DNA from: Bacteroidota bacterium
GTDB lineage: Bacteria > Bacteroidota > Bacteroidia > Chitinophagales > Saprospiraceae
DNA: 58,100 nt
Direction: 5' to 3'
NCBI GenBank assembly: GCA_020160935.1
Contig: JAIUPL010000033.1
Span: 1-58,100, forward strand
Part shown: positions 1 through 58,100 of the stretch, piece by piece
Position numbering within the stretch: position 1 is the stretch's first letter
Layout: every line of letters begins with the position of its first letter
The notes under the pieces: model-generated
The model's input: the letters and a program-made list of their open reading frames with translations, nothing else
Database searches by the model: none
Told to the model about the DNA's origin: nothing
Translations under genes and position numbers: made by a program

Positions 1-387
1 GCCGAGCACGGCAACCCAGCGGTGGTGGCGCGTCACCTGATCGAACTGGTCGCCGAAATTCTCGACTGGCGCCGCATCCGCTACATGCCGGTGGAAAACA
101 GCAAGGGAGAACTGACCGGGCTGATTTCCAGCCGCATGTTGCTGCGCCATTTCTCTCGCCGCACACAACTCACGGCCCATGAAACGGTAAAAGTGGAGGA
201 CATCATGATTGAAAAACCGGTCACCGTGACGCCCGACACCAACATCATGGAAGCCATGAACAAAATGCGCACCCACAGCATCGGCTGTCTGCCGGTGGTA
301 AAAGGCAAGGAACTGGTCGGTATCATCACCGAAATGGATTTCCTCCGCATCACCAGCAGGCTCATGGAACGCCTTGAAAAACAATAG
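1..387 (+). CDS. CBS-domain protein, C-terminal part (5' end outside window)
   Basis: The reading frame is open from base 1, so this is the tail of a longer gene. It encodes the end of one CBS motif (YMPVENSKGELTGLISS) and a complete second one (IMIEKPVTVTPDTNIMEAM, then GCLPVVKGKELVGIITEMDFL). CBS pairs usually bind adenine nucleotides and regulate an attached enzyme or transporter; that is family knowledge. The attached catalytic domain is not visible. Some Bacteroidota proteins join glutamate-cysteine-ligase-like domains to CBS pairs, but this cannot be tested here. The stop lies 3 bp before the next ATG, so the two genes are probably co-transcribed. Confidence 0.85.
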   Translation, partial: AEHGNPAVVARHLIELVAEILDWRRIRYMPVENSKGELTGLISSRMLLRHFSRRTQLTAHETVKVEDIMIEKPVTVTPDTNIMEAMNKMRTHSIGCLPVVKGKELVGIITEMDFLRITSRLMERLEKQ

Positions 388-390
388 GTT

Positions 391-813
391 ATGCCTGAAA
401 TACACATACTGACCCAAAAACAGGAAATGGCGCCGCTGTACCCGCTCATTCGCCAGTTGAGTCCCAACGTGACGGAGGAAAGGTACCTTCATTTTCTGGA
501 CGACATGCTGGCGCATGGATATCGTATGGCGGCCGTTTTTGAAGACGGCGTTTGCCTCGGACTCTCCGGTTTTTGGGTCAGTACTAAAATTTACAGCGGC
601 CGTTATATGGAACTCGACAATGTGGTGATCGATGCTGCTCATCGTTCCAGAGGCATCGGCAAAATGCTGTACACGTTTTTATTGAATATCGCCCTGGAAG
701 AAGGCTGCGAAACGCTGATGCTCGATGCCTATCTGGAAAATGAAAAAGCCCACGCATTCTACGAACGCGAGGGCTTCGTCAAAAGAGGGTATCACTTTTT
801 GAATAGGATATGA
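391..813 (+). CDS. GNAT-family N-acetyltransferase
   Basis: A 140-residue protein of normal GNAT length. The acetyl-CoA binding motif A is visible as HRSRGIGKMLYTFL at about residues 85-98, followed by the typical end LENEKAHAFYEREGFVKRGYHF. It transfers an acetyl group from acetyl-CoA to an unknown amine substrate in the cytoplasm. It begins 3 bp after the CBS-protein stop, so it probably shares that operon. The substrate cannot be inferred. Confidence 0.85.
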   Translation: MPEIHILTQKQEMAPLYPLIRQLSPNVTEERYLHFLDDMLAHGYRMAAVFEDGVCLGLSGFWVSTKIYSGRYMELDNVVIDAAHRSRGIGKMLYTFLLNIALEEGCETLMLDAYLENEKAHAFYEREGFVKRGYHFLNRI

Positions 814-817
814 GAGC

Positions 818-932
818 GTGTTTTGGTGTTTTAGTGTTTTGGTGGGCTTCGCTCTTGGTGTTTGAAAATAAGGGCTTCCCTAATTCAGATACCAAGAGCG
901 AAGCCCACCAAAACACAAAAACACCAAAACAC
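818..932. repeat. Long inverted repeat, 42-bp arms, between convergent genes
   Basis: Arms 818-859 and 891-932 are reverse complements at 41 of 42 positions and enclose a 31-nt loop. The left arm is built from octamer-like units (GTGTTTTG, GTGTTTTA). It lies between two convergent genes and could act as a two-way terminator, but it is much longer than a normal terminator and has no clean T-run. The same GTGTTTT words recur at 51216-51298. Confidence 0.9.
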
Positions 933-953
933 TTAAACACTAAAACTCCCCTC

Positions 954-1259
954 TCACACTTGAATCCCCGGCGCCAGCAATCGTTTCCATTCGGGGTGTT
1001 TTTTCAAAAATGCAGCCACAAAGGGGCACAGCGGCACCAGTTTGAGGTTGTTGGCATCAATATACTGTAAGGCTTTTTCTACAATAGCATTGCCCACACC
1101 CCTGCCGGCAAGGGCTTGCGGCACTTCCGTATGCAGTAAAAAAATCCTGTCTTTCTGCAGGTCGTATTCAATTTTAGCCTTTACCTGATCGATCACCAGT
1201 TCGAACTGGCGCGATAATTCATTGTTGATCAGGGGAATATCTTCAAAAGCAGTTTCCAT
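954..1259 (-). CDS. Small GNAT-like acetyltransferase (COG2388 type)
   Basis: A 101-residue protein from the ATG at 1259. The frame is open further upstream to 1391, but homology-like sequence begins at METAFED. It shows the short-GNAT motif with AGRGVG (acetyl-CoA binding) and the family ending CPFVAAFLKKHPEW. This group has a single GNAT core and unknown substrates. It is convergent with the preceding acetyltransferase, with a 42-bp-arm inverted repeat between them. Confidence 0.8.
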   Translation of the reverse strand: METAFEDIPLINNELSRQFELVIDQVKAKIEYDLQKDRIFLLHTEVPQALAGRGVGNAIVEKALQYIDANNLKLVPLCPFVAAFLKKHPEWKRLLAPGIQV

Positions 1260-1387
1260 GTTATGGTATTTTTTGTCGAGAGAAAAAACGTAAACAATTA
1301 AACACTGCGAGGGTTGCAAGTGATGAGATAGGGAATGGACGTATTCGGACAAAAAAGAGAATAGAATGGTCATTTCAGGTGCATACT

Positions 1388-1407
1388 GCAACCCAACATT
1401 ACATTTG
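1388..1407 (+). promoter_or_regulatory. Candidate promoter of the rhodanese gene with a shared 15-mer
   Basis: The 15-mer GCAACCCAACATTAC (1388-1402) also occurs exactly at 3571-3585, beside the ECF sigma gene. It overlaps TACATTTG (1400-1407), which fits the Bacteroidota -7 box TAnnTTTG, 26 bp before the ATG at 1434. No convincing -33 TTTG is seen; TTTC at 1374 is the nearest. This is inference from sequence alone. Confidence 0.35.
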
Positions 1408-1433
1408 GCTGTAATTCAATACAAAAAAACACC

Positions 1434-2336
1434 ATGAAAAGACTCCTTCCCTTCCTGTTATTTTTGGGCATTACAACTGTACACTTGTCGGCACAGGACA
1501 AACCGATTTTGGTGACGGCCGCATGGCTTCAGCAGCATCTGAATGACCCGGAAATCGTCGTCCTGCAAACCAATGCGCTCAAATGGGATTACGAGCGCGA
1601 ACACATCGCCGGCGCGCGGTTTCTGTGGCCCGAATCGCTGTTACCCAATTCTCCAGACAAGGGCACGTTCAACATACCAGAGACCCGTACAGCGACCCAC
1701 GTGTTGCGCGGACTCGGCATCAATAAAAATTCACATGTGGTGCTGTGTTTCGTAAGAAATGAGGTATCCGTTACTTCCAGGTTGTTTCTGACGCTGGAGC
1801 AACTGGGCCTGCGCGGCAGGGTGTCGTTCCTGAACGGCGGACTGGACGCCTGGAAAAAAGCGGGATTTGCAGTAACAAAAGAAAATCCCTCGTTTAAAAA
1901 AGGCAACATCAAAGCCGAACTAAACGATCTGGTCGTGGACAAGGACTATGTGTTGCAATCTTTGAAAGCCCCCGGAAAAGTAGTTGTAGATGCACGTATG
2001 AAGCGGTTTTATGACGGAGAACCCAGCGGTCTGCCCCGCGACGGGCATATCACCGGCGCTCTCAATATTCAGTATACCGACATGGTAGACAGTGTGAATT
2101 TTTTCAAACCTGTGGAGCAATTACAGGGATATTTCACCCCGGTAGTGCCCGACAAACAAAAAGAAATCGTGACCTACTGCTTTATCGGGCAAACTGCCAG
2201 TGTGCTATACCTTGCCGGCAGAATACTGGGTTATCCGATGAAACTATACGACGGCTCCATGCAGGAATGGTCGAGAAAGGAGGAGTTGCCCATGGAGAAA
2301 ACCAAACCGGAAGAGAAGGAACCTGCCAAACATTGA
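1434..2336 (+). CDS. Exported two-domain rhodanese (sulfurtransferase)
   Basis: A 300-residue protein with a signal peptide (about residues 1-21, ending LSAQ) and two rhodanese modules at about 25-145 and 165-290. The second carries the active loop YCFIGQTA with the persulfide Cys249 (CxxGxxA). The first has CFVRNEV at the equivalent place, which does not fit the loop consensus and is probably structural. The family moves sulfane sulfur from thiosulfate or mercaptopyruvate to an acceptor; here this would happen in the periplasm. The C-terminus is charged (KPEEKEPAKH). A candidate promoter lies just upstream. Confidence 0.85.
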   Translation: MKRLLPFLLFLGITTVHLSAQDKPILVTAAWLQQHLNDPEIVVLQTNALKWDYEREHIAGARFLWPESLLPNSPDKGTFNIPETRTATHVLRGLGINKNSHVVLCFVRNEVSVTSRLFLTLEQLGLRGRVSFLNGGLDAWKKAGFAVTKENPSFKKGNIKAELNDLVVDKDYVLQSLKAPGKVVVDARMKRFYDGEPSGLPRDGHITGALNIQYTDMVDSVNFFKPVEQLQGYFTPVVPDKQKEIVTYCFIGQTASVLYLAGRILGYPMKLYDGSMQEWSRKEELPMEKTKPEEKEPAKH

Positions 2337-2366
2337 AAAAAAACCGCCCCGAAATAATCGGAGCGG
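2336..2366 (-). terminator. Rho-independent terminator of the DUF2383 gene
   Basis: On the minus strand, CCGCTCCGA and TCGGGGCGG form a 9-bp stem with one G-T pair and a 5-nt loop (stem bases 2344-2352 and 2358-2366), followed by eight T residues. It lies between convergent genes, and the hairpin is also read by the rhodanese transcript. Confidence 0.8.
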
Positions 2367-2420
2367 CCTCAAGCAAATGTTCATGGAAAATTTTGGTTGT
2401 AAAGGGGCTGGCTGAAATAC

Positions 2421-2891
2421 CTAACCTACTTTTTCGTGTGCATGGGCATACATTTCCATGGCTCGGTGCGCGGCCTGGAGTTCGGCTTTCTGGCTGGCGA
2501 TCTCCACCCGGTGTTCGTCGGGCAGGTGTGTTTCGGTCGACAAGGCGTCCTCATAAGCGTCGATTGCGGCTTTTTCGCCGAACACGCAGGAATTCAGGAT
2601 GCTTTCGCGATCGTGGCCGGTGATGGTAGATTTCATATCCATCCATACCCGATACACTTTCCCTCTTACAGTAGAATCTTCCGCGGGCTCCTGGCCCAGG
2701 GCACGCACCTCTTGCTGCCAGTGAGCGATGTATTGACGGCTAACATTGGCAAAGCCATTAAACATGGCTTTCAGGTCGATATCGTGATCTTCCACTTCGG
2801 AGGCGGCTTTTTCATAGCCGAAAACGCGGTCAAAATTGATGCGGATCAGTTCATTCAGGGTATCCGCAAGTGCTTCATGGTTCTGTTGCAT
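2421..2891 (-). CDS. PA2169-family four-helix-bundle protein (DUF2383)
   Basis: A 156-residue soluble helical protein. The sequence (NHEALADTLNELIRINFDRVFGYEKAA, then Q..YIAHWQQEVRALG and FGEKAAIDAYEDAL) has the spacing of the ferritin-like DUF2383 bundle, full length for the family. The function is unknown; family members are often found among stress-response genes. It starts 21 bp after the ECF sigma gene on the same strand, so the two probably form an operon ended by the hairpin at 2336-2366. Confidence 0.85.
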   Translation of the reverse strand: MQQNHEALADTLNELIRINFDRVFGYEKAASEVEDHDIDLKAMFNGFANVSRQYIAHWQQEVRALGQEPAEDSTVRGKVYRVWMDMKSTITGHDRESILNSCVFGEKAAIDAYEDALSTETHLPDEHRVEIASQKAELQAAHRAMEMYAHAHEKVG

Positions 2892-2912
2892 ATGGATAAG
2901 TTTTATGTGAAT

Positions 2913-3500
2913 TTAACTGGTATGGTGAATGCGCAAATCGTGCGGAAGAATTCGCCGCAATTCCCGAATGGCGCTGCGAAGGCGTGTTTTAATGGTTCCC
3001 AGCGGAATACCAAGTTCCTGTACGATTTCCGAGTGCGTGTAGCCCTGCAAATAGTACTTGTGCAAAAGGGTCACATGCTTTTCGTTCATCTTTTTCAACA
3101 ATTCCGGTACGCCGATACAATCGTAGGAACTGTCTTCCTGTGCTGCTTTCCGACTTGCGGTATCGAGATGCAAAACATTTGAATTCGATTTATACAGTTG
3201 ATTCCTGGTGGCGTCGATGGCCGTATTGCGTGCAATACTGACGATCCAGGTAAACAGGCCACTTTTAGCGGGGTCGTAATTCAGACGGTATTTCCACACT
3301 TTGCAAAACGTATCCTGCAAAACCGTTGATGCGACGTCCGAGGATTTTACAATCCGAACGGCAATGCTATACACCACACCGCTATACAAATCATAGAGGT
3401 CGGAAATAACGCTTTGGTCTTCATTGTGAAGCCTGTGCAGAAGAAAACTCTTTTGCGAGTCCGTCAAGGGGGCGGAAAAGCATGTGGCTGATTTTGGCAT
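2913..3500 (-). CDS. ECF RNA polymerase sigma factor
   Basis: A 195-residue sigma-70-family protein from the ATG at 3500 (an in-frame ATG at 3533 is possible but adds no family sequence). Region 2 is DLYDLYSGVVYSIAVRIV...VLQDTFCKVWKYR...GLFTWIVSIARNTAID. Region 4 is LLHKYYLQGYTHSEIVQELGIPLGTIKTRLRSAIRELR, the -35-recognising helix-turn-helix. No anti-sigma gene is adjacent; the only co-directional neighbour is the DUF2383 gene. The control signal is therefore unknown. It may be self-regulated, since the 15-mer at 3571-3585 is just upstream. Confidence 0.9.
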   Translation of the reverse strand: MPKSATCFSAPLTDSQKSFLLHRLHNEDQSVISDLYDLYSGVVYSIAVRIVKSSDVASTVLQDTFCKVWKYRLNYDPAKSGLFTWIVSIARNTAIDATRNQLYKSNSNVLHLDTASRKAAQEDSSYDCIGVPELLKKMNEKHVTLLHKYYLQGYTHSEIVQELGIPLGTIKTRLRSAIRELRRILPHDLRIHHTS

Positions 3501-3570
3501 GGTGGATTGTTTAGGCAAAAGGGCAAATAGCATGCATTCGGGGTATTACACATGTAAAAACACGGTGCCA

Positions 3571-3585
3571 GCAACCCAACATTAC
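3571..3585. promoter_or_regulatory. Second copy of the 15-mer GCAACCCAACATTAC
   Basis: It is identical to 1388-1402 and lies in the gap between the divergent sigma-factor gene and FAD-oxidoreductase gene. Similar GGTGC bases precede both copies. It could be a binding or promoter element for the ECF sigma factor; the strand on which it acts is unclear. Confidence 0.35.
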
Positions 3586-3749
3586 ACTGCCGTTCATATG
3601 AGGAAATTATTCCTCGACTCACCTGGGCTTATTTACCTCATCCGACCTCAAAACACAATGTGGAAGCACGCTTGAGGCGTGTGAGGGGAACAGGCCTGTC
3701 GGAATGACATTTTCGGGTGCATTATCACAAACAACCTATACGTCTTCAC

Positions 3750-4982
3750 ATGGATTTACATTCCTCTTACCCCTTCTGGATGATGAAAGAAGGGCTGATT
3801 TGTTCTTTTCCCAAACTTCATTCCTGCACCCACGCCGACGTAGTGGTTATCGGAGCAGGTATATCGGGCGCATTGATCGCGCATCAACTCTGCAAAGCCG
3901 GCCTGGATGTACTGGTGCTGGAAAAAAGGCATGTAGCCTATGGAAGTACATCGGCAAGTACCGCCATGTTGCAGTATGAAATAGATGTCCCCCTGTATGA
4001 ACTGTCTAAAAACATCGGCAAGAAAAATGCTGTACGTGCCTTTCAAGTGTGTTCTGAAGCCATCGATGAACTGGAACGCATCTGTTCCGACTTTCAAGAT
4101 CGTGCAGATTTTGAGAAGCGACCCAGCTTGTATTATGCGAGTTTTGAGCATCATAAAACGGACATAATTCAGCCTGAATTCAAGGCCAGAAAATCGGCAG
4201 GGTTTGAGGTGGAACTGTTGTCTGAGTTGGACATACGAAACAGGTATGGTTTCCAGGCTCCACTGGCCATCCGTTCGGAACAGGGGGGCCATGTAAACCC
4301 TTACAAGTTATGCCATTATCTGTTGTCAGATGTCGTTGATCGCGGAGGCCGGGTATTCGACTCCATTGAAATCACCCGACTCGAACAACAGGGGAACATG
4401 GTGCAATTGTGGTCGGCCGACGGGCTTGAAATAAAGGCCAGGCACGTCATCGTTGCCTGCGGATATGAGTCGCAGCGTTATCTGCCTATTTCCGTTACAC
4501 TGTTCAATGCCAGTTATGCGATTGTCAGCACGCCGCAGGATTCCCCGCTCGCCTGGAAAGATGGCGCCCTGATTTGGGAAACCAAAACGCCCTATCTCTA
4601 TATGCGAACCACTGCCGACCACCGTATCCTCGTAGGCGGCCGCGACGAGCGCACTGCCGATCCGTACCGTAGAGACCGGCTTTTACCACTAAAAAAACAA
4701 CAACTCGAAAGCGATTTCAGGAGGCTTTTCCCGGAAGTGCCTTTTGATACCGATTTTGCCTGGGCAGGCGTTTTCGGCGAAACGGAAGACGGGCTGCCTT
4801 ACATCGGGTCCTTCGATCAAAACAGGATTCATTATGCCATGAACTATGGCGGCAATGGTATCACGTTCAGTGTGGCTGCTTCGCATATCCTCCGCGATGC
4901 TGTGCTGGGAAAAAAGCACCCCGACGCCGCTTTGTTTTCCTTTTCCCGAATCAAAAAACTGCGCAAGCCCGGAACCTGGTAA
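3750..4982 (+). CDS. FAD-dependent oxidoreductase, DAO (DadA-like) family
   Basis: About 410 residues from the ATG at 3750; the ATG at 3717 is also in frame, but the leader sequence is not family-like. The Rossmann dinucleotide fold is seen as VVVIGAGISGALIAHQL...VLVLEKR near the N-terminus. The DAO-type C-terminal FAD contact region is YAMNYGGNGITFSVAASHILRD. Relatives oxidise amines or amino acids such as glycine, sarcosine or D-amino acids; the substrate here is unknown. There is no signal peptide, so it is cytoplasmic. It is divergent from the sigma gene and followed by a strong hairpin. Confidence 0.85.
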   Translation: MDLHSSYPFWMMKEGLICSFPKLHSCTHADVVVIGAGISGALIAHQLCKAGLDVLVLEKRHVAYGSTSASTAMLQYEIDVPLYELSKNIGKKNAVRAFQVCSEAIDELERICSDFQDRADFEKRPSLYYASFEHHKTDIIQPEFKARKSAGFEVELLSELDIRNRYGFQAPLAIRSEQGGHVNPYKLCHYLLSDVVDRGGRVFDSIEITRLEQQGNMVQLWSADGLEIKARHVIVACGYESQRYLPISVTLFNASYAIVSTPQDSPLAWKDGALIWETKTPYLYMRTTADHRILVGGRDERTADPYRRDRLLPLKKQQLESDFRRLFPEVPFDTDFAWAGVFGETEDGLPYIGSFDQNRIHYAMNYGGNGITFSVAASHILRDAVLGKKHPDAALFSFSRIKKLRKPGTW

Positions 4983-4992
4983 ACACTTAACA

Positions 4993-5027
4993 AAAAAAGC
5001 CGTTACCGAATTACTTCGGTAACGGCC
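4993..5027 (-). terminator. Bidirectional terminator hairpin
   Basis: A perfect 12-bp stem, 5000-5011 with 5016-5027 (GCCGTTACCGAA / TTCGGTAACGGC), has a TTAC loop. Seven A residues at 4993-4999 give a T-run on the minus strand, so it best serves the small membrane-protein gene at 5090-5311 and also sits after the oxidoreductase. Confidence 0.85.
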
Positions 5028-5089
5028 GCCAAATTTCACTTTGCACTTTATCTGTAACTATTCTATCACTCAATATTGCAAATGCCGTA

Positions 5090-5311
5090 TCAAGCGCGAT
5101 TTTTTGATGAGATCATTACGCCGCCACCAATGATACCGATAGCGGCAATCACGTAATACAGCGTGGTACTTTGTCCGGGTTTTTTATTGTCGTTTTTGAT
5201 TTCCACATTGCCAATCTCGACAAGTGTTTTTTCTTCATCGTGGCGCGTAAATGCATAAACGCCCGAGAGAATTCCTATAACCAGAAGAACAATTCCAATA
5301 ATTCGATTCAT
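5090..5311 (-). CDS. Small two-helix membrane protein
   Basis: A 73-residue protein with two hydrophobic segments (IIGIVLLVIGILSGVYAF at about residues 3-20 and TLYYVIAAIGIIGGGVMI at about 50-67) separated by a charged loop. The layout resembles DUF3185-like small membrane proteins, but the match is by general pattern only. It is likely an inner-membrane protein of unknown role. A clear terminator follows it. Confidence 0.65.
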   Translation of the reverse strand: MNRIIGIVLLVIGILSGVYAFTRHDEEKTLVEIGNVEIKNDNKKPGQSTTLYYVIAAIGIIGGGVMISSKNRA

Positions 5312-5636
5312 AATGAAAGTTGGTTGATTTCCTGCGCGGAACTATCCAGCCGCACGATCGGGTTGAAAGTTTGATGAGTGTCTTGACTGTGTTTCAAAAA
5401 AAACGGTACCCGAACATTTCAAGCCTGGTTTGTGGAATTTCGAGGAATTTTCGCCCCGATACTGCGGAAAAAGTGCGGCTTTACAACGCTATGGTTTGGG
5501 TACTAAAATTTATCAGTATAGTGAAATGGCATAGTCCTTGCAAAATCATATCCACATGCGTATTTTATTTCATTTTTCGATATTTATACTGTTGGGATTC
5601 CTGCTAAAGGAAGAGCCGAAACAGGCGACTGTAAGC

Positions 5637-5699
5637 AGTCAACAGTCAACGGTAGTCAGTCAACAGTCAGCAGCGGTCAATCAACAGTCGGCAGTAGAT
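5637..5699 (+). repeat. Heptanucleotide array, nine 7-bp units (AGTCAAC type)
   Basis: Nine consecutive 7-bp units related to AGTCAAC (AGTCAAC, AGTCAAC, GGTAGTC, AGTCAAC, AGTCAGC, AGCGGTC, AATCAAC, AGTCGGC, AGTAGAT). It lies in the 897-bp gap 5312-6208, which has no credible gene and holds this array, the palindrome at 5872-5939, a terminator and an inverted array of the same units at 6159-6207. Short open frames through the array look like chance. Confidence 0.85.
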
Positions 5700-5871
5700 A
5701 GTATGGCCGTTGCAAGCAGACAATCTACAAGGAATGCTCAATAGGTGTTTGTTCATGTTCCTTTAAGCGTGTTCATGGATTTATTACTGGCCTTCAAGCG
5801 ACAAATTTTTTTAATGACTATCTCCATATTACACCCTTGTTTGTTTTATCAGGGGACTCTACACACTAACA

Positions 5872-5939
5872 GCCAAGCGTTGTTCAGGTGGTGGTATGTA
5901 TGGGCTAAAGCCCATACCACCACCTGAACAACGCTTGGC
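5872..5939. repeat. Perfect 27-bp-arm palindrome
   Basis: Arms 5872-5898 and 5913-5939 are exact reverse complements. Inside, TATGGGC and GCCCATA can pair instead, leaving a 4-nt TATG bulge, so two alternative stems exist. It lies in the gene-free gap 5312-6208 and is not next to a stop codon, so it is unlikely to be a simple terminator. Confidence 0.9.
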
Positions 5940-6109
5940 ATTTCTTTCAACTTTGGCCGCCTTCACGAATAAAAATGGATGAGGTACAATATGCGGAAAG
6001 TCATTTTTTATTTTATACTGCGTTCAATTTTTCGATGGATTACCCCCATACGACTGCAAAATTTACCTTTTTTCATCTCAGAATAAATTCCCGAACACCT
6101 CTAAGCAAT

Positions 6110-6161
6110 AAAAAAATCGGCAGCCTGAAGCAAGCAATTTCTTGCTCCACTTCAAACTGCC
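6110..6161 (-). terminator. Terminator of the YtxH gene
   Basis: On the minus strand, after the heptamer array, an interrupted stem with outer GGCAG/CTGCC and inner AAGCAA/TTGCTT pairs (6119-6161) is followed by a run of T (A-run 6110-6116 on the plus strand). Confidence 0.65.
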
Positions 6162-6207
6162 GACTGATGACCATCGACTGTTGACTGCCGACTGAAGACC
6201 GTCGACT
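6159..6207 (-). repeat. Heptanucleotide array, seven units, inverted relative to 5637-5699
   Basis: Read on the minus strand it is AGTCGAC, GGTCTTC, AGTCGGC, AGTCAAC, AGTCGAT, GGTCATC, AGTCGGC. These are the same unit types as at 5637-5699 but on the opposite strand. It starts 1 bp after the YtxH stop codon, so it lies in that gene's 3' untranslated region. Confidence 0.85.
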
Positions 6208-6208
6208 T

Positions 6209-6499
6209 TTAAACAGCTCTTTTCAGTTCTTTTTTCGCATTTTCAACTTCATCCATGGCATGCCCTTTGGCATTTTGATAAGCCGTTTTGGCCTGGCCGA
6301 TGGCGTCTTCTGCTTTTTCTTTCAGGGCCTGGCCATTGGTGTTGACCATATCCAGCAGTTTATTGGCGATGTTATTGGTACCCTGACGGAGTTTTTCGCG
6401 TGATTCATTTCCGGAATATGGCGCCAGCAACATCCCGATTCCAATACCTGCCAGTGCTGCGGCAGTGAAGCCGATAATTACTTTGCTTTCTGTGCTCAT
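6209..6499 (-). CDS. YtxH-domain protein
   Basis: A 96-residue protein from MSTESKV. It has one N-terminal hydrophobic stretch (VIIGFTAAALAGIGIGMLLAP) followed by SGNESREKLRQG and a long Ala/Lys/Glu-rich helix. This is the usual YtxH layout: a membrane-anchored helical stress protein of unknown biochemical role. Full length for the family. It is a single gene with its own terminator-like hairpin. Confidence 0.85.
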   Translation of the reverse strand: MSTESKVIIGFTAAALAGIGIGMLLAPYSGNESREKLRQGTNNIANKLLDMVNTNGQALKEKAEDAIGQAKTAYQNAKGHAMDEVENAKKELKRAV

Positions 6500-6753
6500 G
6501 TTGTAGATTGTTTGAGTGTGATACATTTGTTACGGCACCTGTTCAAAAAAGCATGTACCACTGGGCTTTCAGAATTGCCTTGCGTATTTCACTGCACTAA
6601 ATGGGTAATTATTTCCCCAAATGAATAAAAACCGGGTGGAGGCGCAGTATTTGTTGCAACATGGCGGATATTACATCCAAGTTATTCATATGCATTGGCG
6701 GTACTCAACACGAGCCTGTCATGGTTCATATGGAGCCTAATAAATTTTGTATC

Positions 6754-7137
6754 ATGAAAGAAGAGAACGTTGCAAATGTTCCAAGGGTGTTAATTGTAGA
6801 TGATGAAGTAGAAATCGGCATTTTGTTAAAACGCGCATTAAGAAAAAAATTCCCTGTCATTGAGCACGCCCTTTCCATTGAAGAAGGGCTTTCCCTTGCA
6901 GGCGCTTTGAAACCGAATATCGTTCTGCTCGACAACAACCTGCCGGATGGCAGCGGCATAGAGCGTTTGGGTGATTTCATCAATTTAATTCCCCGTAGTA
7001 ACATCATTGTGGTGAGCGCCATGACGCACCTGGGCAAACTTGCTCTTGAAAAAGGCGCGTTTGCGTTTATTGAGAAACCCCTTTCTGTTCAGGCTATCCT
7101 GCAGAAAATTGATGAAGCATGCGGCCACAGCATGTAG
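6754..7137 (+). CDS. Single-domain response regulator
   Basis: About 127 residues from the ATG at 6754 (the frame is open to 6661). The receiver-domain marks are VLIVDDE (acidic pair), LLDNNLPDGSG (phospho-acceptor Asp), VVSA (conserved Ser) and IEKPLS (conserved Lys). No output domain follows, so it acts by protein-protein contact or phosphate transfer. No histidine kinase is adjacent. Confidence 0.85.
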   Translation: MKEENVANVPRVLIVDDEVEIGILLKRALRKKFPVIEHALSIEEGLSLAGALKPNIVLLDNNLPDGSGIERLGDFINLIPRSNIIVVSAMTHLGKLALEKGAFAFIEKPLSVQAILQKIDEACGHSM

Positions 7138-7257
7138 ATTTTTTTCCCCAATCTCGACCCACAACTGCATTTCCAACAGCAAGTAACATCTGGAACGACA
7201 ATTTCGTACACTGCACAGCATTGTCCTATTTATTGGCAATAAGCAACTGCAACAGGT

Positions 7258-8913
7258 ATGAAAAAAAGTCGACTCATATGGCAGGTGCCCATTCTGGTGG
7301 TTATCCTGTTTCTTTTCACGATTCTCGGCGTGAATTACTGGGCAAAATGGCGCCTGCAACAGGCAATCGCACATTTACCCGAAACAACCATCAACGGCCT
7401 TTATCACGTACGGGTCGGCAACTCTTACCTGAATATCTGGAATGGAGAGTGGGTAATCACCGATGTGACCCTGCAATCGGATACCGCTGCCTGGAATGCC
7501 ATTCACACCCAATGGCCGGACTCTTTCCCGCCCCTGCTATCCATGTCGCTCAAAGGCATGAAAATCGGCAATTTCAACTGGATACAATATTTCTCCGGCC
7601 GGGAGGCGCACGTGAGAAGCCTGGAAATTGAATCGCCCGTCATCACAGCATTTACCAGGCGAGACACCACCCAGAATGATCCGTCTTCCATGAGGGCGCA
7701 ACTCTTTGCACTTCCGGAGGTTCTGGCCCCCTTTGCTACCCTCTTGCATGTGAGAAAAACAAGTATCAACGATGCCAGTATTCGCATCCGCACTATCCAG
7801 GCGCCTGGCGATACATCCCTGCAAGAGATACAGCATGCACATGTGTATATCAAAGAAACGCGTATCAATCGCCATTCGGAAGAAGTTACCTACTGCAAGG
7901 AACTGGAACTCAAGGCAGCGCATGTGAAAACAGTTTTCCATAGAAATACCCAAATGATCGAGTTTGGAAATTTCAGGTTCTCCAAAAAAGGCCGCCTGTT
8001 CAGCATGCAAGAGTTTGCATGTACGCCGCTGCGAAGCGAACAGGCATTTTTTGAAGATATTGGCGTACGCAAAGCATATTTCAAATTCAACTGCGCAGAA
8101 ATAGTCGGGCATGGTTTCGACCTCGATCGTTTCATTCGCTACAACTATTTTTATATGGATTCCCTGCGGGTGCAGGAACCCGTCATGCGTTTTACGATCA
8201 ATAAAATGCTGCCCCTGCCCTTTCGAAAACTGTTGCCGCATGAAATGGTTGCCCGTATCAGCAATACCTTTCATATCGGGACGGTTGTGGTCAAGGATGG
8301 CGATATTTTGTTGACCAATCGTGTGCAGGGGCGCGATTTTCTGATTTCATTCAATCACTCCTATATCACAGCCACCAATTTTTCCAATGACCCGCTGATG
8401 ATGGACGCCCGGAATCCGCTTGATATCCGCGCCGAATCGCGCCTGATGAACCAGTCGCCGATTCAACTGACCATGCACATTCCGCTCCGCTCCGAGCAGT
8501 TCAATGCCGACTATACGGCTACCATCGAAGCGCTGCCGCTCGACATACTCAATCCCGTACTAGATCATAAAAGGCTGAGTATCAAATCGGGATACCTGCA
8601 ATCGGCTGAAATCAAGTCAGTCATCCGCAATGGACTGGCCACTGGTACCGTACAAATGCAGTACCGCGACCTGCAAGTGGCCATCATGAAAAAGGATACG
8701 GGAAAAACCCGAAAAGTTGTCTCCAAAATTGCCAATATCCTGCTGAACGAAGACAATGAAAAGGAGGATCCGGCCAACTTTGTAACAGGCAATATCAACC
8801 TCACCCGAACCAGACAGGAAGAGTATTTTGCTTTTCTGTGGCATTCCATCCAGACGGGTATGTTGCCATCTGTAATGCCGGCGCTGAAAAAAGTCGTCAG
8901 TCCTCAGTCGTAA
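7258..8913 (+). CDS. Membrane-anchored AsmA-like protein
   Basis: 551 residues with one N-terminal transmembrane helix (about 7-27) and a long beta-rich periplasmic part. The late region (LSIKSGYLQSAEIKSVIRNGLATGTVQMQYRDLQV) has the pattern of AsmA/DUF748-type proteins, which are thought to help move lipids or assemble the envelope. That assignment rests on pattern only. The 3' end, including the stop codon TAA, lies inside the left arm of the inverted repeat 8899-9023, so the last residues (about SPQS) are encoded by repeat sequence. Confidence 0.6.
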   Translation: MKKSRLIWQVPILVVILFLFTILGVNYWAKWRLQQAIAHLPETTINGLYHVRVGNSYLNIWNGEWVITDVTLQSDTAAWNAIHTQWPDSFPPLLSMSLKGMKIGNFNWIQYFSGREAHVRSLEIESPVITAFTRRDTTQNDPSSMRAQLFALPEVLAPFATLLHVRKTSINDASIRIRTIQAPGDTSLQEIQHAHVYIKETRINRHSEEVTYCKELELKAAHVKTVFHRNTQMIEFGNFRFSKKGRLFSMQEFACTPLRSEQAFFEDIGVRKAYFKFNCAEIVGHGFDLDRFIRYNYFYMDSLRVQEPVMRFTINKMLPLPFRKLLPHEMVARISNTFHIGTVVVKDGDILLTNRVQGRDFLISFNHSYITATNFSNDPLMMDARNPLDIRAESRLMNQSPIQLTMHIPLRSEQFNADYTATIEALPLDILNPVLDHKRLSIKSGYLQSAEIKSVIRNGLATGTVQMQYRDLQVAIMKKDTGKTRKVVSKIANILLNEDNEKEDPANFVTGNINLTRTRQEEYFAFLWHSIQTGMLPSVMPALKKVVSPQS

Positions 8914-9023
8914 GTCCTCAGTCTGTAGAGTACACATTATTACGCTTGAATTCTTAAAAAAAATGCCAAAAGTAATAAGGTGTACTCTACAGACTCAGGA
9001 CTCAGGACTTACGACTCAGGACT
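8899..9023. repeat. Inverted repeat of heptamer units overlapping a stop codon
   Basis: Left arm 8899-8935 and right arm 8980-9023 pair. Both are built of 7-bp units (AGTCCTC/AGTCCTG, AGTCGTA), followed by a shared TCTGTAGAGTACAC. The right arm has exactly one unit more than the left, and the C and G variants differ between arms. Pairing continues imperfectly into the 44-nt loop (ATTATTAC / GTAATAA). It lies between convergent genes and contains the upstream gene's TAA. Confidence 0.9.
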
Positions 9024-9024
9024 T

Positions 9025-9801
9025 TCAAAGTTGAAACCCAATCCGCAATCCCGCTTCCAGCCTGAATTTTTTGTCCTTGTAAGCCCGTTCGCCATTGCGT
9101 GCCATAAATAAGTCGTCATAGCCGACATCCTGGCGGAGGTTGTCGCGGAAGCGGATACCGGCGCCAATAAACCACTCGAAAGTAAGATTGGGATACAGCG
9201 TTTGACCGCCATAATGCACCAGCACGTCGAAATTGCGGATGTATTCCTTCTGGGTTTCATCGATGCGTTCTACATATGGAAGGCCTTCCTGGACTTTTTG
9301 AACGGCAAAGTTTTGTACGGAATAACGCAGCACCGGCCCCATATACATCCCTTCGAATCCGTCGCTTTCGAAAAACAGTCGGGGTGAAACAGAGGCCAGA
9401 AACCCTGGTTTGCCTTTACGAATGGAGTAATCGCTGTACACGTCGGGTTCATCGAACGACCACTGTTCGCTTTCGTAGTAACCATCCACTTCATCGCTTA
9501 TTTCATTGACCAGGTCGTCATACCCGGCCCACAAGGGCGCAAAAGTAACGCCCGCACCTACCTGCAGGCTCAAAAAATCTTTCAACTCTTTTTCCAGTTC
9601 AACCGGCTGTCGGCCGAAAATAAAAGATACCGGGCTGGTTTTTAATATCAGTCCGTGGTACACTTTATCATCTTTGGAGGACTTTTCGCTGTCCCCAAAA
9701 TTGATCACCTCGACATCGCGGTTGGGCTTTTTTTTCTGTGCATATAAGTGACAGGTAAATAGACAGACAGTCAGAAGCAGTAAAATTGTACGTAGTTGCA
9801 T
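9025..9801 (-). CDS. Outer-membrane beta-barrel protein, unknown family
   Basis: 258 residues with a signal peptide (LLLLTVCLFTCHLYAQ) and alternating hydrophobic strands ending in FRLEAGLRIGFQL, a typical barrel C-terminus with an aromatic residue near the end. The middle is acidic (DDLVNEISDEVDGYYESEQWSFDEPD), which suggests an outer loop. A role in the outer membrane is inferred; no ligand is evident. It is convergent with the AsmA-like gene. Confidence 0.6.
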   Translation of the reverse strand: MQLRTILLLLTVCLFTCHLYAQKKKPNRDVEVINFGDSEKSSKDDKVYHGLILKTSPVSFIFGRQPVELEKELKDFLSLQVGAGVTFAPLWAGYDDLVNEISDEVDGYYESEQWSFDEPDVYSDYSIRKGKPGFLASVSPRLFFESDGFEGMYMGPVLRYSVQNFAVQKVQEGLPYVERIDETQKEYIRNFDVLVHYGGQTLYPNLTFEWFIGAGIRFRDNLRQDVGYDDLFMARNGERAYKDKKFRLEAGLRIGFQL

Positions 9802-9994
9802 GGGAATTGGTATACAGTTTGAAATCTAAAGAAATGGATAACAAACATCGGTACGAAAACCCGTTTGAAAGCGTTGATGATTGTTAATATCCGACATTAT
9901 TTTTTATTCCTGCATCGTGCCTATCGGTTAGAACGTGTAATAACACATATTTGACCATTCTCAAAAGTCCTTTCCATCACAAACATCGATATAG

Positions 9995-11584
9995 ATGACT
10001 CGTTTTTTCTCTCTTTTCGCGCTCCTCTTGGGGCTTGTCGCTACTTTACCTGCCCAAAAAGCAGTGGTAAAAATCAGCCCGGAATTCAAACTTTCCAAAA
10101 GCAAAACTTTTGAAGGACACCTTTATTCAGATGCCACCGGGCACTACATGTATTTTTATGATGGTAACAGAAATGCATTTACCGGCAGGGCTACCGATGT
10201 AACTACCGTATTGGAAAAGTACGATCCGACGTTCAAACTGATTTACAGTAAAAACTACGAATCCGACCGCAAAGGTGTGTCCACCATGGGCATGCGCTAT
10301 TTCAACGGCCAATTTGTGTGGCTGCTTTCAGAAGCCAACAAAAAAGAAGATTTTATCCGATACAGTATCGTGCCGCTCGACCTGGCCGGCAAACAAGGCA
10401 AACGCCAGGACATCGCAAAATTCAAGTATGAAAGCCGGGACGATATTCCTACCGTGCTGTGGAATGTGTCGAAAGACTCCACCAAACTCCTGTTCCGGGC
10501 CGTATCGGACGACGACCGCGACGACGAGCCATTCCGCATTTTCATCTCTGTGATGAACAAAGACTTGTCGGTAGACTGGTCGCGAAAACTTTCCCTGCGC
10601 CACACCGAAGAGCAAACCGAAGTGTTGGCCACCCTCCTGAAAAATGATGGTAGCGTGTTTATGCTTGCCAAAATTTACGAAGGCAAAAAAGCCAAGGAAA
10701 GCAAGAAGAACGACAAGAAAAAGTCGGTAGCAGCCTACGACATCGTGCTATACAAATTTTCGAAAGACAGCGAAGACCCCAAGGAATACAAACTCCAGTT
10801 GGGTGACTCGTTCATTCGCGGCGCTTCCCTTACAACCGATTTGAGCGACAACCTGAAATGCGCCGGTTTTTATTCCAATACAAAAAACGGCAGCCTGCAA
10901 GGCGTGTTTTACCTCGACCTGGGCGTAGATGGCGTGGTGAAGGCCAGCAATAAAAAAGAGTTTTCAGTAGCCGACCTCAAGAAATTTGGCGATAAAAACA
11001 CCGACAAAGACAAAACCGGCTCGGAAGGTCTGGAAAGTTCATTTAAGTTCAGCGACTTCCTTGTGCGCGACGACAATTCAGCCGTGGTTGTGGCTGAAGA
11101 GAATTATGTGGTAACGCATACTTCCTACAACGGCCGTACCTGGACCACCACGTACGAATACAACTCGCGCGACATCATCATTTTTACCATCAATTCCAAA
11201 GGTGAAATCGAACGTGTGAGCGCCATCCCGAAATACCAGATCGGCGTCAATACCGACTTCTTCATTTCCTATGTGTCGCTCCTGCATGGCAACGATGTGG
11301 TGTTCTTCTACAACGAAGATGAGGACAATATGGACAAGCCGGTGTCGAATACCAAACCCAAATTGGTCAACTCTTTCAAAGACTGCGTTGCGGTAATGAC
11401 CACCCTTTCGCCGGATGGCAAACTGGTGCGCAAACAACTTTTTGAAGCAAAAGACATCGAATCCCTTTTCGTTCCGAAAGACAGCAGCCCGTTCGGGAAA
11501 AACCAGTTGTTCTTTGTTTCCATCAAACCGAAATTGTTCAGCAAAAGCAATTTCCACATGGGAACGGTGACGCTGCCGGAGTGA
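9995..11584 (+). CDS. Exported protein of unknown function
   Basis: 529 residues with a signal peptide (about 1-20, ALLLGLVATLPAQ). The rest is soluble, with repeated beta-type segments (FVWLLSEANK, SVFMLAKIYEG, DVVFFYNEDED) that resemble a beta-propeller. A lysine-rich stretch (KKAKESKKNDKKK) is near residue 230. I recognise no catalytic motif and no T9SS tail, so it is probably periplasmic. The next bases after the stop codon enter a heptamer array. Confidence 0.6.
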   Translation: MTRFFSLFALLLGLVATLPAQKAVVKISPEFKLSKSKTFEGHLYSDATGHYMYFYDGNRNAFTGRATDVTTVLEKYDPTFKLIYSKNYESDRKGVSTMGMRYFNGQFVWLLSEANKKEDFIRYSIVPLDLAGKQGKRQDIAKFKYESRDDIPTVLWNVSKDSTKLLFRAVSDDDRDDEPFRIFISVMNKDLSVDWSRKLSLRHTEEQTEVLATLLKNDGSVFMLAKIYEGKKAKESKKNDKKKSVAAYDIVLYKFSKDSEDPKEYKLQLGDSFIRGASLTTDLSDNLKCAGFYSNTKNGSLQGVFYLDLGVDGVVKASNKKEFSVADLKKFGDKNTDKDKTGSEGLESSFKFSDFLVRDDNSAVVVAEENYVVTHTSYNGRTWTTTYEYNSRDIIIFTINSKGEIERVSAIPKYQIGVNTDFFISYVSLLHGNDVVFFYNEDEDNMDKPVSNTKPKLVNSFKDCVAVMTTLSPDGKLVRKQLFEAKDIESLFVPKDSSPFGKNQLFFVSIKPKLFSKSNFHMGTVTLPE

Positions 11585-11585
11585 T

Positions 11586-11725
11586 GAGTGTTGAGTGATG
11601 AGTGATGAGTTATGAGTGATGAGTGTTGAGTGTTGAGTGTTGAGTGTTGAGTGATGAGTTTTACTCACTTTGCTTTTGGCGTCTTCAATAGAGTAGCCAA
11701 AAGCAAAGTGAGTAAAACTCATCAC
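11586..11725. repeat. Heptamer array (GAGTGWT, ten units) plus a perfect 30-bp-arm hairpin
   Basis: Ten 7-bp units of GAGTGAT/GAGTGTT/GAGTTAT run from 11586 to 11655, starting 1 bp after the upstream stop. Arms 11651-11680 and 11696-11725 are perfect reverse complements with a 15-nt loop. Beyond the right arm, TCATAACTCATAACT continues as imperfect complements of the array. The genes on either side run in the same direction, so this is not limited to convergent gaps. Confidence 0.9.
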
Positions 11726-11852
11726 TCATAACTCATAACTTCAGAGTCGTTATTCACGCTCCCCCACTCGCTCTCCATCTATAAATTTTCAGTGTTGAAC
11801 CGGTGATTTTGACTTTTGGGTATGTTCCAAAATCAATTTAATCAGTTCGACC

Positions 11853-14305
11853 ATGATTCAAACCTTTAAAATCTGTAGGCTCGCAGCAAGCCTTTTCCTT
11901 GCTGTAAGTGCGACTTTTGTATTTGCACAAAACGCTTCTGTGCGCGGAAGTATTCAACTAAGCATCCAAAATGCTGAAAAACAGCCCTTGGAGGGCGTTT
12001 CCATCGGGCTTATGCGCCTGCAGGACTCTACCCTCGCCAAAATTGGCATTACCGACAATGCCGGCGTCGCGCTCATCGATGAAATCAAACCGGGTGCTTA
12101 TTTCCTGACGGCCTATCTGATCGGTCACGACAAGTATAGTTCGGCTTCTCTGTTGATCGATGATCAGCATATGCAGTTGGAACTCCCGGCCATCCAACTG
12201 GAGCGCACTACACAGGCGCTTTCGGAAGTAACCGTAGCCAGCAAAAAGCCATTTCTGGAACGCCAACTCGACAAACTTGTCATCAACGTAGAAAGCAGCA
12301 TCACTTCCACAGGTAGTTCGGTGCTGGAAGTACTCGAACGCGCGCCTGGCGTATTGATCAATCAGGAAACTTCCATCAACCTCAAAGGTCGGGCAGGTGT
12401 GATTGTGATGATCGACGGAAAAATATCGCCCCTCGCAGGCGCCGAATTGATTCAGTACCTCAAAGGTATTCCTGCTGCCAACATCGACAAGATTGAGATC
12501 ATCACCAACCCTTCTGCCCGCTACGATGCCGCAGGCAATGCAGGTATTATCAATATTCGGTTCAAAAAAGACCAACGACAGGGCTTCAACGGGTCTGTAT
12601 CGCTCAGCGCAGGACAAGGTTTTTACTTCAAACCTTCCGGCAGTACCAACCTGAATTTCAGGAAAAAGAAATGGAACCTGTTCGGCAATTACTCCTACGG
12701 GCAGCCGAAAGGGTTTACGCGCTTTTTTATCAATCGAAAGTTTTTTGACGACCAACACGAAGTACAATCGGTGTTCGATCAGAACTCTTTTACGCACCAG
12801 CCTTTTAAAAACCACACCGGGAAAATAGGCGCTGATTTCTATGCAGGTAAAAAAACGGTGATCGGCGCCATGCTAAGTGGAACAGCCATCGGCAGCAAAC
12901 GCGACGCATATACCTACGCCACCATTTCCGATGCAGAAAGCGCCTTGCAATACACGACCGAAACCAAGGGTATTCTGAAAGAAAAGCGCTGGAACGGCTT
13001 CGGCAACCTCAATTTCAAACACACCATCGACAGCACAGGCAAGGAACTGACGATGGACGTCGACTATGGCCGTTTTAATTCAAAAGTGAAACAACACATT
13101 GTTACTGAACAGTTTGCCTTTGCTGCCCCACCGCCGCCGGGTTTCATCCTGAATACCGACCAGCAGGGTCTTATCCAGGTAAAATCGGTCAAAGCCGATT
13201 ACGTGCAGCCCATGAAAAAAGATGCCAAACTCGAAGCGGGCATCAAATCCAGCATCGTGGAAACCGATAATGACATCCAGTTTTTCAACGAAATAAACGG
13301 CGTCAACGAACTGGATCTGAACCTGTCCAACCATTTCATTTACAAGGAAAATATCAACGCTGCCTACCTCAATTATGCCCGATCTTTCGCACGCATGGAC
13401 ATTCAGGCTGGCCTGCGCCTGGAACAAACCAGGACACAGGGCAATCAGATTTCTACCGGAGAGGAGTTTGAGCGCAAATACGCGTACCTGTTCCCCAGCA
13501 TTTTTGTGAATAGAAAACTGTCCGAAAACCACCTCCTGTCATTCTCCTATAGCCGCCGCATCGACCGGCCGGATTACCGCCAACTGAATCCGTTCCGCAT
13601 TTTTGTCGATTCGTACACCTATGTGGTCGGCGACCCATCGCTCAAACCCGTCCTTTCCAATTCTTTCGAACTCAGCCATACGCTGCAACAGAAATACAGC
13701 CTGACGCTATCGTATGTGCAAAGTAAAGAAGTGATTACGGACGTGTTTGTACAAGACGATTCCACAAAAATCTCCTATCAAATACCAGCCAATTTACAAA
13801 ATTTCGAACAGATAAGCCTGGGCGCGTCCGTCCCCTTCAGCATAGGCAAGTGGATGAATAGCAGCATCAATGGCAGCATTTATTATAATCGATACACCAG
13901 CCTGTTTCAAAGAGGACAATTGTTGAATACATCCGTTTCCTGGGATATGAATGTCAACAATGCCTTCGCACTGGGCAAAGGCTGGTCGGCCGAATTGAGC
14001 GGCATGTACCAGTCGCGCATGGCCTGGGGGCTATTCATCATCCGCGACCTGGCTCAAATTAGCGCTGGTTTGCAAAAAACCTCCGCCAACAAACTGTCTA
14101 CCCTCAAACTGTCCATGTCGGACATTTTCTACACCAACCATATTGCCGTGATCGTGCAATACCAAAACCAGGACTGGTACACCGATCGCACCTGGGATTC
14201 CAAGGTCGTCACCCTTTCCTACGTCCAGCGTTTTGGCAAAAACACCGTTCAACAGGCCCGCAGGCGTACGAGCGGGATTGAGGATGAGAAGAAGAGAGCA
14301 GGTTA

Positions 14306-14306
<1 letters not shown>
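11853..14306 (+). CDS. TonB-dependent outer-membrane receptor
   Basis: 817 residues with a signal peptide (about 1-26). An N-terminal carboxypeptidase-regulatory-like beta domain (VRGSIQLSIQNAEKQPLEGVSIGLM) is followed by a plug-type region (LEVLERAPGVLINQETSINLKGRAGVIVMIDGK...IEIITNPSARYDAAGNAGIINI) and a large barrel. This is the Bacteroidota outer membrane beta-barrel receptor class, a TonB-driven importer or signalling receptor. The substrate cannot be told. No SusD-like partner is adjacent, so a polysaccharide-utilisation locus is unlikely. A 12-copy heptamer array begins at its stop codon. Confidence 0.8.
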
Positions 14307-14393
<87 letters not shown>

Positions 14394-14494
14394 AAATCCG
14401 CATTCAACTGATAATGAACCTGTTATCGCCCTTTTGAATAGATAATTAATGTGCGAATGCCACCCAAATAGCCCTGAAAGGGCGTCTCCAATAG

Positions 14495-14518
14495 CACAGG
14501 GCAACGCCCTGTGTTTTC
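14495..14518 (+). terminator. Terminator-like hairpin downstream of the TonB receptor
   Basis: CACAGGGC (14495-14502) pairs with GCCCTGTG (14506-14513) around AAC and is followed by TTTTCG. Direct repeats of TTTTCGTAAAA follow before the next gene. Confidence 0.6.
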
Positions 14519-14571
14519 GTAAAAATTATGTTTTCGTAAAAAATTGCGTATTCGCAAAAACCACCGCCCAC

Positions 14572-16020
14572 ATGCGATACCTCCTACCATTATTCCTCCT
14601 CTTCGCCACCAGCCTCCACGCCCAGGATGCCCGTGTAGCCCGCATCGACAGCATGATGACCTTTGCTGCCGGGCATGGGCTGTTCAACGGCTCCATATTT
14701 GTATCGGAAAAAGGCAAACTGCTGTACCACAAAAGTTTCGGATATGCCAACTACGATACCCGCGAGCCGGTGACCGAAAACACCCTGTTCAACCTGTGTT
14801 CGGTCACGAAGCAATTCACCGCCATGGGCATACTGATGCTGATGGAAGAGGGCAAATTAAACCTCGACGACAGCCTGCAAAAATACTTTCCGGAATTGCC
14901 ATATACCGTCACCCTGCGCCAGATGCTACACCACATTTCGGGCCTGCCCGACTACATGCAATTGGGTATGCAATACTGGAAAGAAGGCGCCACCGCGTCC
15001 AACCGGGAAGCCATTGCCCTGCTGGCCGAATACAAACCCGCCATGTTGTTTACGCCCGGCGAGCGTTTTCAATATTGCAATACAGGATATATTTTGCTGG
15101 CCAGCATCATCGAGCAGGTGTCGGGCATGGGCTACGCCGACTTTTTGAAAAAACGCATTTTCGACCCACTGGGCATGACACAAACGCGGGTGTATCCAAC
15201 CGTTTTTGACGAATCCAGGCAGAAAGGCATTGCTTTCGGGTATGTCATCGACCCGGAGCAGGCCAAATTGATTTTGCCCAAAAACTTTGCCCCGTACAAA
15301 AAACAGGTCACGACCATAACGGGTACTTACGGCGACGGCGGCATTTTTTCCTGCAGCCACGACATGTGGTTGTGGGAGCAGGCACTTGAAGCCGGCAGGC
15401 TGGTAAAAAAGGAAACACTGGAAGCCGCCTTCACCAGCGGCCTGCTCAACAACGGGCAAGCAGCCGGATATGGGTTTGGCTGGTTTGTGTCGACCGACCC
15501 CGAAGGGCGCAGATTGACACAACACACCGGTGGCTGGCCGGGGCACCGCAATGCGTTCATTCGTTTCCGCGATTCGGATGTGAGCCTGCTGGTATTGCGC
15601 AACAACGAAATAGACTTTATGGGCATGCAGCCGGCTGTTATCCGTATTTTGGAAGGCAAATCGTACAATATGCCCAAAACATCGCTGGCACAAGCCCTGT
15701 GCATGGCCGCGCTGGAAGGGAAGCCTTCCGACATACCAGTGGCCTATGAAGCCGTAAAAAATAGTTGCACCATTCGGGAGGAAGACATCAACAATATCGG
15801 GTACGGATTGCTGAATTCCGGTCGCCAGCAACACGCTCTGGAAGTATTCAAAATTAATACAACACTGTTTCCTGATTCTGCCAATGCATTCGACAGTCTG
15901 GGTGAAGCGTATCTGGCACTGGGAGACAGGACGCATGCAAAAGACAACTATTCGAAATCGCTGGCACTGAATCCCGGAAATGAAGGCGCCAAAAAGGCTT
16001 TGGATAAAATCGGTAATTGA
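14572..16020 (+). CDS. Exported beta-lactamase-fold serine hydrolase with C-terminal TPR
   Basis: 482 residues from MRYLLPLF, chosen because a signal peptide (ending HAQ) starts there. The class C beta-lactamase/penicillin-binding fold is marked by SVTK (Ser77, Lys80), YCN (Tyr168) and HTGGWPGH. The last about 80 residues form tetratricopeptide helices (IGYGLLNSGRQQHALEVF, ANAFDSLGEAYLALGDRTHAKDNY). Relatives are D-aminopeptidases, esterases and peptidoglycan-related hydrolases; true beta-lactamase activity should not be assumed. It is periplasmic. Confidence 0.85.
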   Translation: MRYLLPLFLLFATSLHAQDARVARIDSMMTFAAGHGLFNGSIFVSEKGKLLYHKSFGYANYDTREPVTENTLFNLCSVTKQFTAMGILMLMEEGKLNLDDSLQKYFPELPYTVTLRQMLHHISGLPDYMQLGMQYWKEGATASNREAIALLAEYKPAMLFTPGERFQYCNTGYILLASIIEQVSGMGYADFLKKRIFDPLGMTQTRVYPTVFDESRQKGIAFGYVIDPEQAKLILPKNFAPYKKQVTTITGTYGDGGIFSCSHDMWLWEQALEAGRLVKKETLEAAFTSGLLNNGQAAGYGFGWFVSTDPEGRRLTQHTGGWPGHRNAFIRFRDSDVSLLVLRNNEIDFMGMQPAVIRILEGKSYNMPKTSLAQALCMAALEGKPSDIPVAYEAVKNSCTIREEDINNIGYGLLNSGRQQHALEVFKINTTLFPDSANAFDSLGEAYLALGDRTHAKDNYSKSLALNPGNEGAKKALDKIGN

Positions 16021-16037
16021 TAATATTTTTGGATACC

Positions 16038-16246
16038 CTGTTCGGCTTCGCCTCACAGGGTTTCTGGATTGGGCGGATAAAGCGGATGAAATAAATTGAT
16101 TCCTTGCTTATTGCCATCTTTTGATTGGGCTTCTATGCTTGTTGAATCCAATAAAAATCAAGACATGTGGCCGACAGGCCACAAAAAATCCGTTTCATCC
16201 GCTTTATCCGCCAAATCCAGATTCTCCTTGAGGCGAAGCCGAACAG
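16038..16246. repeat. Inverted repeat, about 53-bp arms, with an inner hairpin
   Basis: Left 16038-16090 and right 16194-16246 pair with several mismatches in the middle and strong agreement at both ends (CTGTTCGGCTTCGCCTCA and GGCGGATAAAGCGGATGAA). In the loop, TGTGGCC/GGCCACA (16166-16183) forms a smaller hairpin. The GGATAAAGCGGAT word also occurs near 37455. The surrounding genes are co-directional. Confidence 0.85.
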
Positions 16247-16312
16247 AGAATCCCAAGATACACCATCTTTGCAGGTTCCCATTTTTGTTCACAACAACTC
16301 CACGCAGAAAAA

Positions 16313-17176
16313 ATGCGACCTTTTTTCCATATCGTGATTTTCACCCTGTTATCTATAGTGGCCAACGCGCAGTCGGCCCTGGAATCGCTGGTAAACGCAG
16401 AAAAAGCCTTTGCCCAAAAATCGGCAGAAACGAGTACCCGGACAGCCTTTTTGTCTTTTCTGGCCGACAGCAGCGTCATTTTTCGGCCCGGCCCAGTGGA
16501 AGGAAAACCTTTCTGGGAGGCGGCTGCCGACGACAAGGATTTGCTCACCTGGGAACCCACTTTTGCCGATGTGTCGGCTGCTGGCGATCTGGGGTACACG
16601 ACCGGACCATTCGAATACCGGGCCAGCCGCGAAGATGAAAAGCCTGCTGGCACGGGGCATTTCGTGTCCGTTTGGAAAAAACAACCCGATGGCTCCTGGA
16701 AAGTAGCGCTCGACCTGGGAATTGGCCACCCGCCTGTTGAAAAGCCCGCTTTTTCCACTTCAGCCATTCCAGCCGTAACGGCTTTTAAAGGGACGATTTA
16801 TAATACTTCCCCCGGCCCGGAAGAGGAATTTTTTAACCTGGAAATGGAATTTGCCAAAAACTTCAACAAGCAAGGCCTTCAGGTGTACAAAGACTGGCTG
16901 TCGGAAGAGGCGCGCCTGTACCGACCCGGGCACGCGCCTTACACCAACAAAGATGACATTTCCGCATTGCTGGCTGCCACCGACAAAAAATTTCAGTTTT
17001 CTCCTTTCCGATCTTTTCTGGCCGAATCAGGCGACCTGGGATATGCATATGGCGGCGGGGTTGTCACCATGCTGGAAAATTCCAGAAGTGTAAGCCTGAA
17101 TTACCTGCGCATCTGGAAAAAAGAAAACGGGCGCGACTGGAGAATTGTGCTCGACCTGGTAGCGCCCAGGAGGTAG
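16313..17176 (+). CDS. Exported protein with two NTF2-like (DUF4440-type) domains
   Basis: 287 residues with a signal peptide (ending NAQ). Two similar halves follow: residues about 20-140 (LVNAEKAFAQKSAETSTRTAFLSFLADSS...GHFVSVWKKQPDGSWKVALDLG) and about 165-285 (LEMEFAKNFNKQGLQVYKDWLSEEARLYRPG...LNYLRIWKKENGRDWRIVLDLV). The repeated W.K...G.W...LDL ending is typical of SnoaL/DUF4440 folds. The ligand or reaction is unknown. The next gene starts 31 bp later, so co-transcription is likely. Confidence 0.75.
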   Translation: MRPFFHIVIFTLLSIVANAQSALESLVNAEKAFAQKSAETSTRTAFLSFLADSSVIFRPGPVEGKPFWEAAADDKDLLTWEPTFADVSAAGDLGYTTGPFEYRASREDEKPAGTGHFVSVWKKQPDGSWKVALDLGIGHPPVEKPAFSTSAIPAVTAFKGTIYNTSPGPEEEFFNLEMEFAKNFNKQGLQVYKDWLSEEARLYRPGHAPYTNKDDISALLAATDKKFQFSPFRSFLAESGDLGYAYGGGVVTMLENSRSVSLNYLRIWKKENGRDWRIVLDLVAPRR

Positions 17177-17207
17177 CGTTTTTTTTCACACAACTATATT
17201 TTAGGCT

Positions 17208-17888
17208 ATGAAAAACACTCTTTGCGTGCTATTGCTGGTTTGCTGGAGCAGCCTGCAATGTCAGACAAAACAACAAACGGGCGACATCGAGATGCTGGGC
17301 GAAAAACTGAAAAGAGGGGATTTGTCCGTAAATCAGGTACTCAGCGACCCACAATGGATGTCGTTGCATTCCCAGACCTCTTTTCGAAAAATCATCGAAA
17401 AAAACGCCCGCGCAGAAAAATTAGTGATCGTTACGCCGGATGAACCTGGTCTGAAAACCACTATTCTCGGCACCATTACCAGCCCAGATGGCAAACCTTA
17501 CGCCAATGCCCTGGTGTACATGTACCAAACTTCCGACAAAGGATGGTACGCCGATACGGCTGCCCATGTGCTTAGCAAAGGAAGCGACATAGGGCATGCA
17601 CGCCTGTTCGGCTACGTACGCACCAACCATTCGGGCGCTTTTGAAATGGAAACCATCCGGCCGCGTGGTTATCCGCGATCGGATTTGCCCGCGCATATCC
17701 ACATACTCGCCTGGACTTCAGAAGGAGACGAACTGAATGGGCTGCCCGGCGAATTGTTGTTTGAGGAAGATGACCGGCTTACGCCTGCCCGCAAACTAGA
17801 GGCGCTGAATTCAGGATTTTTGGTGTCGAGCAATACCGGGACTGCGGAAAAAGCGGTGTACAGGTATAATTTGGTGGTAAGGGAGTAA
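17208..17888 (+). CDS. Intradiol dioxygenase-like protein, exported
   Basis: 226 residues with an N-terminal signal or lipoprotein-like leader (LLLVCWSSLQC). The core (LGTITSPDGKPYANALVYMYQT...GYVRTNHSGAFEMETIRPRGYPRSDLPAHIHILAW) matches the intradiol ring-cleavage dioxygenase fold. It includes the PAHIH pair that supplies histidine ligands to iron in true catechol dioxygenases, and a Tyr in GYP. Whether all four iron ligands are present is uncertain, so it may not cleave catechols. It follows the NTF2-like gene in an apparent operon. Confidence 0.7.
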   Translation: MKNTLCVLLLVCWSSLQCQTKQQTGDIEMLGEKLKRGDLSVNQVLSDPQWMSLHSQTSFRKIIEKNARAEKLVIVTPDEPGLKTTILGTITSPDGKPYANALVYMYQTSDKGWYADTAAHVLSKGSDIGHARLFGYVRTNHSGAFEMETIRPRGYPRSDLPAHIHILAWTSEGDELNGLPGELLFEEDDRLTPARKLEALNSGFLVSSNTGTAEKAVYRYNLVVRE

Positions 17889-17969
17889 GAAGAGGTGTGA
17901 GGCGAGAGGCAATTTAGGCATTTTCAACAACCCTAAACAACACTTGGGTAATCGTTCGAGGAAAAATCA

Positions 17970-18082
17970 GGCACACTCTACGCGTTGTGTCCTTTGTGAA
18001 ACCTTTGTGAACCTTGTGGTAAAAATTATTAACCACAAAGGACACCACGGTTTCACAAAGGACACAACGCGTAGAGTGTACC
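17970..18082. repeat. 51-bp-arm inverted repeat, family A (CTCTACGC...TGTGTCC)
   Basis: Arms 17970-18020 and 18032-18082 flank an 11-nt A+T-rich loop. The outer about 33 bp are almost identical (GCACACTCTACGCGTTG / GTACACTCTACGCGTTG, read from the outside); the loop-proximal part is less exact. The same kind of element, with different bases, occurs at 37497-37606, and a half copy at 48980. It lies between convergent genes and is followed by a shared tail (CATCCGTTGTCC...TACGGCGGGT). Confidence 0.9.
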
Positions 18083-18171
18083 AATTACTACAAAATTTGT
18101 TTTAATCTGTAGACATCCGCTGCATCCGTTGTCCTATCCTATTACGGCGGGTGAAACGAATGGCTAAGAAC

Positions 18172-19797
18172 CTACTTCATATACTGCTTATCCAAAAACC
18201 GGTACCGCCCATCCATCACGGCTTTTTCGGCTTTCGATTCCGTGTTCAGAATCATCACCGGCGGCGCGTCGTCTTTGGGTTTGGCTACCGGCCAATCAGG
18301 CAATCCATCGCCATTGGGGTTGCCGTTTTTGATGAAATTGGCAAAATAGCGCAGCATCGTATCCGACACCTTGTGGTCGTCGTCCGTCCAGGCGTAGTCT
18401 TTCACCAGGCGCAGGTTGCCCATGCAGTATTCGATTTCGCAGGCATGCGGCGCGCCGACGGCTTCGGGTGGTTTCGGCGCGTTGGAATCTTTTTTCACCG
18501 TGCCGCCAGCCAGGCCGGAAGCCAAAGAATTATCCACCAGCGGCGGGCGCAATTTGCTGTACAGGTAGCGATACACAGGCTGAATGCTGTTGTTGCGGTG
18601 CAGATCGAACCATTTCCAGGTGCTGTATGAAATAAAGCGGTCGGAAGCCAGTTGGGTGGCCGACACTTCCACTTCGCGGGCCGAGCCGTGCGGGTACAGG
18701 CGCAGCACCTCTTCGTAGTCGGCAGGATATTCCTTTTTTACTTTTTCGATGAATGCCTGCTCTTCCATGGGCGCTCCCTGCATAAACGCGACGCCGGGAA
18801 TTTCGGCGGAGTTCCAGCCCAGCAGCAGCGGCACTTGCGCCTGTTGGCCAGCGCTGAAAATTTCCGGCAGCGTTTTAGTCAGGAAATAACCATCGATGAC
18901 TACCGGAAATCCGAAACGTTTCGATTCATTGTAAATTTCATAGATGTCGCGGGCAGGCAAGGCGCGCAGTTCCTTGATGCTGGTATAACCGGCGTTTTTG
19001 ACAAATTCGGCGCCCATTTTTTCTGCATCCGCCAGGGGCACGGCGGCCATGGTCGGGTTGATGCCTGCGCCGCTTTCACCAATAGCGCCAGCAATCAGCC
19101 GACGTGACAACGGCGAAGCCATTTGATAACTCACGCCGATGGAGCCTGCCGATTCGCCGGCAATGGTCACTTTGGCAGGATTTCCCCCGAAGGCAGCGAT
19201 GTTTTTTTGTACCCATTGCAGGGCTGCCAGTTGGTCGAGCATACCATAGTTGCCGGATGCTTTGTAAGGCGCTTCAGCGCTCAGTTCGGGATGGGCAAGG
19301 AAGCCGAACACATTAAGGCGATAATTGCAAGTGACCACTACGATACCCTGTTTGGCCATGCTTTCGCCGTCGTAACGCGGCTCGGAAGCGTCGCCGGCCA
19401 CATTGCCGCCGCCGTAGAAATAGACGAGTACGGGCAGGTCTTTGGTGTTGCGTTTGGCAGGCGTCCAAACATTGAGGTACAGACAATCTTCGCTCACGCC
19501 GTCGGAACGCGAGTTCATATCGCCCCAAACGATGGTTTGCATGGGGCGCGGGCCGAATTTTTTGGTTTCTTTCACACCTTTCCAGTTGGAAACAGCCTGC
19601 GGGGCTTTCCAGCGCAGGTTGCCTACGGGCGGCTGGGCAAATGGGATACCGAAGTAGGTTTGAATACCGGTATGGGTATTGTACAGGCCTTCAATGACGC
19701 CATTGGCAATGGTGGCTTGTACGGGGAAGGCATTGGTTTGCTGGCTGTACGCGCTGACTTGCAGGCCCAGGCACAGCAGAAAGAGTATTTTTTTCAT
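18172..19797 (-). CDS. Type-B carboxylesterase, exported
   Basis: 541 residues with a signal peptide (ending AYSQQ). The alpha/beta-hydrolase features are the oxyanion region YFYGGGN (about 127-132), nucleophile GESAGS (Ser216), the acidic-residue region LLGWNSAE and the His segment GAPHACEIEYCMGN. The family hydrolyses esters of small acids such as para-nitrobenzyl esters; the natural substrate is unknown. It is likely periplasmic or secreted, but no T9SS tail is seen. Confidence 0.9.
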   Translation of the reverse strand: MKKILFLLCLGLQVSAYSQQTNAFPVQATIANGVIEGLYNTHTGIQTYFGIPFAQPPVGNLRWKAPQAVSNWKGVKETKKFGPRPMQTIVWGDMNSRSDGVSEDCLYLNVWTPAKRNTKDLPVLVYFYGGGNVAGDASEPRYDGESMAKQGIVVVTCNYRLNVFGFLAHPELSAEAPYKASGNYGMLDQLAALQWVQKNIAAFGGNPAKVTIAGESAGSIGVSYQMASPLSRRLIAGAIGESGAGINPTMAAVPLADAEKMGAEFVKNAGYTSIKELRALPARDIYEIYNESKRFGFPVVIDGYFLTKTLPEIFSAGQQAQVPLLLGWNSAEIPGVAFMQGAPMEEQAFIEKVKKEYPADYEEVLRLYPHGSAREVEVSATQLASDRFISYSTWKWFDLHRNNSIQPVYRYLYSKLRPPLVDNSLASGLAGGTVKKDSNAPKPPEAVGAPHACEIEYCMGNLRLVKDYAWTDDDHKVSDTMLRYFANFIKNGNPNGDGLPDWPVAKPKDDAPPVMILNTESKAEKAVMDGRYRFLDKQYMK

Positions 19798-19900
19798 GTG
19801 TAACAGATCAAAAGTTTGGGCGAAAGATATTTCGCCTGGAAGTCGGAATGGTAATCTTCATTCGTCTTTTTACAGGAATGTTGATTTAATATCCTGCTGA

Positions 19901-20074
19901 GATTTGACAACTTTTTGGAAAGTTGTCAAATCTCAACATGGGTATTCAGATTTGACAACTTTTTGGAAAGTTGTCAAATCTCAACATGGGTATTCAGATT
20001 TGACAACTTTTGGAAAGTTGTCAAATCTCAGCATGGCTACTCAGATTTGACAACTTTTGGAAAGTTGTCAAATC
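19901..20074. repeat. Four tandem hairpins, 48-bp period
   Basis: Four copies of a hairpin with a 14-bp stem GATTTGACAACTTT / AAAGTTGTCAAATC start at 19901, 19949, 19997 and 20044. Loops are TTGG in the first two and TGG in the last two. Linkers (TCAACATGGGTATTCA) are nearly identical. The array fills most of the 358-bp gap between two minus-strand genes and lies 3' of the metalloprotease gene. A related single hairpin with a compensated base change is at 22851-22879. Confidence 0.95.
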
Positions 20075-20155
20075 AAAAACCGAAGGACGCCCGGCAACCA
20101 GTGCCTGCGCCCTTCGAGAAAAGCCAAATGAATGATTGGAACCCTGTAATCCCCC

Positions 20156-22702
20156 TTAATTTTTGGTAAATCGTACTTCCTGTGTTTGTTCGCCTGCGCG
20201 GTAGTACAAGACATATACCCCTGAAGGCAAATCGGCAATATCAATGGGCAACAATTCCTGTCCATCTGCTACCGAGAGACTGCGCAATACCTGGCCTATT
20301 TGGTTGATAATTTCCAGTTGCGCATTCGCTCTTCCGCCAGCGGGCAATTGTATCGTCAACTCGCTTTGTGCCGGGTTCGGGAAAATGGAAAAGGTGGCTT
20401 GCTGTTCGCCTATTCGCAACGTTCGGATTGGCGAGTAAGAGGTAGTGCCGTTTCGATCTATTTGTTTGAGCCGGAAGTAGTATTCTCCATTTTCCAAAGC
20501 AGGAATGGTAAACTGGTAAGAACGATCGGGCGAGGCGCCCACAAAACCTGCTTTTTTGAATGCGTCATCGGATTGGCCTGACATTTCCACTTCAAATCCT
20601 GCATTGTCGGTTTCTGTAGCGGTTTTCCATTGCAGCAGTGCATCGCGTTTATTTTTCAGCGAGGCTGTAAATTCGAGCCATTCAACCGGTAGCGCGCCCT
20701 GAATCTGAAACTGGTTGGTGATGTCAAAAAAGTAGTTGTTGCTGCAACGCACCATGATACGCCCCATAGTAGTATTGATATTGGGCAGGGTAATGGTTTG
20801 GGAGCCGTCATTGGGAGTATTAGCCGCGAGGGTGGTATTGAATGTCTGACCATTGTCGGTAGACATCAGAATGTTCACCTGAGAGCAACTTACAGGGGCA
20901 GCAGTGGTGCCTGCCACCGACCATTGCACCAGCACGGAAGCGCCAGGGGTGAATGTATTTGCAATATTGTTCACCAAAAACGGCCCGGAGTTGCCATCCA
21001 CAGGAATAGATAAAGTGCCGTATACCGTAGCGCCGCCTCCGGGATTGTTGTCGCGTACGGTAAGGCGGTGTGTCGTGGTGACGCCTATAGAAGGCAATTT
21101 GTCGCCGATGCCTTTATATGTCTGGTTCAGCACCTTTTCCAGGCGAGGGTAGTAGCGCGTTCCGGATTCGATTGCTTCGTATGTGCGAAAAAAGGGCGAC
21201 TCGGCATTATCGTCCAGAACAAATTCATCAGGAACGGTTGTGCTGCCGGTGTTGGTACCTTCCCAGCAATAGGAAAGCACATCGCCATCGATATCAGTGG
21301 CCGTGCCTGTCAGCATAAAAGGAGTTCCTTTCGGGATAGTTTTACTGGCAGGCATCGTGATATTGGGCAGGTGATTGCCAGTAGCGGTAGAAACCGGACA
21401 ACTGCCACCCCAGCCAGGGGCCGTATTGGTAAAATAAGTATATGCCTGGGAATAACTAATGGAATGGAATTGCAAAATGGGGCCATAGTTGGACTCGTAA
21501 TCGTCTGCATCACAGGTGAATCCATAACTCATGATCGTTGCGCCCGACCCCGGTTCCACAGAAGTTGGCTGGTTGCGTGTGGTACACACAGGAATGTTGC
21601 TATTGTAACTATGGCTCATGCCAAACTGGTGCCCTACTTCGTGGTACACCAACTGGTCGTTAAAAACTTGCGCATAAGAACCATCTCCCATCCCGGAAAC
21701 CCCGCCACCTTTTATGCTATTGTCACAAACGGCCTCCGTATAGGCCACGCCACCGCCGGAGCCGCCAGTGTATCCGAATACATGTCCGACGTCGTAATTG
21801 CTATTTAAAATTTCCGTAGCCAATTCATCAATATTTTGACCCAGCATTAATCCCTGATCATCATTGTCATAGGGATCATTCATGGGGTCCTCATACACGA
21901 TGTTGGTGCCGCTTACCAATGTGAAAGACACGCACATTTCATTGGTATAAACCCCCGCCATGTTGTTGGCGTAGTTGACAATTACGGCAAAAGCATCCGT
22001 TACACTTCCATGTCCGTAAAGCGGATGCTGCGTAAATTCACCGGTAGCAGCGATCGCCAGCCTGTAGGTTCGGAGTGTAGCCCCGGTGTTGTTGCGATAA
22101 TCAACAGGCGTATCAGTTTCTCCCAAATGGGCCGTTTTTGAATTTTCGTGGTCGCCATCCACGCCGCACTGGTACGAAGGCGCTCGTCCGGGTGCATATG
22201 CATCGCTGGTGAAATAGGCCACATACATGCCACTACCGCGTTGGTAGGATTCAAAATACACCGTTTTTCCTTTTACATTCAGGACAATACCGCCAAATCC
22301 GACGGAGGTCAGGCTAAAACGAATCACCTGCCCTTTGTTCCGAACACCTCTTCCTGTATAGGTTTTGAAATCAGGGTGTTGCGCAGCAATATCGGGCGCG
22401 AGCAGGGGTGTTTCTTCGATGTAAAAAGGCTCCATGTGTCCGTCGGGGAACGGAATATCCACCGGAATACCGTTCCCGTCATGCTGAAATTGCATAGGCG
22501 CATCGACCAGGTGCTCGCGTAGCGCGGCTTCATCGAGGCGGAAAAGGGTGTATTTCTGAATGGAAGGATTTACCTTAAACTGGCTTCGTGATTTTTCATT
22601 GGCCAGCACTTCAAAAAAGGTAGTTTGTGAGTAGGAAGAAAATCCAAAAACAAGGGACAAAAACAAAAGCGGCAGTAGCCGAAGCAGGTAAGTGTTTTTC
22701 AT
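20156..22702 (-). CDS. Secreted reprolysin-type zinc metalloprotease, T9SS cargo
   Basis: 848 residues with a signal peptide (ending SYSQ) and a propeptide-like region to about 200. The metzincin catalytic domain has the zinc motif HEVGHQFGMSH (354-364) and a downstream methionine in IMSYGF. Ig-like domains follow (about 445-670). The C-terminal sorting domain (FPNPAQSELTIQL...GVYVLYYR) directs export through the type IX system and attachment or release at the surface. Its role is digestion of extracellular protein or host and prey surfaces. Tandem hairpins lie 3' of it. Confidence 0.9.
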   Translation of the reverse strand: MKNTYLLRLLPLLFLSLVFGFSSYSQTTFFEVLANEKSRSQFKVNPSIQKYTLFRLDEAALREHLVDAPMQFQHDGNGIPVDIPFPDGHMEPFYIEETPLLAPDIAAQHPDFKTYTGRGVRNKGQVIRFSLTSVGFGGIVLNVKGKTVYFESYQRGSGMYVAYFTSDAYAPGRAPSYQCGVDGDHENSKTAHLGETDTPVDYRNNTGATLRTYRLAIAATGEFTQHPLYGHGSVTDAFAVIVNYANNMAGVYTNEMCVSFTLVSGTNIVYEDPMNDPYDNDDQGLMLGQNIDELATEILNSNYDVGHVFGYTGGSGGGVAYTEAVCDNSIKGGGVSGMGDGSYAQVFNDQLVYHEVGHQFGMSHSYNSNIPVCTTRNQPTSVEPGSGATIMSYGFTCDADDYESNYGPILQFHSISYSQAYTYFTNTAPGWGGSCPVSTATGNHLPNITMPASKTIPKGTPFMLTGTATDIDGDVLSYCWEGTNTGSTTVPDEFVLDDNAESPFFRTYEAIESGTRYYPRLEKVLNQTYKGIGDKLPSIGVTTTHRLTVRDNNPGGGATVYGTLSIPVDGNSGPFLVNNIANTFTPGASVLVQWSVAGTTAAPVSCSQVNILMSTDNGQTFNTTLAANTPNDGSQTITLPNINTTMGRIMVRCSNNYFFDITNQFQIQGALPVEWLEFTASLKNKRDALLQWKTATETDNAGFEVEMSGQSDDAFKKAGFVGASPDRSYQFTIPALENGEYYFRLKQIDRNGTTSYSPIRTLRIGEQQATFSIFPNPAQSELTIQLPAGGRANAQLEIINQIGQVLRSLSVADGQELLPIDIADLPSGVYVLYYRAGEQTQEVRFTKN

Positions 22703-22850
22703 ATATTAAAACCAGATTATTGACAAAGCGGCATTCCCGTACGAACTAAACATCCGTGCGGGAAGCGCCGCAAAATTGCATGTGAATACCTGGTATATGA
22801 AAGCAGAAAAGGGGGACAAAAAGGGGGACAAATGCGGGTAGCAATTGAAA

Positions 22851-22879
22851 TTTGGCAACATTCAAAAAGTTGCCAAATC
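22851..22879 (-). terminator. Hairpin 3' of the TPR regulator, related to the tandem hairpins
   Basis: ATTTGGCAAC (22851-22860) pairs with GTTGCCAAAT (22870-22879). Compared with the 19901-20074 stems (ATTTGACAAC / GTTGTCAAAT), the A-T pair is changed to G-C on both sides. No T-run on the minus strand, so a terminator role is tentative. GGGGGACAAA is directly repeated just upstream (about 22812-22832). Confidence 0.6.
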
Positions 22880-22886
22880 CAAACCA

Positions 22887-24413
22887 TCACTTCAACTCCT
22901 GCAAAAACGCCTCCAGGCTTTGGTCTTCAGAAAGTGCCAGTCGGCGGCGCAGTCGGGCGCGTCCTTTTTTGACCGTAGAATCCGACACGCCCAGCATGGT
23001 AGCAATTTCATGGCGATGCAGGTTGATTTTCAGCAACAGGCTCAGGCGTTCTTCTGCGCTGGTAATATCGGGGAAGGCAGTGCGCAAACGATGCAGGTAA
23101 TTCGGATAACTGCGCTCGAACATTTGTTTAAAAGTATTCCAGTCCTGCTCGGTGAGTATGCGAAAATTGTACAGATCGCTGCCGTTTGGTGTGCTTTCAT
23201 TGTCTTCCGCTGTGTGGGTTTCTATCTGATTTTCTGCATTCAAGGCTGTTTCGAGTTCCAGCAGTCGCGCATTTTTATCCAGCAATACGCGGGCAAATTC
23301 ATGCAGTTGCGCCCGGTTGCGTCGCAAGGCCCGTTTGGCCGCAATGGCTTTGGAGCGCCAGTACAGCAATCCGATACTGCCTGCGATACCCGACCCGATC
23401 CACAACAACCAGAACAGTCTTCGGCGCGCAGCCGAGGCCTGTTCTTCAGCACGCAGCAACATAATTTCCTGCTCTTTTTCCCGGGTTTTATATGCTACTT
23501 CCAGTTCCTGCAGGCGTTTTACTTTATCCGCTTTGAAAATGGAATCTTTTAATGACACCGCCTTTTTGAAAAGGGGAAGCGCCTCTGCTGTATTGCCTTG
23601 TGCTTCTGCTATTTGCGACAGGCGTTCCAGCGAACGAGCCTTGATATGCATTTGTCCGGAACTGTCGGCCAAGCCAATAGCCTGGTTCAGGTACCGTTTT
23701 GCTTCAGGAATATTACCTATTTCGCGGTGGCAGTCTCCAATATTGAGGCTCATACCTGGTAACTGATCCAGCACACCCGAACGATACATCAACATCAGCG
23801 CCGTATCCAGCAAAGGCAGGGCTTCTTTCCAGCGGCCGTCGTCGCTGTAGGTAAATGCCATTTGGTTGTAGGCAGCTCATCGCTCGATGTCGGAACCATA
23901 ATATTTCAGGATATCAAAACCTTTTTGGGCCATTTCAAAAGCCTTGTCGGGCATATTGGCCCGGCCATAAAAGGCAGACAAGGTGGAATACGTGCGCCCG
24001 ATGCGCGTGGAATCGCCGCTGCGTATAAAGGCTTCGAGCACAGGAATGCCAATCTGGATGGATTTGTCAAGTTCGCCCAGTCGGTCGTACACGCAGGCCA
24101 TGTCGAGGCGTGAATCGTAATAGTTGAACGAGTCGGCATCTACGGCTGCGGAGTCCATCGATTGCTGATACAATGCAAGCGCTCGGTCGTAATCCGTGCT
24201 TTGCACCGCAGAGTCGCCCGCCTGATTCAGGAGAAAGGCAGCCGTTATGTCGGAGTTCTCCTCCTCTTCGGCTTCGGCGGGTTGTGTCGGGGCAGGATTC
24301 TGATTACAGCCAACAAGAATCATGCACCACAGAGATACTTGTGCAAAAAAAACGAGTAAAAAACGGGCGTGTGTCACTTTCAATAGTTTTCTTATTGAGT
24401 TGTGTAAGAGCAT
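22887..24413 (-). pseudogene. TPR-transmembrane-HTH regulator interrupted by an in-frame TGA
   Basis: One frame of about 508 codons is cut by a TGA at 23877-23879. Before it (178 codons): a lipoprotein-like leader (CMILVGC) and TPR helices. After it, in the same frame with no length change: AAYNQMAFTYSDDGRWKEALPLL, a canonical TPR helix, then more TPRs, a transmembrane helix (FWLLWIGSGIAGSIGLLYW), a coiled coil and a LuxR-like HTH (AEERLSLLLKINLHRHEIATMLGVSDSTVKKGRARLRRRL). Both halves look well conserved, so the stop is recent, a sequencing error or read through. A restart at the ATG at 23861 would begin inside a TPR helix and lack the export signal. Confidence 0.8.
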
Positions 24414-24564
24414 GTTTGGGATTTTTTGCCTGGTTCTGAAAAGATGGATTTTTTGTACGTTTTACGCGTTTTTTCATGCGCATAGTGGTGACTATGTAAG
24501 TGAAAAAAGGTGACGCGCAAAAAAGCCGCTTTTCAGGCCTGGCAAAAAAAACCAAACATGCTCT
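24407..24564. repeat. 158-bp imperfect palindrome between divergent genes
   Basis: Outer arms 24407-24446 and 24525-24564 pair with about six mismatches (AGAGCATGTTTGG at both ends). Pairing continues inward through T-rich blocks to a perfect centre CATAGT GGTG ACTATG (24481-24496). The left arm covers the start codon of the TPR regulator. It sits in the only intergenic space available for promoters of the regulator and the ion-channel gene. Confidence 0.8.
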
Positions 24565-24639
24565 AAAGTTAGTGCAGTTTTCGGATTCCTTCATTTGTAT
24601 TACTTTTCGGACTCATTTATCCCTTGTCGGAAGCCCGCC

Positions 24640-26790
24640 ATGAAAAACATCCTCCTTGCACTTTCGGTTTCGTTGATCGCCGGTCTGTTTGCCTGTAAAA
24701 AGACGCCGTTTTTGCGTCCAGTCAAATACGTGGCGTATGTGGGTTTCAACTACCTCGATCCCGAAAAGAACAAGGCCAACAACTACCTCGATTCGCTGTA
24801 TATCGTTTCGCTGGAAACCTACCTGGGGCGCATCAATGCACGGACAGAACCGGCACCCTACCCCGTCGAATTTAGGTTAAAAACCTTCCAGTGCGACTTC
24901 AAACCGGATACCATCCCGGCGCTGTATCAGGCCATCACGGCGGATACAAACATAGCGCTGGTGATCGACAACACCTGGGGGCGCTACATCCGTTTTGCGG
25001 CACCGTACATCCGCGACCGGCTGCCTGTGATGTCGATGAGTGCCGACCAGAACCGCCTCGATTTCGGGAAAAATGCCATTTTTCTGCAACCCAACGACCC
25101 GCAACCCAATTATTTCGTGCAGTTTATCGACAAGGTGCTGAAAAAACAGTCGGTGGGTTTTGTGACGGAATGCGACTACCTGCTGCACAACCTTTTCACG
25201 GAAAGCATGCAAAAAAACGGGTTTCGATATGACTCTGTATGCCTTTGGCAGCGCAGTTATATCCAGAACCGTGAAGTTCCCAGAGACTCGGTAGTAGTGA
25301 TGGAACGTTCGCTGCGCAGAATGCTGGAAAAACCGCAACCCGAAATTATCCTGCTGAATACCCACACGGGCTATGGTGATTCTATCATGCGTTTTCTGGA
25401 ACGCAGCAAACTGCCGCCCAAAACTTTTGTAGGCATCTCAACCGACCTGAACGACCAGGAAATAGAAAAAATTTCCCGCGAACGCGGCCATACTTTTATC
25501 CGATATGCTGCAGCCGACGAGGCTTTGCCAGAAGAGGTGTACCGCGACCAAAAAGAGATTGAAAAACGTTTTCCGCAACCCTTCTTCCACCACGACCCAA
25601 AAAAGGTGCGGCAGGCGGAAAACAACCTGCGCCGCTGCTCCGATGCCATGAAGATTTTTGAGATTGCCTTGCAGGAAAAATGCAATGACCGCGCTTCTCT
25701 GGTGTCGTATTTCAAAAGCCTGCAAAACCGCAAGATTTCCAGCAACGACGACTTGTTCGAATTCGACAGCCTGCTGATTCAACGAAAAGACCCGAATTTC
25801 GACCAGATTCACGGCGGCAAAACCCGCAGTTGCGCCACGCAGATCAATACCTACGGCGAGCCCATTGCCAACCTGCGTGTGGGCCTCGATGTGATCGACA
25901 TCAACGACATCGACGTGCGCAAAAACACCTTCGACTGCAACCTGCTGTACTGGGTCATTGCCGATTCGCAGTACATCAGCAAGGAAGGTTACATCGATTT
26001 CAGCAACATCAGTTCGGAAGAGGCCAACCGCTACCTCATTGCAGAAGAACGCGACAGCAACTATGTGGTGCGCATCTACCGCATCAGCGGAAAGTTTCTG
26101 GGCAATTTCAAATCGTTCAAGTTTCCATTCGACCGCCACGAACTGAAAATCCCTATCGCGGCACTTAGTTCGAGCAACAAGATTCGCATCAGTTTCGATT
26201 ACAGCCGACTTCAGATCAACGACAAAATCAAGGATTTTCAATTCAACGACTGGGACACCCAGGAGTATTTCGTGACGCTCGACAACCAATTGTCCAATGC
26301 GCTCGGCTCGCTCGACAAGGTGACCTACGACCCTACCGACAAGGCGCGCTACCTGGAAAACTACAAAAGCCTCAACGTACACCTCGGCGTGAGCCGCCAG
26401 CCCTGGGGCGCTATCATCCTGATTATCATGCCTTTCCTGATGTTCAGCGCGCTACCGGTGTTCATGTTGTTTTTCCACAAGGCCAGTTTCGAGGAGGTAG
26501 GTGAACTGATCATCACGTCCTTCCTTGCCACAGTGGCTTACTCGATCAACCTGGTGCAGATTTCGCCCGCCACCGATTCCATGAACCTGGCTTATATCTT
26601 CCTGATGCTGACGCTGGCGGTGAATTTCTTCTGTTTTATTTACGTAACGATTATCGACCGGCAAAAGAAACCTGTAACAAATGAGGCCTCGGAAACACCT
26701 CCCCGGCATACCAGTATGCTGCGTATCTGGATGCCGGTGGTGGTGATACTTTTGGTTTCCCTGATGCTGTTGTACTGGTGGATGGGATGA
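24640..26790 (+). CDS. Pentameric ligand-gated ion channel fused to a periplasmic-binding-protein-like receptor domain
   Basis: 716 residues from MKNILLAL (the ATG at 24595 only adds a non-signal leader). A lipoprotein-type leader ends in LFAC (Cys19). Residues about 25-330 alternate strands and helices like a type I periplasmic binding protein (AYVGFNYLD...IALVIDNTWG...LPVMSMSAD...VGFVTECDY...PEIILLNTH). Residues about 410-588 fit a Cys-loop receptor extracellular domain, including the signature FPFDRHEL (495-502). Four membrane helices follow: M1 589-612 with the conserved Pro (IIMPFLMFS), M2 about 618-641 (GELIITSFLATVAYSINL), M3 648-672, M4 693-716. M2-M3 resembles GLIC. It is likely an inner-membrane channel gated by a periplasmic solute. 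Ligand and ion are unknown. Confidence 0.85.
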   Translation: MKNILLALSVSLIAGLFACKKTPFLRPVKYVAYVGFNYLDPEKNKANNYLDSLYIVSLETYLGRINARTEPAPYPVEFRLKTFQCDFKPDTIPALYQAITADTNIALVIDNTWGRYIRFAAPYIRDRLPVMSMSADQNRLDFGKNAIFLQPNDPQPNYFVQFIDKVLKKQSVGFVTECDYLLHNLFTESMQKNGFRYDSVCLWQRSYIQNREVPRDSVVVMERSLRRMLEKPQPEIILLNTHTGYGDSIMRFLERSKLPPKTFVGISTDLNDQEIEKISRERGHTFIRYAAADEALPEEVYRDQKEIEKRFPQPFFHHDPKKVRQAENNLRRCSDAMKIFEIALQEKCNDRASLVSYFKSLQNRKISSNDDLFEFDSLLIQRKDPNFDQIHGGKTRSCATQINTYGEPIANLRVGLDVIDINDIDVRKNTFDCNLLYWVIADSQYISKEGYIDFSNISSEEANRYLIAEERDSNYVVRIYRISGKFLGNFKSFKFPFDRHELKIPIAALSSSNKIRISFDYSRLQINDKIKDFQFNDWDTQEYFVTLDNQLSNALGSLDKVTYDPTDKARYLENYKSLNVHLGVSRQPWGAIILIIMPFLMFSALPVFMLFFHKASFEEVGELIITSFLATVAYSINLVQISPATDSMNLAYIFLMLTLAVNFFCFIYVTIIDRQKKPVTNEASETPPRHTSMLRIWMPVVVILLVSLMLLYWWMG

Positions 26791-26991
26791 GGTAGCGGAG
26801 CGTTGGTAACGCGACTGACGCGGCAAAAATAAATTAACATTTGCCCCTATTGGCATTCTCAAATATGTCTGCTATTTTTATTTCCGTTAGGAATAACATC
26901 AGACACGCAACCCTCCTGTTTATTCCTTTCTACTCTTATTTCTGTGTAACTTTTCCTGGAGATGAATTCTCCGTTTATTGTATGGCGCCTT

Positions 26992-27120
26992 GACCGTAGT
27001 AGGCGCCCTCTGGCTGTAGTAGGCGCCCTCTGGCTGTAGTTGGCGTCCTCGCCAACTACCAGGTAGCGATGGGAATTTTAGTTAACTTGTGTAGTTGGCG
27101 AGGACGCCAACTACGGCCAA
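26992..27120. repeat. Palindromic repeat element, copy 1
   Basis: It contains two 24-bp palindromes, 27036-27059 (GTAGTTGGCG TCCT CGCCAACTAC) and 27091-27114 (same stem, loop AGGA), separated by AGGTAGCGATGGGAATTTTA. Before them a 20-bp unit (GTAGTAGGCGCCCTCTGGCT) is present twice. Copy 2 is at 28352-28462 in the same orientation, with one unit. The rest of the 455-bp gap 26791-27245 has only a small GCGTT/AACGC hairpin near 26810 and A+T-rich sequence. Confidence 0.9.
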
Positions 27121-27245
27121 ATATGCAATTGATGCGCCCATCCTCTTCTTTTTTGAATCCAAAGTTTGTATACTTTCAGAGACATCTAATACGCAGTCGG
27201 TTTAATAGTCCTGGTAAAGGGCTTTAATTTTAAAATTCACGAACT

Positions 27246-28070
27246 ATGAAAATCATTTTGTTTCACCTCGCATTAACTTGCTTTTTTTTATCCTGCTGCA
27301 GTAGAGTAATTGCTCAATCCAATCCTATTTCTGTTACTTTGCTTGGGAATTCACTCAGTAATAATGATACTGCAAAATGCATGTTTGGGCTAAATAGAAC
27401 CTTAGGACTGATACATAGAACTGACTCGGATGAGAATTCTATATACCTAATCGCCTACAAGGGAAGCCAATATAAAATTGGCAATGGTAATTGGGTTACT
27501 ATGCCAATTGTAGATGCATTTCCTACTGATGATTATGGGACTGCAATCCCTATAGAGGATACTATTCATTTTTATCATGATGTTAAATTTTATAATTCAT
27601 ACTATGATGAAAATTATAGTTTAAATTCCTTTGCTACAACTGGAGGTTTAATTGATTTCAGGTTGATTTTTTCAACCCGCAAAGCAGGTTTTTCTGACTC
27701 TGTTATTTATTCTTCTCCACTCCATATCCTGGTTCCTCCCGCTTTGCAGCAAGATGTTTCGGCATTACAATACATTTCTCAGCAGAAGGAAACCTGTCCT
27801 GAGTTGATATATTTTTTTTCTAATTCATTCTGCCCAACTTTAAAGTGTTACAATACTTATGAATATTTAAGTACAAATTTTTCCGATTCAATCCTAGGAA
27901 AAATGTCCAAACAAAGACTTGCTTTGATTAGTTGTAAGTTATATGGGCCAGAAATAAATGATATGCTGGAAATAAAGGCAAGCATAAAAAATGCTAAGGA
28001 TATATTACTTGATTCAGATATTGAATACTTAAAAGACTTGGCCAAATATTTAATTTGTGTAGAAAATTAA
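27246..28070 (+). CDS. A+T-rich exported protein of unknown function
   Basis: 274 residues with a signal peptide (HLALTCFFLSCCSRVIAQ). The rest is polar and aromatic-rich (FYHDVKFYNSYYDENYSLNSF) with several cysteines (CPELIYFFSNSFCPTLKCYN). I recognise no family. Base and codon use are far more A+T-rich than in neighbouring genes, and it lies between two direct copies of a palindromic repeat, so it was probably acquired horizontally. It could also be a fast-evolving surface protein. Confidence 0.55.
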   Translation: MKIILFHLALTCFFLSCCSRVIAQSNPISVTLLGNSLSNNDTAKCMFGLNRTLGLIHRTDSDENSIYLIAYKGSQYKIGNGNWVTMPIVDAFPTDDYGTAIPIEDTIHFYHDVKFYNSYYDENYSLNSFATTGGLIDFRLIFSTRKAGFSDSVIYSSPLHILVPPALQQDVSALQYISQQKETCPELIYFFSNSFCPTLKCYNTYEYLSTNFSDSILGKMSKQRLALISCKLYGPEINDMLEIKASIKNAKDILLDSDIEYLKDLAKYLICVEN

Positions 28071-28176
28071 ATCTGAAATTATGAAATATTTTACTTTTTT
28101 TTACAGTCATCCGACATCCCTTATATCAAACAACTTGCTCGTAACCTTTCCTGTGCGAATAATTAATACAACTCCT

Positions 28177-28359
28177 ATGAAACCAATTCTGTTTGTCATT
28201 ATTCTATTCTTTATTGGTTGGTCGACACCCGCCTATGCTATCATTAGTATCGTAAGCGTTCACAATTGTTCCAGCGCTTCCGTTTGCGACGGGCAGGTCA
28301 CCGTCGCTGCCAGCGGGTCTGGCGCTCCATTTACATTTTTATGGAACAATTGGCCGTAG
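28177..28359 (+). pseudogene. Truncated start of a SprB-repeat surface protein
   Basis: 60 codons. A signal peptide (MKPILFVIILFFIGWSTPAYA) is followed by the beginning of a SprB-type repeat (CSSASVCDGQVTVAASGSGAPFTFLWN), the CDGxxTVxxSGxxxPFTYxW pattern seen in gliding adhesins and other very large surface proteins. The frame stops at once where repeat copy 2 begins (28352). The missing rest is not seen downstream, so this is a remnant cut by the element. An upstream in-frame ATG at 28081 is less likely as the start. Confidence 0.8.
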
Positions 28360-28462
28360 TAGGCGCCCTCTGGCCGTAGTTGGCGTCCTCGCCAACTACC
28401 AGGTAGCGATGGGAATTTTAGTTTAACGCGTGTAGTTGGCGAGGACGCCAACTACGGCCAAA
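28352..28462. repeat. Palindromic repeat element, copy 2
   Basis: It is nearly identical to 26992-27120 and in the same orientation: palindromes 28376-28399 and 28432-28455 with the spacer AGGTAGCGATGGGAATTTTA. It differs at TTAACTTG versus TTTAACGCG before the second palindrome and has one 20-bp unit instead of two. It supplies the stop codon that ends the truncated SprB frame. Confidence 0.9.
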
Positions 28463-28542
28463 ATTGAGTTTTGTAATTGTAAAATCGAATTAGATTTGGC
28501 ATGGCGCAGCGCTTCGAAGCGTAGTGGTGGCATGGGATAAAA

Positions 28543-28857
28543 AACATGAGACATCCCGAATTTTGGCCAAAGCCAGGGTTCGGGATCTTATTTTTTGGAA
28601 CTTGTTTCCTGTAGATTTCCCGTAGAGTAATTTCCCGCAGAACTCGCAGATTTACCCGCAGAACTCGCAGAACGTAGAGTACACCGTGTACTCGATATGA
28701 AGAAGTAGGTGTACTCTACGTTCTGCGAGTTCTGCGGGTAAATCTGCGAGTTCTGCGGGAAATTACGCTACGTTCTGGGTTCATCTGCGGGAAAATACTC
28801 TACGCGATCAGTTTGGGCAGGAAAAATTCCCAACCAAAATTCGGGATGTCTCATGTT
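28543..28857. repeat. Nested cruciform: 59-bp perfect inner arms, about 25-bp outer arms
   Basis: The inner arms 28627-28685 and 28708-28766 are perfect reverse complements with a 22-nt loop, each holding two copies of CCCGCAGAACTCGCAG. The outer arms (AACATGAGACATCCCGAATTTTGG from 28543 and its complement ending at 28857) enclose the whole. The gap 28360-28974 has no gene. A lone GCGTAGTGGTGGCATGGGA at about 28519-28537 matches the ends of the hairpins at 30118 and 30816. Confidence 0.95.
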
Positions 28858-28974
28858 AGCATTCCATTCCCCAACTAACTTACCAATTTCGTAGTCTCAT
28901 CCGGGCAATTCAGCGAAAAATTTAAGGAAGCCGCAAAAAATATTATTCGTTTGTGCTTTCACTTCGGCACTGAA

Positions 28975-29700
28975 ATGAATGCACACTCTTACCCTAAACA
29001 AATAACACCTTTGGGAAAGAACAACATATCAAGAATCGCCGGTTTGCTGTATCTCGTGGTGGTGATCACGGGTATTTTTAGCCTGGCTTACGTCCCCAAA
29101 CAGTTGTTTGTCTGGGACAACCCCGCGCAAACATTTGACAATATTGCCACGCATGAAACCCTGTTTCGGGCAAGCATTGCAAGCAGTGCCATTTGTTACA
29201 CCGCCTTTATTTTTCTGCCCATTGCGCTGTTTCAACTACTGAAAACGGTGGATAGACTCTGGGCAGGCGTAATGGCTGTGCTGGCGATTGTCAGCGTTCC
29301 GGTGTCTTTTTCTAACTTACAGAACAAATACAATATTCTTTCTCTGCTGGAAAGCACCAGGCAAAGCGGCACACCACCCCTGCCTGAGTTGCAACAACAG
29401 ACCATGCAGTACCTCACCCAGTATGACAATGGTATTCTCGTTGCGACCATATTTTGGGGGCTGTGGTTGCTTCCGTTCGGATACCTCGTGTACAAATCCG
29501 GGTTCCTTCCAAAGGCCCTCGGAGTGCTGCTGATGTTGGGCTGCCTGGGATATGTGGTAAATTATTTTGGCAATACCTTATCGGCCAACTACGGCGCTTT
29601 GGGCGTGTCTTCTTATTTCGGAATGCTTCCATCCATAGGTGAAATAGGCGCCTGCCTGTGGCTGCTACTCATTGGTGCTAAAGAAAACAAACAACTATAA
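28975..29700 (+). CDS. DUF4386 integral membrane protein
   Basis: 241 residues from MNAHSYP. It has about six hydrophobic helices, beginning ISRIAGLLYLVVVITGIFSLAYVPKQLF, which is the typical DUF4386 opening. DUF4386 proteins are inner-membrane proteins of unknown function. The next gene starts 1 bp after this stop, a sign of translational coupling. Confidence 0.85.
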   Translation: MNAHSYPKQITPLGKNNISRIAGLLYLVVVITGIFSLAYVPKQLFVWDNPAQTFDNIATHETLFRASIASSAICYTAFIFLPIALFQLLKTVDRLWAGVMAVLAIVSVPVSFSNLQNKYNILSLLESTRQSGTPPLPELQQQTMQYLTQYDNGILVATIFWGLWLLPFGYLVYKSGFLPKALGVLLMLGCLGYVVNYFGNTLSANYGALGVSSYFGMLPSIGEIGACLWLLLIGAKENKQL

Positions 29701-29701
29701 A

Positions 29702-30112
29702 ATGGCTATGCAACTGGAAGATTACAAAGTACCCTTACGACTGAAACTGTCTGCTCTTTGGACAGGCGTCATGTTTCTCTACATTTATGGCGATTACTTC
29801 GAACTCTATGTACCCGGAAAAGTAGAAGGCTTGTTGAACGGGCAAAATATGCTGGACAGCCCGATGAAGTTGTTCCTCGCAACTTTCCTTCTGACTATAC
29901 CAGCCCTGATGATTTTTTTATCATTGATGTTGAAGCCGCAAATGACGCGCTGGCTGAATATTGGAGTAGGAGCATTTTTCACCTTGCTTACCTTGCTGGT
30001 AGGAATATCCTCGATGTCGGAATGGCGGGCTTTTTATGTGTTCCTTGCTTTTCTGGAAAGTGTTGTTACGGCTGTCATTGTGTGGCAGGCATGGAACTGG
30101 AAACGCATGTAG
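29702..30112 (+). CDS. Small four-helix membrane protein (DUF6326-like)
   Basis: 136 residues from MAMQLEDYKVPLRLKLSALW, chosen because it follows the upstream stop by 1 bp. Four hydrophobic segments are visible (WTGVMFLYIYGDYFELY, LFLATFLLTIPALMIFLSLML, LNIGVGAFFTLLTLLVGI, FYVFLAFLESVVTAVIVWQAW). The order and the YGDYFELY motif fit DUF6326, of unknown function. It forms an operon with the DUF4386 gene; a 43-bp-arm hairpin follows 5 bp after the stop. Confidence 0.75.
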   Translation: MAMQLEDYKVPLRLKLSALWTGVMFLYIYGDYFELYVPGKVEGLLNGQNMLDSPMKLFLATFLLTIPALMIFLSLMLKPQMTRWLNIGVGAFFTLLTLLVGISSMSEWRAFYVFLAFLESVVTAVIVWQAWNWKRM

Positions 30113-30117
30113 GGTGA

Positions 30118-30207
30118 CGTAGTGGTGGCATGGGAAAAAGATCGGCCCGTTTCTTTGTCCTTTTGGACAAAGAAACGGGCCGATCTTTTTCCCATGCCAC
30201 CACTACG
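30118..30207. repeat. Perfect 43-bp-arm hairpin, variable-stem type, copy 1
   Basis: Arms 30118-30160 and 30165-30207 are exact reverse complements with a TTTT loop. The outer part CGTAGTGGTGGCATGGGA and the loop-proximal GTCC TTTT GGAC are shared with 30816-30908, but the middle of the stem (GGCCCGTTTCTT) differs. It separates convergent genes, and the right arm contains the stop codon (TAG) of the minus-strand DHFR-like gene. Confidence 0.97.
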
Positions 30208-30736
30208 CTATCTCATACGTCAGGTTTACCAAACCAGTCTCAAACATCTGTGTATCAACAAGTTTCCACTCCGTTTCCAAAGTATTTTTCGGAAACAACG
30301 GTATTCCATCGCCGATGATTTTGGGTACAATAGAAATGATCATCTGATCCAGCAGCCCGTTTTGAATAAAGGCGTTGATGAGTTGCCCGCCGCCCACCAG
30401 CCAGATGTCTTTGGGCGATTGTTTTTTCAGCGCTGTCACAACATCCGGCAGGTTTTCTGTCAGCAAACGTGTGTCGGGGCTCTTGATCTTCAACAATTTA
30501 TCGGTGCTGACGATAATAGTATCGAATCCTGTATACGGCCATTCAATCCTGAACCCCAGCAACTCGTCGTACGTTTTTCTCCCCATCATGATAGTACCAA
30601 TGCGTTCCAGCAGTGCTGCATATCCGTAATCGCCGGTTTCGGGGTTGGGAATGGAGGTAAGCCAGTCGAGGTTTCCATCTGGTCGGGCAATATAGCCGTC
30701 GAGGCTGGTGGCGATGTAGAGTATTACCTTGCTCAT
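30203..30736 (-). CDS. Dihydrofolate-reductase-family protein (RibD C-terminal-like)
   Basis: 177 residues. It begins with MSKVILYIATSLDGYIARPDG and has the nucleotide-binding KTYDEL and DIWLVGGGQLINAFIQNGLLDQ motifs of the DHFR/RibD reductase fold. Family members are NADPH-dependent reductases; the substrate is not known and this is not the housekeeping DHFR. Both its 3' end and its upstream side are bordered by related long hairpins (30118-30207, 30816-30908). Confidence 0.85.
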   Translation of the reverse strand: MSKVILYIATSLDGYIARPDGNLDWLTSIPNPETGDYGYAALLERIGTIMMGRKTYDELLGFRIEWPYTGFDTIIVSTDKLLKIKSPDTRLLTENLPDVVTALKKQSPKDIWLVGGGQLINAFIQNGLLDQMIISIVPKIIGDGIPLFPKNTLETEWKLVDTQMFETGLVNLTYEIA

Positions 30737-30815
30737 GTTGGTGTCTGGTGGTGGTTATCAGTCCAGTCGTGCAGGGCATAGACGGGAATTTGTGGAATAG
30801 GTTGCAGCGTAGTAG

Positions 30816-30908
30816 CGTAGTGGTGGCATGGGAAAAAAGATCAACCCTTGTTTTTGTCCCTTTTGGACAAAAACAAGGGTTGATCTTTTTTCCCATGCCA
30901 CCACTACG
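30816..30908. repeat. Perfect 44-bp-arm hairpin, variable-stem type, copy 2
   Basis: Arms 30816-30859 and 30865-30908 are exact reverse complements with a 5-nt loop. It shares both ends with the hairpin at 30118, while the stem middle is AACCCTTGTTTTT instead of GGCCCGTTTCTT, still fully paired. The right arm contains the TAG stop of the MBL-fold gene. It lies between that gene and the start of the DHFR-like gene. Confidence 0.97.
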
Positions 30909-31689
30909 TCATCTCCGTTTTTACCCCGGATTCCAAAAACACCGTCCTGTTTTTGGTCAATTCACTGGAAAAAACCACCGATTTTAACACGCTTTCCGTT
31001 TCCTTGAAATGCGTCCAGCCTTTGAAATGAATGGGAACGACGGTGCGCGGGTTCAGCACTTCCACGGCTTTCAGCAGGTCCTTGCTGTCCATGGTGTATT
31101 GCCCAAAACCGCTCAGGTAGCGAAACTGCGCCGATCCGACATGAAAAATACCGATATCGACCTTGTAGCGCCGGGCTATTTCCCGGATTCCCGGAAAAAA
31201 CACCGTATCGCCGGAAATGTATAGCACGCCTTTGTCCTGCCCTTCAAATTCAATGACAAAACCGATGACCTTGCCGGCAAAAAACTCTGGCAGCCACCAG
31301 GGGTGATGCATGGCCGGTACGGCGGTTATTTTCAGACCGGGAACTTTAGGCGTATGGATGGAGTAGGTTTCCCAGTCATCGAGTCCGGTGATGCCGGAAA
31401 TAGCCCGGGCGGCCGGTTTGGTGGAAATAATCAGGGGCACTGTCCGGCTGAACGCCTTGCCCTGGTGGTCGAAATTATCCTTGTGCTGGTGGTGGCTCAG
31501 CAGAATGAGGTCGATACCCTCTAAAGTAGTATGTTGCAAGGCCGGATTGTCCGTTTTGCGGGAAACGGCGCCGAAACCGTGGTGATACAGATGGCCCGCC
31601 TGATCCAGTGTAGGATCGGTCAGAATACGGTATCCATTGATTTCCAAAAGGATACAGGCGGTGTCAATGTGGGTGATTTGGATGGACAT
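30904..31689 (-). CDS. MBL-fold metallo-hydrolase (UlaG/RomA-like)
   Basis: 261 residues. It has the opening ITHIDTACILLEINGYRILTDPTL, the metal-binding loop LLSHHQHKDNFD, YISGDTVFFPGIREIA and the late motif VVPIHFKGWTHF, typical of the beta-lactamase-fold L-ascorbate-6-P lactonase/RomA-like group. The loop reads SHHQHKDNFD rather than SHxHxDH, so the second half of the usual HxHxDH is changed. There is no signal peptide. It starts 9 bp after the PPK2 stop on the same strand, so the two are likely one operon. Confidence 0.85.
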   Translation of the reverse strand: MSIQITHIDTACILLEINGYRILTDPTLDQAGHLYHHGFGAVSRKTDNPALQHTTLEGIDLILLSHHQHKDNFDHQGKAFSRTVPLIISTKPAARAISGITGLDDWETYSIHTPKVPGLKITAVPAMHHPWWLPEFFAGKVIGFVIEFEGQDKGVLYISGDTVFFPGIREIARRYKVDIGIFHVGSAQFRYLSGFGQYTMDSKDLLKAVEVLNPRTVVPIHFKGWTHFKETESVLKSVVFSSELTKNRTVFLESGVKTEMT

Positions 31690-31698
31690 GTTATTCCC

Positions 31699-32850
31699 CT
31701 ACGTATGCTCTTCCGACATCTGGCTAATCAACAAATTCTCCCCTTTTTCATAAATCACATTGGAGCGGCCGACCACCAGCGGATCGAGGCGACCGATGCG
31801 TCTCACGTCCTTGTTTTCGTAAGGCACCTTGTGTAGCACATAACGCATGGCATTGAGGCGTGCCCGTTTTTTGCAATTGGATTTTACCACTATCCACGGC
31901 GCATCGGAGGTATCCGTAAAGAAAAACATGTTTTCCTTGGCCGTGGTATAGTCGTCCCATTTATCGAGCGAAGCGCGGTCGATGGGCGACAGTTTCCATT
32001 GTTTGAGCGGGTGTGTTTCGCGTTCCTTGAACCGGCGTTTTTGCTCTTCTCGGCTCACGGAGAACCAGAATTTGATCAAAATGATGCCACTGCGCACCAG
32101 ATTGCGCTCTATTTCGGGTACCTGCCGCATAAATTCGGTGTATTCTTCCTTGGTACAAAAGCCCATCACACTTTCCACGCCGGCGCGGTTGTACCAGGAG
32201 CGGTCGAACAACACAATCTCGCCGGAAGAGGGCAGGTGGCGAATATAGCGCTGGAAATACCATTGCCCGCGTTCTTCTTCGGTGGGTTTTTCGAGGGCCA
32301 CCACCCTGGCGCCGCGCGGATTGAGGTGCTCCATCACGCGTTTGATGGTGCCCCCTTTACCCGCAGCATCGCGGCCTTCAAACAGGATCATAACCCGGTT
32401 GCCGGTTTTTTTGGTCCATGCCTGGAGTTTCAGGAGTTCCACCTGCAGGTCGTATTTCTGGGCCTCATAGTTTTTGCGCGACATGAGGTTTTTGTAAGGG
32501 TACCCGCCTTCGCGCCAGTCGGCAGCCAGTTCTTCGTCGGGGTTGCCTCTTGCATTTTTGAGGGCTTTTTTTTCTTCCAACAGGACTTTCAGCAGCAGTT
32601 TGCGCTCTTCCAAAGGGAAATTGTTGAGATACGCTTCTGCTACCTTGCGCCGGTCTTCTTTGGGTGTGGTGGCAAGGTCGTTGGCCAGCACGGTGGCTTC
32701 GTGGTTTATTTTTTTCCGAATGCGTTTGTTGACGGTTTGTACACGGGCTTCTTCTACCGTTTCGCCGCCGGTCAGGTCGCCCTCTGCTACTTTACGGGTC
32801 GGATTTTTGAGTGCAGTTGTTTCGTTGATAGGATTCGGTGTTCTTTTCAT
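31699..32850 (-). CDS. ppk2: Polyphosphate kinase 2
   Basis: About 383 residues from the ATG at 32850 (an ATG at 32904 is also in frame). The PPK2 fold is clear: Walker A FEGRDAAGKGGTIKRV, the lid region RHLPSSGEIVLFDRSWYNRAGVE and the family end FFFTDTSDAPWIVVKSNCKKRARLNAMRYVL. The enzyme transfers phosphate between polyphosphate and nucleoside di- or monophosphates; preference cannot be read from sequence alone. The N-terminal about 100 residues are a charged extension. Confidence 0.92.
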   Translation of the reverse strand: MKRTPNPINETTALKNPTRKVAEGDLTGGETVEEARVQTVNKRIRKKINHEATVLANDLATTPKEDRRKVAEAYLNNFPLEERKLLLKVLLEEKKALKNARGNPDEELAADWREGGYPYKNLMSRKNYEAQKYDLQVELLKLQAWTKKTGNRVMILFEGRDAAGKGGTIKRVMEHLNPRGARVVALEKPTEEERGQWYFQRYIRHLPSSGEIVLFDRSWYNRAGVESVMGFCTKEEYTEFMRQVPEIERNLVRSGIILIKFWFSVSREEQKRRFKERETHPLKQWKLSPIDRASLDKWDDYTTAKENMFFFTDTSDAPWIVVKSNCKKRARLNAMRYVLHKVPYENKDVRRIGRLDPLVVGRSNVIYEKGENLLISQMSEEHT

Positions 32851-32941
32851 GCCATTTCTGGCGTTTGCGTCCAATTGAAAATGCAAAAAATGGCTTTTTT
32901 TCACACCAACAGCCTGACATCAATCAGTCGGCAGGGTAATT

Positions 32942-33439
32942 TTAGACAGCCGTGCTGTATATGTGCAGCACGTCCTCTCCTACTTCCATTGTTCGTTCAA
33001 AGCGCAGCCCCAGCCGTTCCAGCACTTTGATGGAATGCACATTATCAGGCAGCAGCGTTGCCAGTACAGGCAGATATTCCGGGCGATCACTCGCCATATC
33101 CAGCACCGCACGGGCGCCTTCCGTAGCGTACCCTTGTCCCTGATATTCCGGCAAAAAGGCAAATCCAATGTCAAAATGCGGCAAATAATCGCGTTTCAAA
33201 AACGACACTACCCCAATCGGCTTGTTGCCGTCGCGCAGCCAGGCCACCCAGTAATACAGGTTGGGCGTGTTCATGATGCGCTCGACATAAGCCCTGGCGT
33301 CGGCTTCCGAATGCACATTTCGGTCGCCGATAAACCGGATCCAGCCGGGCGTATTCACCAGCACGCGCATAAAGGCGTAGTCGTCGGGGCGCAAGAGTTG
33401 AAGTTGGAGGCGTGGACTGGTAATCTGATCGGGAATCAT
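32942..33439 (-). CDS. RimJ/RimL-type GNAT acetyltransferase
   Basis: 165 residues. SPRLQLQLLRPDDYAFM at the start, IGVVSFLKRDYLPHFDIGFAFLPEYQGQGYATEGARAVLD (acetyl-CoA motif QGQGYA) and NVHSIKVLERLGLRFE at the end are typical of this subgroup. It is cytoplasmic. It starts 5 bp after the stop of the giant beta-helix gene on the same strand, so it may be co-transcribed, although no functional link is obvious. Confidence 0.9.
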   Translation of the reverse strand: MIPDQITSPRLQLQLLRPDDYAFMRVLVNTPGWIRFIGDRNVHSEADARAYVERIMNTPNLYYWVAWLRDGNKPIGVVSFLKRDYLPHFDIGFAFLPEYQGQGYATEGARAVLDMASDRPEYLPVLATLLPDNVHSIKVLERLGLRFERTMEVGEDVLHIYSTAV

Positions 33440-33444
33440 ACAGT

Positions 33445-36400
33445 TTAAAGCACTTCTATGGTACGAATGATGGTAAATCCGTCGGAGGCCGAAAGTTTCA
33501 AAAAATAAATGCCTTTTTCTGCCGGTGCAGGCAAATTGAACCGATCGGGAGCATCTTGTTTCAGCACGCCATTTGTCTGAAGTTGGCCTTGCAAATTGTA
33601 GAATGCATATCGTTCCGGAGCAAAATCACCCAAAATCTGTATAAATAAATGCCCCTGGCCCACAGGATTGGGGAAAATACGAACTGTCCGCTCCGGCGCC
33701 GCTGCTATGCCGCTTTCCACAAAAAAGTAAGGCTCCGACTCTACCGAGCAGCCTTCTGCATTGGTTGCCTGTACGGAATACACACCCCCAACAAGGGGCA
33801 TCCAACTCATTTCATTCGCTCCCTCGATCGGATTTCCATCCAGCAGCCATTGCAAGGCATCGGGACTAGACACAGACAGCACTCCGCCACTCCGCTCTAT
33901 CACCGGCACTTGTGGAAGCGGGAGCACCTGAAGCGTCATGGTGTCGGATGCCTGGCACAAGTCGGCGCTGGTAGCAACGAGTATGTAAGCGCCCGATTCC
34001 TGGGCCGGAACAAGCAATTCGCAACTTTCTTCCAGCGGATTGCCCAGCGCATCGCTCCACACACAAGCGCCCGAACTGCTGCCCTGCAACACGACCGTGT
34101 CGCCACTGCAAACAGACACATCCGGGCCCGCAAACACCATCGGCAAAGGGTATATGACGACTTCAATGGTGTCGCTGCTGCTGCCAATGGCGTTGGATGC
34201 TGTCAGGATATATGTGCCGGAACTGTCCACGGTAATATGGGGCGTAGTGGCGCCCGTATTCCACAAATAAGTGGATGCACCGGGAGCGAAGCCTTGCAAA
34301 GCCGCCTGGCCACACACGGCCACATCCGGGCCGAGTTGCACCAGCGGAGCCGAAGGCGTTTCAAATGCACCAGGGTCGGGATTGGGCAACTGGCGCGCAA
34401 ATCCGCGCAAATCGGTCAGCACCTCCGTTTGGGTACCGATATTTTCCAGTACAGGATTGTGCAGCGAAAGGCTGTCGGGCAGGGCGTTGGTCCACATGGG
34501 ACTGGCTTGTGCGGAATGTTGATCCCCGCCTGTCAATGCCTGAATGCCGCTCAGTTCGGCGCTGCCGAAGCAAAGTTGTGCGCCATTGGTGAAGTAAACA
34601 TTGTAGTCGAAATGCGAAGCCGTGTTGCCGGCCGAGTTAAAGGCAAGGCCGAGCCCGGTATTGACAAATACGTTATTGACGACAGACGCGCCTTTGGTCT
34701 GCTGCATTTCAAAAGCCAGATTATCTGTATCCGCAGAGTTGTGTCGCACGGTATTGTGCAGAATTTGTATCGAATCGCAATTGATAATCCACATGCCCCG
34801 CGAAACGGCCACGATACCCGTGCCCAGGTTCATGGAAATGGAATTGTTGGAAACCAGGGAAATATCGCTTCCGAAATTGGAACAATTGATCAGGTACATG
34901 CCCACCGTCGCCTGCACGCCCCCAATACCAATGCGGTTGTTGCTGATGTCGTAATTGTTCAAATTCAGACCGTAAATGCCGTATAAACTGTTGAAAGAAG
35001 CAGCGCCAAATTCGTTGTTGCGCACCTGCACATTGCGCCATTTTTGCAGGTTCAGGCAATCGTCGCTGGACCCGTACACCCGGTTGTTTTCAAAAATCAG
35101 GTTGTACTTAACGGGGCCGGTACCTACCAGATTGGCGCCCATGCTTGCGCCCTGAATGACACAGTGCCGCACGGTCAGGTTGGAATCGGGGAATGCGCCC
35201 AGCGCATAATCGCTGTCGGAAGAATTGCCGCTGAAATAGCCTTCAATGATACAGTTTTCAAAGGTAATATCCGTTCCAAAAGCAATGAACACAGGGGAAA
35301 CATTGTTGGGATTCGCCGTTTGTTTGATTTTCAGGTGTTTGAATTTCAAAAAACGGGCGAGTTGCGTGCGCAGGGTGAATGAACTGTTGACCGTTGCTGC
35401 CGCACTCAAAACAGCCGCTGTGCTGTCGCCGCTTTCTCCCTGAAATGTGAGCCAGTTCTGCGGCGAACTGCCCTTGAGCAGTCCAATCTGGATTTGTTCG
35501 TTGTACGTGCCATCGCGCACCAGCAGGGTCGTCCCGCTGCACAATCCGCCCCTGGTAGCAGCATGCACCGCCGACGAAAAATCGGGAAAATCGCCATCCG
35601 CCCCGCCGATGGTGTAGGCGCCCGACAAGCCCGAAAACAGGTTTTCAAAGGTCAGCACATCATCGGGTAGGAAAAAATCGGTATCCGCATTGGGGCTGCT
35701 GCACTGCACAGAAACGGTATTTCCCTGCAATGGAATGAGGTTTTGCAGGCCCAGCGACACTTGCTCAGCCTCGCCGGAAGCCAGGATGCCCGCCCAGGGA
35801 ATGGCTGCCTGCGCCACGCCATTGAGGGTGACGGTAAGGGTAGCCGACGTCAAGGTTTCCAGCCCCGTATTTTGAAGCAGGATGTCCAGCGGCAGTTCAG
35901 CGCAATACACCGAATCGGCAGAAGGATTTACAAAACCCGCTACTGCCACCGAGCGCTGCACGGGTGTGTATTCATCCGCGCCGATGTCGGGCGTCAGCGC
36001 ACTGCGGCTTTCTCCGTCCAGGTCGGCGGTTACGGAGGGCAATGGTGTACCCAGTCCGTTCAGCACGGCATTGGAAACGTGCAAATCGGTTGCGCTGGCG
36101 TAGTATGGGTTTCGGCTGATGCTGTTGGGTGGCAAATCGGGTACGGTCGTTCCGTTGTACAGGTTGCAGTGGCTGAACGTCTCTACTTCGTTGGTTTCGT
36201 TTTGTGTGACCACTGGCAAGCCGCCGGATCGCACCACAATCGAGTTGTTCTGGATGCGGATAAACCGGCTGCTATTGGCCAGGAAAAGTCCCTTGCAGTC
36301 ATCGGCGCCCGACAGGATATTGAGGCTGTTGTGGACAAAATCGAGGTAACGGCAAGACTGGATAAGGGCGCCGTTGGCCTGGGTCGATTCACCTGTATTG

Positions 36401-37248
36401 CTCATCATATTGTTGGCTACGAGGCAGCGGGTATTGGCCGTTCCGCGGCAGTCGTACATGGCGAGGCAGCCGTAGTAAGTCGTGTAAATGCGATTATGCT
36501 GTACCACCGCCGTGCTGCAATAATTGATTCTGAAACCCAGCGCACAGGTATTGACCACGTTTTTTTGCACCTTGATTTGGTGCGCGTAAACGGCTACAAG
36601 CGCTTCGGCAAGCGTGCCTTTGAAACGGTTGTTTTCAATGACCATATCGGCCGACACCAGCGTTTCGCCGCCCAGTGCACTGATGGCCTGGTACCCGTTC
36701 AGGAACAGGCAGTTTTTGATGGTCACATTGGGGCTTATGCCTGAAATGAGCACGGTGATTCGCCCGTTGGTATTTTGTGTGGAGGTATTGAGGCTGCCCG
36801 ACAAACGGCAGTTTTCAAGGCGGAAATTGGTCACATTGTATAGATAAACAGCGGTGGAGTACAGGCCAGATTCGGGTGTCTGAAAAGACAATCGTTTGAA
36901 TGTCACCCGCGCTACGTTTTGCAGCGAAACAAGGTAATTGGTGCCATTGGTAGCCGTGGTACTGAGCAACAACACACTGCTGCTGTCGCCATTTTCTGCC
37001 TGAAAAGTAACCGTACGATTGGCATTCGAGCCGGGAATGGCATTGATCTGAATACGTTCGGTGTAGGTGCCCGGGCGAACGTTGAACGTCACATTTCCGG
37101 AAATACCCTGCGTGCTGAGCGCCGAGGCTGCGGCCGTAAAATCGGCAAAAGAGGGATTGGCGCCGCCAATGGTAAAAGTGCCATTGAGTTGTGCCGAAGC
37201 GCCAAAAGCCAGGAAAAGAAACGGGATGACAAGTAGGGTTCGTTGCAT
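33445..37248 (-). CDS. Giant secreted beta-helix protein, T9SS cargo
   Basis: 1267 residues from MQRTLLVIPF (signal peptide ending GASAQ). Two long right-handed parallel beta-helix regions, each opening with the same phrase (LNGTFTIGGANPSFADFTAAASAL and LSGAYTIGGADGDFPDFSSAVHAA), contain repeated N-N-x-hydrophobic ladders (IENNRFKG, IQNNSIVV, VRNNEFG). Ig-like domains (PLPMVFAGPDVSVCSGDTVVL) and a sorting domain (FPNPVGQGHLFIQIL) follow. Such helices often bind or cut polysaccharide, but no catalytic set is evident. It is displayed or released at the surface. The duplicated module suggests internal gene duplication. Confidence 0.85.
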   Translation of the reverse strand: MQRTLLVIPFLFLAFGASAQLNGTFTIGGANPSFADFTAAASALSTQGISGNVTFNVRPGTYTERIQINAIPGSNANRTVTFQAENGDSSSVLLLSTTATNGTNYLVSLQNVARVTFKRLSFQTPESGLYSTAVYLYNVTNFRLENCRLSGSLNTSTQNTNGRITVLISGISPNVTIKNCLFLNGYQAISALGGETLVSADMVIENNRFKGTLAEALVAVYAHQIKVQKNVVNTCALGFRINYCSTAVVQHNRIYTTYYGCLAMYDCRGTANTRCLVANNMMSNTGESTQANGALIQSCRYLDFVHNSLNILSGADDCKGLFLANSSRFIRIQNNSIVVRSGGLPVVTQNETNEVETFSHCNLYNGTTVPDLPPNSISRNPYYASATDLHVSNAVLNGLGTPLPSVTADLDGESRSALTPDIGADEYTPVQRSVAVAGFVNPSADSVYCAELPLDILLQNTGLETLTSATLTVTLNGVAQAAIPWAGILASGEAEQVSLGLQNLIPLQGNTVSVQCSSPNADTDFFLPDDVLTFENLFSGLSGAYTIGGADGDFPDFSSAVHAATRGGLCSGTTLLVRDGTYNEQIQIGLLKGSSPQNWLTFQGESGDSTAAVLSAAATVNSSFTLRTQLARFLKFKHLKIKQTANPNNVSPVFIAFGTDITFENCIIEGYFSGNSSDSDYALGAFPDSNLTVRHCVIQGASMGANLVGTGPVKYNLIFENNRVYGSSDDCLNLQKWRNVQVRNNEFGAASFNSLYGIYGLNLNNYDISNNRIGIGGVQATVGMYLINCSNFGSDISLVSNNSISMNLGTGIVAVSRGMWIINCDSIQILHNTVRHNSADTDNLAFEMQQTKGASVVNNVFVNTGLGLAFNSAGNTASHFDYNVYFTNGAQLCFGSAELSGIQALTGGDQHSAQASPMWTNALPDSLSLHNPVLENIGTQTEVLTDLRGFARQLPNPDPGAFETPSAPLVQLGPDVAVCGQAALQGFAPGASTYLWNTGATTPHITVDSSGTYILTASNAIGSSSDTIEVVIYPLPMVFAGPDVSVCSGDTVVLQGSSSGACVWSDALGNPLEESCELLVPAQESGAYILVATSADLCQASDTMTLQVLPLPQVPVIERSGGVLSVSSPDALQWLLDGNPIEGANEMSWMPLVGGVYSVQATNAEGCSVESEPYFFVESGIAAAPERTVRIFPNPVGQGHLFIQILGDFAPERYAFYNLQGQLQTNGVLKQDAPDRFNLPAPAEKGIYFLKLSASDGFTIIRTIEVL

Positions 37249-37496
37249 GGATCGATGTTGGTGTGAGGAACAAATGTCGGGTGTGGATGTAAACCGGATG
37301 AAAAAATTCGCATGTATGCATAAATTCACCCAATGTTTTCCGACTGGTTCATAGCACCTGGGCATGAACATGACGGTGGTGGTGCTGGCAGCGCGGCGTA
37401 TTCGGGATTTGAGGTAGTCGTGTGCTGTACTCGATGAAGCGGGATGGGAGAACGGATAAAGCGGATTTTTACTGATTTAAACAGATTTTTATATTT

Positions 37497-37606
37497 GTCC
37501 ACTCTACGCTTTGTGTCCGTTGTGAAACCTTTGTGTCCGTTGTGGTTAATTTTTTTACCACAAAGTACACCAAGGTTTCACAACGGACACAAAGCGTAGA
37601 GTGGAC
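37497..37606. repeat. 50-bp-arm inverted repeat, family A
   Basis: Arms 37497-37546 and 37557-37606 pair almost fully. The sequence CCACTCTACGCTTTGTGTCCGTT...GAAACC parallels the 17970-18082 element (CTCTACGCGTTGTGTCCTTT...GAAACC) with differences matched across the stem (CTTTG/CAAAG versus CGTTG/CAACG). The tail CATCCGTTTCATCCGTTC...GCTACGGCGGGT is shared too. The 543-bp gap 37249-37791 has no gene; before the element there is only GGATAAAGCGGATTTTT, and after it A+T-rich sequence. Confidence 0.9.
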
Positions 37607-37791
37607 CAGATTTTCGAAAGTGTTTTTTAAAAAAATCCGTATTAATCCGAACACATCCGTTTCATCCGTTCCCCCATCCTGCTACGGCGGGTACAATCCC
37701 ACACTTAACCACTCCTTCACAAAAAACCTGCACCACCCTCGCCCTTTCAGCGTACCTTTGCGCGCTTTTTCAACACTATATACCTCTTTCG

Positions 37792-39429
37792 ATGCTATCT
37801 GTAAACGATGTTGCCCTGCAATTTGGCAAACGGGTTCTTTTTGACGAAGTCAACCTGAAATTTGTAAAAGGCAACTGCTACGGTGTGATCGGGGCCAATG
37901 GCGCCGGCAAATCCACCTTCCTCAAAATCCTGTCCGGCGAAATAGAAAGTACCCGCGGCAGCATCGAGATCACCCCCGGCGAGCGCATGGCCGTGCTCAG
38001 CCAGAACCACTTCGCATTCGACGAATTTCCGGTGCTCGATACCGTGATCATGGGCCACCGCCGCCTGTATGACATCATGCAGGAGAAAAATGCCATTTAC
38101 GACAACCCCAACGCGACGGAAGCCGATTCGATGCACGCCGCCGAACTGGAAAGCGAATTCGCCGAAATGAACGGCTGGATGGCTGAAAGCGACGCCGCCG
38201 AACTGCTCAGCAACCTCGGCATCCACGAATCGCTGCACTACAAACTCGTAGGCGAACTGGCAGGATCCGACCGCGTGAAAGTGCTGCTGGCACAGGCGCT
38301 GTTCGGCGCACCCGACATCCTGCTGATGGACGAGCCGACGAACGACCTGGACGCCGAAACGACCGACTGGCTCTGCGACTTTCTGGCTGATTACCAGAAC
38401 ATTGTGATCGTGGTGTCGCACGACCGCCACTTCCTCGATATGGTGTGTACGCACGTGGTGGACGTGGATTTCGGAAAAATCCGCATGTTCACCGGCAACT
38501 ACACCTTCTGGTACGAAACCAGCCAGTTGCTGGCACGCCAAATGGCTGATAAAAACAAAAAAGTAGAGCAAAAACGCCAGGAAATGCTCGACTTTATCGC
38601 CCGTTTCTCGGCCAATGCATCCAAATCGAAACAGGCTACCAGCCGCAAAAAAGCGCTCGACAAACTCAACCTCGAAGACATTCAGGTGTCGATGCGCCGC
38701 TATCCGTACATCGCTTTCAAACCCGAACGCGAACCCGGCGACATCATCCTGGAGGTAGAAAACCTGAGCAAGAAAAACGAAGCGGGCGAATACCTGTTCC
38801 GCAACATCGACCTGCGTTTCAACAAAGGCGAAAAAATTGCTGTGCTCAGCCGCAACCCGCAAGCCATTACCGCCCTGTTCAATATTCTGGCGGGCGAAGA
38901 CACACAATTTGAAGGCCGGTTCCAGTACGGACAAACCATATCGCCGCAATACCTGCCCAACGACAATAGCGCGTTTTTCTCCGGCGATCAGGATCAAAAC
39001 CTCATGGATTGGCTGCGGCAGTACTCCAAAGAAAAAGACGAGGGCTTTATCCGTGGGTTTCTGGGGCGTATGCTCTTTGGCGGCGAAGAAGTGTTCAAAC
39101 GCTCCGGCGTGCTGTCGGGTGGTGAAAAAGTGCGCTGCATGATGTCGAAAATCATGCTGGCCAACCCGAATTTCCTCATCCTCGACGAGCCTACCAACCA
39201 CCTCGATCTGGAGTCGATCACGGCGCTCAACAACGGCATGAAAGACTTTACCGGAAACATGATCTTCAGTTCACACGACTACCAGATCCTGGATTCGGTA
39301 GCCAACCGCATCATCGAAATCACGCCGAACGGACTGATCGACCAGTACCTGGAGTACGGCGATTACATCCACAGCGAGAAAATTCGGAACCTGCGGGCCG
39401 AGATGTACGGAGATTTTGTGCCGGCGTAA
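37792..39429 (+). CDS. ABC-F family ribosome-associated ATPase (YbiT-like)
   Basis: 545 residues with two nucleotide-binding domains and no membrane part. First domain: Walker A GANGAGKST, Walker B LLMDEPTNDLD, signature AGSDRVKVLL. Linker with the interdomain helix (ARQMADKNKKVEQKRQEMLDFIARF). Second domain: signature SGGEKVRCM and LILDEPTNHLD are good, but its Walker A position reads AVLSRNPQAITALF, without GxxGxGK. ABC-F proteins act on the ribosome E site in translation or antibiotic protection. The upstream gap holds a family-A hairpin; a strong terminator follows. Confidence 0.9.
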   Translation: MLSVNDVALQFGKRVLFDEVNLKFVKGNCYGVIGANGAGKSTFLKILSGEIESTRGSIEITPGERMAVLSQNHFAFDEFPVLDTVIMGHRRLYDIMQEKNAIYDNPNATEADSMHAAELESEFAEMNGWMAESDAAELLSNLGIHESLHYKLVGELAGSDRVKVLLAQALFGAPDILLMDEPTNDLDAETTDWLCDFLADYQNIVIVVSHDRHFLDMVCTHVVDVDFGKIRMFTGNYTFWYETSQLLARQMADKNKKVEQKRQEMLDFIARFSANASKSKQATSRKKALDKLNLEDIQVSMRRYPYIAFKPEREPGDIILEVENLSKKNEAGEYLFRNIDLRFNKGEKIAVLSRNPQAITALFNILAGEDTQFEGRFQYGQTISPQYLPNDNSAFFSGDQDQNLMDWLRQYSKEKDEGFIRGFLGRMLFGGEEVFKRSGVLSGGEKVRCMMSKIMLANPNFLILDEPTNHLDLESITALNNGMKDFTGNMIFSSHDYQILDSVANRIIEITPNGLIDQYLEYGDYIHSEKIRNLRAEMYGDFVPA

Positions 39430-39464
39430 ACGACGCCAGCCGCAGTCAACACAACCATATGGCC

Positions 39465-39512
39465 TGAGTGGGGCATGTAACACCTGATGTTACGTGCCCC
39501 ACTCATTTTTTG
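39465..39512 (+). terminator. Strong Rho-independent terminator of the ABC-F gene
   Basis: An 18-bp stem, 39465-39482 with 39488-39505 (TGAGTGGGGCATGTAACA / TGTTACGTGCCCCACTCA, one G-T pair), has a 5-nt loop and is followed by TTTTTTG. The remaining bases to 39689 are A+T-rich leader of the protease gene. Confidence 0.9.
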
Positions 39513-39689
39513 TATCGCACAGGGCGATGTAACGAATTAGGCAAATTTGAAAATCAATTCAACCCAACAAAAGTTATACGTCACATAAAAATTTTCTAAA
39601 ATATTTTATTTAGAATAAAAAACTACATTATTTAGCACAGTCAATATACAATCTTATGAAATCAAACTTTCACCATAAATTTTATTATT

Positions 39690-41426
39690 ATGTCAAAACT
39701 CTTCAAGTTATCCGTTTTAATCTTTTTGTGCTGCGTGACCACCCTTCACGCACAGTTTTTCTGCCTGAATGAAGACCAGAATCCTTTTGTGAATCCGAAC
39801 AGCCAGGGAATTGAAATTGGCGAACGGTCGCAGTGCGACCCGTTCAAATGCAACGGGGCCGTGGTAAATGTAAAATTTCACGTGCTGCACCTCGACAATG
39901 GTACCGATGGCTATTCCGACTTTGATGTTACCTCCTGCAAAAGTCTGCTCGATGCGGCATACGGCCCCAGAGGAATTTCGTTTAATTACCTGCCTACGCA
40001 CCACTGGAACAAGTCATTTTACCTGACCCAAACCAGCCTGGCGATCCTCTCCATTTTTAGCGACTTGGACAACCAGCGCACCAGCGACGCTGTACACATT
40101 TATCTGATAAAAAATCCGCAACTCGGCGCGGGAAAAGCCGACGGCATTCCGTCCAACGCCTGCTTCATGGGCGGTTCGGCTACCTACAACGGGGTTACGT
40201 ACCAACTGGTGCCCTCGCATGTAGTAACGCACGAAGTAGGCCACTGTTTGGGCCTGCAACATACGTTCAACAATTTCACCACCGGCACACCGGCCACCGA
40301 AACAAGCCCTTGTACGATGGGCGATTACGTGGCGGATACGCCTGTGGACCCGGTTACCACCAAGGAATGTATCATCCCTTCCAGTTGCACCTACCAGCCT
40401 GCTGCCGGCCAATGTCCTTTGAAAGACAACAACAACGTGTCGTATACGCCTGATTTGCACAATTTTATGTCGTATACCGTTACCACTTGTATGACGCAGT
40501 TTACGGCAGGTCAGGGCGATAAAATGCGCGACGATGCCATGTATGGATTTGGCACGATAGCGGGTATTCCCGGCGTTTTCAAACTTCCGGAAATAAGTAG
40601 TTCGCCCAACACTACCAACCTTTGTACAGGAAATTCACAAACCTTGTCGTTGTGTTTTCCAGGCTTGATTACATGGTCGGTTTCACCCGCAGGTGCTGTC
40701 AACTTTAGTTCTCCCTCCTATGACAATGGTACCATTACGATCACGCCTTCCGGCTCTTATCTAGGAAATATTACCATTACTGCAACAACTGCAAGTGGTC
40801 AATCCAAACAAATAACCCGAACAATTGTAACAGGTTCTTATTTCACCGGCACCTACACCAACAACAACGGCCCGACCAAACCGATGAATACGGTCAATGC
40901 TGTTTCAGCAGGTTCCGTGAATATTACCCTGCAAGCAGGATTTACCTATACCTGGCAAATTCAGGGAAGTTCTTCTGCCACCAACCTCGTGATCGGACTG
41001 AATGGAACGACTGCCCGTTTTAACCTGAACAGTGGCAGCGTGACGTTCCTGATTACATCCGGCCCCACCTGCGGCGTCACCCGCACCGTTACATTCTATA
41101 TTGGTAGTGGCTGGGGACTGGCAGCATGGCCCAATCCGGCGTCGGATGTGCTGAATGTGGAATTAGAAGAAGCGTTGGTGCCTGCAAGCATTCCGGAAGA
41201 TATGGGTGCGGACAATGGCGGCGTCAGCATGCGCCACACGGATGCCATACCACAAGACTTGAACGTGGAAATATTCAATTCCATGGGTACGCGGGTGTAT
41301 ACAGGCAACTACAACCCGACGGCGCCACTGCGCATCGATGTTTCCGGGCTTGAAAATGGCGTGTACTGGGTGTCTGTGCGCGGCGAGGGCGTGAAGGTGG
41401 GCAGCAAGGTGGTGATTGCGCGGTAG
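39690..41426 (+). CDS. Secreted M43-type (pappalysin-like) metalloprotease, T9SS cargo
   Basis: 578 residues with a signal peptide (ending LHAQ). The zinc motif HEVGHCLGLQH (181-191) and downstream HNFMSYT with the Met-turn, plus cysteine pairs typical of M43 (CFMGG, CTMGDYVADTP), define the catalytic domain. PKD/Ig-like domains span about 300-480, and a sorting domain (WPNPASDVLNVEL...GLENGVYWVSVRG) ends the protein. It is exported via T9SS and probably degrades extracellular protein. Confidence 0.9.
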   Translation: MSKLFKLSVLIFLCCVTTLHAQFFCLNEDQNPFVNPNSQGIEIGERSQCDPFKCNGAVVNVKFHVLHLDNGTDGYSDFDVTSCKSLLDAAYGPRGISFNYLPTHHWNKSFYLTQTSLAILSIFSDLDNQRTSDAVHIYLIKNPQLGAGKADGIPSNACFMGGSATYNGVTYQLVPSHVVTHEVGHCLGLQHTFNNFTTGTPATETSPCTMGDYVADTPVDPVTTKECIIPSSCTYQPAAGQCPLKDNNNVSYTPDLHNFMSYTVTTCMTQFTAGQGDKMRDDAMYGFGTIAGIPGVFKLPEISSSPNTTNLCTGNSQTLSLCFPGLITWSVSPAGAVNFSSPSYDNGTITITPSGSYLGNITITATTASGQSKQITRTIVTGSYFTGTYTNNNGPTKPMNTVNAVSAGSVNITLQAGFTYTWQIQGSSSATNLVIGLNGTTARFNLNSGSVTFLITSGPTCGVTRTVTFYIGSGWGLAAWPNPASDVLNVELEEALVPASIPEDMGADNGGVSMRHTDAIPQDLNVEIFNSMGTRVYTGNYNPTAPLRIDVSGLENGVYWVSVRGEGVKVGSKVVIAR

Positions 41427-41434
41427 GATTTATT

Positions 41435-41597
41435 AAGAGGCTGTCTCATAAGTACCACCTGTGGAATCATGTCAGATTTTTATTTTGTTTTTTTATGCTG
41501 AAAACCTATGAGTTTTTTGAAACCTCATAGGTTTAATGCTCGATAAAATTCAAATTTGGCCAACAGTGCATATTGGATACTCATGATACAGCCTCTT
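41435..41597. repeat. MITE-like element with about 21-bp imperfect terminal inverted repeats
   Basis: The ends AAGAGGCTGTCTCATAAGTA and (reverse strand) AAGAGGCTGTATCATGAGTA match at 18 of 20 positions. A central hairpin AAACCTATGAG / CTCATAGGTTT lies at 41502-41534. There is no coding content. Ends of this form resemble some insertion-sequence termini. No target duplication could be identified, and it may simply be another hairpin between convergent genes. Confidence 0.6.
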
Positions 41598-41600
41598 TCA

Positions 41601-43058
41601 TCAATACTTCATGATTTTCAGTGCAACCGTTCCTTTTTTTGTTTGAACGGTCATCAGGTACAACCCGCTATCCAGATCATCGATATGGATATCATTCGTA
41701 GAAAACGCACCGAGCAGCAGTCCCGCCATATCGAAAATACAGGCGCGTTCTAATTGTTCTTCGCCCGTAAATACATGCAACATCCCGCTGCTCGGGTTGG
41801 GAAATACCTGCACCGCTGATTTCACGGCTTCTTCCTGCGCCGATACCGGAGCGAATTCAAAAGCACCCACATCTACCTGATTGTACAGGTTTCTGCTTTC
41901 CGTCTGACAGGTGTCCACATACATTTGATTTGCTTGCAAGGCATAGCCCCGAACAACGGCAGGCACCGATACACCAGCATCCACAGCAGGCGAATTGGCC
42001 GTTAGGTGGTAGTTGTAGTGTGCAGCATCGACAAAACCGATGGCGCTCACCTGGTTGTGGATCACATTGTGCGAAGAATCCAGCACCGTGGGTGCGCCGA
42101 TGATCAGACCGCCCGTTTTGGCGCCCGCCAGGATATTGTTTTTTACAAACAGGGTATCGGTCCCTGTGGCCACCTGGATAAAACTGCCGGTCGTTTTTTT
42201 ATTCACAAACGTATTGTTACATATCCAGACGTTGTGCGGCCCCGGGTTGCTCAGGCCCTCCAGTCCGTAGCCGAGCAGGTTGCTGTTGGCCGAATTGGGC
42301 CCTTGTTCGATGATATTTCCGACTACGACGGTGGTGCCGCCGTTGGGCAGGTCGATGGTACGGCTGTCGACGCTTTGTTCATTGGCAATGCGGTTGTACA
42401 GGATAAAATTGTTATTGGCCCGGCTTTTCAATTCGTGCCCTTCTGCAATGGCATCATGTGAATAGTTGTACCTGAAAATAAAGGTATCGATGTGGTTGAT
42501 GTAAATATTGTGCTGGTAGCCGGGGTTGAGCACGCTGCCACCGTTGACGAATTCTGTGTACTCCACCACGGTTTTGCAATTGGGAATGTTGCCGCACAGG
42601 ATGCCCATTTCGTTGCCTGAAAATTTGCAGTAGCGGACAAACAAATTGGCGCCTTCCTGCCGGATGCCCGCGCCGTTATGATCGATCACTGCCGCATCGG
42701 CAAATTCTATGTTTTCAACCGTCACGTTGGCGCCACTGATCACGAAAATGCCTTTTCCATTGACGGCATCATTGGCAATAATACTCCCGGCCCGCAATAT
42801 AGGTCGGCCGCCCACACCTTTGATCAGCAGGTTGTTTTTCGACCATTTTACCTGCGGATCATTCACATAAGTAGAAGCGTCGATCAGAATGGTGTCGCCG
42901 TTTTGTACCAGCGGCGCTACCTGGCTGCAAAAGGTGTACGGACGCGTAGGCCCGACGCGCCAGGTGGTGGCGTGGGTGCTATACGTTACGAAAAGAAGTA
43001 TTAGGGTAACGAGTCTAAACTGAAATAAAGCAATCAAATGTATTCGTTTGTGTGCCAT
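41601..43058 (-). CDS. Right-handed beta-helix surface protein, T9SS cargo
   Basis: 485 residues with a signal peptide (LVTLILLFVTYSTHA). Parallel beta-helix coils (ISGANVTVENIEFADAAVIDHNGAGIRQEGANLFVRYCKFSGNEMG) continue to about residue 370, followed by a C-terminal sorting domain (FPNPSSGMLHVFTG...DLDSGLYLMTVQT). Such folds occur in polysaccharide lyases and adhesins; the active residues are not identifiable. It is convergent with the M43 protease gene across the MITE-like element. Confidence 0.85.
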   Translation of the reverse strand: MAHKRIHLIALFQFRLVTLILLFVTYSTHATTWRVGPTRPYTFCSQVAPLVQNGDTILIDASTYVNDPQVKWSKNNLLIKGVGGRPILRAGSIIANDAVNGKGIFVISGANVTVENIEFADAAVIDHNGAGIRQEGANLFVRYCKFSGNEMGILCGNIPNCKTVVEYTEFVNGGSVLNPGYQHNIYINHIDTFIFRYNYSHDAIAEGHELKSRANNNFILYNRIANEQSVDSRTIDLPNGGTTVVVGNIIEQGPNSANSNLLGYGLEGLSNPGPHNVWICNNTFVNKKTTGSFIQVATGTDTLFVKNNILAGAKTGGLIIGAPTVLDSSHNVIHNQVSAIGFVDAAHYNYHLTANSPAVDAGVSVPAVVRGYALQANQMYVDTCQTESRNLYNQVDVGAFEFAPVSAQEEAVKSAVQVFPNPSSGMLHVFTGEEQLERACIFDMAGLLLGAFSTNDIHIDDLDSGLYLMTVQTKKGTVALKIMKY

Positions 43059-43125
43059 TTTTATTTAACGTGAGTTAGGGATATTTTTTGATTGGAATGA
43101 AACATAAAAGGAGAGTCTGATAGTA

Positions 43126-43349
43126 GAATCATCCTGCTATACTGTACTTTTTCCTTGATGAAAAAGTACCAAAAAATCAAGGCTGTATTCAAATCCTACG
43201 ATTTTGCTCTCCTTTACGACGGGTTCGCACCCAAACTCGTCCCGCCTGCGGCGGGCCTCAAACATGGGTGCTCTCTGCCGTCGTAAAGGGAGCAAAATCG
43301 GGATTTGAATAAGGCCGTTCGAACAAGGCTTGGCCAATACATTGATTTT
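43126..43349 (+). repeat. Left arm of the Mrr cassette: structured repeat of about 223 bp
   Basis: It is the inverted copy of 44390-44612, nearly identical over its length. Within it a long hairpin forms: bases about 43187-43222 (ATTCAAATCC...GATTTTGCTC...TACGACGG) pair with about 43278-43310 (CCGTCGTA...GAGCAAAATC...GATTTGAAT). The loop holds a second small stem CCCGCC TGC GGCGGG. In the other arm the TACGACGG/CCGTCGTA pairs are replaced by GGAAGCGG/CCGCTTCC. No gene is present in the gap 43059-43395. Confidence 0.95.
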
Positions 43350-43395
43350 CAAATATTTACAACGGTTGTTTGGAGTATGCAATCCCTATCTCTTG

Positions 43396-44298
43396 TTATT
43401 TGTGTCTGTATTGATCAAAAAATTTAAGATCAGGCTCATAAATAATTTTTGAATTAACACCTAAGCCTATCTTTTCAAACATTTCTACAAGTTTATCCCC
43501 GTCAATTAACTCTAGTTTTATATTAGACTTCGCAATTTCCATAGCAGCCTTCGCAAAATTTCCAGTAGTTATTAACAAGCCTTTCTCTACACTGCGTTTG
43601 TTGGTTTCCATAACACCAATAAATGCTTGTACTTTTTCCGTAGGAACAGTGGCTTGATAGCGTTTGCACTGAAAAAAAACGCTAAGATTAACAAATGGGT
43701 TAAGTTTTAGGGTAGCATAACCATCTATTCCTCCGTCATGAGACCGTTGAGTAATTTCAATATTTTCAAAATCATACTCTCGCAATAGTCTTCCACACAA
43801 ATGTTCAAATCCGGTTGGGGTTAAATTCTGTAAGACTTCAATTAATGTTGGTTTAATATTATTATTAGGATTCTCTGGCTCGGTTTCTTCCTGAATCTCG
43901 ATGATCTTATCTGCTTCTTTATCAATATTTTCGGTATTCTTCCCTTCTCTTAAATCTTGAAAAATTTTCACCCATTTTAGAAAAATATCGTGTCCCTGTT
44001 TTTCTGTCAGGCTTGTATCCCAGCCTTTCTTGCTTAAAGCCCACACGCCATGTTTTGAAGGTTCTAAAAGTTCCTCCCAAACGAGATATTGGCGTGCCCA
44101 GGCTAATTGGTTCTGAAACTTTAGCACGCCCGATTTAGAGTACCTTTCAGACAGGATTTCTTCAGGGAGTTTGTATTTTTCTCCTATGTGTTGGGTTATT
44201 TCTTTTGGTCTGGCAGAGCCTCCTAAATCCCGGAGTGCTTCCAAAACAGGTCCAAGCCATTTTACAAACTCTGTTTTCCCGTTTTTTTTCTTGCTCAT
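43396..44298 (-). CDS. Mrr-type restriction endonuclease (type IV-like)
   Basis: 300 residues. The N-terminal Mrr winged-helix domain (about 1-110: KEITQHIGEKYKLPEE, FQNQLAWARQYLVWEELLEPSKHGVWALSKKGW) is followed by a charged linker and the PD-(D/E)xK catalytic domain (about 155-290: LCGRLLREYDFENIEITQRSHDGGIDGYATL...FFQCKRY). The Asp of GGIDG and the QCK motif are the metal and catalytic residues. Mrr enzymes cut DNA carrying certain methylated bases; no methylase is adjacent. It is A+T-rich, unlike its neighbours, and lies between two inverted copies of a structured repeat. Confidence 0.9.
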   Translation of the reverse strand: MSKKKNGKTEFVKWLGPVLEALRDLGGSARPKEITQHIGEKYKLPEEILSERYSKSGVLKFQNQLAWARQYLVWEELLEPSKHGVWALSKKGWDTSLTEKQGHDIFLKWVKIFQDLREGKNTENIDKEADKIIEIQEETEPENPNNNIKPTLIEVLQNLTPTGFEHLCGRLLREYDFENIEITQRSHDGGIDGYATLKLNPFVNLSVFFQCKRYQATVPTEKVQAFIGVMETNKRSVEKGLLITTGNFAKAAMEIAKSNIKLELIDGDKLVEMFEKIGLGVNSKIIYEPDLKFFDQYRHK

Positions 44299-44389
44299 GT
44301 TTTACTTATGAATTAGGACTGCAATATTAGTTTGATTAATGCAAACGTGAGTTTTGGTTAGCCCCCAAACATTTTAATGTAAACATTTA

Positions 44390-44612
44390 AAAATCAATGC
44401 ATTGGCCAAGCCTTGTTCGGACGGCCTTATTCAAATCCCGATTTTGCTCCCTTGGAAGCGGCAGTGAGCACCCATGTTTGAGGCCCGCCGCAGGCGGGAC
44501 GAGTTTGGGTGCGAACCCGCTTCCAAGGAGAGCAAAATCGTAGGATTTGAATACAGCCTTGATTTTTTGGTACTTTTCATCAAGGAAAAAGTATAATATA
44601 GCACGATGATTC
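44390..44612 (-). repeat. Right arm of the Mrr cassette: structured repeat of about 223 bp, inverted
   Basis: It has the same sequence as 43126-43349 on the other strand, with substitutions concentrated in one 8-bp stem (GGAAGCGG/CCGCTTCC instead of TACGACGG/CCGTCGTA), both versions fully paired. It ends about 75 bp before the barrel gene start. Weaker similarity (GAGAGT...GAATC and a TAATGAAAC-type stretch) extends past both outer ends of the arms. Confidence 0.95.
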
Positions 44613-44689
44613 CACTCTCAGAATCACTTTTCAGTTTCATTACAACCAATACAACACTCACTCCATTTCAAGAAACTAAAACCGCCATT

Positions 44690-45415
44690 ATGAACAAGAC
44701 AACTCCACGTTCCGGCCATTTCAACTTTGTTGTATCCGCCACCAAACTGCTTGTGCTCTCCGTTTTTCTACTGTTCAACCTGGCCGATGCAGCAGCACAA
44801 CGCCTTCAAATTCAGGTGCATGCAGGGGGCAACTTCAGTAAAGCCCGAATACAGGACTCCGAATCAGGATACGTGTCCCGCGAAACTTCTACTTTCTTTG
44901 ACACCTTGCCGGTACAATTGGGCCTGGGCGTGAAAATCAAGGCTTTTCGCCATTTTTACCTCCGCGTGGATGGCTCGTACAAAGCCTATCGGACATATTT
45001 TTATGCCGAACTGCCGGACGGGAGTTTGCCAAAATACATAACAGGCAATCTTTACAATGAAAAATTTATCTACTCCCTGTTGCCCGAGTTTCAGTACAAG
45101 ATAATAAGTGGTCATCGCTTCGAATTGCCTGCATATGTTTTTGCAGGGCCGGTATTAAGTTTTGAAAGAAAAACGAATTATTCCATCAACTACCAGATAT
45201 ATGGTGGCGTGTCGGCAGTGGAGAGAACCATTAAACCATTTCCCCAATCAGGATGGAGTGTCGGATTGGGCGTCAACCCCAAATGGCGCCGATTGGGATT
45301 AATGCTGGAAGGTCGATTGCTTCGTATCGGCTATCAGGACGAAGGCACATTCGTGGGCAAAATTGCCTACCAGCATTTTACAGTGATGTATGGCATTACA
45401 TACGACCTGTTTTGA
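44690..45415 (+). CDS. Outer-membrane beta-barrel protein
   Basis: 241 residues from MNKTTPRSG, which gives a signal peptide ending DAAAQ. An earlier ATG at 44606 would start inside the repeat. The mature part shows alternating strand patterns with a PorT/OmpA-like style (QIQVHAGGNFSKARI, LGLGVKIKAFRHFYLRVDGSYKAYRTYFY, GKIAYQHFTVMYGITYDLF), ending in Phe as barrels do. Function unknown. It ends 10 bp from the convergent POT-transporter gene. Confidence 0.7.
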   Translation: MNKTTPRSGHFNFVVSATKLLVLSVFLLFNLADAAAQRLQIQVHAGGNFSKARIQDSESGYVSRETSTFFDTLPVQLGLGVKIKAFRHFYLRVDGSYKAYRTYFYAELPDGSLPKYITGNLYNEKFIYSLLPEFQYKIISGHRFELPAYVFAGPVLSFERKTNYSINYQIYGGVSAVERTIKPFPQSGWSVGLGVNPKWRRLGLMLEGRLLRIGYQDEGTFVGKIAYQHFTVMYGITYDLF

Positions 45416-45425
45416 ACACCCGTTT

Positions 45426-46823
45426 TTATGCCGGCGTTTTTCTGCGCCACATCATTGCTCCAAACACCACTGTCGCCGCCGCCATCAGCCCGATAAAAAA
45501 CAAATAGTAATTCGCGCCGGTCAGACCGGAAAAAACACCTCCGGCTGCAATACTGCCGTTGATGGCCGATACGATGTAATTTCCCAGAGAAATGGTGAGC
45601 AGCCAGAACGACATGATGGTGCTTTTCATACTTTCGGGGGCCTGCGTGTAGGCGTATTCAAGCCCGGTTTGGTAAATGAGCACTTCGGCAGCGGTCAGAA
45701 TGACATATGCCAATACCTGCCAACCGATGCTGGGACTTTGGCCCTGGTCTATTTGCACCTGAATCAGGTAAATAATCACGAAAGACAGGATGGTTAGCAG
45801 GAAACCCACGCCAACTTTCCGGTAAGGGCTAAGGCGAACGCCGCGTTTTTCGAGCCAGGGAAATACCACGTAACTATAGAGAGGAATGTACACTAGCACG
45901 AGAATGGAATTGACCGACTGCACCTGCTCGGCCAGCCAGGTGTGCCCGAGGAAATGCAGGTCCATTTTTTTTGCCTGCAACACCCATTCGCTGCTGTTCT
46001 GGTCGTTGAGGGCCCAGAAAGCGGGAACCATGGCAAAAAAGGCCAGAATGCGCCAAACGGATTTGACGGCGTCTACCCGCTCGGGAGCGTAACGGGTTTT
46101 GGCAGCATCCAGCCAGCCTGTTTTGCTCCGCTGGCCCCGAAAATATTGAAGGGCGGCAAAGGCACTGATGGACATGAAGTTGGCACGGTTGACACCCGAA
46201 GGCGGCACCCGTACGTAACTGTTGCGGCCCAGGAAAAACACCAGCGTTGCCAGTGCCATCAGCACGCCCGGCACCCCGAAAGCCACCATGGGCGATGCAT
46301 ATTGCATAACCAGCGGCGTGAGCAGCATGGAAATAAAAGCACCTACGTTGATACTGAAATAAAACCAGGAAAAGGCCTTGCTGCGCAGCGATTCATCGGC
46401 AGGGTCGATCTGGTCGCCCACATTGGCCGACACACAGGGTTTGATGCCACCGGCGCCCACGGCAATGAGCAGCAGGCCGAAAAGAAACCCGTTCAGGTTG
46501 TCCTGAAAAATGGCCAGGCAGGCATTGCCCGCGCAGTACACCAGCGAGAGGTACAGGATAACGCGGTATTTACCCCAAAACCAGTCGGCCACCACAGCCC
46601 CTACCAGCGGGAGAAAATAAACCAGTGTGTTGAAAAAGTGGGTGATGTCATTGGCTTTGGCAGCAGCCTGCGCTTCCAGTGCGGGAGCACCGCCGGGGTT
46701 GAAAAACTGCGATACCAGAAAGGTGGTCAGGATGGCTTTCATGCCGTAGAAACTAAAGCGTTCGGCGGCTTCGTTTCCGACGATGTAGTAAATGCTGCGG
46801 GGGAGTTTGGACGTGCTGGCCAT
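45426..46823 (-). CDS. Proton-coupled oligopeptide transporter (POT/PTR family)
   Basis: 465 residues from MASTSKLP (frame open to 46856). The family signature NEAAERFSFYGMKAIL (ExxERFxxYG, proton coupling) is near the N-terminus, and FYFSINVGAFISMLLTPLV is the PTR2 motif. About 14 hydrophobic helices are present. It imports di- and tripeptides or related compounds with protons across the inner membrane, which fits the extracellular protease genes nearby. Confidence 0.92.
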   Translation of the reverse strand: MASTSKLPRSIYYIVGNEAAERFSFYGMKAILTTFLVSQFFNPGGAPALEAQAAAKANDITHFFNTLVYFLPLVGAVVADWFWGKYRVILYLSLVYCAGNACLAIFQDNLNGFLFGLLLIAVGAGGIKPCVSANVGDQIDPADESLRSKAFSWFYFSINVGAFISMLLTPLVMQYASPMVAFGVPGVLMALATLVFFLGRNSYVRVPPSGVNRANFMSISAFAALQYFRGQRSKTGWLDAAKTRYAPERVDAVKSVWRILAFFAMVPAFWALNDQNSSEWVLQAKKMDLHFLGHTWLAEQVQSVNSILVLVYIPLYSYVVFPWLEKRGVRLSPYRKVGVGFLLTILSFVIIYLIQVQIDQGQSPSIGWQVLAYVILTAAEVLIYQTGLEYAYTQAPESMKSTIMSFWLLTISLGNYIVSAINGSIAAGGVFSGLTGANYYLFFIGLMAAATVVFGAMMWRRKTPA

Positions 46824-46932
46824 GATGCAGTGCGGATTTTTGTGAAAGAATACCACAAAAGTCCGGGCTGTAGGTGGCAGGGCGACTACCGGATTGGCTA
46901 TTGGAATGTAACAAAACGGGTAACAAGTTCAC

Positions 46933-48024
46933 TCAAAGCACTATTTCCTGCCTGCTAAACACCAGCGAATAAATTCCTTTCCCATCGCGCACAAACAGGT
47001 CGCCTTTCTGGAGCAGGTGGCCGATGCCTTCGTCTGCCAGTTTCTGGTTGATGGGTTCGAGCAGGCGTTTGACCATAGTGTCAAAATTTTCGGTAAACTC
47101 TTCGCGGTGGAAGTTCTCGCCCGCACTCACGCGTTCGGCGCAGCGCCGGAGAAAGAGATAGGGCGATTGCCGGTTGGTAAAATCAAACACCAGGTTTTGA
47201 AAAGCAAAATGTTCGGTTTGCAGGCTCATGGTCACGTAGTGGCGGATACCACGCGTTTCGAAGCGCAGTTGATTGGCCTGCTGCCCCGGCTCACGCGACA
47301 CCACTTCTTCTTCCAGTTGGCTGCCCAGCCAGGAAATGGCGAGTACGAGGATGCAAATAACCAGCGCCGGGCGCGAAAGCATCCGGATAACATGATCGTC
47401 CAGCATACCTTGCGTGCCTGTACTGCCAGCAAAATTGGGGTCTTTGATCAATTCCACCACCTGGGTATACACCAAAGAAAAACAAACCAGCAAGGTAAAC
47501 AGGGTCATCAGGTGTATACCGCGCTCGTAAAATATGACGGCAATGCTCAAACACAGCAACAACGCCACCACCACGGAAACCACCGTGTCGGTCATCAGCC
47601 ACACCCTGGGCTCCAATGGGAAGGTGGCAAAGCACAGGCTGACAGTGATGGCGGCCAGCATGCCCAGGTTGATTTTTTCGAGCCGCTTGTGCAGGCGCAG
47701 CCAGCCGTCGCGGAAATAGGATAGGGAATAAACAAACAGGGCCGAGTTAATGATGGACAGGGCTTTGCGGCCATACCAATACGGCCAGTGTTTTTGGTAA
47801 TCCAGGGCGAGGGCTTTTTCTTTAGAATAGCCATATTCCAGCAGCCCCATCAAAAACCACACGAAGAGCGCTGCGGCCACCCAGAGCAGCCCGTTGTCGT
47901 GTTTGTCGTCCAGTTTTTCCTTGATGAAAAAATGTACGGCTGCCACAGCGATGACAGACAGGATGGAAAAATAAAGGAAAAAGAGTTGAAACTGACTATC
48001 CAAAGCGAGGTGCGTTGCGTGCAA
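46933..48024 (-). CDS. Seven-helix membrane protein with a cytoplasmic domain, unknown
   Basis: 363 residues. About seven hydrophobic helices occupy residues 10-245, in the style of 7TM sensory modules, followed by a soluble about 110-residue domain (HYVTMSLQTEHFAFQNLVFDFTNRQSPYLFLRRCAERVSAG...LADEGIGHLLQKGDLFVRDGKGIYSLVF). The end resembles a winged-helix or small output domain, not a kinase or cyclase. It may be a membrane receptor passing a signal inwards. Gene order suggests no partner. Confidence 0.55.
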   Translation of the reverse strand: MHATHLALDSQFQLFFLYFSILSVIAVAAVHFFIKEKLDDKHDNGLLWVAAALFVWFLMGLLEYGYSKEKALALDYQKHWPYWYGRKALSIINSALFVYSLSYFRDGWLRLHKRLEKINLGMLAAITVSLCFATFPLEPRVWLMTDTVVSVVVALLLCLSIAVIFYERGIHLMTLFTLLVCFSLVYTQVVELIKDPNFAGSTGTQGMLDDHVIRMLSRPALVICILVLAISWLGSQLEEEVVSREPGQQANQLRFETRGIRHYVTMSLQTEHFAFQNLVFDFTNRQSPYLFLRRCAERVSAGENFHREEFTENFDTMVKRLLEPINQKLADEGIGHLLQKGDLFVRDGKGIYSLVFSRQEIVL

Positions 48025-48077
48025 AGTTACACAATACGACCTTAGAAAGCGTATACCAGGCTACACTACATCATCCT

Positions 48078-48857
48078 TCAGGGTATGTCAGGCCTGTTTT
48101 GGGGCATTTCCATTTCATAATACAGTTTTCCCCTCTCTTCATCCGCCCATTCTATCAGTATTTTACTGGAATCTTTAGCCCAGGCCACACTTCGCACATG
48201 ATTGCCATACACCATCTCCAGGGTGATTTTTTCGGCACTGCGCTCCGCATTCCGGAAGGTAAACTCCAGGCCGCTCATTTTGTCCTGCTTCGTATTCAAT
48301 TGCCGCAGGCTGTATTGCCCGTCGGGTGAGTCCAGGGGATTGGAACCCATTTTTTGCCGTTTGCTGGTCGACTGCGCAAATTGCCGTGCAAAATTCAGAG
48401 AATCAATACGTTGGATGTTTACAAAATCGCTATGAAGGCATTCCAGTCCGCCCCCCAACTCCGCATCATACTGAATGTAACGCAGCGTGAGCGCCCCGCT
48501 GAAAACCCAGCCCGATTGCCCCTGCCCTTTCCAGACAGTAACATTTACCCAGCGGCCTTTGCGCGGAATACCATCGTTAAAAGTGGCTTCAAACACTTCT
48601 TCTGATACGTTTTCGTGCCAGATCAGTCGGGTATTTGTGGGCAAGGTAGCCAGTACGGGCGCATCTTTGGCGGGGCGTTGACGAAGCCGAAGCCCGTCTA
48701 CATTCGTGACGACGTGAAAAGATGCCGTAGGTGCATAGCCGCCACATTCCGGCTCGCTCTCAGGTGCTTCCTGTGAGGTGTTTTGCGACCAACCGAGGCC
48801 GGGCAGCAGCAGGAGAAATGTTCGTGCCAGAAGGCGGGACAACATCAATGATTTCAT
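48078..48857 (-). CDS. Exported protein with a bacterial SH3 domain
   Basis: 259 residues from MKSLMLSR, with a signal peptide (LLLLPGLGWSQ). Residues about 45-125 (VVTNVDGLRLRQRPAKDAPVLATLPTNTRLIWHE...GRWVNVTVWKGQGQSGWVFSGAL) form an SH3b domain, which commonly binds cell-wall peptides or targets proteins to the wall. The C-terminal half (LRQLNTKQDKMSGLEFTFRNAERSAEKITLEM) is an unknown beta-type domain. Likely periplasmic. Confidence 0.75.
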   Translation of the reverse strand: MKSLMLSRLLARTFLLLLPGLGWSQNTSQEAPESEPECGGYAPTASFHVVTNVDGLRLRQRPAKDAPVLATLPTNTRLIWHENVSEEVFEATFNDGIPRKGRWVNVTVWKGQGQSGWVFSGALTLRYIQYDAELGGGLECLHSDFVNIQRIDSLNFARQFAQSTSKRQKMGSNPLDSPDGQYSLRQLNTKQDKMSGLEFTFRNAERSAEKITLEMVYGNHVRSVAWAKDSSKILIEWADEERGKLYYEMEMPQNRPDIP

Positions 48858-48979
48858 GGTATAGGGGTAATGTTTGATGTAAAGATCAGCGTATTTACAA
48901 AATATACCTATTTCAATGCTGGAAATGCAGTTCGTGTGAACAGAGCATGCCATGCTACAAAGATAGTCTTAAAAAATTT

Positions 48980-49031
48980 GGTACACTCTACGCTTTGTGT
49001 CCGTTCTCCCTTCCTGTTGCAGCGGGTACAA
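48980..49031 (+). repeat. Half copy of a family-A element
   Basis: GGTACACTCTACGCTTTG and TGTCCGTT match the left arm of 37497-37606, and the tail (CTTCCTGTTGCAGCGGGTACA) matches that element's GCTACGGCGGGTACA tail. The complementary arm is missing, so this is a decayed or incomplete copy. It abuts the 3' end of the prolyl oligopeptidase gene. Confidence 0.8.
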
Positions 49032-49032
49032 C

Positions 49033-51207
49033 TCAAGGTTTGGAATTCGACGCCTCCTTTTTCACCTGAAAGCCCGGATGACCACATTGCCACATAACAA
49101 AGGCGAATTGGTCGGCAAAATTGGCAAAAGTGACCTCCCGGTCTTCTGTAAAATGCCCGTTGTCATAGTTCACTTTCATCAATACGGGTCGGCCGGAGGT
49201 GGAAGCATTTTGCACAGCGGCAGCGAATTTGCCGGGCTGCCATACCACCACCCGTGGGTCGGTCCAGCCGCCTACGCTCATGACTGCAGGGTAGTTTACA
49301 CCTTGTTTTACGTGCTGCATGCCGTCCATTTCGTACAGGGCTTTGCACTCGATGCTGTCCGTAACGGTGCCAAATTCGGGAATATTGACCGGGCCGTTGC
49401 TCGAAAACTCCAATCGCAAGGCATTGGCACAACCCACGTTGCAGACCGCCGCCGCAAACAAATCGGGGCGTTCGGTAATGGCTCTTGTGATCAGGATACC
49501 GCCTGCGCTGGTGCCCATTCCGCCCAGTTTGGAGGGCTGCGTATAACCATTGGCTATAAGGTATTCGGCACAACTGATGAAGTCTTTCCAGGTATTGGGC
49601 TTGGTGGTTTTATAGCCGGCCTTGTACCACTCTTCGCCTTTTTCGCCGCCGCCGCGCACGTGCGGAATGGCAATGACGGCGCCTTTTACGGCCAGTGAGT
49701 TCAATTCAGCACTGAAACAAGGCGTCATGCCGTATCCATATGCGCCATAACTTTCCATCAAACACACATTGGATCCGTCTTTTGGGGTGCCCTTTTTATA
49801 AATAATAGAAAGCGGCACCATCACGCCATCATGGCCTTTTACTTCCACCTCTTCCACCACCAGGTCTTTGTATTCGTCGGGGTAAACAGGCGCCGGGAAC
49901 AAGGGGCTGGGCGAAAACCTGTCTGTTACAGCATTGTACAAAAACATCGAAAAAGGTTTGTTCCAGGAAGTGATGCCGACGTAGTACTCATCGGTTTTAG
50001 TGTCCACACACATGGAAAACGCCGAGCCTGCAAAAGGCAATTTCACCTCGGTCATTTTTTCCGTACGCAGGTTATACTTGTAGAAATGGTTGTTGATGCC
50101 ATCGCTGTAACTGATGAGCAGGTAGTTCTTGCAACGGGTGAAATTTTCCAGGGTCATGGATTTTTCGGGCGCAATGACTTTGGCATTTGCCCAGTCGGGG
50201 TTTTTCAAATCCGTTGCAACAAGTTTGTATTTTTTGGCTCCGTTGTAGGTAATGGCAAATATTTTGTCGCCCGCCACATCGAAATTCCGCACCAGTTTGT
50301 CAGCAGGAGTACACAAGGTTTTCCATGGTATTTTTACCGAATTGGCTTTTGCAATGGGCGCATAATACAAGGCAAACTCGTTTTGTACCGTTCCTTCGCC
50401 GGCAAATATGTATTCGCGGGCGTCTTTCCGAAAGAAAACAAACGGATACACTTTGGCATCGATTTTTAAATCCGGATAGGACTCATTGCTGAAAAAATCA
50501 AGATCCGTTTGTGTGTCTGCTCCCAATGTGTGCAGTTTGGTTTTGGGATTTAATCGCGCGCCAGGGTCCGTGTTGTCGGCCGACTTTATCCACATATACA
50601 TAAATGCCTTGTTGTCCAAAGTCCAGCCTTCTATACCGCCAGTGGCGGGAATTACATCGGGCAGTATCTTTTTGGTGTCCACGTCCACCACCAGAATGGT
50701 CTGCACTTCCGCTCCGTTTTCAGCGTAACCGATGAGCAGTTTTTTGCCATCGTAACTGGGCGAAATTTGCTGTACTGAAAGGGTCTTTCCCGCTTGATAG
50801 GTCAGAGGATCGAACAACAACTGCTCCGTCGCATTCACATTTTCACGAAAATAGACCTTGCTTACCTTCTCACCGGGCATTCTTTTTTGGTAAAATATCC
50901 GGCCTCCTTCTTTGATCGGGTAATAGATTTGGGGCGGCTGCAATTTGTCCAGTTTCCGCCATTCGGCGATCAGTTCGTCCCGGCCAGCGATGTTACCCAT
51001 GGTGGCATTTGTCAAATCTGCCTGTGCCTTGAACCAGGTATTGACCTCGGGGTCTTTCATATCCTCGAGCCAGCGGTAAGGGTCTTGGTAGGTGACGCCC
51101 CAATAGGTGTCCTGTGCATCCACCGTTTTGGTAGGCGGGTATTTCAACTGGGCGAAGAGGCTGGAACAGCCAGCGAGGAAAAGGGAAAAAATGAGTGATG
51201 TTCTCAT
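49033..51207 (-). CDS. Prolyl oligopeptidase (S9A family), exported
   Basis: 724 residues with a lipoprotein-like signal peptide (SLFLAGCSSLFAQ). The N-terminal beta-propeller (about 60-420) opens with YPPTKTVDAQDTYWGVTYQDPYRWLED, typical of S9A. The hydrolase domain has GMGTSAGGILITRAI (Ser567) and the His region VNYDNGHFTEDRE. It cleaves after proline in small peptides; the lipobox suggests a periplasmic or outer-membrane place. It partners well with the secreted proteases and POT transporter. A G/T-rich tandem array lies just before its start. Confidence 0.92.
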   Translation of the reverse strand: MRTSLIFSLFLAGCSSLFAQLKYPPTKTVDAQDTYWGVTYQDPYRWLEDMKDPEVNTWFKAQADLTNATMGNIAGRDELIAEWRKLDKLQPPQIYYPIKEGGRIFYQKRMPGEKVSKVYFRENVNATEQLLFDPLTYQAGKTLSVQQISPSYDGKKLLIGYAENGAEVQTILVVDVDTKKILPDVIPATGGIEGWTLDNKAFMYMWIKSADNTDPGARLNPKTKLHTLGADTQTDLDFFSNESYPDLKIDAKVYPFVFFRKDAREYIFAGEGTVQNEFALYYAPIAKANSVKIPWKTLCTPADKLVRNFDVAGDKIFAITYNGAKKYKLVATDLKNPDWANAKVIAPEKSMTLENFTRCKNYLLISYSDGINNHFYKYNLRTEKMTEVKLPFAGSAFSMCVDTKTDEYYVGITSWNKPFSMFLYNAVTDRFSPSPLFPAPVYPDEYKDLVVEEVEVKGHDGVMVPLSIIYKKGTPKDGSNVCLMESYGAYGYGMTPCFSAELNSLAVKGAVIAIPHVRGGGEKGEEWYKAGYKTTKPNTWKDFISCAEYLIANGYTQPSKLGGMGTSAGGILITRAITERPDLFAAAVCNVGCANALRLEFSSNGPVNIPEFGTVTDSIECKALYEMDGMQHVKQGVNYPAVMSVGGWTDPRVVVWQPGKFAAAVQNASTSGRPVLMKVNYDNGHFTEDREVTFANFADQFAFVMWQCGHPGFQVKKEASNSKP

Positions 51208-51215
51208 GGAATGGG

Positions 51216-51298
51216 TGTTTTAGTTTTAGTGTTTTGGTGTTTTAGTGTTTTGGGGTTTTTGGGGTTTGGTGTTTTTGGGGTTTTTATTTTGGTGAAAA
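51216..51298 (+). repeat. G/T-rich octamer-like tandem array (GTGTTTTA/GTGTTTTG)
   Basis: About ten degenerate units of GTGTTTTA, GTGTTTTG and GGGGTTTTT fill the 91-bp space between two minus-strand genes, covering the region upstream of the prolyl oligopeptidase. It shares words with the left arm of the repeat at 818-932, but no complementary arm is present. Confidence 0.8.
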
Positions 51299-51694
51299 CT
51301 ACTGTCCGAGTGAGGCGGTCATTCCCCTTCCGCCGCCATCTCCTTCCATCAAAATCCGCGATTTGCAGCCTTTGCAAGTGCCTGAAATCTGAAGTGTTTC
51401 CACCAGCAGGCGGGCCTCTGGCATCAGTGTCAGCGTGGCGCCCGACTGAATTTCAAGACCCAAAATCTCCACTTCTCCGGTACGGATTACCGGGTAATCA
51501 CCCGTCGAAGCAGATACGTCCGGAATAATGACATTGTCAAATTCGGAAGGGATTTTCCCGGTGCTCCAGTTTTTGAAAAAAGCCCATTCCGTTTCGTGTC
51601 CTGGAGCGCCGCCGCGCCAAACATTGTTTTTTTGAGCAGATGCTGCCAGAGCGAACAATAAAAAAAGGCCGATTGTGATCATTCGAGTTGTCAT
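51299..51694 (-). CDS. Small exported protein of unknown family
   Basis: 131 residues from MTTRMITIG (signal peptide ending ASAQ); the frame is open to 51838, but the upstream part is not signal-like. The body reads WRGGAPGHETEWAFFKNWSTGKIPSEFDNVIIPDVSASTGDYPVI, the start of a beta-helix-type domain often seen at the N-terminus of large T9SS proteins, then ends early with CKGCKSRILMEGDGGGRG. It may be a shortened version of a larger surface protein. Confidence 0.6.
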   Translation of the reverse strand: MTTRMITIGLFLLFALAASAQKNNVWRGGAPGHETEWAFFKNWSTGKIPSEFDNVIIPDVSASTGDYPVIRTGEVEILGLEIQSGATLTLMPEARLLVETLQISGTCKGCKSRILMEGDGGGRGMTASLGQ

Positions 51695-51844
51695 GGTATT
51701 TGAAATTTGGTGTTGAAATTGGATCGTGCGTGCGCACAAGGCAATGTGCGGAACGACACCTGTTTGATCCTTTATTGCAGCGGAATAAAGAGAGGTAAGT
51801 GCGAATGGAATTTTTTTTAAAAAAGTATGCCTGGCCACAGGAGC

Positions 51845-51961
51845 GAACCCTGAGCGGGTTCGGGATATAAATACTTCGGTGTTCGAAATTCGGTGTTCGG
51901 TGTTCGAAATTTATAAATATCGAACACCGAACACCGAATTTCGAACACTGGAGTGAAGTAT
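51845..51961. repeat. Heptamer-based inverted repeat with a preceding hairpin
   Basis: Arms 51879-51906 and 51921-51948 are perfect 28-bp complements, built from 7-bp units TTCGGTG and TTCGAAA, with an A+T-rich 14-nt loop. Outer ATACTTC (51871) pairs with GAAGTAT (51955). A small hairpin GAACCC TGAGC GGGTTC is at 51845-51861. It lies 3' of the dikinase-like gene at 52007. Confidence 0.9.
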
Positions 51962-52006
51962 AAATAATTGAATGTTATAAGTTTATGAAATGGGGCTAAA
52001 GGGGGT

Positions 52007-54484
52007 TCATCGCCGCACCACCGCCCACGCACGCCCTTCTCCGTTCGCCCGCTGTACCCGCCACCAGTAGGCGCCAGCCGACAAACCTTTCAGGTCGATC
52101 TGCCCGGCTTGCAATCCTTCCGCGATTTGGCCTCGTTGTACCACCCGGCCCAGTGCGTCGATCAGCCACCAGTCTAGTTCAGACGAAGTGGCGCCACGTT
52201 TCCAGAAAAAGAAATCGCTGCAAGGGTTGGGGTAAAGAGTTACTTCCAGCGGCATTTCGCTCGTATCTCCCGGCTCCGGCATGAGCGCCTTGAACCCCGC
52301 CCAGGGCCGCGCCTGCTTGATAACCAACTGTCCGTCGGCGTCGATTTTGTACTCAATTTCCATGGCAAACGCATCGGACGCCTCGGCATGGTACAGCACT
52401 TTGAACACCTGATGAATGACCCGGAGGTACTCGCGCATTTGATCGACATAAAAAGGTGTCATCAGCACCGAATCGGCCGGAATCTGATTGGAATGGGTCA
52501 TCACAAAATGATCCGCTTCCGCCCCCGACGCAGCGCTTACCAGCACTTCCTCCGGGATTGAGTTGGCAGACGGGTTGGTCACGAGGTCTTCTCCAACCTG
52601 TGTATTGAGGTAATAATAGCCCAAGGTATTGTATGCCGGATCGGTGCTCACACCTACACCGTTGACCAGTTCGTTTTCAAAATTGGGATGTACCAGCACG
52701 CCCATTGCCGTTTTGAAATGATCGATGCGGTAAAATTCGCGCTCCTCGAATGCTCGCAGGTTCCAGGTGCTGGCAAATACCTGCTTGATGGTTTTGGAAA
52801 TATGGCCTTCGTCGGGGTGCTGCGTTTTGGAATCGTACAGCCCAGCGCCGCTGAATCCCGGCAAATCCTCGTTGTTGGTGCTCGACCGGCAGCGAATAGG
52901 CACACCCGGTGGAAACTGCTGCTGCATATCACTCAGCGCATCCATCATCCAGCCGGGCATGGATGCGTTTTTGATGGTTTGGCGAAAGGCGTCGAGCCGC
53001 TCGATACGGGTATTAAAATCCGTTTGAAAATCAGCCGATTCCATCATTTGGCGGGCCTGATCGTACAGACCATTGTACTGCATAAAGGCATCGTAAAAGT
53101 AGAAGGGCACGCCGAATCCGTCGGGCACTGTGCCTTCCGGAAAACCCAGGGTGCGCAGCGTAGCCACATTGGCGCATTTTACCCCGAAACTGACGGAAGA
53201 GGCAAAATGGATACTGTCCAGGGGCAAAATGTGCGTTTCCGACAGATCCCGAACGGGCTCCTGGGAGGTTTTGGGCCGTATGCTTTCATAATGGGCATCC
53301 ACTTCGGCCAGTGTGGCTGACCGGAGAATGTAATTTTCCGGCGTGGCCTTGAAATACACATACCGCCCGATGAGCGAATCGATACCGGGCAGCAGCCGGG
53401 CATCGCGGATAAATGCATTGGGCACATTGTCCTGAATAGCCCGCAGGTTGACGTGCGACAGCGGCGTTTGCATCACTGTGGTGATGATGCCACCGACGCG
53501 GGGCAGGTCGTTGGGCAGGGTTTCATACAACACCACATCGCGGGAGAAGGGCGTTTCATCCGGTTGAACTACCCGAAGTAGTCCGTACCCTTCCGCCACA
53601 TGCAGCGCCACATAGTCGATGTCGGCAAACAGATCGTCTTCCAGCAGCACCTTCACCCGGGAGGCATCGTACAGGGCTTTTTCCTGCCAGTACACCGGCA
53701 CGCCGCCGGGTTCGTTGGGATAGTAGCAGAAATTGTTGTGCAGGAATGGCATGTTGGCGGCCATCAGTTCCATGGCTTTTTGCACATACGACCAGGAGAA
53801 GGTATTATTCGGTTGAAAAACAAAACGATACACGCCCAATCCGCCACCTGGCGCTGCCACAGTCGGGTGGTACAGGATAGAGCCGGTCATCAGGGTACCA
53901 TCGTTGGTATAACCCAGGCTGTTGGCAAACTGCGTGTGCGTATCAAAGGTATTGCTGTTGATGAAATACAACAATGGATGCGTGGCGTCGCGGTTTTTGA
54001 TAAAAAACTTGACTTCTTCCACCATGCCAATACCCGGAATATCGGCCTGCGTAGCCAGTTTTTTAAAAGCAAGGCGGTCTGGAATAAAAACGGCGCCGCT
54101 TGTAAAATCGATACCTGATGCGCTGTTCAGCGGGCTTTCCTGCGGCAATTGGTTCCATTCCGTCATATCGTCCCGGCCGTCTTCATCCGCATCGTCGGGC
54201 GCGTTCAGCAGGTGGGCGCTGACGCGGTATTGATCGAGCGGAAAAGCGGCCAGGTTTTCCTCCAACTCCAGATTGCCTGCCCCCCCATTTGCCATCACTG
54301 TCACCTGTTCGAATGCATTGCCGGCTTGTGTGCGTGCATGAAGCAGATAATAATGCTGCGCATCGGCGTCGATGCGCAGGCTGGCCACGCCGTAATCGTC
54401 TACCTGATAGCCGGTAATCGGGACAGACTGCGCAGAGAGCAGCAAAGGGAGTAGCAGGAAAAGCAGAGAAGCCGGTTTTTGCAT
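52007..54484 (-). CDS. Exported glucan-water-dikinase/PPDK-like protein with T9SS tail
   Basis: 825 residues from MQKPASLL, with a signal peptide (LLLSAQ). The order is: leader domain (about 20-320), swivelling phosphohistidine-type domain with PLSHVNLRA (His344), then an ATP-grasp-like domain (about 435-740) with RCRSSTNNEDLPGFSGAGLYDS (531-552) and STWNLRAFEEREFYRIDH. That order and the wording match plant and bacterial alpha-glucan, water dikinases (SHVSVRA; FRSDSNGEDLEGYAGAGLYDS). A sorting domain (YPNPCSDFFFWKR) ends it. ATP is scarce outside cells, so it may bind or sense rather than phosphorylate. Confidence 0.85.
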   Translation of the reverse strand: MQKPASLLFLLLPLLLSAQSVPITGYQVDDYGVASLRIDADAQHYYLLHARTQAGNAFEQVTVMANGGAGNLELEENLAAFPLDQYRVSAHLLNAPDDADEDGRDDMTEWNQLPQESPLNSASGIDFTSGAVFIPDRLAFKKLATQADIPGIGMVEEVKFFIKNRDATHPLLYFINSNTFDTHTQFANSLGYTNDGTLMTGSILYHPTVAAPGGGLGVYRFVFQPNNTFSWSYVQKAMELMAANMPFLHNNFCYYPNEPGGVPVYWQEKALYDASRVKVLLEDDLFADIDYVALHVAEGYGLLRVVQPDETPFSRDVVLYETLPNDLPRVGGIITTVMQTPLSHVNLRAIQDNVPNAFIRDARLLPGIDSLIGRYVYFKATPENYILRSATLAEVDAHYESIRPKTSQEPVRDLSETHILPLDSIHFASSVSFGVKCANVATLRTLGFPEGTVPDGFGVPFYFYDAFMQYNGLYDQARQMMESADFQTDFNTRIERLDAFRQTIKNASMPGWMMDALSDMQQQFPPGVPIRCRSSTNNEDLPGFSGAGLYDSKTQHPDEGHISKTIKQVFASTWNLRAFEEREFYRIDHFKTAMGVLVHPNFENELVNGVGVSTDPAYNTLGYYYLNTQVGEDLVTNPSANSIPEEVLVSAASGAEADHFVMTHSNQIPADSVLMTPFYVDQMREYLRVIHQVFKVLYHAEASDAFAMEIEYKIDADGQLVIKQARPWAGFKALMPEPGDTSEMPLEVTLYPNPCSDFFFWKRGATSSELDWWLIDALGRVVQRGQIAEGLQAGQIDLKGLSAGAYWWRVQRANGEGRAWAVVRR

Positions 54485-54607
54485 ACACACAAGGGTTGTT
54501 GAAGGAAACACTTCAAAACTACCGGGAATGGGGCACAAGTGTGTGGGAAAAACGGATTGTTTTGGCCTGAATTTTACTTTTTGTGTTCTCTGCAGGAGAG
54601 CGTGTTT

Positions 54608-55825
54608 TTAATTTCTGACAAATACAATCGTTTTGGAGCGCCCGTTCTGACTGAGCAGGAGGAAGTACGCTCCCGGGGCCAGCGTATGGCAATCGACCAT
54701 GCTGTTGCCTTCCTGCACCGTGCCTTGTGCAAGCATTTGCCCGTGTATGTTGTGTACTTCATATCGCATGCCTTCGACAGCATCCTTGCTCCGTATGTGC
54801 AGAAAATCGGTTGCCGGGTTGGGAAAAATCTCTACATCGGCTTCCAGTTGGGCGCTGTGTGTGCCGGTGTACATATCGTAATCGTAGTCGATTTGAAGCG
54901 ACGGGTAATATACATTGTTGGAAAAATCGGTGAGATAGTACCGAAACTGGTGCAGCGATTTGTCCGAATTGTAATCAATTTCATAACCACTGTTGGGGCT
55001 CAAACCCTGTGGCGTGTACAGGTAGAACTGGAAAAAAGTGACCTGAAGATCGGCATTGTACTGGGTGGTTGTTGAACTGTAATTCGACCAGGCGCCATTG
55101 GAGAACGCCTCGGTGAGCGCAACGGTCATCGTGGGCTGATAGTTGTAGGCGGTTCGGTTGACAGGCGCCCAGTCATTGAGGGTTTGCGACCACCCATCGT
55201 TGAATACTACGTCCACTTTATCGTCCGGGTCGTTGTACCAATTGGTATTCCGCTGCTGATTAATCCAGGTGTTGTTGGTGTAGTTTTGATACGTCACTGT
55301 TTCCTCGCGGTCGTCGGCATCATAGGTATACAGGCTTCGGCTGCCGTAACCCTGGCCATTGAAATACGAGAAGTTGGTGCGTTCCAGCACTTTTCCGGTA
55401 GCCGAATAGGTGAAAGAAACGGTGCGTTCCTGCTCCCACACACCAGTAGTTGTATGGAGTCGTTCTGCAGATTCCTGCGTACGGTTGCCGTTGGGGTCGT
55501 AGGTGTAGGTTTCCCGGGCATAATCCGTGTATCCATTTGTCGCATCCCATTTGCGGTTGACCGTGGAAACAAGTTTCCCGTCGGGGTCGTAGGTAAAATA
55601 CCGGGTGTTGTCGTAAGTAAATTGTGTACCGTCCCACAAGTCTGTCTGAAACTGATCTACCAGCCCGTTGGGCAACCGAAAATAAAAACAGCGTTCGTAA
55701 TTGGTTAAAGCCACGGATGAACTGTAAGCCTGTTGTGAAATGTAACGGGTGGGCTGAGGGGCGTTGGTTTGTGCAGCGAGCAATTGGGACATACCAATGG
55801 CTAGCATAAAAAGGTACTTTTTCAT
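54608..55825 (-). CDS. RHS/YD-repeat-like surface protein, T9SS cargo
   Basis: 405 residues with a signal peptide (ending LAAQ). The body contains YD-type repeats (YFTYDPDGKLVSTVNRKWD, YTYDPNGNRTQE, FTYSATGKVLERTN, YTYDADDREETVTY), the motif family found in RHS and teneurin shells. No toxin domain follows; instead a sorting domain (FPNPATDFLHIRS...GAYFLLLSQ) ends the protein. Likely a surface-displayed beta-shell or sugar-binding protein. The downstream lipoprotein gene lies 47 bp away. Confidence 0.8.
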   Translation of the reverse strand: MKKYLFMLAIGMSQLLAAQTNAPQPTRYISQQAYSSSVALTNYERCFYFRLPNGLVDQFQTDLWDGTQFTYDNTRYFTYDPDGKLVSTVNRKWDATNGYTDYARETYTYDPNGNRTQESAERLHTTTGVWEQERTVSFTYSATGKVLERTNFSYFNGQGYGSRSLYTYDADDREETVTYQNYTNNTWINQQRNTNWYNDPDDKVDVVFNDGWSQTLNDWAPVNRTAYNYQPTMTVALTEAFSNGAWSNYSSTTTQYNADLQVTFFQFYLYTPQGLSPNSGYEIDYNSDKSLHQFRYYLTDFSNNVYYPSLQIDYDYDMYTGTHSAQLEADVEIFPNPATDFLHIRSKDAVEGMRYEVHNIHGQMLAQGTVQEGNSMVDCHTLAPGAYFLLLSQNGRSKTIVFVRN

Positions 55826-55872
55826 GCGTTGAAAGTTGATTGGTTACGAAAGAAGGGATAAAAAGAAATGGG

Positions 55873-56619
55873 TTACCGGTACATCGAGTAGGAAGCGCCG
55901 CTGCTGCTCGTCATGGTGGCATTCGCAGGCGTCACTTCTACACTGTAGTTCGAGCCAATGAGGAGCGCTCCATTGGCGCTTGCTTGTGTGGTTGCAGGCG
56001 TATTCAGCGCGGAGGCGGCACACAGGCTTCTACCATTTGCAAGGGAGTAATACTCGAAAGCGCCCGAAGCATTTTTTCGCTTGTAAATCAGCACCCTGGC
56101 GGTTTGGTTGCCATCTGAAATGACAAGGAGTTCCTCGTTGACATTGACATCCCAGTTGATCGGCGTCTGCGAACCCGTTACGTCCGACAAAGGCGACAGG
56201 CAAATGCTGTTTGCATCCGACAGTATGGCCTCTTTCTGAACGATGACATCCACAATAATAATGACAGTGGTTTTAAGCGAGATCTGTACCGGTGGGCTGT
56301 ACACCCCGTCGGAACACACCGTGCGCAGCGTCACCTTGTACAGGGAATCAGGCGACAGGCCCGTAATCGTGAAGGTCGAATCCGTGGTAGTAAAGGGGCC
56401 GGCCGGAACGGGCTGCGGCGACACAGATATTTCTACGGTGGTGCCCGGGGGCGCCGACCAGGATATGGTAGCGCTGGTAGGACTGAGGCCAATGACCTGC
56501 ACATTGGTTGGAGGATCGCAGGGTTCCGCAGGAGGAACACAACCCGTCGTGCAAAACAGGGAAGTAACAAACAAGGCGCAGCCTGCCAACAGGACAAGGA
56601 GCAGATACAGGTTTTTCAT
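55873..56619 (-). CDS. Lipoprotein with a fibronectin type III domain
   Basis: 248 residues with a lipoprotein leader (LLAGCALFVTSLFCTTGCVPP). An FN3 domain occupies about residues 35-115 (CDPPTNVQVIGLSPTSATISWSAPPG...FTITGLSPDSLYKVTLRTVCSDG). The C-terminal half (VQKEAILSDANSICLSPLSDVTGSQTPINWDVN...LLIGSNYSVEVTPANATMTSSSGASYSMYR) is an unknown beta-type domain. Likely attached to the outer membrane. Confidence 0.75.
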   Translation of the reverse strand: MKNLYLLLVLLAGCALFVTSLFCTTGCVPPAEPCDPPTNVQVIGLSPTSATISWSAPPGTTVEISVSPQPVPAGPFTTTDSTFTITGLSPDSLYKVTLRTVCSDGVYSPPVQISLKTTVIIIVDVIVQKEAILSDANSICLSPLSDVTGSQTPINWDVNVNEELLVISDGNQTARVLIYKRKNASGAFEYYSLANGRSLCAASALNTPATTQASANGALLIGSNYSVEVTPANATMTSSSGASYSMYR

Positions 56620-56829
56620 GGTACAGTAAGTAAAGGGTGGGTAGTGGTTTGTTTTTATGATGCTGCGAAGGTAAACGGGCCTGAAGGAACGTTACAAAGA
56701 CAAATTTTGTAATTTATCCCATGAATATTATTTTAGAACACTTGTTATTTTTCGGCAAAAACAACATAATTTCGTGTTTTTATCAAATAAAACAAAGACA
56801 AAACAAACCATTTTATCCCATGAAAAAAC

Positions 56830-58100
56830 ATGCAAAATAGCACCTTGATAGCAGTATTCCGCCTGTTCCAAACACACGAAATTCAATTGTTGGCACAGAT
56901 GATTGATACCCCGTTGTTCAAACTACCCAACCGGCATGGCGATACGGTTCGGCTGTTCCAATACTTGCAGCAGGCTGCGCCGGGATTTTCAGATGTCGGT
57001 TATTTGTCTAAAGAAACGGCAGCCTCCCGACTGTTTGGGCATCGTTCGCAACCGGCTACGGAACTCCGAAAAGCCATGTCGAACCTGTTGGGTATTCTTA
57101 AAAAATTTGTGCTGTTTCAGCAATTTGCTCATACACCTGGCACGTCAGGGAATGCTTTGTTGCACGATATACAGACCGATTTAGGCCTGTTAAAATGGCT
57201 GGCGAGCCGCTCCGGCGACATTGCACAGGAAGCGCCTGCGGTGAAGCCAAAACGAAAACGGCCCGCCAAAACCCGCGTATTGCTGTCGCATCAATACAAA
57301 ATACTGCACGAAAATAGCACCCGCTTTTCCGATCAGGCCCGTTCCTTCAATCAACGCGCATACAGCGAGTGGCTCTTGTCGCGCTTCTGGCAGGAATATG
57401 AATTGTACGATTATTTTGGTTTGCAACGTTCGCTCCCGGAGCAACAGGAGCACTTGCTGCGGGCCCTTGACGCCCTCGACGGATTTTACTATCAGTTGAA
57501 AATGAGTATGGCCATGCATTTGCAGGTGAATTTGCTGGCACAGGCGGCTTCCGACGACAGGATGACTCCCATCAGGCAGCAGTTCCATCACAGCCTTGAT
57601 TTGGCCAGGTCGCTGCCGACGCATTTAGCCGAAATACCGGAGCACCAACTTTATTCGGCAGTGTTTCGCATGCTGCATGAACAGGATACACATAGCCAAC
57701 TCTATAAAACCATCGAGCAACTGATGGGTCAGGATGGAATTCGCCTGCCCGATCAGGTACTGCAAACCATCCGAATCTCTTTGAGTGCCTATTGCGCTAT
57801 TATGTACAACCGCACCGGAGATCGTTTTTTCCTGCAACGCAGGCTGGAACTTCAAAAAACCGATCTGGAAAACGAATTGCGCACCAATGGAAACACCATC
57901 ACAGCGACCCGGCTCTCCGGAACTGTTTCCAATGCATTGCTGGCAGGCGAACAGAATTATTACTGGGTAGCCGAATTGCTGGAAGTATTTGGGCAGGGCG
58001 TTGGTATCCTCGCTACGGATACGCCGCGGGAAGTGTATAAAGTCAACAGGGCGCACCTGCTTTTCCACCAGGGCGCTTATCGGCAGGCGGCCAACGAACT
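56830..58100 (+). CDS. Unidentified helical protein, 3' end outside window
   Basis: The frame is open from the ATG at 56830 to the window end (423 codons), with no stop. Features are LIAVFRLFQTHEIQLLAQMI near the start, a Lys/Arg-rich segment (KPKRKRPAK) at about 138-147, then helical repeats (LLSRFWQEYELYDYFG, RALDALDGFYYQLKMSMAMHLQVNLL). No motif is recognised. The minus-strand open frames over the same bases are shadows. Upstream is an A+T-rich promoter region (56700-56829). Confidence 0.65.
   Translation, partial: MQNSTLIAVFRLFQTHEIQLLAQMIDTPLFKLPNRHGDTVRLFQYLQQAAPGFSDVGYLSKETAASRLFGHRSQPATELRKAMSNLLGILKKFVLFQQFAHTPGTSGNALLHDIQTDLGLLKWLASRSGDIAQEAPAVKPKRKRPAKTRVLLSHQYKILHENSTRFSDQARSFNQRAYSEWLLSRFWQEYELYDYFGLQRSLPEQQEHLLRALDALDGFYYQLKMSMAMHLQVNLLAQAASDDRMTPIRQQFHHSLDLARSLPTHLAEIPEHQLYSAVFRMLHEQDTHSQLYKTIEQLMGQDGIRLPDQVLQTIRISLSAYCAIMYNRTGDRFFLQRRLELQKTDLENELRTNGNTITATRLSGTVSNALLAGEQNYYWVAELLEVFGQGVGILATDTPREVYKVNRAHLLFHQGAYRQAANE

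Follow-up and report, generated by a model that had tools for sequence, protein, structure and literature searches.

Sequence comparison confirmed that a single gene in the window (the whole stretch of DNA analysed, 58,100 nucleotides, from the 5.8-Mb draft genome of an uncultured Saprospiraceae bacterium) joins a flytrap domain of the type I periplasmic-binding-protein (PBP-I) class to a predicted ion channel of the pentameric ligand-gated (pLGIC) type, the family to which the acetylcholine and GABA receptors of animals belong. The gene lies on the plus strand as a single open frame, running from an ATG at 24640 to a TGA at 26788-26790 without an internal stop, and encodes 716 amino acids. 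The start codon is supported by the orthologues, whose leaders begin at the same place or within some residues of it, the orthologue starts having been placed by choice at an upstream Met. The leader type and the domain order are common to 18 further full or near-full-length orthologues of the same genus. The features of the gene are as follows.

24640..26790, plus strand: PBP-I/pLGIC fusion gene, 716 aa plus stop.
24640..24696, plus strand: hydrophobic leader, residues 1-19, ending in the invariant Cys19; lipobox-like in the window protein.
24715..25827, plus strand: predicted PBP-I domain, residues ~26-396 (hhalign comparison with 33 PBP-I proteins; sub-threshold Pfam matches in orthologues).
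25828..26394, plus strand: predicted pLGIC extracellular domain, residues ~397-585, with the Pro-loop F495-P496-F497-D498 and beta9 Trp538 (hhalign comparison with 13 simple pLGICs).
26395..26787, plus strand: predicted four-helix channel domain, residues 586-716, with pre-M1 R586, M1 P598, M2, M2-M3 P643, M3 and M4 (alignments and hydropathy).
26485..26559, plus strand: predicted pore helix M2, residues 616-640, with E618 (-2'), E619 (-1'), E622 (2') and L629 (9') (alignments to GLIC and other bacterial pLGICs).

A hydropathy scan of the window protein placed membrane segments at approximately residues 587-614, 623-641, 647-673 and 690-716, besides the leader; the four transmembrane helices claimed in an earlier note on this DNA were thus recovered after the extracellular domain.

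Single-sequence searches of the window protein against Pfam and NCBIfam recognised neither half, and it had no Pfam PBP-I match. Profile-profile comparison with hhalign, on the other hand, aligned the N-terminal half with 33 PBP-I proteins (Prob 95.1, E 3.3e-8, 319 columns). This set comprised 30 high-ranking Peripla_BP_6 loci of 198 genomes together with LivJ, LivK and L070, a separate PBP-I gene from the same genome as the window, whose leader resembles that of a lipoprotein; as most members were collected with the Peripla_BP_6 model of Pfam, coverage is best for that subgroup. The E-value was reached by widening the comparison set to these 33 proteins: with 19 orthologues and a single LivJ or LivK as the target, E was 0.14-0.16, a level that unrelated proteins also attained (FtsE, 0.064). 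The N-terminal half did not match the PBP-I protein RbsB of E. coli (E 0.19), although RbsB was within reach of the widened set (E 2e-4). Two PBP-II proteins (HisJ/ArgT) were not matched either (E 0.03 over 24 columns). In the controls, one reversed and eight shuffled versions of the flytrap half gave E 0.03-0.67, and the channel half gave E 0.32 against the PBP-I set.

Single Pfam models gave traces of the same relationship in the orthologues. Peripla_BP_6 was found in seven of 19 family members at E <= 1; its best match (1.6e-5, residues 63-358 of L013) scored 25.2 bits, under the gathering cut-off of 31.7, and no orthologue PBP-I match seen reached the gathering score. Other sub-threshold matches were ANF_receptor at 6.7e-4 in L015 and Peripla_BP_4 at 1.3e-3 in L020. 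Ten of the 19 members were shown individually: at E <= 0.1, five matched Peripla_BP_6 and one ANF_receptor instead, and L010, L014, L016 and L018 had no PBP-type Pfam match at that threshold. Based on these results, a PBP-I fold is supported for residues ~26-396, in agreement with the solute-binding-like domain suggested by the earlier note.

The invariant residues of the flytrap include N111, T112, W113 and G114, D136 and N138, E177, D179, Y180 and H183, as well as N240 and H242. They sit in stretches that match PBP-I proteins with posteriors of 0.18 to 0.95, and several of them align with what we take to be ligand-binding loops. D136 and H242 align, softly (posteriors 0.22 and 0.43), with residues 125 and 225 of the LivJ precursor, presumably the pocket residues T102 and Y202 in mature LivJ numbering. 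The invariant residues on the presumed cleft side are not those of the leucine-binding protein, which makes a simple branched-chain amino acid a less favoured ligand, and their composition is unlike that of an amino-acid pocket.

The channel half (residues 397-716) was compared with 13 simple pLGICs from the same phylum as the window organism and aligned with them at Prob 98.6 and E 1e-15 over 267 columns (hhalign). An early test with 19 orthologues against only four simple pLGICs had given E 4.7e-5, the improvement having come with the wider comparison set. One reversed and five column-shuffled versions gave E 0.07-0.42, and the N-terminal half gave E 0.43 against the same 13 proteins. For both halves the similarity disappears on reversal or column shuffling, so it is not due to chance. 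In a PDB profile search with a 19-member alignment, the best solved relatives were GLIC entries (E 0.002, residues 578-714); weak as this value is, the earlier description of the M2-M3 region as GLIC-like was a fair one. The window protein alone, searched with phmmer against solved structures, gave weak matches to an AChR beta chain (0.009) and to GLIC (0.024).

Residues F495, P496, D498, W538, R586, P598 and P643 were invariant in 20/20 orthologues, the positions of R586, W538, P598 and P643 being fixed by alignment to GLIC. These are the counterparts of the seven residues found to be most conserved over 561 pLGICs, as tabulated by Jaiteh 2016 (Table 1, PMC4795631). The motif FPFDRHEL, on which the earlier claim of a Cys-loop-type extracellular domain was based, occupies residues 495-502, and that claim is borne out by the match of the channel half to the pLGICs.

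The curated channel models behaved differently. Neur_chan models had no match in any of 19 family members in a Pfam scan, PF02931 had none at the fusion gene at E <= 0.001, and TIGR00860 matched eight of 19 members with a best E of 0.012. We read the silence of Neur_chan as a limit of these models for a divergent branch, and the profile comparison, which overrules the silent Pfam models, supports residues 397-716 as a pLGIC channel half. The earlier note had proposed profile searches with the channel and type I PBP families and had made its claim depend on a match of residues 410-716 to Cys-loop channel profiles. The outcome was divided: both halves matched by profile-profile comparison, the channel half decisively so with the wider set, while the curated Pfam models were silent on the window protein and no curated Pfam channel model fired.

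The pore register agreed between the GLIC alignment and the bacterial pLGIC alignments, placing E622 at 2', and Leu 9' is present as L629. E619 (-1') and E622 (2') were invariant in 20/20 orthologues, and E618 (-2') was kept in 18/20, the other two having D and G. Position 2' lines the narrow part of the pLGIC pore. In 15 other bacterial simple pLGICs used for comparison (13 from the same phylum, one from Azospirillum and one from Streptomyces), the 2' residue was G, S or T in all 15 and an acid in none. A basic residue stands at 0' in 14/15 of the aligned comparators and in 79% of pLGICs in the survey of Jaiteh 2016 (PMC4795631); the fused family has V, A or I there (V620 in the window protein). 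The pore thus departs from the pLGIC norm, being unusual and heavily acidic. Of the segments measured, M2 had the highest conservation (majority-residue frequency 0.96 on average, 18/25 positions invariant). A homopentamer would hold up to fifteen carboxylates at its inner mouth, which makes cation selectivity a natural prediction, and divalent permeation through such a pore is a possibility.

The lipoprotein-type leader claimed earlier is plausible but not secured. Cys19 follows a hydrophobic stretch and was invariant in 20/20 orthologues, which speaks for it; against it, the strict lipobox pattern, which we take to be the PROSITE form, was present in only 5/20, that of the window included. 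The leader cysteine and the first flytrap strand are 7-16 residues apart. If the cysteine were lipidated in the inner membrane, so short a linker would place the flytraps beside the extracellular domain and not on top of it.

The fusion was found in 21/37 genomes of its genus, the window's own included: 19 with full or near-full frames (L002-L020, all unbroken) and two with contig-end pieces. The same search found it in 0/23 genomes of other genera of the order. A wider sample of the order gave full-length matches in 7/396 genomes, all of the same genus and including the window's own, together with one weak channel-only match in another genus; in a phylum sample of 395 genomes, the only matches were that in the window's own genome and a weak one of 41 residues that contains a stop. 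It should be noted that the genus, order and phylum samples overlap. The sole fragment of the fusion seen outside the genus is on a contig of 3.7 kb and low coverage that is assigned to Thermoanaerobaculia (L051) and was probably misbinned. The orthologous contigs are mostly named as Saprospiraceae, Chitinophagales or Bacteroidota/Bacteroidetes metagenome bins. Identity of the orthologues to the window protein ranged from 48 to 95%, down to 50% in the 19-genome set and 48% in a further locus.

Purifying selection is strong on all three parts of the protein. Between the window gene and six close orthologues (L032-L037, of 19 other members), dN/dS was 0.06-0.11 for the flytrap and 0.009-0.03 for the extracellular domain; for the membrane channel domain it was 0.06-0.10 in the four of six orthologues where it was computable, the other two being saturated. 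The mean majority-residue frequency was 0.68 for the flytrap half versus 0.83 for the extracellular domain, and this stronger conservation of the extracellular domain would also fit a ligand site located there. In the channel-domain tree, the 20 fused proteins formed one group apart from the 13 simple pLGICs with full support. The stem of this group was very long (8.3 changes per column) and drew a long-branch warning from the program, so its placement among the pLGICs is unsure. The fused channels are a very divergent pLGIC branch.

The fusion gene stands by itself in the window, with a divergent TPR regulator on one side and an unrelated gene on the other. Of 23 related loci, only the closest (L032) keeps these immediate flanking genes, and the flanks vary widely. 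The TPR-repeat regulator (22887-24413, minus strand) has a weak DNA-binding-like C-terminal match and is split by an in-frame stop at 23877-23879; in L032, a single frame of 495 aa that runs off the contig end seems to span both pieces. In at least 9/23 loci (L038-L044, L048, L049; some of the 23 are truncated), the next gene downstream on the same strand has a GWxTD domain, the assignment resting on three scanned representatives, one of them above the Pfam cut-off. It was considered as a functional partner and rejected: the GWxTD gene occurs in 37/37 genomes of the genus (one with only a weak 49-aa piece), channel or no channel, so co-occurrence does not link it to a channel present in 21/37. 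S15-peptidase-like genes were seen near the fusion in 6/23 loci and POT-transporter-like genes in 4/23 (one representative of each scanned). Elsewhere in the window, positions 19900-20074 carry 3.7 near-identical 47-bp units with an inverted repeat (AGATTTGACAACTTT / AAAGTTGTCAAATCT), for which the ORF list gives a repetitive frame that is probably spurious. An outer-membrane beta-barrel gene at 11853-14303 is flanked by tandem repeats of 7 bp, perfect or nearly so, at 14306-14393 and 11579-11659 (GAATGAT x12.6, GAGTGAT x11.6).

The genome of the window also contains a separate simple pLGIC (L001, G000:C14:207081-207395). The other simple pLGICs found in the phylum mostly have a D-P-R or D-T-R pore motif. 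A tblastn search of a plasmid collection with the window protein returned nothing, and two simple pLGIC queries matched eight Azospirillum, two Streptomyces and one Legionella plasmids. Three of these plasmid pLGICs were checked, and all were of simple length (Azospirillum sp. B510, 346 aa; Streptomyces HUAS 14-6, 378 aa; A. brasilense, 410 codons). On plasmid pAB510b of Azospirillum sp. B510 (L103), the simple pLGIC gene is part of a series of genes on one strand that also includes an alanine racemase, a PBP gene of the ABC_sub_bind family and a peptide ABC binding protein. This PBP gene, whose family presumably belongs to the PBP-I clan, is one gene away from the channel gene and gives one independent pairing of the two modules. 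The gene series might point to D-amino acids or peptides as the ligands in that case.

The earlier note was right in recalling that bacterial homologues with extra N-terminal domains exist, since a PBP-I fusion has been published (PMC549065). Tasneem et al. (2004) reported PBP-I amino-terminal fusions to pLGICs in Magnetospirillum and Bradyrhizobium, which they proposed to be chemotaxis receptors, and their survey also noted PBP-II genes beside pLGIC genes (PMC549065). According to their description, these fusions have the same domain order (PBP-I, pLGIC extracellular domain, four membrane helices); they belong to another phylum than the Saprospiraceae family (PMC549065). Among the matches listed in our literature searches, we know of no other report of a PBP-fused pLGIC, and no functional or structural study of such a fusion was apparent. 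The architecture was thus already known; as far as searched, what is new is the lineage, its divergence, the invariant leader cysteine and the 2' glutamate ring.

Several characterised proteins share part of this architecture. GLIC, the proton-gated channel of Gloeobacter, shares the Pro-loop, the pre-M1 Arg, the M1 Pro and the M2-M3 Pro, and its M2 aligns with that of the fusion without gaps; however, it is without an N-terminal flytrap, has T at 2' where the fusion has E, and is only weakly similar overall. DeCLIC, a calcium-sensitive channel of Desulfofustis, is likewise a bacterial pLGIC whose gating is influenced by an extra periplasmic domain at the N-terminus, but this domain consists of two jelly-roll lobes and not of a PBP (PMC9897478, PMC12664993). 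According to a description from 2022, no other pLGIC with an N-terminal extension had a solved structure, and the N-terminal domain of DeCLIC is dynamic and modulatory (PMC9897478). The N-terminal half of the fusion aligns over 312-319 columns to the set that holds LivJ, LivK and Peripla_BP_6 proteins; LivJ and LivK differ from it at the presumed pocket positions, and the fusion alone is joined to a channel. Ionotropic glutamate receptors also carry a PBP-I domain outside a ligand-gated channel. They are a parallel and not a relative, as they belong to another channel superfamily, and their PBP-II ligand domain, which a re-entrant pore loop splits, was not found in the N-terminal half of the fusion in the comparison with HisJ/ArgT, the remainder being of the pLGIC type.

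Starting from what the sequences themselves carry (the fused gene, the homologies of its two domains, intact coupling residues, acids at the mouth of the pore and purifying selection acting on each of the three parts), we infer a five-fold assembly, ligand binding by the flytrap, gating by that ligand, cation selectivity and a cellular purpose. We consider it reasonably probable that the protein is an inner-membrane pentameric ligand-gated cation channel with one flytrap per subunit, in which the flytrap ligand gates the pore. Five subunits would assemble in the inner membrane facing the periplasm, with the flytrap of each ahead of its normal extracellular domain. On binding a small solute from the periplasm the flytrap would close, and this movement would pass to the adjoining extracellular domain and then reach the M2 gate via the coupling set of Pro-loop, pre-M1 and M2-M3. 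The resulting inward flow of cations would either depolarise the cell or give rise to a cation signal in the cytoplasm. A more specific form of this proposal is a solute-gated, divalent-permeable pLGIC, which we put forward tentatively and regard as rather unlikely. Here five lipid-tethered flytraps would hang beside the channel, given the few residues between the leader cysteine and the first flytrap strand, closure on the ligand would open a pore with up to three stacked carboxylate rings (-2', -1' and 2') at its inner mouth, and calcium or other divalents would enter as the signal.

Other readings place the ligand elsewhere or assign the flytrap a different role. It is possible, at a low level of confidence, that the flytrap, without gating the pore itself, captures and concentrates a solute near the channel, which then binds at the classical site between neighbouring extracellular domains. 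Such a concentrator role was proposed for bacterial PBP fusions by Tasneem et al. (PMC549065), and the extracellular domain, as would be expected of the deciding site, is under the strongest purifying selection (dN/dS 0.009-0.03). Nevertheless, the flytrap retains its own set of invariant polar residues, and a tethered concentrator would gain little unless the ligand were released right at the pocket. More doubtful is a reading in which the N-terminal domain binds nothing and only regulates, in the manner of the calcium-sensitive lobes of DeCLIC, with ions or pH acting via the extracellular domain. The lower conservation of the flytrap half (0.68 versus 0.83) and the dynamic, modulatory nature of the DeCLIC domain (PMC9897478) would agree with this, but the lobes of the latter are jelly-rolls (PMC9897478), and the N-terminal half of the fusion is PBP-I by profile. 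Moreover, several of its invariant residues align with what we take to be PBP-I ligand-binding loops.

That the protein is not a channel at all, serving as a membrane-anchored binding protein or sensor on a pLGIC scaffold without conduction, seems to us very improbable. The unusual pore, lacking a basic 0' residue and carrying extra acids at -1' and 2', could be read in this way, as could the very long branch leading to the fused channels (8.3 changes per column); against it stand the M2 conservation of 0.96, with 18/25 invariant positions, and the intact coupling residues. There is a negligible chance that the fusion is an assembly artefact or a chance join of neighbouring genes. Most of the genomes are draft metagenome bins, and one of the 23 related loci (L032) keeps the immediate flanks. 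The unbroken gene in 19 genomes, in varied gene settings and at identities down to 50% and 48%, refutes an artefact. Our verdict is that the fusion is real, correctly read and unusually testable.

A working example of the proposed ligand-gated cation channel would show a soluble nutrient-binding fold driving a Cys-loop-type channel, as a counterpart of the amino-terminal domains of glutamate receptors. The divalent-permeable form, if true, would be a second way to build what animals built with glutamate receptors. The 2' glutamate ring would offer an unusual natural test of what determines ion selectivity. For the family as a whole, the prediction would be a flytrap ligand in and a cation current out, in a conserved protein with many close orthologues to compare.
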